Assembly: GCA_947446685.1 (NCBI GenBank) | Contig: CANFIC010000005.1 | Coordinates: forward strand, 1 to 37,298 | Direction of reading: 5' to 3' | Source of the DNA: Burkholderiales bacterium | Lineage (GTDB): Bacteria; Pseudomonadota; Gammaproteobacteria; Burkholderiales; Burkholderiaceae_C | Length of the DNA stretch: 37,298 nucleotides | Translations under genes and position numbers: made by a program | Notes under the pieces: generated by a model | What the model was told of the DNA's origin: nothing | Databases searched by the model: none | The model's input: the letters and a program-made list of their open reading frames with translations, nothing else | Part shown: one piece after another, positions 1 through 37,298 of the stretch | Position numbering within the stretch: the first letter of the stretch is position 1 | How the letters are laid out: each line of letters opens with the position of its first letter

Positions 1-1017
1 CTCCTGCGTTTCAAGCGATACACCGATGACCTGACTGTCCTTGCCAAAATGAAGGACCAGCCGACCGTCCTGGTCGTCGCACCCTTGTCTGGCCACCACA
101 GCACCCTGCTGCGCGACACGGTTCGCCAGTTGTTGAAGGATCACAAAGTCTTCATCACCGACTGGACCGACGCCCGCATGGTGCCGCTTGCGGCCGGGGC
201 TTTCAGCCTCGACGATTACATCGCCTATGTGCAGGAATTCATCCGCCTGCTGGGCCCTGAATGCCATGTAATTTCAGTTTGCCAGCCGACCGTCCCGGTG
301 CTGGCGGCCATATCACTGATGGCCAGCAATGGTGAACAGACGCCGCGCAGCATGACGATGATGGGCGGGCCGATCGACGCGCGCCTGACGCCGACATCGG
401 TGAACAATCTGGCCACGACCAAACCTTACAGCTGGTTCGAGAACAACGTGATCTACCGTGTGCCGACCAACTTCGCTGGCGCGGGTCGGGCGGTCTACCC
501 GGGTTTCTTGCAGCACACCGGTTTTGTGGCCATGAACCCGGATCGCCACGCGACCTCGCATTACGACTATTTTCTCGACCTGATGCGCGGCGATGACGAT
601 GGTGCTGAAGCCCATCGCCAGTTTTATGACGAGTACAACGCCGTGCTCGACATGCCGGCCGAGTATTACCTCGACACGATCAAGACCGTCTTCCAGGATT
701 TCTCCCTGGTCAATGGCACTTGGGAGGTGCAGGGCCAATTGGTGCGGCCGCAGGACATCAGGGGTACGGCGCTGCTGACTGTGGAAGGCGAGCTCGATGA
801 CATTTCTGGCGCCGGCCAGACTCGCGCAGCCCATGGCTTATGTTCGGGCATCGAGGCTGAGCATCGCTACCATTACGACGCCATCGGTGCCGGCCATTAC
901 GGCATCTTTGCCGGCCGCCGTTGGCGCGACCATGTTTACCCCGAAGTGCAAGGCTTCATCGCCAAGTACGACCGGCCGAGCGTTGTGGCACCAGCCCCCG
1001 CCAAGAAACGCGCTTGA
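1..1017 (+). CDS. phaZ: Intracellular polyhydroxyalkanoate depolymerase (PhaZ), 5' end truncated by window edge
   Basis: Frame is open from base 1 ([41 protein letters not shown]...); [13 protein letters not shown]-like and [13 protein letters not shown] lipase-like box typical of intracellular PHB depolymerases. Confidence 0.88.
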
Positions 1018-1691
1018 CCCAGCAATTGCCAGCGCTGGAGCTTGCTGCGCAGGTCTTGCGCATCGAAGCGGCGCTGCCGCAAACGCAGTGCACACGCTGC
1101 GGCTATCCTGATTGCCGTGCCTATGCCGAAGCAGTGGCGATCGGGGTGGCAGGCATCAACCAATGCCCGCCCGGCGGTGCCCAAGGCATCGCCAGGTTGG
1201 CCGCCATCACCGGCCGACCCGCCCTGCCCCTGGACCCCGTGCATGGCATAGAAGGCCCGCGACTGCTGGCGGTGATCGACGAAGCCTGGTGCATAGGCTG
1301 CACGCTTTGCATCGCGGCCTGCCCGGTCGACTGCATCGTCGGCGCGCCCAAGCTGATGCATCTGGTCGTCGCCGAGCAATGTACCGGCTGCGAGCTCTGC
1401 CTGCCGGCCTGTCCGGTCGACTGCATTTCACTGGTCAATGTCAGCGGCAATGCCAGTGGTTGGTCAGCCTGGAGTGAGCGCGATGCCGCCGTAGCGGTTG
1501 ACCGCTATCAATTCCATCAGCAACGCCTACTACGCGACAAGCAGGACAACGATGCCCGCTTGCTCGCACTGGCGCAGGCCAAACTGGGTAATCTGGCCGC
1601 AGCCTCGAAAATCACCGAGCCCGCTGAGCTGGATCGCAAGCGCAGCATGATCGAAGCGGCGATCGCCAGGGCTCGCGCCGCGAAGCAGTAA
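1014..1691 (+). CDS. rsxB: RnfB/RsxB-like ferredoxin electron transport protein; TTG start overlapping the phaZ stop
   Basis: [15 protein letters not shown] plus two 4Fe-4S motifs ([30 protein letters not shown]); TTG at 1014 overlaps TGA of phaZ. Confidence 0.85.
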
Positions 1692-1927
1692 CCCTAGATT
1701 CGGTAGTTGGACGCGGACGAGTGGGCTGCGATGCGGTGCGCGGGCAAGGCGTGCCGACGCAGTGGGCTGATGCCCACCAGGAGAAGCAACGCAGCCAGCG
1801 TGCCGTAGCGCGGTTCAATCGGCTGCGTAGCGTTCTCACCCATTGGGTGAACGCAGGCGGGCAGAGAAATCTCACAAGGCATGCAGCCTCCGAGGCGATG
1901 GAGCGCGATCAACTGCTGAATCTAGGG
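1692..1927. mobile_element. Candidate MITE-like non-autonomous element with terminal inverted repeats
   Basis: Perfect 10-bp inverted termini CCCTAGATTC (1692-1701) / GAATCTAGGG (1918-1927), extendable to about 23 bp with 3 mismatches (AGTRACCCTAGATTCRGYAGTTG); internal hairpins GTGGGC-TGAT-GCCCAC and GCGTTCTCACCC-ATT-GGGTGAACGC; fills the whole convergent gap between rsxB and the next gene. Confidence 0.6.
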
Positions 1928-1931
1928 TCAC

Positions 1932-2729
1932 TCATGCCGCCGGCCAGTCCGCGCAGCGCCCCGCTTCGACAGCGCATTCCGCAAGCAACTCGCCAGCTTC
2001 GCTGCCGAGCCAGAAAGCCCTCTCCTGCAGGCGCGCCGCCCGAATGCCGTCGGGGCGATCTACTGCATCGCCCGCTCCGGGATGCGCCATCAACAAGCCG
2101 CCGTCAGGCAGCGAACGCAACCAGCCGGCGACCAACTGGGCCATCACAGCACCGGGGTCAAAGTCATAGACACCGGCAAAGTCCGCGTTCATGCGCAACT
2201 GCTGCCGCCCCGCAGCCCGCCGCAGCGCAGCCCCGCCAAGCCCGGCGATCAGCGCTGCTTTGGCTCCGCGCCAATGCTGGCTGCGGGTCGAACGCAAGGC
2301 ACAAGCGCTGCCATAGCGCCGGCTCATCTCACCCAGCACGGCGTCGCGCAACACCGGCAATTGATGCACATGCTGATGTCCGTCTAGATAATCCGGTGCA
2401 CGTTGCATGCCCGCCTCGAAAGCGTCGAGTTGCTCGGCAACCCAGCGATTCGCCTGCGCCTGATCAAGCTGGCCCAAGTAGGCCGCGGCGATCCAGCCTT
2501 GAAGGCTGCGGCCCATTGAGTAATCGGCGAATTCGTTGACATCAAGGTGCAAGCCGATGTCGGCGATCCCGATGCGCTCGCGCAGCGCTGCCGCAGCTGC
2601 CGGCCAGCCAGGCGCCAGCACCATGCAACTGGTCGCGCTGATGCGCCCGGTGTCGATGCACTCGATGATGGCGCGGCTGACCCCAGCATCGAAAGCGTAA
2701 TCATCGGCGCAGATCTGGATGCGTTTCAT
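1932..2729 (-). CDS. ChbG/HpnK (YdjC-like) carbohydrate deacetylase
   Basis: MKRIQICADDYAFDAGVSRAIIECIDTGRISATSCM..., GLHLDVNE, DYLDGHQHVHQLP metal-binding motifs; start overlaps the upstream GtrA stop by 4 bp. Confidence 0.85.
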   Translation of the reverse strand: MKRIQICADDYAFDAGVSRAIIECIDTGRISATSCMVLAPGWPAAAAALRERIGIADIGLHLDVNEFADYSMGRSLQGWIAAAYLGQLDQAQANRWVAEQLDAFEAGMQRAPDYLDGHQHVHQLPVLRDAVLGEMSRRYGSACALRSTRSQHWRGAKAALIAGLGGAALRRAAGRQQLRMNADFAGVYDFDPGAVMAQLVAGWLRSLPDGGLLMAHPGAGDAVDRPDGIRAARLQERAFWLGSEAGELLAECAVEAGRCADWPAA

Positions 2730-3103
2730 GGCCGGCTCGATCGAAAAGCCCAATGACGACTCAGGATCCAGGTCATCGCGGCAACAGCCAGCAGCACCAG
2801 CAGCAGCGCCAAACGATATTCAAGGCCGGCAGCCAGCAGCAAGCCATAGAGCAGCTCGTTGCAGGTAAAGCCGAGCAAGGCGACGATAGCGAACCTGGGC
2901 AAGGCCGCGCCCGTCTTTGCCTGGCTGGAGGCAAAGCTGAAACGGTGATGACCGACGAAGCTGACGCCAAACGCCAGAACAAATCCCGCCACATTGGCCG
3001 CCAGCGCTGCCAGTTGCCATTGCGACACCAGCAACCAGACGACGCAGAAATGCAGCGAGGCTGCGCTGGCGCCGACCAGACCGAAATAGAACAAGGATTT
3101 CAA
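2726..3103 (-). CDS. GtrA-like small membrane protein (putative polyprenyl-P-sugar translocase)
   Basis: 125 aa with four hydrophobic segments, MKSLFYFGLVGASAASLHFCVVWLLV...FVGHHRFSF...SRHWAFRSS typical of the GtrA family. Confidence 0.8.
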   Translation of the reverse strand: MKSLFYFGLVGASAASLHFCVVWLLVSQWQLAALAANVAGFVLAFGVSFVGHHRFSFASSQAKTGAALPRFAIVALLGFTCNELLYGLLLAAGLEYRLALLLVLLAVAAMTWILSRHWAFRSSRP

Positions 3104-4095
3104 TCCATTCCTACAACCGGCGCAGTCAGATCCTGCACCAGATAGAGCGGGCGCTGCTTGACCTCGTCGAAGACCCGGCCGAGGTATTCAGCAATGATGC
3201 CCAAACACAGCAGCTGCACGCCAGCCAGGAAGGTGATCGAAGCCGCCAAAGTCGCAAAGCCCGAGATCGGATTACCCAGAAAGACCTTTTCCGAAACAAT
3301 CCACAAGCCAAAGCCTACCGAGCCTATGGAAACCAGCAGTCCCAGCACCGAAACCAGCCGCAGCGGAACCTTGCTGAATGCAGTCAGACCGGTGAATGCC
3401 AGGGCCAGCAGATGGGCGAATTTGAAATTCGTTTCACCATGGGCTCTCGCGTCAGGCACGAATTCAACGGCCTTGGAACGAAACCCGACCCAGGCAAAAA
3501 GCCCTTTCATATAGCGCGCCCTCTCGGGCAGACTGCGCAGGGCCAGCACCACGCGCCGATCGAGCAGCCTGAAGTCACCGGCATCCGTAGGCAGTTCGAA
3601 GCGCGATCCGCGTTGCATCAGCCAATAGAAAAAACTTGTGTAGCCACGCCTTGCCATCGACTGCGATTGACGCCGCCCGGTCTGCACCGCATAGACCACA
3701 TCAAAGCCTTCGCGCCATGCCGGCAACATGGCCAGCACCGTGTCGATCGGATGCTGGCCATCCGAGTCCATCGTGATCACCACATCGCCTAAGGCAATAT
3801 CGAGCCCGGCACTGAGCGCTGCTTCCTTGCCAAAATTGCGTGACAAGCGCAGCAAGCGCAGCGGCAAGCCCTGCTGAATCAGTCCATGGCAGAGCAAGGC
3901 CGTATCGTCCTGGCTGCCGTCATCGACGACCAGCAATTCGATGCTCTGGCCGCCTGCTGTCAAGCGGCGGGTCAATTCAGGCAGCAAGTCGGCCAGATTA
4001 CGCGCCTCGTTGAAGGCTGGCAGCACCACCGTGATCAGGGCCGGCAGTGGCCGAAGTTGATCTGTGGCGAGAAGACTGTTCGATGACATATTCAT
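3100..4095 (-). CDS. Family 2 glycosyltransferase, polyprenyl-phosphate sugar transferase type (GtrB/ArnC-like)
   Basis: ITVVLPAFNEARNL..ELLVVDDGSQDDT..RNFGKEAALSAGLDIALGDVVITMDSDGQHP plus two C-terminal TM segments. Confidence 0.88.
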   Translation of the reverse strand: MNMSSNSLLATDQLRPLPALITVVLPAFNEARNLADLLPELTRRLTAGGQSIELLVVDDGSQDDTALLCHGLIQQGLPLRLLRLSRNFGKEAALSAGLDIALGDVVITMDSDGQHPIDTVLAMLPAWREGFDVVYAVQTGRRQSQSMARRGYTSFFYWLMQRGSRFELPTDAGDFRLLDRRVVLALRSLPERARYMKGLFAWVGFRSKAVEFVPDARAHGETNFKFAHLLALAFTGLTAFSKVPLRLVSVLGLLVSIGSVGFGLWIVSEKVFLGNPISGFATLAASITFLAGVQLLCLGIIAEYLGRVFDEVKQRPLYLVQDLTAPVVGMD

Positions 4096-5540
4096 TGCCC
4101 CGGTTTGGCGACAACTTCGTCGCGCAGCAAGCATTGTTCACGGTTGCAGGCTAGCGCCGCAGTCGGCAGCGATGATTTATCCAAGCGGGCAACGACTTTG
4201 AAAGCCGGTGCGCCTGGGCTGCCCGGCATGCCGGCATAGAGCCGGCCGCCGGTGTAGAAGTAAGCCGAATAAGCCGGCTTGGCCGGATAGACCAGGCGAC
4301 AGTCCTGGCCGCCACAGGCTTGCTGATAGGCCTCGATCAGCGGCAGGTCTGAATGTCCGGCCCCGACCTGCGGCGCTTTGAAGAAAAACACCCAGCCGTA
4401 AACCAGCAACAAGACCATCGCCAGGCCCCAGGACCTGATCTGCGCCAGGCTGGCGGCAGGCAAGATGCACACGGCCAGGATGGCCAGTCCCGGCAAGGCG
4501 GTCAGCGCATAGGTCCAGATGATATTTCTCGCTGCAGTGAACAGCAGCAAGGGTGCCAGGGTGATGCAAAGCGCATAGCAGGCCAGCTCACTGCCGCCCA
4601 CCTCGCGGTACTGGGCGCTCAGCGTTCCTGCGCCCTGTTTGAAGCGCAACCAGGGGGCACGCAGCAGCAGCAACAGCACCGCTGGCAATCCCGCCAGCAT
4701 GGTGTAAGGCCAGATGATGCCGAACGGTTGGGCATGGGCAAAGCCGTAGCGGTCGCCTTGCCAACCCGGTTGCAAGAAGCGCATCACATGCTCGCCGAGC
4801 ACGAAATAGCTGATGAAACCCGGCGTCTTCAATTCGGCCGCCCAATACCAGGGCACCGCCACAGCCAGGCAGATCAGCCAGACCCAGCGGTCGCGCAGCA
4901 GGATCAGTACGACCGGCCAATGGTGGCGCCAACCGGCATGCAGCAGGATCGGCAGCAGGGCCAGCACCGCGGCCGCCGGCCCTTTGGTCAGCAGCGCCAG
5001 CCCCATGCCGAAGGCCAGCCAGCGGGAAAATCGCCGGCGTTCGGCATCTGCCGAGTGCAGGATCCGCCACCATGAAGCCTGCACCAGCATCACGCAGGCG
5101 ATCAAGGTTGCGTCAGTCATCACCGCGCCAGCACTGATGAAAAACAGCGGACTCAAGGCCAGGACTGAAAGCACCGCCCAGATCTGCAGTCGCGGCAGCG
5201 TGCCGGCCAGCATCCAGGCAAGCGCGGCCAAGGCTGCCGTGCTCCAGCCAACTGCCGGCAGGCGCGCAGCCCATTCGCTGACGCCGAAAATCTGCATCGA
5301 CAGCGCCTGACTCCAGGTCGACAAGGGCGGCTTGGCCCAGAACAACTCGGTCGGCGTGATATGCGGGCTGATCCAGTCGCCCAGCTGCAGCATCAGGCGG
5401 GCGATCTCGGCATAGCGCGCCTCGGTATGGTCGGTCAGCGGCGTTGCTGCCAGGCTCACCAGGCGCAGCAGCAAGGCCAGCGCCAGCACATAGATCCAGG
5501 GCCTGACGGCAGACTTGGCCGGTTGGTTCGATTCGTTCAT
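4092..5540 (-). CDS. Family 39 (ArnT/PMT-like) lipid-linked sugar glycosyltransferase
   Basis: Start MNESNQPAKSAVRPWIYVLALALLLRLVSLAATPLTDHTEARYAEIARLM; multi-TM; E-x-R-Y-A-E and WAKPPLSTW motifs characteristic of the ArnT family. Confidence 0.85.
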   Translation of the reverse strand: MNESNQPAKSAVRPWIYVLALALLLRLVSLAATPLTDHTEARYAEIARLMLQLGDWISPHITPTELFWAKPPLSTWSQALSMQIFGVSEWAARLPAVGWSTAALAALAWMLAGTLPRLQIWAVLSVLALSPLFFISAGAVMTDATLIACVMLVQASWWRILHSADAERRRFSRWLAFGMGLALLTKGPAAAVLALLPILLHAGWRHHWPVVLILLRDRWVWLICLAVAVPWYWAAELKTPGFISYFVLGEHVMRFLQPGWQGDRYGFAHAQPFGIIWPYTMLAGLPAVLLLLLRAPWLRFKQGAGTLSAQYREVGGSELACYALCITLAPLLLFTAARNIIWTYALTALPGLAILAVCILPAASLAQIRSWGLAMVLLLVYGWVFFFKAPQVGAGHSDLPLIEAYQQACGGQDCRLVYPAKPAYSAYFYTGGRLYAGMPGSPGAPAFKVVARLDKSSLPTAALACNREQCLLRDEVVAKPGQ

Positions 5541-5600
5541 GGGCTGAAGTATCGGCGGGATTGCCAAAGTCCCCGGCAAGAGCGGTGACAATCGCGATTC

Positions 5601-6263
5601 ATGAACAAGCAACAAATTCTTGGCTTCTTTCAAACTCTGCGCGCTGCCAACCCGGCGCCACAGACCGAGCTTGAATATGCCAGCGTGTTCGAATTGCTGG
5701 TCGCGGTGTTGCTGTCGGCGCAGGCCACCGACGTCAGCGTCAACAAGGCGACGCGGCGCTTGTTCTTGCTGGCCCATACGCCGCAGCAGCTGCTGGCCCT
5801 CGGCGAAGAGGGTCTGATAGAGCAGATCCGCACCATCGGCCTGTTCCGCAGCAAGGCGCGGCATTTGATTGCCACCTGCGGAATGCTGATCGAGCGGCAT
5901 GGCGGGCAGGTGCCCCGTAATCGCGAAGCACTCGAGGCCTTGCCCGGCGTAGGGCGCAAGACTGCCAATGTGGTGCTCAACTGCGCTTTCGGCGAGGCGA
6001 CTATGGCCGTCGACACCCATCTCTTCCGGGTCGGCAACCGCACTGGACTGGCGACAGGCAAGACGCCCTTGGCGGTCGAGAAAGCCTTGCTCAAACGCAT
6101 TCCGGCGGAGTTTCTGGTCGACGCCCATCACTGGCTGATCCTGCATGGACGTTATGTCTGCAAGGCGCGGCAACCCCTTTGCGCCCAGTGCAAAGTGGCC
6201 GAATTCTGCGATCACGGTCGCCGCCTACAATTGCCGATTGCCAAAAGAGCCCGCCATGCCTAG
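5601..6263 (+). CDS. nth: Endonuclease III
   Basis: HhH-GPD: LPGVGRKTANVVLNCAFGEATMAVDTHLFRVGNR; C-terminal 4Fe-4S CKARQPLCAQCKVAEFC. Confidence 0.95.
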   Translation: MNKQQILGFFQTLRAANPAPQTELEYASVFELLVAVLLSAQATDVSVNKATRRLFLLAHTPQQLLALGEEGLIEQIRTIGLFRSKARHLIATCGMLIERHGGQVPRNREALEALPGVGRKTANVVLNCAFGEATMAVDTHLFRVGNRTGLATGKTPLAVEKALLKRIPAEFLVDAHHWLILHGRYVCKARQPLCAQCKVAEFCDHGRRLQLPIAKRARHA

Positions 6264-6471
6264 CCTTGCCGACCTGATCGACCGCGTAGAGCGCCTGCTG
6301 CTTCGCCATGATGAACTGAAACGAACCAATGCCCTGCTGCAGGAGCAGGTGCAAAGCCTCGAGCATGAACGAGACAATCTGCGTTCCCGCCTGAATGCTG
6401 CCCGCGCCCGCATCGACGCCTTGCTGCTGCGCCTGCCCGCTGCGGGCGAAACAGGAAAGACCCTGCCATGA
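6256..6471 (+). CDS. ZapB-like coiled-coil small protein (TIGR02449-like)
   Basis: MPSLADLIDRVERLLLRHDELKRTNALLQEQVQSLEHERDNLRSRLNAARARIDALLLRLP; heptad coiled coil directly upstream of zapA with 4-bp overlap. Confidence 0.75.
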   Translation: MPSLADLIDRVERLLLRHDELKRTNALLQEQVQSLEHERDNLRSRLNAARARIDALLLRLPAAGETGKTLP

Positions 6472-6776
6472 AACAAATGGAAGTGACCATCCTGGGGCAG
6501 AGCTATCTGCTCGGTTGCCCTGACGGCGGCGAAGCGGCGTTGACCCAGGCAGTCGGACAGGTCGATCGCGAAATGAGCGCGATCCGCGATGCCGGCAAAA
6601 TCAAAGCGCGCGAACGCATCGCCGTCCTGGCGGCCTTGAACCTGGCCTATCAACTGACAGCGCCAGCGCAAAAACCGTCTGCCGACCTGAGCTTGCAAAG
6701 TAACAACCTGCCGGAGTTGGACGGACTGATACGCCGGCTTGACGAAGCCCTTGGCCACGACGGTCAATTACTCTGA
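6468..6776 (+). CDS. zapA: Cell division protein ZapA
   Basis: MKQMEVTILGQSYLLGCPDGGEAALTQAVGQVDREMSAIRDAGKIKARERIAVLAALNLAYQL. Confidence 0.9.
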   Translation: MKQMEVTILGQSYLLGCPDGGEAALTQAVGQVDREMSAIRDAGKIKARERIAVLAALNLAYQLTAPAQKPSADLSLQSNNLPELDGLIRRLDEALGHDGQLL

Positions 6777-6809
6777 TCGGCCCGATTGAGCCTGAGCAAG
6801 CTTAGAATC

Positions 6810-6995
6810 AGTTCGTCCACTGCTCTCGCGTGAGTTTTATATTTCCTTGAACCAATGCTCTATGAGCAAGGGCTTGGAATATCGCCAGGCTGGTGTGAGC
6901 ATCTCGCGTCAGATGAACCCGAAGCCTGTGCTGACCTCGCCCACCTGAACCCCCGGTTCAGGAATGCGACTCACGGTCTGCGGTGGACACCCTCC
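6810..6995 (+). ncRNA. ssrS: 6S RNA (ends approximate)
   Basis: Directly downstream of zapA (classical ssrS position); long-range pairing GTCCACTGC/GCGGTGGAC and CGTGAGT/ACTCACG; conserved 3'-side hairpin CCTGAACC-CC-GGTTCAGG matching E. coli CCUUGAACCAAGGGUUCAAGG, followed by a CTGCGGTGG stretch; -10-like TAGAAT at 6803. Confidence 0.85.
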
Positions 6996-7072
6996 TCGAT
7001 CCGCTCGAGCGCCTGTCGACCTAGTCAGTCAGCAAGTCTGATTGGCCGCTTACCAATGCTGCTGGAGCCGCC

Positions 7073-7888
7073 TTGAGCTTTGATCCTGTCCTGATTCTTG
7101 AATTGCTGGCCTTGGGCCTGGTCGCGGGCTTCCTCGCGGGTTTGCTGGGCATCGGTGGCGGCATGATGATGGTGCCATTTCTGACGCTGATCATGTCGCA
7201 CCGGGGCGTCGACGCCGGGATGGCAGTGAAGATGGCAATTGCCACAGCAATGGCCAGCGTGATGTTCACCTCCCTATCCAGTTTGCGCGCTCATCACAAG
7301 CGCGGCGCGGTGCGCTGGGATCTGGTGCGGGGCATGGCACCGGGCCTGATAGTCGGTGGCCTGCTTTCCGGCGCAGGGATATTTTCCATCATCAAGGGCA
7401 ATTCGCTGGCCTTCATCTTTGCCGGTTTCGTTGGCTTTTCTGCCGTTCAGATGCTGCGCAACAAGAAGCCCAAACCGGGCCGGGAGATGCCCGGCGCCGC
7501 GGGACAGATCAGCGCCGGGGTCGGCATCGGGATGTTGTCGGGGCTGGTCGGTGCCGGCGGCGCTTTCATGTCGGTGCCCTTCATGACCCGGGGCAATGTC
7601 ACGATGCACAGCGCGGTCGCGACCAGTGCTGCCATCGGTTTTCCGGTCGCCCTGGCCAACACCTTGGGCTATGTCATCGGCGGCTGGTCATTGCCTGAGA
7701 CCGTACCCTATGCCTACGGTTTTCTCTATCTGCCAGCCTTGCTGGTCATTTCTTCGACCAGTGTGTTGATGGCACCGATCGGCGCACGTACAGCCCATGC
7801 AATGGACGTCTCACAACTGAAACGGACCTTTGCCTGCCTGCTTTTCTTGATCGCCGGCTATATGCTTTACAAGGGTTTGACCGCCTGA
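7073..7888 (+). CDS. TSUP (TauE/SafE) family membrane transporter, TTG start
   Basis: Duplicated GFLAGLLGIGGGMMMVPFLTL / GMLSGLVGAGGAFMSVPFMT motifs. Confidence 0.88.
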   Translation: MSFDPVLILELLALGLVAGFLAGLLGIGGGMMMVPFLTLIMSHRGVDAGMAVKMAIATAMASVMFTSLSSLRAHHKRGAVRWDLVRGMAPGLIVGGLLSGAGIFSIIKGNSLAFIFAGFVGFSAVQMLRNKKPKPGREMPGAAGQISAGVGIGMLSGLVGAGGAFMSVPFMTRGNVTMHSAVATSAAIGFPVALANTLGYVIGGWSLPETVPYAYGFLYLPALLVISSTSVLMAPIGARTAHAMDVSQLKRTFACLLFLIAGYMLYKGLTA

Positions 7889-7893
7889 TCGCC

Positions 7894-9021
7894 ATGCAAG
7901 CAGTGACCCCAATCCCGCCAACGCATCACGCCAGCGATCTCAGCGCGATGCAGCATGCCCTGGCATTGGCCGGTCTGGCGATAGGCTTGTCCGACCCCAA
8001 CCCGAGAGTCGGCTGTGTCATCGTGGCTGCCGATGGTGCAGTCATCGGCACCGGCCATACCCAGGCCAGCGGCCAGGCCCATGCCGAGGTGATGGCCTTG
8101 CAGGACGCTCGAAGGCGCGGCGCATCGCTGCGAGGCGCCACCGCCTACGTGACGCTGGAGCCTTGTTCCCATCATGGCCGCACGCCGCCTTGCTGCGACG
8201 CGCTGATTGCAGCCGGCCTGCTGCGCGTTGTCGCCGCGATCGCCGACCCCAACCCACTGGTCAGTGGTGCCGGCATGGCCAGAATTCACGCGGCAGGCAT
8301 CATCGCCGAGACCGGTCTGCTGGCGCAAGAAGCCGAACAGTTGAACATTGGATTTTTCTCGCGAATGCGGCGTGGCCGGCCATTTTTGCGTCTGAAAATT
8401 GCCGCTTCGCTGGACGGTAGAACCGCCCTGCCCAACGGCGCAAGCCAATGGATCACCGGCGAAGCCGCCAGGCGCGATGGACATGGCTGGCGCAAACGCG
8501 CCGGCGCCATCATGACCGGCATCGGCACCTTGCGCGACGACAACCCAAGGCTCGATGTGCGCCTGGTCGAGACAGCGTTGCAACCGCTGCGTGTCGTGAT
8601 TGATTCGAAACTTGAAACGACCAGCGGCGCGCGCCTGCTGGCGCCTCCGGGCCGGACGCTGATTTATTGCGCGGTCGAGCCCGAGGGCGCCAAAGCCGCG
8701 GCCTTGAGAAGCGTTGGCGCGGAACTTTGTTGCCTGGCCGGCGCGCAGGGCAAGGTCGATCTGGCTGCGGTCTTGGCTGATCTGGGGCGGCGCGGCATCA
8801 ATGAATTACATATCGAAGCCGGCCACAAGCTCAATGGTTCGCTGCTGCGCGAAGGTCTGGTCGATGAGTTGCTGGTCTATCTGGCACCGAAACTGCTCGG
8901 CCTGGGCCGCGAGATGGCCGCGTTCGGCCCGCTGGAATCCTTGCAGGAGGCGCTGCAATGGCAATGGCTTGACTGCCAGTTGATCGGCGAGGACCTGCGT
9001 TTGCGTTTGCGTCCTCGCTGA
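7894..9021 (+). CDS. ribD: Bifunctional diaminohydroxyphosphoribosylaminopyrimidine deaminase / 5-amino-6-(5-phosphoribosylamino)uracil reductase
   Basis: HAEVMAL...[19 protein letters not shown] zinc deaminase motif; [28 protein letters not shown] reductase domain. Confidence 0.95.
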
Positions 9022-9067
9022 GTTTGCATTCAAAGGGCTGCTGCGGCGCCCACTTACAATCGAAGCT

Positions 9068-10177
9068 ATGTCCATATCCCCTGTATCCGAGCTGGTTGCC
9101 GAACTGGCAGCCGGTCGCATGGTTATTCTGGTCGACGAAGAAGATCGCGAAAACGAAGGCGACCTTGTCATGGCGGCCGACCATGTGACGCCTGAAGCAA
9201 TCAATTTCATGGCCAGATTCGGCCGAGGCCTGATCTGTCTGACGCTGACGCGCGAACGCTGCGAGCGGCTGCAATTGCCGCCGATGGCGAGCCGCAACGG
9301 CACCAAACATGGCACCGCTTTCACCGTCTCAATCGAGGCCGCTACCGGCGTGACCACCGGAATTTCAGCCGCCGACCGAGCCCGTACCGTGCAGGCTGCA
9401 GTGGCTCGTCACGCAGTCGCGCGCGATCTGGTGCAACCGGGGCATATCTTTCCCTTGCAAGCGCAGGAAGGCGGGGTGCTGATGCGCGCCGGCCACACTG
9501 AAGCCGGTTGCGATTTCGCCCGCATGGCCGGGCTTGAGCCAGCCGCAGTCATCTGCGAGATCATGAATGACGACGGCACGATGGCCAGGCTCCCTGACCT
9601 GGTGCTGTTCGCCAAAGAACATGGTCTCAAGATCGGCACAATTGCCGATCTGATCGAGCATCGCAGTCGCAATGAGTCGCTGATCAAGCGCGAGTCCCAA
9701 CGCAAGCTGCAGACCGCCCAAGGCGAGTTTGATTGCACGGTTTTCAGCGATCGTACCGGCGCCATCCACATGGCCTTGACCCATGGTCAATGGAATGACA
9801 GCGATGAGGTGCTGGTTCGGGTGCACGAGCCCTTGTCGGTGCTGGACCTCCTCGACAGCGGTTCCGGCGGACATTCCTGGCCTCTGCCTGCGGCCTTGGC
9901 TGAAATCAAGAAAGCGCCGCAAGGCGTGGCGGTGCTGCTCAACTGCAGTGACGACGCAGGCACATTGCTGAGCCGTTTGCAGACCATTCCGGTGCAGTCG
10001 CCGCCTGAGATTCAGCCGCGCATGATGGACCTGCGTACTTACGGCGTCGGCGCACAGATCCTGAGAGAACTCGGCGTGCACCGAATGCGGCTTCTGGGCA
10101 GTCCGCGCCGCATGCCGAGCATGACGGGCTACGGTCTCGACGTCACCGGTTTCAAATCTCCCGAGCCAAAGAACTGA
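9068..10177 (+). CDS. ribBX: 3,4-dihydroxy-2-butanone 4-phosphate synthase fused to a GTP cyclohydrolase II-like domain lacking Zn-binding cysteines (RibBX type)
   Basis: Rib[70 protein letters not shown]-terminal domain has [23 protein letters not shown] but no ECLTGDVFGSLRCDCG-type block. Confidence 0.9.
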
Positions 10178-10185
10178 GGACTGCG

Positions 10186-10656
10186 ATGCAAGGATCCGAG
10201 CAGGGGCAAGCTTCTCAAGCCTCATTGAATGGCCAAGACCTGCGCATCGGCATCGTGCAAGCGCGCTTCAACCATGACATCACCTGCCGCCTGGCCGAAG
10301 CCTGCCAGGCCGAGTTGCTGCGGCTAGGCGTGGCTGAAAAACATATCCGTCTGGTGACCGTGCCCGGCGCATTGGAAGTGGCATTGGCATTGAATGCCTT
10401 GGCCGACAGCGAAGACTATGACGCTCTGGTGGCGCTGGGTTGCATCATCCGCGGCGAAACCTATCACTTCGAGTTGGTCGCCAACGAAAGCGGCGCGGCC
10501 GTCACGCGCCTTTCGCTGGACCATCAGATACCCATCGCCAACGCCATCCTGACGGTTGAAAACGAAGCGCAAGCCTGGGCACGCGCCGAGGACAAAGGTC
10601 GCGACGCAGCCCGTGTGGCGATCGAAATGGCAAATTTAATGGAAGAACTGCAGTGA
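10186..10656 (+). CDS. ribH: 6,7-dimethyl-8-ribityllumazine synthase
   Basis: [15 protein letters not shown]...[14 protein letters not shown]...[21 protein letters not shown]. Confidence 0.95.
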
Positions 10657-11159
10657 TCACCAACGACAGCGTCACCTCTCCCGCAGCCGAGAAGGCACCG
10701 CGAGCGCAACCGAAATCGGCTCGCCGCCGCTCGCGTGAAAGCGCCTTGCAGGGTCTTTATCAATGGCTGATTACAGGTGACGATGTCGCCACCATCGACG
10801 CCCACATACATGAACAAGAAGGGTTCAACAAGGTCGACCGGGCCCATTACGACGCCTTGCTGAGCGGCTGCATCATGGAAGCCGCCGACCTCGACAGCAT
10901 GTTGTCGCGTCATGTCGACCGCAAGACCACCGAGCTGTCGCCGATCGAACATGGTGTGCTGATGATCGGCGCCTACGAGCTGAAGCATTGCGTCGACATT
11001 CCCTACAGAGTGGTGATCAACGAGGCCGTCGAGCTGGCCAAATCATTTGGTGGAACCGACGGACATAAATATGTCAACGGTGTGCTCGACCGCACAGCCG
11101 GCGACCTGCGGCCGCTGGAAGTGGCTGCGCGCAATTCGGCAAAAAAATCAGCGCGATGA
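10653..11159 (+). CDS. nusB: Transcription antitermination factor NusB
   Basis: [15 protein letters not shown]...[16 protein letters not shown]...[29 protein letters not shown]. Confidence 0.95.
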
Positions 11160-12340
11160 AACTGGCCGGGCGGCTCGACCAGATCGAACCCTTCTACGTC
11201 ATGGAATGCGCCAAGGCTGCGGCTGAAATGGCGCGCAGTCCGGTTTGCGACCCGGCCCTTGGTGGCCGGCGCATGCTCTACCTGAACATCGGTGAGCCTG
11301 ACTTTGTCGCACCCCTCGCAGTTCAGCAAGCAGCGCGCGATTGCATCGACGCCGGCCGCACCCAGTATCTGCCCGCCACCGGCTTGCCAGCGCTGCGCCG
11401 GGCAGTCTCGGGCTGGTACCGGCAACGTTTCGAGCTCGACATCGCCGTGGAACGCATCGTCATTACCGCCGGCGCATCGGCGGCGCTGCAACTCGCCTGC
11501 TTGGCCTTGTTCGAGCGCGGCGACGAAGTGCTGATGCCTGACCCCTGCTATCCCTGCAACCGGCATTTTGTCGCTGCCACCGATGCGCTGGCCGTGCTGC
11601 TGCCGGCCGGGCCTGAGCAGCGCTTCCAACCCGGCAGCGCCCAGGTCTGTGCCGCCTGGAATCCGGCCACCCGCGGCGTGCTGCTGGCTTCGCCCAGCAA
11701 CCCGACCGGCACTTCGATCGCGCCACAGGAAATGCAGGCCATCGTCGAAGCGGTACGTGCGCGTGGCGGCGTCACCATCGTTGATGAAATCTACCTCGGT
11801 CTCAGCTATGACGCCCGCTTCGAACGCAGCGCGCTGGAGTTTGGCGACGATGTGATTTCGGTGAACAGTTTTTCCAAATATTTCGGTATGACCGGTTGGC
11901 GCCTCGGTTGGCTGGTGCTGCCGCCGGAACTGGTAGCCCCGGTGGAGAAACTGACCCAGAACCTCTTCATCTGCGCCTCCAGCATCGCCCAATATGCGGC
12001 GCTGGCCTGCTTTGAGCCCGCTTCGATTGCCGAATATGAACGGCGCCGACAGGCCTTTCGCGAGCGTCGTGATTACATCGTGCCGGCCTTGCAGGCATTG
12101 GGATTGAAAGTGCCGGTCATGCCGGACGGGGCTTTTTATGTCTGGATCGACTGCTCGGACTTCTGCTCTGACAGCTGGAAATTCGCCTTCGACCTGATGC
12201 AGAGCAGCCAGTTGGCGCTGACGCCAGGCCGCGATTTCGGCCGCGCAGGCAGCGAACGCTGGCTGCGGCTTTCCTTCGCCAGCAGCATGGCCGATCTGCA
12301 AGAAGCCGTGCGCCGATTGGCGGTTGCGCTGCACCGATGA
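11156..12340 (+). CDS. Class I/II PLP-dependent aminotransferase
   Basis: [53 protein letters not shown]-lysine motif. Confidence 0.9.
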
Positions 12341-12756
12341 TGGCTGCCTTCAACCATCAATTGCGCGTCTACTGGGAGGACACCGATGCCGGGGGCGTCG
12401 TGTTCTATGCCAACTATCTGAAGTTCTTCGAGCGCGCACGCACTGAATGGCTGCGCAGACTGGGCTTCGAACAGCAGTCGATGCGCATGCAGGACGGGGT
12501 GATGTTCATCGTCAGCCACACCGATGTACGCTACCTTAAACCGGCAAGGCTTGACGACTTGCTGCAGATCAGCGTCGAGCCGCGCGACATCGGCCGGGCC
12601 AGCATGAATTTGTTCCAGCAGGCGCGGTGCGGCGAGCGCCTGCTGGCTGAAGGACAGATCCGCATCGGCTGCGTGCAAAGCAGCAGCCAACTCGATTTCA
12701 AACCCAGCCGTATTCCGGCCGCCTTGATGGCAGCCCTACAAGCGAAGCAGCCATGA
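12337..12756 (+). CDS. ybgC: Tol-Pal associated acyl-CoA thioesterase
   Basis: RVYWEDTDAGGVVFYANYLKFFERARTEWLRRLG hotdog-fold motif, directly upstream of tolQ. Confidence 0.93.
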   Translation: MMAAFNHQLRVYWEDTDAGGVVFYANYLKFFERARTEWLRRLGFEQQSMRMQDGVMFIVSHTDVRYLKPARLDDLLQISVEPRDIGRASMNLFQQARCGERLLAEGQIRIGCVQSSSQLDFKPSRIPAALMAALQAKQP

Positions 12757-13424
12757 ACCAAGACCTTTCCATCGTCGCGCTGATCCTGCATGCCAGCCTG
12801 CCCGTACAAATGGTGATTGCCTGCCTGCTGGCGGTCTCGCTGGCGAGCTGGAGCGTGATTTTCAGCAAACTGATTTCAATCTCGCGCATCAAAAGCGGCA
12901 ATGAAGCTTTCGAGCAGGAGTTCTGGTCGGGCAAGAACCTCAACGATCTCTACGGCAGCGTGTCCAGACGTGAAAACGGCGCACCACTGGAACGTATCTT
13001 CGTTTCCGGCATGCGTGAATTCCTGAAACTACGCGAACGCCGCGTCACCGAATCGGGCGCCCTGCTCGACGGCGCGCGCCGGGCCATGCGAGCCAGTTAC
13101 CAGCGCGAAATGGACGTGATGGAAAGCCAGTTGTCCTTCCTCGCTTCGGTCGGCTCGGTCTCGCCCTATGTCGGGTTGTTCGGCACCATCTGGGGCATCA
13201 TGCATGCCTTTGTCGGCCTGTCCAATTTGCAGCAGGTCACACTCGCCACCGTCGCCCCCGGCATCGCCGAGGCCCTGGTCGCCACTGCAATCGGCCTGTT
13301 TGCTGCTATCCCTGCAGTGCTGGCCTACAACCGCTTCGCGCGCCAGATCGACCGCAGTGCGATCACGCTGGAGTCCTTCATCGAGGAGTTCTCCAACATC
13401 CTGCAACGCAGCGCAACGGTCTGA
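12753..13424 (+). CDS. tolQ: Tol-Pal proton channel subunit TolQ
   Basis: FLASVGSVSPYVGLFGTIWGIMHAFVGLSNLQQVTLATVAPGIAEALVATAIGLFAAIPAV. Confidence 0.95.
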   Translation: MNQDLSIVALILHASLPVQMVIACLLAVSLASWSVIFSKLISISRIKSGNEAFEQEFWSGKNLNDLYGSVSRRENGAPLERIFVSGMREFLKLRERRVTESGALLDGARRAMRASYQREMDVMESQLSFLASVGSVSPYVGLFGTIWGIMHAFVGLSNLQQVTLATVAPGIAEALVATAIGLFAAIPAVLAYNRFARQIDRSAITLESFIEEFSNILQRSATV

Positions 13425-13427
13425 GTC

Positions 13428-13865
13428 ATGGCGGCCATCAGCAACCGCGGCGCACGCCGCCGCCGCACGATCAACGAGATCAATATGGTGCCCTTCATCG
13501 ACGTGATGCTGGTGCTGTTGATCATCTTCATGATCAGTGCGCCGTTGATCACCACCGGCGTCGTCGATCTGCCCAGCGTCGGCAAGAGCCGCACCCAACC
13601 TGAACATGTGATCAATGTGATCGTCGGTGCGGATGAGAAAATAAAGCTGAAGTTCGACAAGGATGAAGCAGTTCCGCTGCCGCTGAGCCGTCTGGCCGAG
13701 CAAGTCAGACAAGCGCAAGCAGGGGAAGCGACGACACCGGTCATCATCTCCGCCGACCGCAACGTCAAGTACGAAGCGGTGGTCAAGGTGATGGATTCTT
13801 TGCAGTCGGCAGGGATACAGCGGGTCGGACTGGCGGTACGCAATGGCGCGGCTGCCGGCAACTAA
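13428..13865 (+). CDS. tolR: Tol-Pal proton channel subunit TolR
   Basis: INEINMVPFIDVMLVLLIIFMISAPLIT. Confidence 0.95.
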   Translation: MAAISNRGARRRRTINEINMVPFIDVMLVLLIIFMISAPLITTGVVDLPSVGKSRTQPEHVINVIVGADEKIKLKFDKDEAVPLPLSRLAEQVRQAQAGEATTPVIISADRNVKYEAVVKVMDSLQSAGIQRVGLAVRNGAAAGN

Positions 13866-13889
13866 CGATCTGGCAAGGTCCGAACAGCG

Positions 13890-14777
13890 ATGACTGCCAA
13901 CTCCGTTCTTGATGCCGGGCCCTTGCTGCCGCCAAATGCGCCGGGGATGGCCCGCGGTCTGCTGTTTGCGATTGCGGCCCATGGCTTGCTGCTGGCAGCA
14001 TTGAGCGCCGGGGTCAGTTGGCGCACTGATCCATTGCCCGCCTTCGAGGCCGAGTTATGGTCCGCTGTGCCCCAGGCCGCAGCACCTCGCGAGGAACTGC
14101 CGCCACCCGCGCCGCCTGAAGCCGAACCCTTGCCCTTGCCCAAACCAGCGCCGGTTGAAGACCTGCAGGCCTTGCGCGATGCCGACATCGCGATCGCCAA
14201 AGCACGCGATGAAAAAAAGCGCGAGGCCTTGCGCCTGGCAGAGCTCGAGGCAGCGCGCAAGAAAGCCGCCTTGAAGGAACAGGCCGCCGAGCGCGAAAAG
14301 CAGGCCAAGATCAAGCAGGACAAGCTTGATGCCAAGCTCAAACAAGAAAAGCAGGAAAAACTGGCCAAGGAAGCCGAGGCCAAATTGCAGGCCAAGGCCG
14401 ACGCCAAGATAGCCGAGCAGCGCCAGGACAATCTGCGCCGCATCCAGGGCATGGCCGGTGCGAGCGGCGGCGCCAATGCCACCGGCAATGCGCTGCAGAG
14501 TTCAGGACCCAGCGCCAGCTATGGCGGGCGCATCAAGGCCCGCATCCGCCCCAACATCATCTACACCGACAGCGGCAGCGGTAACCCGGTGGCCGAAGTC
14601 GAAGTGCGCACAGCGCCCGATGGCACCATCATCTCGCGCAAGCTGCTCAAGCCCAGCGGCGATGCCGAATGGGACAAAGCCGTGCTGCGTGCGATCGACA
14701 AAACCGAATTGCTGCCGCGCGATGTCGATGGCCGCGTGCCAGCGCTGCTGGTGATCAGCTTCAAGCCGCAGGAATGA
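13890..14777 (+). CDS. tolA: TolA cell envelope protein
   Basis: N-terminal TM, long Lys/Ala/Glu-rich helix, C-terminal TolA/TonB-like domain IKARIRPNIIYTDSGSGNPVAEVEVRTAPDGTIISRKLLKPSGDAEWDKAVLRAI. Confidence 0.92.
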   Translation: MTANSVLDAGPLLPPNAPGMARGLLFAIAAHGLLLAALSAGVSWRTDPLPAFEAELWSAVPQAAAPREELPPPAPPEAEPLPLPKPAPVEDLQALRDADIAIAKARDEKKREALRLAELEAARKKAALKEQAAEREKQAKIKQDKLDAKLKQEKQEKLAKEAEAKLQAKADAKIAEQRQDNLRRIQGMAGASGGANATGNALQSSGPSASYGGRIKARIRPNIIYTDSGSGNPVAEVEVRTAPDGTIISRKLLKPSGDAEWDKAVLRAIDKTELLPRDVDGRVPALLVISFKPQE

Positions 14778-15513
14778 TCCGGGTAGCACCCTGCAGCCAG
14801 CCCTCGCGCAGCGCGGTTTGCAGCCAGACCGAAAAATCAAATCCAGCATCGACAGCGAAAGTCTGTTGCAGCGCAGCCTCTAGCGACCGGCCATCGATCA
14901 TTGCTTGTAGCAACTGCGAATCACCTTGACTCAGCCGCCGCCCCTGGACGCCCCAGCGCTCGCGCCAGAGCAAGACCGGAACGACCGTTTCTGAAGATTC
15001 GTCTCCCGCTTCGCCCGACCAAATCGACCAGGCCTCGGCCTGTACCTGCAGCAGGCTCAACCCCGCTGACAATTGCAAGCGCAACTGCGCCGGATCCTGA
15101 CTTGCCAGCAAGTCGAGCGACGCAGGGTCAAACGCCAGGTCAGCAGCGCGCAAGGCCAGATGCGCCGACCATTCAAGTCTTGCCAGATCGCAGAGCCAGT
15201 CATCCATTTTATCCTGCGCAGCCAGAAAACCTGCCAGCAGTTCTCCCCAGCCACCCAGGTCGGCTTTCTGCGGCGGATGACGGCGCCAGAATGCCCAGGC
15301 CATGTCCCGGAACGATGCTTCACCGATGATCAGCAGGACCTTCGGATAGACAGCAGCCAAAGCCCGTTCAGACAAGACCTGCGCGTTGACCTGGTAAGCC
15401 TGCAGCCCACGCTGCAACTCGACTGCAGTCAGCGGCACGATGCCGACGGGCCTGGACGCGCCGCTCAGCGCTGCCAGCAGCGCCCGCTGACGCGCAGCCA
15501 GAAACCCGCTCAT
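14761..15513 (-). CDS. bufC: DUF2063 / BufC (HvfC)-type partner protein of an MNIO enzyme
   Basis: MSGFLAARQRALLAALSG...RGLQAYQVNAQVLSERALAAVYPKVLLIIGEASFRDMAWAFWRRHPPQKADLGGWGELLAGFL; 4-bp overlap with the upstream DUF692 gene. Confidence 0.85.
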   Translation of the reverse strand: MSGFLAARQRALLAALSGASRPVGIVPLTAVELQRGLQAYQVNAQVLSERALAAVYPKVLLIIGEASFRDMAWAFWRRHPPQKADLGGWGELLAGFLAAQDKMDDWLCDLARLEWSAHLALRAADLAFDPASLDLLASQDPAQLRLQLSAGLSLLQVQAEAWSIWSGEAGDESSETVVPVLLWRERWGVQGRRLSQGDSQLLQAMIDGRSLEAALQQTFAVDAGFDFSVWLQTALREGWLQGATRIIPAA

Positions 15514-16349
15514 GCAGCCCCCTGCAGTTGTCTGGCCTTGTCGGCCTCGGCCAGCAGAACGTCCAGCGCCGGAATGGCGGTATCCCATTCGATCAGGCTT
15601 GGTACCGAACCACAGGTCTTCAAAGCATGGGCGTAGACCTGCCAGACCAGATCTGGCACCCTGCTGCCATGGTCGTCGATGACGATGCCCGGCAGTTCGG
15701 CATGGCCCGCCAGATGGATCTCGCCGACGCAATCGCTGCGCAACTGGTCGATCCATTCACAGGCCTGGCGCAGCGCCGCATCGCGGTCAGCGCCCTGATT
15801 GCGGGCGTTGACGACCAGGTTGTTGACGTCGAGCAGCACACCGCAGCCGCTGCACCTCGTCAGCTGATTGAAGAACTCGGGCTCGGACATTTGTTCGCAG
15901 TCATCCCAGGCCAGGTAGGCACTGATGTTCTCGACCAGGATCTGGCGGCCAAGCCGCTCCTGCACTTGCTGGACATGGGACACCATCAGATCGAGGCAGG
16001 CCGAACTGAATGGAATCGGCAGCAAATCGTTGCCATGGATCGCAGCATCCCCCGCATGAATACGGGAAAAGCTCGCATGGTCCGAGACGAACAAAGGCTG
16101 CACAAGCTCGACCAATCCAGCCAGCCGGTCCAGATGCCACCGGTCGAGACCGCAGGCCGAACCCAGCGATAAGCCGACACCATGCAGACTGACCGGATAT
16201 TGCTCGCGGCAGGCTTTCAGCAACTGCAACGATGCCCCGCCGGGCGCAAAGAAATTTTCGGAATGCACTTCGACAAAATCCAGTGCCGGCAACAACTCGA
16301 GCAGCTGTTGATAATGCGGCTGGCGCCAGCCAATCCCGACCATCGTCAA
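15510..16349 (-). CDS. bufB: DUF692 / MNIO (multinuclear non-heme iron oxidase) RiPP-modifying enzyme, BufB-like
   Basis: GIGWRQPHY, DFVEVHSENFF, SLHGVGLSLGS, SDHASF, HGNDLLPIPFS, LVENISAYL, GVLLDVNNLVVNA, GEIHLAGHAE, DDHGSRVPD. Confidence 0.9.
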   Translation of the reverse strand: MTMVGIGWRQPHYQQLLELLPALDFVEVHSENFFAPGGASLQLLKACREQYPVSLHGVGLSLGSACGLDRWHLDRLAGLVELVQPLFVSDHASFSRIHAGDAAIHGNDLLPIPFSSACLDLMVSHVQQVQERLGRQILVENISAYLAWDDCEQMSEPEFFNQLTRCSGCGVLLDVNNLVVNARNQGADRDAALRQACEWIDQLRSDCVGEIHLAGHAELPGIVIDDHGSRVPDLVWQVYAHALKTCGSVPSLIEWDTAIPALDVLLAEADKARQLQGAA

Positions 16350-16987
16350 GAGATCGTGCCAGCGCTTTCGCGCCGATCAGCCACCATCGGCCATGCCAGT
16401 TCAAGCGCCAGGCTCACTCCCGCCAGCATCTCGTCCAGCGCCATGCTGGGTTGGCCTGCCAACCTGGCTGCCTGAGCAGGCAACAAGGGCAGATGCATGA
16501 AGCCGCTGCGCACGCCGCTGCCATGCAAGGCATGCTGCAAACCGAAGAAAACATGGTTGCAGACAAAGGTGCCGGCAGTCTGTGACACGCTGGCAGGATG
16601 GCCTGCGGCCCGCAGCCCGGCCACCATCGTCTTGATCGGCAAGGTCGAGAAATAGGCTGCCGGCGCACCGACGACAACCGTCTGATCGATCGGCTGGGTT
16701 CCGGCGTTGTCGGCGATCCTGGCGTCGTCGATATTGATCGCGATCCGTTCGATTGAAAAGTCGCTGCGTCCACCCGCTTGACCCAGCGCCAGAACGAGGT
16801 CTGGATTGACTTCATCAATTGATTGCTGCAAGACCTTCAAGGCCTCGCCAAAGACACAGGGCAGCATCCTGGCAATGATGTTGACGCCAGCGATTTTCTG
16901 GCCACCGAGGGCCTTGGCGACCTCCCAGGACGGATTGATCTGCTCACCGCCAAAGGGTTCGAAACCGGTCAACAAAATCCTGCTCAT
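16346..16987 (-). CDS. pcp: Pyroglutamyl-peptidase I (peptidase family C15)
   Basis: MSRILLTGFEPFGGEQINPSWEVA; AGTFVCNHVFFGLQHAL catalytic Cys; RSGFMHLPLLPAQ catalytic His; 4-bp overlap with the bufB-like start. Confidence 0.9.
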   Translation of the reverse strand: MSRILLTGFEPFGGEQINPSWEVAKALGGQKIAGVNIIARMLPCVFGEALKVLQQSIDEVNPDLVLALGQAGGRSDFSIERIAINIDDARIADNAGTQPIDQTVVVGAPAAYFSTLPIKTMVAGLRAAGHPASVSQTAGTFVCNHVFFGLQHALHGSGVRSGFMHLPLLPAQAARLAGQPSMALDEMLAGVSLALELAWPMVADRRESAGTIS

Positions 16988-17052
16988 CGCTGCAAATCCC
17001 CATCAACTGCCCCTGGCAGCACCGCTGAACTGTCTAGTGAATTCGGCCTGGC

Positions 17053-17343
17053 TCAGCGCTTGAGCTTGGCTTGAGCCTCGACGCTGCTCAGGCCGCCCAT
17101 TGACTTGCAACTGCCCTTGGCCACATATTTCCATTCCGTCGGCGCCTTGTCGGTCTTGGCCTGCCCAGCACAAGAATGACTGCCGCCCAAGTTGGCGCAA
17201 TCATTCTGGCCCGCCTTGACGATGCCGTAGCATTTTTCGCGGCCGTCCTTCTCCTGGGCGGCGTCATGCGCGGCGGCCTGGCCGACCAGCCCGATGGCCA
17301 TGGCGGCAGCAAAGGCGGAAGAAACGAGGTTTTTGTTTGTCAT
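17053..17343 (-). CDS. bufA: BufA1/DUF2282-type bufferin precursor with signal peptide and four Cys in the mature region
   Basis: [98 protein letters not shown]...SCAG...KGSC signature. Confidence 0.85.
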
Positions 17344-17519
17344 GACTGGCTCCGTTGGATCGGCTGGATTGATTCTTTTGCTCCCAGCAAAGCTGGACGC
17401 CATTATTGCCCTTGTGTTGACCGCAATTTTTATTTCCTGGCTCGCGGCATGCTTATTGCCGATGGCCGGCGCCCCGATCCGGCCGTTTGAAGCAATTTTC
17501 CACAATCCGGGAAACATCG

Positions 17520-18005
17520 ATGCGAGCAAACAGACGTCCAACGCGCGGCCATTCAACTTGGCCATTTGCAGACACAGGCTTCACGCTGATCGAGGTCATG
17601 CTGGTGATGCTGATCTCGGGTCTGCTTGCCGCAATCGCCCTGCCCGCTTATCAAAACCAGTTGATCAAGGGCAGGAGGGTTGATGCCATCAATGCCTTGA
17701 GCGCTGTCCTGCAGGCCCAGGAGCGGTGGCGCAGCAACCGCAGCAGCTACGCTGCGGCGCTTTCGGATCTGCAACTGGGATCGAATTCTCCGGCCCAGCT
17801 TTACAGCTTGAGCTTGTCGGGTTTGGGCAATCCCGCCAGTTTCAGCACCGGTTTCATCGTTCGCGCAATCCCGCTGAGTGGCAGCGTACAGAGCCGCGAC
17901 AGTGAATGCGCAGAACTGTCGCTGAGCTTGCAAGGAGGCAGCATCAGCTATTCGGCAAAGAACAGCAAGTCTGTCGACAGCAGCAGGCAATGCTGGCCCC
18001 AATGA
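17520..18005 (+). CDS. Type IV (PilE/minor) pilin
   Basis: Prepilin motif [53 protein letters not shown]; alternative ATG at 17487. Confidence 0.85.
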
Positions 18006-18688
18006 GCTGGCCGAATTCCGCGCAACGGGGCATCGGATTGATCGAGCTGATGATCGGCGTCACTGTCGGACTGATCGTTGCTACGGGCGCCAGCGTCATG
18101 CTTGTCAGGCAGCTTGCCGATCATCACCGTTTGATGCTGGAAACCCAGTTGCAACAGGATTTGCGCGCAGTCGCCGACCTTTTGCTGCGCGAATTGCGCA
18201 GAGCCGGCTACTGGTCGATGGCGCAAAAAGGCGTCTGGGCTGACGGTGCCACGGCGCCGCTGAACAATGTCTATGCAGCCACGGTACCTGCCAAGGCCCA
18301 GGACAGCAACAGCGTGGAGTACAGCTATTCGCGCGCCGATGCGACAAACCCTGAAGACAATTTGCTCGACCCTGGTCGCGAACAGTTCGGCTTCATGCTG
18401 GACGGTGGAATTCTGAAGCTACGACTTGGCAACTCCTGGCAACCGCTGACCGACAAGAGCACCTTGACCATCACCGGCTTCAAGCTGCACCTGAATATTC
18501 AGCAACTGGCCTTGGATGATTACTGCAACATCCCCTGTGCGGCCGGCAACCTGTCTTGTCCACCGCAGTTGCAAATACGCCGCTTCGATGTCAGCTTGAC
18601 CGGACGCGCGACGACTGACCCGGCTTTGCTGCGCCGAATGACCCTCAGCAGCAAGTTGCGCAATGACTTGATCAAGGGGAACTGCTGA
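18002..18688 (+). CDS. pilW: PilW-like minor pilin / pilus assembly protein
   Basis: Prepilin-like QRGIGLIELMIGVTVGLIVATGASVMLVRQLADHHRLMLETQLQQDLRAVADLLLRELRRAGYW; 4-bp overlap with upstream pilin. Confidence 0.8.
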   Translation: MSWPNSAQRGIGLIELMIGVTVGLIVATGASVMLVRQLADHHRLMLETQLQQDLRAVADLLLRELRRAGYWSMAQKGVWADGATAPLNNVYAATVPAKAQDSNSVEYSYSRADATNPEDNLLDPGREQFGFMLDGGILKLRLGNSWQPLTDKSTLTITGFKLHLNIQQLALDDYCNIPCAAGNLSCPPQLQIRRFDVSLTGRATTDPALLRRMTLSSKLRNDLIKGNC

Positions 18689-18690
18689 CT

Positions 18691-19926
18691 ATGAAGAGGC
18701 AGTTTCGATTGCATGGTCAGCAGCATGGTGCCACTACCCTTCTAGCGGTGATGCTGCTGTTTGGCGTGATGGCGATGATGACGATTTATGCGAACCGGAA
18801 CCTGCTGTTTGAGCTGCGCATTGCCAACAATCATTACCGCGCTGGCGTGGCGATGGAAGCCGCAGATGGCGGCATTGAATGGTCACTGGGCATGCTCAAC
18901 GGTATCCATGTCGATGCGGCATGCCAGGCCAGCGGAGTGACCGGTAGCAGTTTCCGCCAGCGCTACCTGGCGATCGACGCCTCTTCCGGCATGATCAGCC
19001 CGAACCAAGTCGCCGAGACCGTTGCCGGCTGCATTCGCCAGGATGCCTGGGTCTGTAGTTGCCCAGCTACTGGCTGGACAGCGCCGTTCGTCGCGACGGA
19101 GCAGTTGCAACCAGGATTTCGCATCAGCTTTGAGCCAGTCGATCGCGCCGGCGTGATCCGCATCGTGTCACAGGGTTGTTCGAGCAGTTCGGCGACCGAA
19201 TGCGACAACCCATCGAGCGCTGTCGACGCTGCACTGGCCGCCGACAAGGTCTTGCTCAGCGCCGCGCTGGTCAGTGCGTTGAAAATGCCGCCGACCATGC
19301 CTTTGGTTGTCAAAGGTTCCGTCGCTCTGGGTCCTGAGGGCCTGGGCTTGCACAACGGCAGCGGTTTGCTCTTGCTGTCGGGCGGCATGGCCAGCGGGCT
19401 GCTTGAATCCAGATTGGACAGCCTGCCTGGCACGCCGGTCGAACTGGCCTTGATCACCGGCAATACCGAGTTTGCTGCCAAATCAGCAGACGAGATGTTT
19501 GCCATGTATTTCGGCATGGCGCCGGCAAGGTACCGGGATCAACCAGCAATGCGGATTGTCGAATGCCCGGCAGATTGCGGACCCGAGCTGTCTGCGGCCT
19601 ATGCCAAGGGAGTCGAGTTGGCCTGGATTGACAGGCCCATCACAATGACCAGCAGTTTGCTGGGTCAGGCCTCGCACCCGATGCTGATCGTCGTCAATGG
19701 TGACTTGACAATCGACGGGGATTTGCAAATGACAGGCCTGCTCTACGTCAGAGGCAACCTTATCTGGCGCAACGCGCAAACCTCACTGTTGAACGGTGGC
19801 CTGCTGGTCGAAGGCAATCTGCGCCTCGCCGGAACAGTCGACATCCAATATGCCAAACCGGTCATCGAGCTTTTGAACAAACAGGCGGGCAGTTTTGTCA
19901 GGGTGCCTGGAAGCTGGTGGAACTGA
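18691..19926 (+). CDS. PilX-like minor pilin, unusually long (411 aa)
   Basis: HGATTLLAVMLLFGVMAMMTIYANRNLLFELRIANNHYRAGVAMEAADGGIEW; PilX-type position after pilW. Confidence 0.7.
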   Translation: MKRQFRLHGQQHGATTLLAVMLLFGVMAMMTIYANRNLLFELRIANNHYRAGVAMEAADGGIEWSLGMLNGIHVDAACQASGVTGSSFRQRYLAIDASSGMISPNQVAETVAGCIRQDAWVCSCPATGWTAPFVATEQLQPGFRISFEPVDRAGVIRIVSQGCSSSSATECDNPSSAVDAALAADKVLLSAALVSALKMPPTMPLVVKGSVALGPEGLGLHNGSGLLLLSGGMASGLLESRLDSLPGTPVELALITGNTEFAAKSADEMFAMYFGMAPARYRDQPAMRIVECPADCGPELSAAYAKGVELAWIDRPITMTSSLLGQASHPMLIVVNGDLTIDGDLQMTGLLYVRGNLIWRNAQTSLLNGGLLVEGNLRLAGTVDIQYAKPVIELLNKQAGSFVRVPGSWWN

Positions 19927-19927
19927 C

Positions 19928-21124
19928 ATGGGGTTGGCCCAGCCATGCTCTTTGAAGCCAGCCACAGCCATGACCGGCACCGGCTTGATTGAAGCCCTCG
20001 TCGCCTTGCTCATCGTCTCATTCGGCATGTTGGCCATGATCGAAGTGGAAGCCAAGCTGCGCAGCATTGCCGACATCGCGAAACAACGAGGCGAGGCCAT
20101 GCATTTGGCGCAGCAGGAGATGGAGCAATTGCGCGCTTATTCCGTTTTGGCCCTGGGTGCAAATCCGCTTGCAGGAACTTGGTCTTATGCCGAGATCCAT
20201 GATCCGCAAGCGATCGTTCAGGACGCCGGCGACCCGGACAGCAACGCCACATTCAGCTTGATTCGCCAGGTGACTGACTGGTCAGAACCTCAGCAAAAAG
20301 CGGTGCGGATCGAGGTTCATTGGCATGATCGGAGCGGCGCCGAGCAATTCGTGGTCATCGACAGCTTGATCGCCCGCGCCGACCCCGGATTGAGCGGCTC
20401 GCTGGGCATCGCCCCTTCATCGACAGCCTTGCAGGGACCAGCCGGGCGCCATCCCGCAATTCCCTTGAAAGCCAAGGATCTGGGTGACAGGAGCAGTGTT
20501 TTCAAACCAACATCTACGGCCATGGTGGTCTGGATATTCAACAACCTGACGGGAAACATCACCGGAACATGCACAGTGCGCAAGGACATGACCACCGCGG
20601 CCCTGACGGCTGCCGATCTTGCAGATTGCAGGAACAATACCCGAGCCTATCTGCTCAGTGGCTTTGTGCGTTTTTCGGACCAGATTGCACCTGATAAATC
20701 GCGCAGCGGATCCCGAGTTTTGCCGCTGGCAATGGCACTGCTGTTGACTCGTAGTGGCCCTCAAAACCTGCCGAGCGCCGAATGCTTTGACGACTCAGCC
20801 GAGACTGCACAGGGCTATGTCAGCTATTACTGCAGCGTTTACCCCAGCAGTAGCGAGCCGCAGATCTGGTCAGGGCAACTTTCCGTCAATGGGATTGCGC
20901 TGGGCGGCAGCGACTGGAAGATCTGCCGCTACAGCGCAGATCAGGACGGTGATGGGCAGATTGCCAATGCCGAGCATCCTCTCAGCTACTCCCAGGTCAC
21001 CGGATCGCTGGCAAATCAAAATTTTCTGGTAATTCCTGCCGTAACGAGCTGCCCGACCGGGCAGGCTATCAACCCACAGGCGGGCAATTTCAGCAATATA
21101 ACGACCGTTCTGCACCAGCGCTGA
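19928..21124 (+). CDS. PilV-like minor pilin, unusually long (~398 aa)
   Basis: GTGLIEALVALLIVSFGMLAMIEVEAKLRSIADIAKQRGEAMHLAQQEMEQLRAY prepilin helix. Confidence 0.7.
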   Translation: MGLAQPCSLKPATAMTGTGLIEALVALLIVSFGMLAMIEVEAKLRSIADIAKQRGEAMHLAQQEMEQLRAYSVLALGANPLAGTWSYAEIHDPQAIVQDAGDPDSNATFSLIRQVTDWSEPQQKAVRIEVHWHDRSGAEQFVVIDSLIARADPGLSGSLGIAPSSTALQGPAGRHPAIPLKAKDLGDRSSVFKPTSTAMVVWIFNNLTGNITGTCTVRKDMTTAALTAADLADCRNNTRAYLLSGFVRFSDQIAPDKSRSGSRVLPLAMALLLTRSGPQNLPSAECFDDSAETAQGYVSYYCSVYPSSSEPQIWSGQLSVNGIALGGSDWKICRYSADQDGDGQIANAEHPLSYSQVTGSLANQNFLVIPAVTSCPTGQAINPQAGNFSNITTVLHQR

Positions 21125-21133
21125 GGGCCTGGT

Positions 21134-22162
21134 TCAAGCGCAGAACGGAATCGCCGCCAGCGCCACCTGGTTGCCGCCGCGGCTCTGCGCCTGCTGGGCC
21201 GCCGCCTCGCAGGCTGACAGCAAGTCATCCTGCGAGGCCGCAGTATGAGGAAAGCTACCAACGCCAATCGAAAGCGAAAGGCCCAGATCGTGACCATCGA
21301 GAAGAATGAATTGCGCAGCGCCATGCCGCCTCAACTGCTCCATGCGGGCGTGTGCGGTAGCCAAACCGACACCCGATAGGAGGACTGCGAAACTCCGCTC
21401 GCCGATGCGGCAGACCGCATCCATTGCTCTGGTGTTGTCGCGCAGGATGCGCCCCATGGTCTCCAGTGCAAGCTCCTGGGCGGATTCTTTAGCCAGTTGT
21501 AGTTCCGCAGGCAAAGGGTCGAGTGCAATGATCGCCAGCGCGAACTCGCGGTGCTCACGTGTCGAGAGATCGATTTCGCGGCGCAACTGCTGATTCAGTT
21601 GTGCAGCCCACTCATGCCCAGCCACTTCACTCTTGCTGCGGCCTTGCAACTGCTCCCGCTGAATTGCAACCAAGGCTCTTTGTTGCTGTTCGATCTGTTG
21701 CAGGGCGCGCTCCAGATCAAGCCGGTGCTGCCGCTCTTGTGTACATTCATGCCAGGTCGCGAGCAGGAATTCACTGCCCAGAAGCGTCCTGGTCACCTCA
21801 AAAATACGTCGCTGTCCAGCAATTTCCAGCTTGTGTTCACAAGTAATCGGCTGGCCTTGCGACCCTACCAATTGTTCGACACGACGCAGACTTGAAGCAT
21901 CTTCGGACCGCAGCAACTCGCTGTCGGTGTGGCCCAAGATGCTGCCATTCTCGCTAGCAAACAGGCGATTGAAGTCATCATTGGCGCAAAGGTAGCGCCC
22001 GGTGGCGCGGGACTTGATCGAAATCATGGCCTTGAGCGGCCCGATCAGACTCAACAAGGTAGTCACTATCCCAGGCAGCAACTGCGTTTGCCCCTGCAAC
22101 CAGCCTGCCAGACTACCCGGCAAAGGCTTTGCTTCATTTTCAGAATCAGCTGAACTATTCAT
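21134..22162 (-). CDS. PAS-like plus degenerate GGDEF domain protein
   Basis: ISIKSRATGRYLCANDDFNRLFASENGSILGHTDSELL (PAS-like); ETMGRILRDNTRAMDAVCRIGERSFAVLLSGVGLATAHARMEQLR...LSLSIGVGSFP (GGDEF fold, GERSF in place of GGDEF). Confidence 0.82.
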   Translation of the reverse strand: MNSSADSENEAKPLPGSLAGWLQGQTQLLPGIVTTLLSLIGPLKAMISIKSRATGRYLCANDDFNRLFASENGSILGHTDSELLRSEDASSLRRVEQLVGSQGQPITCEHKLEIAGQRRIFEVTRTLLGSEFLLATWHECTQERQHRLDLERALQQIEQQQRALVAIQREQLQGRSKSEVAGHEWAAQLNQQLRREIDLSTREHREFALAIIALDPLPAELQLAKESAQELALETMGRILRDNTRAMDAVCRIGERSFAVLLSGVGLATAHARMEQLRRHGAAQFILLDGHDLGLSLSIGVGSFPHTAASQDDLLSACEAAAQQAQSRGGNQVALAAIPFCA

Positions 22163-22389
22163 CGATCCTCGACAACAACAGGCACAACGACCAAGCCCTG
22201 GCAGATGGAAACAGGCCAAGCACCGACTGTATTCGGCATGGGCCTACCGAATCAACCGGCCGCCAGTGACGCCGGCCCATTTTCCCTAAGTTGGTGCAGC
22301 ACCGCATGTTATCGAAGAAGTCGGGCAAGGCTTGGCTGCTGCTGGACAATGCAGGCTTGCGCCGCAACGGCGTGCCCTTCCCCTCGCCA

Positions 22390-23607
22390 ATGCAAAATTT
22401 CGATCTGGTCGTCGTCGGCGCCGGTGCAGCCGGACTGTTTTGTGCCGGCATTGCCGGACAGCAAGGCCTGCAAGTCCTGCTGATCGACCATGCCGAAAAG
22501 CTGGCCGAAAAAATCCGCATTTCTGGGGGCGGTCGCTGTAACTTCACCAACCGTGATGTCTCGCCGGCGAATTTTCTTTCCGATAACCCGGCCTTTTGCC
22601 GTTCGGCTCTGGCCCGCTACAGCAGTCAGGATTTCATCGCGCTGGTCCGTCAGCATGGCATCGCATTCCATGAAAAACACAAAGGACAATTGTTTTGCGA
22701 TGGCTCCAGCGAGCAGATCATCCAGATGTTGCTGGACGAATGCAAAGCCGGCGCTGTGCAGCGCTGGCAGCCCTGCAGCGTTGCCGCAGTTCGCAGCATG
22801 GAAAGCGGTGGATTCGAACTCGACAGCAGCCATGGCCAAGTCAGGACCAAGCGGTTGGTGATCGCCACCGGCGGCTTATCGATTCCGAAAATTGGCGCCA
22901 GCGATTGGGGACTGCGACTGGCCAAGAGTTTCGGCCATGAAATCGTCACGCCGCGACCAGCCTTGGTGCCACTGACCTTTGATGCCGATGCCTGGTCAGC
23001 TTTTTCTTCCCTGTCAGGCCTGTCCCTGCCCGTCGTGGTGAGTTGCGGGCAGGGCAAGTCACGCGGACTTTTCGCCGAAGACCTGTTGCTCACCCACCGG
23101 GGTCTGAGCGGTCCGGCGATCCTGCAGATTTCGAGCTATTGGAACGAGGGCCAGACCCTGCAAATCGATCTGGCGCCCGAACTCGACCTCGACGCGCGAC
23201 TTCAATCGGCCAAACAGGCCTCACGGCGACAACTCGGCAATGAATTGAGCGAGTTGCTGCCGCAGCGCCTGGCACAAGCCTGGCTGGCTCGGTTGGGTCT
23301 GGATGGCAGTCGCCCTATGTCTGAGTGCAAGGACCGTGATTTGCTCAAGCTTGCTGCAGACCTGAAATGCTGGCCGCTGACACCGACCGGCAGCGAAGGC
23401 TGGCGCAAAGCCGAAGTGATGCGCGGCGGCGTCAATACCCGTGAACTCAGTTCACAGACGCTCGAAAGCAAGCGCATGCCAGGCCTTTATTTCATCGGCG
23501 AAGTGGTCGATGTCACCGGTTGGCTCGGTGGCTACAACTTTCAATGGGCCTGGGCCAGCGCTGCAGCTTGTGCAAGATCGATGCACGCCGGCTTGCCCGG
23601 ACCATGA
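22390..23607 (+). CDS. BaiN/YhiN (HI0933-like) family NAD(P)/FAD-dependent oxidoreductase
   Basis: MQNFDLVVVGAGAAGLFCAGIAGQQGLQVLLIDHAEKLAEKIRISGGGRCNFTNRDVSP; GGVNTRELSSQTLESKRMPGLYFIGEVVDVTGWLGGYNFQWAWASA. Confidence 0.93.
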   Translation: MQNFDLVVVGAGAAGLFCAGIAGQQGLQVLLIDHAEKLAEKIRISGGGRCNFTNRDVSPANFLSDNPAFCRSALARYSSQDFIALVRQHGIAFHEKHKGQLFCDGSSEQIIQMLLDECKAGAVQRWQPCSVAAVRSMESGGFELDSSHGQVRTKRLVIATGGLSIPKIGASDWGLRLAKSFGHEIVTPRPALVPLTFDADAWSAFSSLSGLSLPVVVSCGQGKSRGLFAEDLLLTHRGLSGPAILQISSYWNEGQTLQIDLAPELDLDARLQSAKQASRRQLGNELSELLPQRLAQAWLARLGLDGSRPMSECKDRDLLKLAADLKCWPLTPTGSEGWRKAEVMRGGVNTRELSSQTLESKRMPGLYFIGEVVDVTGWLGGYNFQWAWASAAACARSMHAGLPGP

Positions 23608-23622
23608 TTTAACGGCTATACT
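23593..23622 (+). promoter_or_regulatory. Candidate sigma70 promoter for rpsU
   Basis: TTGCCC (23593-23598), 18-nt spacer, TATACT (23617-23622); overlaps the end of the upstream CDS. Confidence 0.5.
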
Positions 23623-23781
23623 CTTCCTCTTTGCTGGCAAACCCCTGCGCGTCGATTCGCAACATTTTTTGAAGCGGACTCCGGATTACCCGCTTCAGCC
23701 AATCAGTTCAGAATTTTCACCAATATTCTGGGCGAGTTGTATGAACGAACACCGAGCGCTTATTGAAGGAATTACTTTTTC

Positions 23782-23994
23782 ATGACCACAATTCGCGTCA
23801 AAGAGAACGAACCGTTTGATGTAGCACTGCGCCGCTTCAAGCGCACGATCGAGAAACTTGGCTTGCTGACCGACTTGCGAGCCCGCGAGTTCTATGAGAA
23901 GCCAACGGCTGAGCGCAAGCGCAAGAAGGCAGCTGCCGTCAAACGCAACTACAAGCGCATTCGCAGCATGCAGCTGCCGAAAAAGCTGTTCTGA
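23782..23994 (+). CDS. rpsU: 30S ribosomal protein S21
   Basis: [70 protein letters not shown]. Confidence 0.97.
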
Positions 23995-24116
23995 TTCCCT
24001 GCTGCTCTGGGGTTCAAGGGAAATGGCTGTAGTGGCGCGTATTCTTTGAAGCCTCGGGCAAAGTTCTCTCAAGCGGAATGAAGATGCCGCCAACTGGAAC
24101 AAAGCAAACGATCAGT

Positions 24117-24152
24117 AAAAACCCGCACAGGACGCTGTTGCGGGTTTTTTCG
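24117..24152 (+). terminator. Rho-independent terminator downstream of rpsU
   Basis: AAAAACCCGCA...TGCGGGTTTTTT stem followed by a T-tract. Confidence 0.85.
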
Positions 24153-24207
24153 TTGCCGGGCTGCTAAATTACAGGTCTGCCTCCCCCGCCATTCACGGAG
24201 ACTGTCA

Positions 24208-24654
24208 ATGAGTTTGAAAGACCGAATCACCGAAGACATGAAGGCCGCGATGCGCGCACGCGAAGCCGATAAATTGACGACGATCCGCATGTTGCTGGCG
24301 GCGGTAAAGCAAAAGGAAGTGGACGAGCGTGTGGTCGTCGATGATGCCGCCTTGATCGCCATCGTTGATCGCCTGATCAAGCAGCGCAAGGACTCAATCA
24401 GCCAATTCACTGCAGCCGGCCGTATGGATCTGGCGGACAAGGAGTCAGCCGAACTGCCGGTTCTGGAGGCCTATCTGCCGCAGCGTTTGAATGCTGAAGA
24501 AACCCAGGCTGCCGTGGCTGCCATCGTGGCCGAACTCGGTGCCAGCAATGCTGCCGACATGGGCCGCGTCATGGCCGCAGTCAAAGCCAAGCTGGCGGGC
24601 AAGGCTGAAATGGCCGTGGTCTCCGCCGCAGTCAAACAAGCCTTGAGTCGCTGA
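24208..24654 (+). CDS. yqeY: GatB/YqeY domain-containing protein
   Basis: MSLKDRITEDMKAAMRAREADKLTTIRMLLAAVKQKEVDERV...MGRVMAAVKAKLAGKAEMAVVSAAVKQAL. Confidence 0.92.
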   Translation: MSLKDRITEDMKAAMRAREADKLTTIRMLLAAVKQKEVDERVVVDDAALIAIVDRLIKQRKDSISQFTAAGRMDLADKESAELPVLEAYLPQRLNAEETQAAVAAIVAELGASNAADMGRVMAAVKAKLAGKAEMAVVSAAVKQALSR

Positions 24655-24663
24655 AAGCCCAGT

Positions 24664-25005
24664 ATGCCCCTGCCGATCCAGATGCTCAGCCCGGATTTTT
24701 CTGTGGCGCCACAATTGGAGCCGGAAGCCATGGCCGCTGCCGCAGCAGCAGGTTTTCGCAGCGTCATCAACAACCGGCCCGATTTCGAAGGTGGGCCGCA
24801 GCAACCTGCCAGCGCGGAGATCGAAGCGGCTGCGATTGCAGCCGGGTTAGAGTACCGGCATCTGCCGGTGAGCGGTGCCTATCAATCGCCGGAAGAAATC
24901 GCCTCGTTCGGCTTGTTGCTTGACGACTTGCCCAAACCGATCCTGGCTTTTTGTCGTTCTGGCGCGCGTTCGACCAAGCTGTATTCGGCCGCCTGCCAGC
25001 TCTGA
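24664..25005 (+). CDS. TIGR01244-family (beta-lactamase hydrolase-like) phosphatase/sulfurtransferase
   Basis: LSPDFSVAPQLEPEAMAAAAAAGFRSVINNRPDFEGGPQQP...FCRSGARSTKLY (CX5R phosphatase loop). Confidence 0.83.
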   Translation: MPLPIQMLSPDFSVAPQLEPEAMAAAAAAGFRSVINNRPDFEGGPQQPASAEIEAAAIAAGLEYRHLPVSGAYQSPEEIASFGLLLDDLPKPILAFCRSGARSTKLYSAACQL

Positions 25006-25075
25006 TTTCTGTTTTACAAGAACTGCGGCACATCGACCGCGGCCTGGATTTTCAGAAAGTACCGAGGAGACTACC

Positions 25076-25693
25076 GTGAACGAATTGCTAAAAATTTCGG
25101 CGCTGATCGACCGAATGACAAACGCCATAGGCCGCTGGGTTGCCTGGTTGGTGCTGGCTGCGGTATTGATCAGCACCGGCAACGCCATATCTCGCAAGGC
25201 CTTCAACCTGAGTTCGAACGCCTATCTCGAAATCCAGTGGTACCTTTTTGCTGCTGTCTTTTTGTTGGCAGCGGGCTACACATTGCTGCGTCAGGAGCAT
25301 GTCAAGATCGACGTGATCTCGGGGCGCTTCTCCAAGCGCACCCAGATCTGGATTGACATTGTCGGCATCTGCGTTTTCCTGTTGCCCTTCGTTTGCTTCA
25401 TCATCAAATTGGCCATGCCTTTGGTGATCAATGCCTTTGTCACCCATGAAATGTCGTCCAACACCGGTGGGCTGATTCGCTGGCCGGTGTTTGCCTTGCT
25501 GCCGGCAGGAATGCTCCTGCTTGGGGTGCAAGCCTTGTCGGAACTGATCAAACGTTTTGCTTTTCTTCAAGGGCTCATCCCTGACCCAAGCAAGAAATCC
25601 GGTGCCAAGACTCCCGAGGAGGAGCTCGCGGCGTTCTTGCTGGAAAAGGAAGTCGCTGCCCGTGACGCTGCATTGTTGGGAGTGAAGAAATGA
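25076..25693 (+). CDS. TRAP transporter small permease (DctQ), GTG start
   Basis: IGRWVAWLVLAAVLISTGNAISRKAF...EIQWYLFAAVFLLAAGYTLLRQEHVKIDVI. Confidence 0.9.
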   Translation: MNELLKISALIDRMTNAIGRWVAWLVLAAVLISTGNAISRKAFNLSSNAYLEIQWYLFAAVFLLAAGYTLLRQEHVKIDVISGRFSKRTQIWIDIVGICVFLLPFVCFIIKLAMPLVINAFVTHEMSSNTGGLIRWPVFALLPAGMLLLGVQALSELIKRFAFLQGLIPDPSKKSGAKTPEEELAAFLLEKEVAARDAALLGVKK

Positions 25694-27438
25694 ATGAGTT
25701 CCTGATCGCCAATATGGCACCGATCATGTTCGCGTCGCTGATCCTCTTCCTGATGTTCGGTTACGCGGTCGCTTTTTCACTTGCAGCTTGCGGCCTGTTC
25801 TTCGGCTTTGTTGGCGTCGAGCTCGGAATGATCCAGCCGGCTTTTCTGCAAAGCCTGCCGCTGCGAATGTTCGGCATCATGCAGAACGACACGCTGCTGG
25901 CGATCCCGTTCTTCACCTTCATGGGCTTGATCCTGGAACGATCGGGCATGGCCGAAGACCTGCTGGATACGATCGGACAGCTTTTCGGACCGATCCGCGG
26001 CGGCCTGGCTTACGCAGTGATTCTGGTCGGCGCGATGCTTGCTGCCACCACCGGCGTGGTCGCTGCCTCGGTGATCTCCATGGGCTTGATCTCTTTGCCG
26101 ATCATGCTGCGCTATGGCTACGACCGGCGCGTCGCAGGTGGTGTGATCGCCGCCTCGGGCACTTTGGCGCAGATCATTCCGCCCTCGCTGGTGCTGATCG
26201 TGCTGGCAGACCAACTGGGCAAGAGCGTCGGCGACCTGTACAAAGGCGCGTTCATCCCCGGCTTCGTTCTGACTGCCCTATATATCGGCTATATCCTTCT
26301 GATCAGCTTCGTGCGGCCGCAATGGGTGCCGGCCTTGCCGGCTGAGGCAAGAACGATCCGGGAAGACAATGGCTCATCGGGCCTGCGCTCGCTGTGCGTC
26401 CTGGTGGTCGTCTCGGTGGCTGCTGCCCTCAGCTTTGCCAAGTCCAGGCCTGATGGGACACCGCTCGACGAGATGATCGTGACCTCGATGTGCGTTGGCG
26501 TCGGTTTTGCCTTCATTACCTCGTTGCTGAACAAGCTGACCGGCCTCGGAATGCTCTCGCGCATGGCCGAGCGGGTCACCTTTGTACTGATCCCGCCCCT
26601 GGCGTTGATTTTCCTCGTGCTCGGCACCATTTTCCTGGGAATTGCAACTCCCACTGAAGGTGGGGCGATGGGGTCTACAGGCGCTTTGGTGATGGCCTTG
26701 ATGCGCGGCCGCATCGACCTGAAGCTGATTCGCCAAGCGATGGATTCGACCATGAAGCTATCCTGCTTCGTGCTCTTCATCCTGATCGGCGCCACCGTTT
26801 TCAGTCTGGCATTCCAGGGTGTCGACGGACCAAAATGGGTTGAGCATCTGCTGTCTGGACTGCCTGGCGGGCAATTGGGATTCCTGATCGTCGTGAATAT
26901 CCTGGTCTTCGTCCTGGCCTTTTTCCTGGACTTTTTCGAGCTCGCTTTCATCATCATCCCCTTGATCGGGCCGGTGGCAGAGAAGCTCGGCATCGATCTG
27001 GTCTGGTTCGGCGTACTGCTTGCAGTCAATATGCAGACTTCGTTCATGCATCCGCCTTTCGGTTTCGCGCTGTTCTATTTACGCAGCGTCGCACCTGCCG
27101 AGGATTACACCGACAAAGTGACCAAGATGCCGATCAAGAAGATCACCATCGAGCAGATCTACTGGGGCGCGGTACCCTTCGTCGTGATCCAGGTCGTGAT
27201 GGTCGGCCTGATCATCGCCTTCCCCGCGCTGGTATCCAGCGGTCTGAGCAAAGAGACCACCATAGACGCTGAAAAGGTTTTCCAGGAAATGCAGGCGGCC
27301 CCGAAACTGCCAAAAGCCGAGCAGGTCGATGCCGCTGCGCCAGGCGCTTCGGGGGCCACCCCGATTCAGGAAGAAAAGGAAGACCCGATGAAGGGTCTGA
27401 TGGAGGCCATGAAGAACGACCAGGTCAAGAAGCCCTGA
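25690..27438 (+). CDS. TRAP transporter large permease (DctM) with charged C-terminal tail
   Basis: LLAIPFFTFMGLILERSGMAEDLLDTIGQLFGPIRGGLAYAVILVGAMLAATTGVVAASVISMGLISLPIMLRYGYDRRVAGGVIAASGTLAQIIPPSLVLIVLAD. Confidence 0.93.
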   Translation: MNEFLIANMAPIMFASLILFLMFGYAVAFSLAACGLFFGFVGVELGMIQPAFLQSLPLRMFGIMQNDTLLAIPFFTFMGLILERSGMAEDLLDTIGQLFGPIRGGLAYAVILVGAMLAATTGVVAASVISMGLISLPIMLRYGYDRRVAGGVIAASGTLAQIIPPSLVLIVLADQLGKSVGDLYKGAFIPGFVLTALYIGYILLISFVRPQWVPALPAEARTIREDNGSSGLRSLCVLVVVSVAAALSFAKSRPDGTPLDEMIVTSMCVGVGFAFITSLLNKLTGLGMLSRMAERVTFVLIPPLALIFLVLGTIFLGIATPTEGGAMGSTGALVMALMRGRIDLKLIRQAMDSTMKLSCFVLFILIGATVFSLAFQGVDGPKWVEHLLSGLPGGQLGFLIVVNILVFVLAFFLDFFELAFIIIPLIGPVAEKLGIDLVWFGVLLAVNMQTSFMHPPFGFALFYLRSVAPAEDYTDKVTKMPIKKITIEQIYWGAVPFVVIQVVMVGLIIAFPALVSSGLSKETTIDAEKVFQEMQAAPKLPKAEQVDAAAPGASGATPIQEEKEDPMKGLMEAMKNDQVKKP

Positions 27439-27458
27439 CGTTGCACTGCATCCAACGT

Positions 27459-27486
27459 AAAAAACCCCGCTGTCGCGGGGTTTTTT
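27459..27486. terminator. Bidirectional rho-independent terminator between convergent TRAP genes
   Basis: AAAAAACCCCGC-TGTC-GCGGGGTTTTTT; A-tract and T-tract flank the stem symmetrically. Confidence 0.88.
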
Positions 27487-27507
27487 ATGACTGAGCTCGT
27501 CGGGGTA

Positions 27508-28590
27508 TCAGAGCTTTTGCGACTGCATGAAGTCGTCAACTCCTGCTTCGGCAAAGCGGAACCACAGATTGGCTTCGCGACGGTAGTTTGAATAGTCAGC
27601 GTAAATCTTCTTCCAGGCTGGATTGGAGTTGCTCAGGTCGCTATAGACCTGCTCGGCGGATTTGAACGCTGCCGACATGACATCCTTGGGGAAGGCATGC
27701 AGCTTGGCGCCCTGGCTCACCAGGGTCCTGAGCGCCGCTGGATTCCTGTAGTCGTACCTGGCCTGCATGTCGGTATGCGCATAGGCTGCTGCCGCCTCGA
27801 TGATGGCCTTGTACTCGCCTGACAGTCCCTCATAGGCTTTCTGGTTCACATAGAGAGACAGATTCGGGCCGACCTCCCAGAAACCGGGATAGTAGTAATG
27901 CGGCGCCACCTTATTCAAGCCAAGCTTCAGGTCGTCATAAGGGCCGACCCACTCCGCTGCGTCGATTGTGCCCTTTTCAAGCGCCTGGTAAATCTCGCCA
28001 CCTGGAATGTTCTGCGCCACGACCCCGAGCGACTCCAGCACCTTGCCGCCGAAGCCGCCGATCCGGAACTTCAAGCCCTTCAGATCTGCGACAGAGTTGA
28101 TTTCCTTGCGGAACCAACCGCCCATCTGCGCACCGGTGTTGCCCATCGGAAAGTTGACAATGCCAACCTTGGCATAGAACTCGCGCATCAGCTTCAAGCC
28201 GTTGCCCTCGTACAACCAGGCCGTCATCTGACGGCTGTTCAATCCGAAGGGGATCGCGCAGTCGAGCGCATAGGTCGGATCCTTGCCGAAGAAATAATAA
28301 GGAGCAGTTCCCGCCATTTCGACGGTTCCGTTCGATACACCATCCAGAACGCCGAAGGCCGGCATCAACTCTCCGGCAGCATGGGTGGTGATGACGAACT
28401 TGCCACCGGTCATATCACTGACCTTCTTGGCGAAGACGTCAGCAACGCCGAACAAGGTGTCAAGAGACTTAGGAAAGCTCGAAGCAATACGCCAGCGAAG
28501 CGTGGCCTGAGCATGCACGATTGCGGGTGCCATGCCCGCGGCCAGCACACCGGCTATCCCGGCATGATTTACGAATGAACGACGTTGCAT
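27508..28590 (-). CDS. TRAP transporter substrate-binding protein (DctP/TakP-like), Tat-like signal
   Basis: MQRRSFVNHAGIAGVLAAGMAPAIVHAQ; WRIASSFPKSLDTLFG; GTIDAAEWVGPYDDLKLGLNKVAPHYYYPGFWEVGP. Confidence 0.9.
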   Translation of the reverse strand: MQRRSFVNHAGIAGVLAAGMAPAIVHAQATLRWRIASSFPKSLDTLFGVADVFAKKVSDMTGGKFVITTHAAGELMPAFGVLDGVSNGTVEMAGTAPYYFFGKDPTYALDCAIPFGLNSRQMTAWLYEGNGLKLMREFYAKVGIVNFPMGNTGAQMGGWFRKEINSVADLKGLKFRIGGFGGKVLESLGVVAQNIPGGEIYQALEKGTIDAAEWVGPYDDLKLGLNKVAPHYYYPGFWEVGPNLSLYVNQKAYEGLSGEYKAIIEAAAAYAHTDMQARYDYRNPAALRTLVSQGAKLHAFPKDVMSAAFKSAEQVYSDLSNSNPAWKKIYADYSNYRREANLWFRFAEAGVDDFMQSQKL

Positions 28591-28699
28591 AGGGTCTCCT
28601 GGATTGAATGCGCAGCTCAAATCCTGCGGCCACTCATTCTATGGACGTGCAAAGCCTTGGTACTTGGGGCAAACCCGCGCGACGGATGGCCGATGGGCA

Positions 28700-30103
28700 T
28701 CAACTCCCGGCCAATTTCATCCGCGACAACAGCACCGAGCCGACCGTCTTGGCGCCGAAGGTGTAGCGGTCATTGCCGATACCAATGATGTTCTTGAACA
28801 TCTCGCCCAGGTTGCCTGCAATCGTCACTTCATGGACCGGGAAGGCGATTTCTCCATCCTCTACCCAGAAACCGCTGGCGCCGCGCGAGTAGTCGCCGGT
28901 CACATAGTTGACGCCCTGCCCCATCAACTCGGTCACGAACAGCCCGCGTCCAAGGCGCCGCAGCATGGTTTTCAAATCATCGCCGGGCGCTGTCAGCCGA
29001 CTGGTCATCTGCAGATTGTGCGATCCGCCGGCATGGCCGGTGGTGCGCATGCCGAGCTTGCGTGCCGAGTAGGTCGAGAGAAAATATCCCTGCAGAACGC
29101 CGGCATCGACGACCTTGCGGGCTTTCGTAATGACGCCTTCATCGTCAAATGGTGAGCTGCCCTTGCCCTTCGAGACATGCGGATCTTCGTCGATGTCAAT
29201 ATGTGAGGCCAGCACAGATTGGCCAAGACTGTCGAGCATGAAGGTGGTGCGGCGATAGAGCGCGCCGCCACTGGTGGCCTGGACGAGGGCCCCGAGCAGT
29301 CCGACAGCCACCGTGCTCTCGAACAACACCGGCACTTCGGCAGTGTCGACTTTACGCGACTTCAAACGGGCCAGAGCGCGCTCGGCGGCATAACGGCCGA
29401 CGGCTTCGGGTGAGGCCAGATCGTGCGCGTCGCGCATCGAGCTGTACCAGGAGTCGCGCTGCATTTGCGCGCCGCGGCCGGCGATTGGTGCGACCGAAAT
29501 TGAATGCCTGGAGCTGGCATAACCGCCGCGAAAACCGCGGCTGTTACCCATGTAGAAATGCGACTGCTGGGCCGAGACCGCAGCGCCTTCGCTGTTGGCG
29601 ATGCGCCGGTCGGTGGCAAAGGCTGCGTCTTCGCAGCGCAGCGCCATCGCGGCAGCGCCATGTGCATCAATGGCCCAGGGGAAGAACAGATCGAGCTCGG
29701 GACGGCTGTCAGGGTCAAGCGAGAGGTCCGCTTCGTCCGGCAGACCGGCGAATGAATCCTCGGCGGTAAAGCGGGCAATGTCGAAAGCAGCGCGCACCGT
29801 GTCCTGCAAGGCCTTGGTGGAGAAATCCGAACTGCTGGCATTGCCGCGTCGCTGGCCGACATAGACTGAGACGCCGATCGACTTGTCACGATTTCGCTCG
29901 ACGTTCTCAAGCTCACCCATACGCGTCGACACCGACAGGCCGCAGCCCTCCGAGACTTCGACGCCTGCATCACTGGCTCCCAGTCGCTTGGCCTCGGCCA
30001 GCACCAGTTCGACCAGTTGCTGAAACTGTTCCTGGCGGTAGGCAAAGCCGCTGCCTGAAGGATTGACGGTTGGCGCGTTGCTGATTGGTGCTGACTTGGT
30101 CAT
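28700..30103 (-). CDS. pmbA: Metalloprotease PmbA/TldE
   Basis: SVSTRMGELENVERNRDKSIGVSVYVGQRRGNASSSDFS; RKLGMRTTGHAGGSHNLQM; GDYSRGASGFWVEDGEIAFPVHEVTIAGNLGEMF. Confidence 0.95.
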   Translation of the reverse strand: MTKSAPISNAPTVNPSGSGFAYRQEQFQQLVELVLAEAKRLGASDAGVEVSEGCGLSVSTRMGELENVERNRDKSIGVSVYVGQRRGNASSSDFSTKALQDTVRAAFDIARFTAEDSFAGLPDEADLSLDPDSRPELDLFFPWAIDAHGAAAMALRCEDAAFATDRRIANSEGAAVSAQQSHFYMGNSRGFRGGYASSRHSISVAPIAGRGAQMQRDSWYSSMRDAHDLASPEAVGRYAAERALARLKSRKVDTAEVPVLFESTVAVGLLGALVQATSGGALYRRTTFMLDSLGQSVLASHIDIDEDPHVSKGKGSSPFDDEGVITKARKVVDAGVLQGYFLSTYSARKLGMRTTGHAGGSHNLQMTSRLTAPGDDLKTMLRRLGRGLFVTELMGQGVNYVTGDYSRGASGFWVEDGEIAFPVHEVTIAGNLGEMFKNIIGIGNDRYTFGAKTVGSVLLSRMKLAGS

Positions 30104-30369
30104 GAATAGGTGAACATTAAAGTGAATTGGACTTGTGCAAGATTTTGTCAGTTCGGCTTGTCGGCATCGACGAGGTGCCGATGCGACCGGCTGGAGCGGT
30201 TCTGCCCAAGCCCTGGCAAAGCTGGAAGCCCGGCCGCGCTCAGATCTGAGGGACAATCATACGAGTCGCTGCACGGCAGCAAGTGCCGATATGCTTGATC
30301 GCGCATTCTCAACTTGATCAACGCGCAAACATTCAGCAAACCGTCCGATCCGCCAGCCGAAGAGCCTCC

Positions 30370-30930
30370 ATGAGAACACAAGAAGATATGTACGCCGCTG
30401 ACGATGAATTCGAGCGTCCCAGTAAAACCCAGAAAAAACAAGAAAGCCATGATCTGCAGTCGCTCGGCGAAGACCTGCTGACCATGCCCGCTAATCGCCT
30501 GGAACCGCTGGGATTGCCGGAAATCCTGCTCGATGCTGTGCGCGCAGCCAAGAAGATCACCGCCCACGAGGGTCGAAGGCGGCAGTTGCAGTACATCGGC
30601 AAGCTGATGCGCCGCATCGACGCCGAACCGCTGCGCCAGGCAGTGGCTTCATTCAAACTCGGCCATGCCAAGGACAGTCTGGCCTTGCATCAAAGTGAAC
30701 GATGGCGTGAACAATTGCTCGCCGATGATTCGGCAATGCAGGAGTTCATCGAACAGCATGAAGGCATCGACGTGCAGCAATTGCGCAGCCTGGTGCGCGC
30801 CGCGCGCAAGGATGCGGCAGTGGCGCCCGAGAACCGCTCCGGCCGCGCTTACCGCGACCTGTTCCAATTTATCAAGACCGAGCAGTTGCGCATCCATCCA
30901 GTCGGACAGGAGGCGCCTGTCGATGAATGA
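30370..30930 (+). CDS. darP: Ribosome maturation factor DarP (YjgA family)
   Basis: RPSKTQKKQESHDLQSLGEDLLTMPANRLEPLGLPEILLDAVRAAKKITAHEGRRRQLQYIGKLMRR. Confidence 0.92.
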   Translation: MRTQEDMYAADDEFERPSKTQKKQESHDLQSLGEDLLTMPANRLEPLGLPEILLDAVRAAKKITAHEGRRRQLQYIGKLMRRIDAEPLRQAVASFKLGHAKDSLALHQSERWREQLLADDSAMQEFIEQHEGIDVQQLRSLVRAARKDAAVAPENRSGRAYRDLFQFIKTEQLRIHPVGQEAPVDE

Positions 30931-31546
30931 TCAGCAAGAGCCATTCGATCCGGTCAGGATCGGCATCATTTCGATCAGCGACCGCGCCTCCAGCGGCGTT
31001 TATCAGGACCTGGGCTTGCCGGCCTTGCAGGATTGGCTGAAACAGGCATTGTTGAACCCGATTGCATTCGAGCCCCGGCTGATTCCGGATGAGCGTGCGC
31101 TGATCGCGCAGACGCTGCGCGAACTGGTCGACGATTCAGGCTGCGACCTGGTTCTGACCACCGGCGGCACCGGACCAGCGCTACGTGATGTCACGCCTGA
31201 AGCGACCCGCGATGTCGCAGACAAGGAGATGCCCGGCTTTGGCGAGCAAATGCGGCAGATTTCCTTGCAATTCGTGCCCACCGCAATCCTGTCGCGGCAG
31301 CTGGCGGTGATCCGCGGGGCCGCCCTGATCATCAACCTGCCTGGACAACCGAAAGCGATTGCCCAGACCCTCGAAGGCCTGAAAGACCCGTCCGGCGTAA
31401 GCCTGATGCCGGGCATTTTCGCTGCCGTGCCTTATTGCATCGACCTGCTGGGCGGACCTTATCTGGAAACGCGCGAAACTGTCGTGAAAGCCTTCAGGCC
31501 TAAATCGGCACAACGACCTGAGCGGACGCCGGGCAAGGCTATTTGA
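30923..31546 (+). CDS. mog: Molybdopterin adenylyltransferase
   Basis: RIGIISISDRASSGVYQDLG; LVLTTGGTGPALRDVTPEAT; GAALIINLPGQPKAI. Confidence 0.92.
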   Translation: MNDQQEPFDPVRIGIISISDRASSGVYQDLGLPALQDWLKQALLNPIAFEPRLIPDERALIAQTLRELVDDSGCDLVLTTGGTGPALRDVTPEATRDVADKEMPGFGEQMRQISLQFVPTAILSRQLAVIRGAALIINLPGQPKAIAQTLEGLKDPSGVSLMPGIFAAVPYCIDLLGGPYLETRETVVKAFRPKSAQRPERTPGKAI

Positions 31547-32315
31547 CCAGACGGCTCAGCGAAGCCGCATCGAAAACCTCGGCCTGCTGGGCATCCTGCG
31601 GAACACAGTCCTGGAGCGATGCGCTCGAGGCGCTCGACAACTTGGATACCGCCTGCCAAAGCAACGCGATCTGGTGCTCATGGCCCGCGGCGTTGTCGAT
31701 CAGGCCGCGCATCGCTTGCGCCACCGGGTCATCGCCCTGTGTCACCCCGTAGGCCGAAAACCCCAATTGCGCAGCAATCAGTTCGCGCTGCGCCTCGACC
31801 TTGGCCTCGATGATGCGCGCCGGATTCCCGACGGCGGTAGCGCCTGCCGGCACCGGTCGGGTCACCACCGCGCCCGAACCGATGCGGGCACCAGCGCCAA
31901 CAGTAAAGCCACCAAGCACACAGGCATTGGCGCCGACGATGACGCCAGCCTCCAGCGTTGGATGACGCTTGGCACCTTTCACCAGCGCGGTGCCGCCCAG
32001 CGTCACGCCCTGGTAAATCGTGCAACCCTCACCGATTTCTGCCATCTCACCGATGACGATACCCATGCCGTGGTCGATGAATACCTTGCGCGAAATCGTC
32101 GCGCCCGGATGAATCTCGATCCCGGTCAACCAACGGGAAAGATGGGAGATGAATCGCCCCAGCCATTTCAACCGATGCTGCCAGCACCAATGGGCACGAC
32201 GATGCAGCAGCAAGGCATGCAGGCCGGGATAGCAGGTCAGGACCTCCCAACCGGTGCGAGCTGCCGGGTCGCGCTCGAGGATGCAAGCGATGTCTTCGCG
32301 GAGACGCTGGAACAT
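31539..32315 (-). CDS. cysE: Serine O-acetyltransferase
   Basis: MFQRLREDIACILERDPAARTGWEVLTCYPGLHALLLHRRAHW; hexapeptide repeats IEIHPGATISRKVFIDHGMGIVIGEMAEIGEGCTIYQGVTLGG. Confidence 0.94.
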   Translation of the reverse strand: MFQRLREDIACILERDPAARTGWEVLTCYPGLHALLLHRRAHWCWQHRLKWLGRFISHLSRWLTGIEIHPGATISRKVFIDHGMGIVIGEMAEIGEGCTIYQGVTLGGTALVKGAKRHPTLEAGVIVGANACVLGGFTVGAGARIGSGAVVTRPVPAGATAVGNPARIIEAKVEAQRELIAAQLGFSAYGVTQGDDPVAQAMRGLIDNAAGHEHQIALLWQAVSKLSSASSASLQDCVPQDAQQAEVFDAASLSRLVK

Positions 32316-32410
32316 GTATTTTTCTGCTTGTTGAGGACTTGCGTAAATCGACTCGACGATGAGGTGAAGACCGCTGTCACACCTTGATTTGAGGGCTTTC
32401 AGCCCTGAGT

Positions 32411-33121
32411 TTAGCGGGGCGGCGTCACCATCGCACGCGCAATGCCGCGCAGGATATGGACCTCCTCGCTGGTCAGTTGCGCCCGGTTGAACAATTGATT
32501 CAAGCGCGGCATCAATTTTTTCGGCGCCGCAGGGTCGAGGTAGCCGATCGCCTCCAGGGAACCCTGCAAATGCGTCAACAATCCCTGGATCGCCAAGGCA
32601 TCGGCCAGGTTAGGGTCGGGCGTTCTGGCTTGCACAGCAAAGCCGCCCAAGGCCTGGCGCCAGTCATAGGCCAGCAGTTGCACCGCCTGCGCCAGATTCA
32701 GCGATCCATAGTCAGGATGAGTCGGAATCGACAGCACGGCATGACAACGATAGACATCTTCGTTGCGCATACCGTAGCGTTCGGAGCCGAATACCAGGGC
32801 CACTTGATGACCGCCCGAGGCCAGTTCGCTGAACAGCGACCGCGGCTCGCGCAAAGGTGGACCGAAATCCCGCGGCGTCATCGCCGTTGCGCAAGCGAAC
32901 GTGATGCCGTCGAGCGCCTCCTCAAGGTGGTCGACGATGCGTGCTTGCGCCAGGATGTCGGTCGCGCCGCTGGCCATGGCCAGGGCCTCCTCCTGAAACA
33001 GCACATCTGGAAAACGCGGTGCTACCAGCACCAACTCGGAGAATCCCATGACCTTCATTGCGCGCGCAGCAGCTCCCACATTGCCAGGATGGCTGGTCTG
33101 GATCAAGACAAATCGGGTCAT
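32411..33121 (-). CDS. trmJ: tRNA/rRNA methyltransferase of the TrmJ family (SPOUT)
   Basis: MTRFVLIQTSHPGNVGAAARAMKVMGFSELVLVAPRFP; ALVFGSERYGMRNEDVYRCHAVLSIPTHPDYGSLNLAQAVQLLAYD. Confidence 0.92.
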   Translation of the reverse strand: MTRFVLIQTSHPGNVGAAARAMKVMGFSELVLVAPRFPDVLFQEEALAMASGATDILAQARIVDHLEEALDGITFACATAMTPRDFGPPLREPRSLFSELASGGHQVALVFGSERYGMRNEDVYRCHAVLSIPTHPDYGSLNLAQAVQLLAYDWRQALGGFAVQARTPDPNLADALAIQGLLTHLQGSLEAIGYLDPAAPKKLMPRLNQLFNRAQLTSEEVHILRGIARAMVTPPR

Positions 33122-33280
33122 ATCATTGCCGGGTGAACCCCAGCCTTTGCGCAAGGTTAAAATGTTCGATTATCCGCAGGATCGCCATCAGTGCGGCGAC
33201 CGCTGCCAAACGCTCTTTTTACCCGCCAGTCCACCCGATCAGCATCTGATCAGCCCTCCCTCCAGTCGCAGGTTCCCCGC

Positions 33281-34231
33281 ATGACGCAGCAAGCTTCCCT
33301 TCACCCAATGCTCAATGTCGCGATCAAGGCGGCCCGCGCGGCAGGCTCGATCATCAACCGCGCTTCGATGGACCTCGATCTCCTCAAGATCAATACCAAG
33401 GCGCCCAATGATTTCGTGACCGAGGTGGACCATGCCGCTGAAAACGTGATCATCGACACGCTGCTGCAAGCCTATCCTGACCATGGCATCCTGGCCGAAG
33501 AATCGGGTCGAGCGCGCGGCGCCAAGGATTCTGAATTCATCTGGATCATCGATCCGCTGGACGGCACGACCAATTTCATCCATGGCTTGCCAATGTACTG
33601 CGTATCCATCGCCTTGACCCACCGCGGCATGGTGCAACAGTCGGTGGTCTATGACCCGACACGCAATGACCTCTTTTATGCGACCAAGGGGCGCGGGGCG
33701 TTCATGAACGACCGGCGCCTGCGCGTCTCCAAGCGCACCCGCATGAGCGATGCCCTGATCGGCACTGGATTCCCTTTCCGGCGTGGTGACAACTTCAAGC
33801 GTTACATGAAGATGTTCGAGGAAGTGATGACGCAATGTGCCGGCTTGCGCCGTCCTGGCTCAGCCGCACTCGACCTCTGCTATGTCGCCGCTGGCTATTA
33901 CGACGCATTTTTCGAAACTGGCCTGAGCCCATGGGATGTGGCCGCCGGATCATTGATCGTTACCGAGGCGGGCGGACTGGTTGGCAATTTCACCGGCGAG
34001 TCCGACTATCTGCATCAACGCGAAGTGATGGCAGGCAATCCGAAAATCTACGGCCAGCTGGTTCAAATCCTGGCCCCGTACACCCGAGTGATCAAGGCCG
34101 ATGAAGCAGCGCTGGCCGAGCCTGCAAAGCCGGAGCAGACGGTCGAATCCGCCATCGCTGCAGCAGCGGAATTGCCTGAGAAGCGCGCCGCCGTTCGAGT
34201 CCGCAAGACTGCGGATGACGACGCCAGCTGA
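33281..34231 (+). CDS. suhB: Inositol-1-monophosphatase family protein SuhB
   Basis: [76 protein letters not shown]. Confidence 0.93.
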
Positions 34232-34293
34232 GCTTGCCACCCACACAGCCTCGATCGACCGATCCACCTGAACTGCGGTTTGACCGCCCCACC

Positions 34294-36945
34294 ATGCTGA
34301 GTTGGTTCTTGAAAAAAATCGGGCGCAATGTTGCGTCAAATCCTGCACCTGTGCAGGTTTCAGCAGCGCAGAACCAGCTTGCAACGGTTCAGAAATCTGC
34401 GGCCAAGGCAAAGCAGGCCGAAGATGCCCGAGGCATCTGGGGGCCCTTGCTTGCCGCAGCCCATGGCGACGATGCAGCGCTGTGGCTGGTGGCCCAGGAC
34501 GCGCCATTGTTTGACATCAAGATTGCCGCGATTCAAGGTCTGAGCACAGAAACCGCGCTGAAGCAGGCGGAACGAGCAATGCGCAACCATGACCGACGCG
34601 TCCATCGCGCGGCCAAGCTGCGCCTGGATCAATTGGTCGCCCAACGCCTGACCCGGGCCAAAGCGCAATTGCTGATTGAAGCAGCTTTGAAAATGGGCAG
34701 CGAAGAAACGACGATTCCGGTGAACCAGTTGCTTGCGCTGGATCGCGACTGGCAGGCACTCGACCCATTGGCGCTCGATCCAGCGCAGCAAGTCCGGTTC
34801 AAGGCCTTGAGTGATCAATTGAATGCCTCGATGCGCGAACGCAGCGAGACTCAGCAGCGCATGCAGCGCTGGCGCCTTGACAGCACCCGCGCCTTGAAAC
34901 AATGGCAGGACAGCTGCGCTGAAGCAGTCAGCCAAAGCGAAGTTGCTGGAATCGCTGAAAGCAAGCAAGCATTGCTCGCTCTGGTGGGAAACTGCCCCGA
35001 GCCCCAAGCTGCTGAACAGGATTGCAGGGCACTCGAGGCCGCGCTTCAATGCAGCGATTTGTTCGAAGCAAGGCTGACCTGGTTCAAGGCCACTGATTTG
35101 TCCGCAACCGACTTGCCCAGTTGGGATTCGTTGCCATCGATTCCCCACCCGGCCTTGAGCCGTCTGCTGGAACAACGTTTCCAACAATGGCAATCCGAGC
35201 GCGAACCGGCACAGGCCGAACTACCCGTTGCCCGACAGCCAGAGAGCAAACGGCCCGAGCAATTGCGCAGCCTGGACTTGCTGATGCAAGAGGCTGAAGC
35301 GGCGATAGCTGCCGGCCATTTGGCGGAGTTGCAGCAGCAGCTGCAAGGTATCGAGAGCCTGCTGAAGTCGATCAACGAGGCCGGGGAGCCGCTGCGAGCC
35401 CGTTACCTGAGCATGCAAGCTGAGCATCAACGGCTCAAAAGCTGGCAGCAATGGGGCAGCGAGCGCGCCATCGATGCCTTGATCAACGAAGCCCAGGCCA
35501 TGGCAAGGTTGACCCTGGCAGCAATTCCGCCAAGCGCTGCTCATCCGCCAGCGGTGACTGACTTGCCTGACGCGTCCGAGCCGTCAGAGGCGATATTGAC
35601 AACGGTAGATGTAGCAACCCCGAATGCAGTCCGATTGAATCTGCAGGCCCATCGGGAGGCAATCAATCAATTACGCCGTCGCTGGAAAGAATCCGCGCTG
35701 CTGGCCAACTCGGAGCAATGGCAAAGTTTCAACCGCGCCTTGCAAATTGCGTATGAGCCGATTGCCGAGCAACAAGCGGCGGCTCAGGCACGCCGGGAAG
35801 AGAATCTTCTGGCGCGCACGAGGCTGCTGGATCAGCTTGACGCCGTCCCCGCGCAGCTTCCGGTTGAACCAGGCATGATGGTTGATTGGAAAACGGTCAT
35901 TCGTACGCTGGCAGATTTCCAGTTGGCTTGGCGCCAGCTCGGCCCGCTTGAACACAGCATCCCGCTCGCAGCGCGTCAAGCCTTGCAGACAAGGCTGGTG
36001 GCTAGCCTTGAGCGCCTTGAGACGCCGCTGCAGGCTGCCCGTCGTAGCGCCGAGGATCTTCGGCTGCAATTGATCCTGCGTGCCGAGGGTCTGCTCGCCG
36101 ATCCCAAGCAAGGCACGCAGATGCGCGATGCTGCCTTGCGCACCAAAGAGTTGCAGGCCGAATGGCAGGAGCAGGCGCGCGCCTTGCCACTCGCCCGGGC
36201 AGTAGAAAACGCTTTGTGGACCCGATTCAAACAAGCGACCGATGCGGTATTCGCTCAGCGCGAAGCTGCTTTCAATGCGCGCGAAGCTGAGCTCTCAAGC
36301 AATCTGCAACAACGCCAAGCATTGCTGGCGCAATTGTTCGAACTGGCGCAAGGGAACATCGTTGAAGGCGCAGAGCAGGCTTTGCAGCAAATTGACCGCT
36401 CCTGGCGCCAATGTGCACCATTGCCGCGCAACGCCGCTGACGGCGTCGAAACCCAGTTCAATCAAGCGCGAGCAGCAGCCATCAAGCAATTGGCGGAGAA
36501 CGCAAAGAAGCCCTGGCAAGCCCATTGCGACAGCCTGTTGGCCAGGATCCGCCTATGTGAAGAACGGGAATCCGACGCTGCCGATGGCACCGATATTGAG
36601 CAGCGCTGGGCGGCCTTGCCGGGTCTGCCATTGGCCTGGGAGCGAGCAACCTCACAGCGCTGGCAACAACAGTCGTCAAGGTTGACTGAACTGGCGCTGG
36701 ACTTGCTGCTTTTGCAACTCGAGATTGCGCTGGACTGCGATTGCGCCCCGGAACAACAGGCGGCCAGACGCGAGCTGAAGTTGCAGCAGATGAAGGCGAC
36801 CCTCGAAGGGCGATCAGCTGCCGAACCAGCAAATCCATCCGCATGGCTGGCGATCGCCCTGACGCAAAAGCCGAACAGCAGCCAGCGCGATCGATTGCTG
36901 ACGATCATCTCAGCAGTTCGGCAAGGTCCTCCCGGCAGGATGTGA
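34294..36945 (+). CDS. DUF349-like helical protein (~883 aa)
   Basis: Long Gln/Glu/Ala/Leu-rich helical ORF with repeated W-containing segments (LRRRWKESALLANSEQWQSFNRAL; FQLAWRQLGPLEHSIPLAAR; LQAEWQEQARALPLARAVENALWTRFKQATDAVFAQREAAF) typical of DUF349 repeats. Confidence 0.75.
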   Translation: MLSWFLKKIGRNVASNPAPVQVSAAQNQLATVQKSAAKAKQAEDARGIWGPLLAAAHGDDAALWLVAQDAPLFDIKIAAIQGLSTETALKQAERAMRNHDRRVHRAAKLRLDQLVAQRLTRAKAQLLIEAALKMGSEETTIPVNQLLALDRDWQALDPLALDPAQQVRFKALSDQLNASMRERSETQQRMQRWRLDSTRALKQWQDSCAEAVSQSEVAGIAESKQALLALVGNCPEPQAAEQDCRALEAALQCSDLFEARLTWFKATDLSATDLPSWDSLPSIPHPALSRLLEQRFQQWQSEREPAQAELPVARQPESKRPEQLRSLDLLMQEAEAAIAAGHLAELQQQLQGIESLLKSINEAGEPLRARYLSMQAEHQRLKSWQQWGSERAIDALINEAQAMARLTLAAIPPSAAHPPAVTDLPDASEPSEAILTTVDVATPNAVRLNLQAHREAINQLRRRWKESALLANSEQWQSFNRALQIAYEPIAEQQAAAQARREENLLARTRLLDQLDAVPAQLPVEPGMMVDWKTVIRTLADFQLAWRQLGPLEHSIPLAARQALQTRLVASLERLETPLQAARRSAEDLRLQLILRAEGLLADPKQGTQMRDAALRTKELQAEWQEQARALPLARAVENALWTRFKQATDAVFAQREAAFNAREAELSSNLQQRQALLAQLFELAQGNIVEGAEQALQQIDRSWRQCAPLPRNAADGVETQFNQARAAAIKQLAENAKKPWQAHCDSLLARIRLCEERESDAADGTDIEQRWAALPGLPLAWERATSQRWQQQSSRLTELALDLLLLQLEIALDCDCAPEQQAARRELKLQQMKATLEGRSAAEPANPSAWLAIALTQKPNSSQRDRLLTIISAVRQGPPGRM

Positions 36946-37207
36946 GGCCGGGCTGTAGAACCCCCTCGAGCAAACTTGTCAAGCCTGATTGATTCGCATA
37001 GAGTTCAAACAGGCTGACCGGCAGCCTTGGGCAGGCGGATTTTCAAACCCATTGCCGCAGCGATGAGCAAGCAACGACAGCTTGAGTTTTGCCACCTCTG
37101 CTTCGACAAGCGACAAGGCTCTAGCGAAACCACCACCCAAGCAAATCAAGCGCTCCAGCAGCCCGGTCATTCGGACAAGTTCTGGAAAAGTCGATCGGAG
37201 TTCATCG

Positions 37208-37298
37208 ATGAGCGATTTTGAGTCCGTAAAGCATCCGGCCTTGACCGACGACCTGGGTGCCTTTCTCCAGTTCATGGTGGCGGTCGGAGGTTCAGACC
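37208..37298 (+). CDS. Start of an unidentified protein, truncated by window edge (MSDFESVKHPALTDDLGAFLQFMVAVGGSD...)
   Basis: ATG preceded by GGAG about 8 nt upstream; frame open to end of window; too short to identify. Confidence 0.4.
   Translation, partial: MSDFESVKHPALTDDLGAFLQFMVAVGGSD

Follow-up and report, generated by a model that had tools for sequence, protein, structure and literature searches.

The window, by which we mean the whole 37,298-nucleotide stretch of Burkholderiales DNA that was analysed, from a freshwater Roseateles/Paucibacter-type bacterium, contains four consecutive minus-strand genes in the order GT39, GT2, GtrA and YdjC, each overlapping the next by 4 bp (Table 1). 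The initial annotation had described such a run of four genes with three consecutive overlaps, and both its coordinates and its junctions (ATGA, TTGA and ATGA) were confirmed. The four families that it had named also held, since each protein exceeded the corresponding Pfam cut-off (PMT/PMT_2, Glycos_transf_2, GtrA_DPMS_TM and YdjC). The genes on either side, which we place outside the system, were shared by many related loci; the rnfB/rsxB-type flank on the YdjC side was common to 9 of 12 congener loci, as was the nth flank on the GT39 side.

Table 1. Features of the four-gene operon and its flanks (positions refer to the window).
Feature	Coordinates	Strand	Details
GT39/PMT-type integral membrane glycosyltransferase, GtrM-like subfamily	4092..5540	-	482 aa, ATG start
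GT2 polyprenyl-phosphate sugar transferase, LgmA-like	3100..4095	-	331 aa, ATG start
GtrA-family membrane protein, candidate flippase	2726..3103	-	125 aa, TTG start inferred
YdjC-family deacetylase	1932..2729	-	265 aa, ATG start
ATGA overlap GT39/GT2	4092..4095	-	
TTGA overlap GT2/GtrA	3100..3103	-	
ATGA overlap GtrA/YdjC	2726..2729	-	
rnfB/rsxB-type gene, YdjC-side flank, outside system	921..1691	+	NCBIfam PRK06991, 301 bits
nth (endonuclease III), divergent, GT39-side flank, outside system	5601..6263	+	NCBIfam nth, 265 bits

The YdjC gene was found in 12 of 17 congeners. The order GT39-GT2-GtrA-YdjC holds in each of these 12 loci and in four more (L045-L048), giving 16 in total from the Roseateles/Paucibacter clade. 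The 4-bp overlap of GtrA and YdjC was kept in every one of these 16 loci, GT39 and GT2 were likewise coupled throughout (by -4, -1 or -14), and GT2 and GtrA were coupled by -4 in each of the 12 loci scored. We rejected the 4-bp overlaps as special evidence, however. By themselves they are ordinary, because a second run of four consecutive overlaps occurs within the same window (at 10653, 11156, 12337 and 12753, spanning 10653-12756); the E. coli arn operon also shows 4-bp overlaps.

The GT2, GtrA and YdjC proteins resemble those of lgm-type loci. The closest relatives of the GT2 are the lgm-type GT2s (45-52% identity), some of which it joins in the tree (L032/L064/L073/L098, support 94/94), whereas the GT2s of gamma-type gtrABM cassettes form a clade of their own (100/99) to which it does not belong. 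It matched the Synechocystis GtrB structure 5ekp with 262 bits but reached only about 140-142 bits against ArnC, and this score (142 bits against a cut-off of 529) together with the tree ruled out ArnC as its identity. The GtrA protein (Pfam GtrA_DPMS_TM, 65.5 bits) shares 38-43% identity with its counterparts in lgm loci of the Bordetella/Achromobacter type. The YdjC protein (Pfam YdjC, 147 bits) begins MKRIQICADDY, with no N-terminal signal sequence visible, and retains the invariant motifs ADD, GLH and DGHQH; it is 39-43% identical to the YdjC proteins of the Bordetella ansorpii/pseudohinzii and Achromobacter loci. The initial annotation had held that this deacetylase acts on a lipid-linked sugar rather than on hopanoids or chitooligosaccharides, and the phylogeny against LgmC-type, ChbG and HpnK proteins agreed, placing it in one clade (100/100) with YdjC proteins from Bordetella-type lgm loci and their relatives, with HpnK and ChbG outside.

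YdjC proteins are commonly auto-annotated as HpnK or ChbG, and ours does match both models weakly, but a hopanoid or chitooligosaccharide enzyme placed here by accident is extremely improbable and we ruled it out: the scores fall far under the cut-offs (42 bits against 232.6 for HpnK, 39 against 227 for ChbG), the tree sets the protein apart from both groups, no squalene-hopene cyclase was matched in the genome (91% complete), in line with the absence of hpn genes that had been proposed as a check, no chb genes adjoin YdjC, and the overlap with GtrA is kept in all 16 loci. The lgm-type grouping of GT2 and YdjC, with YdjC being neither HpnK nor ChbG, makes a donor such as undecaprenyl-P-hexosamine a well-supported prediction; the putative identity of the sugar as a hexosamine rests on kinship.

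The GT39 protein has a different affinity. It matches Pfam PMT and PMT_2, carries the motif D-x-T-E-A-R-Y ... F-W-A-K-P-P, and has an ArnT-like fold, the top PDB match being 5ezm (TM 0.70). It also retains Arg58, Lys85, Asp158, Lys203, Arg270 and Tyr345 of ArnT, residues assigned to the binding of the carrier phosphate and the acceptor phosphate (PMC8306577). To this extent the protein is ArnT-like, as had been claimed. In the tree, however, it stands apart from the LgmB+ArnT clade and groups with GT39s of gtrABM type (100/99). On the LgmB profile it scored 99 bits, against about 680-790 for full-length LgmB-type proteins, and the ArnT residues Asp55 and Glu84 (Cupriavidus metallidurans numbering) are replaced by Thr and Ala. 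All of the subfamily relatives sampled have Thr or Ala at the first site and Gly or Ala at the second. Tree, profile score and residues together ruled out a straight ortholog of LgmB. Because Asp55 and Glu84 are missing throughout the subfamily, the acceptor may differ from that of ArnT. Asp37 is a candidate substitute for them.

The nearest kin of this GT39 are found in GtrA-GT2-GT39 cassettes without YdjC, some of them in metal-resistance islands; the kin loci hold GT2 and GtrA and often adjoin OmpR-type two-component systems or heavy-metal efflux genes. Since these relatives function without YdjC, they presumably transfer a non-deacetylated sugar. A distant beta locus (L058) likewise combines a GT39 of the window type with YdjC.

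To judge by the kinship of its proteins, then, the operon is a hybrid, because GT2 and YdjC are lgm-like whereas the GT39 belongs with gtrABM-type cassettes and not with LgmB or ArnT. Of the Lgm/FlmF2-NaxD-FlmK-type system proposed by the initial annotation, the donor half is supported, and the acceptor half, in the form given, is not. We suggest that the operon probably makes a positively charged amino sugar and attaches it at the cell envelope, using an lgm-like donor module and a GtrM-type transferase. On the cytoplasmic face, the GT2 would use UDP-HexNAc to load undecaprenyl phosphate with HexNAc (GlcNAc or GalNAc), and YdjC would N-deacetylate the lipid-linked sugar; GtrA would help to flip undecaprenyl-P-hexosamine to the periplasmic side, and the GT39 would then attach the hexosamine to an envelope molecule, most plausibly LPS (lipid A or core). 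The likely product is LPS that carries a positively charged sugar. Because the GT39 branches separately from LgmB and ArnT and has YdjC-less cassettes as its nearest kin, a lipid A acceptor cannot be inferred by orthology, and lipid A phosphate becomes one candidate among others, with a somewhat less than even chance of being correct. Going further, and with a somewhat less than even chance of being correct, the operon may be a clade-conserved amino-sugar decoration system whose GtrM-type transferase would serve some acceptor different from lipid A phosphate, as one of several pairings of this donor module with unrelated transferases.

The closest competitor to the hybrid reading is a Lgm/FlmF2-NaxD-FlmK-type system proper, in which a diverged ArnT-like enzyme places hexosamine on lipid A phosphates as in Bordetella and Francisella. 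The donor genes are the same as in lgm loci, ArnT is the nearest solved fold, the six phosphate-site residues are retained, and in four congeners (G003, G005, G006 and G017) the window-type GT39 is the sole ArnT-related match found per genome. We nevertheless consider it doubtful, given the position of the GT39 outside the LgmB+ArnT clade, its lack of Asp55 and Glu84 and the usual occurrence of its subfamily in YdjC-less gtrABM-type cassettes. Moreover, the source genome has its own complete and separate arn operon elsewhere, so that the phosphates of lipid A may already have their own modification system.

That arn operon also favours another part of LPS as the acceptor, such as an inner core phosphate or sugar or the O-chain, by analogy with Gtr-type O-antigen modification by GtrA, GtrB and an acceptor-specific transferase. 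On the acceptor side the GT39 is an enzyme of a distinct kind, and across Burkholderiales the GT2-GtrA-YdjC module is paired with varied GT-C transferases (LgmB type, KHPP-type PMT_2 and GtrM type), the pattern that a constant donor and a variable acceptor would produce. However, the operon lies outside any LPS gene cluster, between rnfB and nth, and we found no paper on lipid A of Roseateles/Paucibacter and no LPS structure for the clade; we consider such an acceptor less likely than not. A non-LPS acceptor, for example phosphatidylglycerol or a periplasmic protein, is more improbable still. Glucosaminyl-phosphatidylglycerol is produced by gpgSDF of P. aeruginosa, which encode a glycosyltransferase, a deacetylase and a flippase (PMC12713373), and GtrM of the P. 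putida gtrABM genes has been annotated as protein O-glycosylation (PMC3056050), but gpgSDF are built from other families (GT4, COG3233 and YbhN) without a GT-C transferase, and the top fold match of our GT39 is ArnT, not the protein mannosyltransferases.

If the operon does serve some acceptor different from lipid A phosphate, the widespread gtrABM cassettes found in metal-resistance islands would be envelope-glycosylation systems too. Sugars with a positive charge at the outer envelope alter how sensitive cells are to cationic peptides and metals. Should one donor module be combined with interchangeable acceptor enzymes, it would be unsafe to label all such operons as lipid A modifiers, as both automatic annotation and the initial annotation would. 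The operon is also a compact test case for the function of GtrM-type transferases, because an amino sugar is easily traced by its mass.

Among known systems, Francisella FlmF2-NaxD-FlmK makes undecaprenyl-P-GalNAc, deacetylates it and transfers the sugar to lipid A, and here the likeness is one of proposed logic. The Bordetella lgmA-D locus likewise has clustered GT2, GT39-type, YdjC and GtrA genes, with a YdjC of the same clade and GT2s in Bordetella ansorpii/pseudohinzii and Achromobacter that are 45-49% identical to ours. In B. pertussis, according to a paper that cites the original Lgm work (PMC4993483), LgmA, LgmB and LgmC are needed to add glucosamine to lipid A and LgmD is dispensable. 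The gene order differs, however, being GT2-GT39-GtrA-YdjC with GtrA on the opposite strand, whereas our operon runs in a single direction, and the Bordetella GT39 falls in the ArnT-side clade. With arnBCADTEF the operon shares the ArnT fold and phosphate-binding residues and the logic of a polyprenyl-phosphate sugar donor, but it lacks arnA/B/D partners and its GT2 is not ArnC.

The gtrABM cassettes, finally, occur in a P. putida metal-resistance region, on Cupriavidus metallidurans pMOL30 and on plasmids of Pantoea, Marinobacter and P. putida; no paper was found on a Vibrio GtrA-GT2-GT39 operon. What GtrM-type transferases do in metal-resistance islands is so far a matter of conjecture (membrane repair, PMC3056050). 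The named P. putida gtrM would belong to our GT39 subfamily, as suggested by matching gene order rather than by its own sequence. The GT39s of these cassettes are of the same subfamily as ours (36-40% identity; 232-268 bits on the window-type profile against 133-160 on the LgmB profile), and GtrA and GT2 lie next to GT39 and overlap. In contrast, the cassettes have no YdjC, their GT2 comes from a different clade, and they sit beside metal efflux genes or two-component systems, whereas our operon is flanked by rnfB and nth.

Judged by the kinships of its genes, the operon is a hybrid, whose GT2 and YdjC deacetylase come from the lgm side (the Bordetella-type lipid A glucosamine modification) and whose GT39 comes from the gtrM side (GtrA-GT2-GT39 cassettes without YdjC). 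The four genes and three 4-bp overlaps described in the initial annotation were recovered in full, with junction sequences ATGA (GT39/GT2), TTGA (GT2/GtrA) and ATGA (GtrA/YdjC), and are flanked by an rnfB-type gene and nth. The draft source genome comprises 479 contigs totalling about 4.0 Mb and is 91% complete; its close relatives among named records are Paucibacter and Roseateles species. The nearest locus, in a Burkholderiales metagenome bin of the Umea set, shows 93-97% identity across all four proteins, and the operon is therefore not an assembly artefact. The overlaps, taken alone, are ordinary, since four consecutive ones (GTGA, ATGA, ATGA, ATGA) also occur at 10653-12756 on the plus strand, 3' of riboflavin genes and running into genes for an aminotransferase and a MotA/TolQ/ExbB protein. 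The window also holds a 411-aa open frame (18691-19926, plus strand) without a Pfam match at 1e-5.

Genes of the operon, in window coordinates, and the arn operon elsewhere in the genome
Feature	Coordinates	Strand	Remark
GT39	5540-4092	-	Pfam, above cut-off
GT2	4095-3100	-	Pfam, above cut-off
GtrA, TTG start	3103-2726	-	Pfam, above cut-off
YdjC	2729-1932	-	Pfam, above cut-off
arn operon halves	L148:4547-7429 and L201:3-4255 (own contigs C7 and C29)		contig break inside arnB

YdjC was found in 12 of 17 congeners, and all 12 of these loci keep the order GT39-GT2-GtrA-YdjC, nine of them between nth and rnfB and three at other sites. In congener G014 the contig ends within GT39, beside a gene placed like nth, so an assembly gap could account for the missing YdjC. 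The order is shared by L045-L048, four additional loci that include Roseateles subflavus, Pelomonas and Mitsuaria. The coupling is tight throughout: all 16 loci have a 4-bp GtrA/YdjC overlap, GT39/GT2 coupling is -4, -1 or -14 in the same number, and GT2/GtrA coupling is -4 in the 12 scorable by script.

The donor genes proved lgm-like, as had been proposed. The GT2, whose best match to a solved structure is Synechocystis GtrB (262 bits, against 140 for ArnC), clusters at 94/94 with the GT2 proteins encoded in the lgm-type loci L032, L064, L073 and L098, separate from ArnC. YdjC groups with its counterparts from lgm-type and Comamonadaceae loci at 100/100, in a clade that includes neither true HpnK nor E. 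coli ChbG. The expectation that it is neither a hopanoid nor a chitooligosaccharide deacetylase held: HpnK is ruled out by score (42 bits, cut-off 232.6), by the tree and by a squalene-hopene cyclase not being found in the draft genome, and ChbG by score (39 bits, cut-off 227) and tree. The ADD, GLH and DGHQH motifs of its metal site and catalytic centre are invariant, and it is the sole YdjC in the 91% complete draft.

The GT39 is ArnT-like only in part. Its AlphaFold model (pLDDT 84.6, pTM 0.87) has a predicted ArnT-type fold (best PDB match ArnT 5ezm, TM 0.70, E 1.9e-14), and Arg58, Lys85, Asp158, Lys203, Arg270 and Tyr345 of Cupriavidus metallidurans ArnT are kept (residue roles follow PMC8306577). 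However, tree analysis places it among GT39s of Gammaproteobacteria and other Pseudomonadota (100/99) and puts LgmB and ArnT together in the opposing clade (100/99); long branches were flagged in this tree, yet its central split was starred. With 99 bits on the LgmB profile, against about 680-790 for full-length LgmB-type proteins, it is not LgmB. Asp55 and Glu84 are missing across the whole subfamily because the motifs there are replaced, D-x-T/A-E-A/G-R-Y standing for P/S-D-E-x-R-Y and F-W-G/A-K-P-P for E/H-K-P-P of ArnT and LgmB; two residues before the Asp55 position, the subfamily has an invariant Asp.

Gene content also varies around the donor module. L058, a distant beta locus, has a gtrM-type GT39 and GT2 together with YdjC, and loci of Comamonas, Giesbergeria and Variovorax pair GT2 and YdjC (GtrA in most) with another PMT_2 enzyme, of the KHPP type, poorly recognised by both GT39 profiles. 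Such KHPP-motif enzymes adjoin GT2 and YdjC, mostly with GtrA, in the Comamonadaceae-type loci L050, L053, L061, L085 and L099. That the donor module occurs with three kinds of acceptor transferase is the chief ground for not assuming lipid A; this, and a GT39 that is not LgmB, weaken the lipid A reading of the initial annotation, and we give a lipid A phosphate acceptor somewhat less than an even chance.

The source genome would, in prospect, already modify lipid A: its arn operon is complete (arnT, one arnE/F-like gene, arnB, arnC, two arnA halves, arnD), the two pieces matching the intact operon of G014 at 92-99%. Redundancy is a weak argument against lipid A, since arn was seen in no congener other than G014 and the operon GT39 is the sole ArnT-related match found in four (G003, G005, G006, G017). 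Several congeners have another LgmB-like GT39; in Roseateles-group loci L204-L207 it stands alone, without adjoining GT2 or YdjC, and perhaps uses the operon's donor too.

We suggest that the GT2 would make undecaprenyl-P-HexNAc and that YdjC would deacetylate it on the cytoplasmic side, where we place it because the protein begins at its catalytic motif and has no signal sequence. GtrA would help to flip the deacetylated lipid-linked sugar, and the GT39 would move the hexosamine onto an envelope acceptor, most likely LPS.

In 11 of 11 GT39-kin loci inspected outside the Roseateles clade GT2 adjoins GT39, and in none was YdjC present; four of these loci had a confirmed GtrA and three an OmpR-type two-component system. 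Overlapping GtrA-GT2-GT39 genes lie directly downstream of a CusA/CzcA pump on a Pantoea plasmid (p33.1_3, 16.6-kb and mobilizable, where they adjoin IS26), within a metal-resistance region on a P. putida plasmid, and before a two-component system on a Marinobacter plasmid. The window-type profile gives their GT39s 232-268 bits, the LgmB profile 133-160. Among the 135 plasmid records that match the window GT39, 85 are from Pantoea. On the Marinobacter plasmid pMAD49a the cluster adjoins a protein (L268:10503-12368) of the LTA-synthase family, a fold common to phosphoethanolamine transferases. In gene arrangement, the P. putida example corresponds to a locus that has been named gtrABM, for which a role in repair of metal-damaged membrane was proposed without proof (PMC3056050). 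On the other side, loci of Bordetella ansorpii, B. pseudohinzii, Achromobacter and related genera are taken as lgm because their gene content fits and their 529-residue GT39 matches the 1590-bp B. holmesii ArnT gene (PMC5454989). LgmA, LgmB and LgmC are reportedly needed for lipid A glucosamine, and LgmD is described as dispensable (PMC4993483); the GtrA gene of these loci would be lgmD. Their order is GT2-GT39-GtrA(opposite strand)-YdjC, whereas that of the operon described here is GT39-GT2-GtrA-YdjC.
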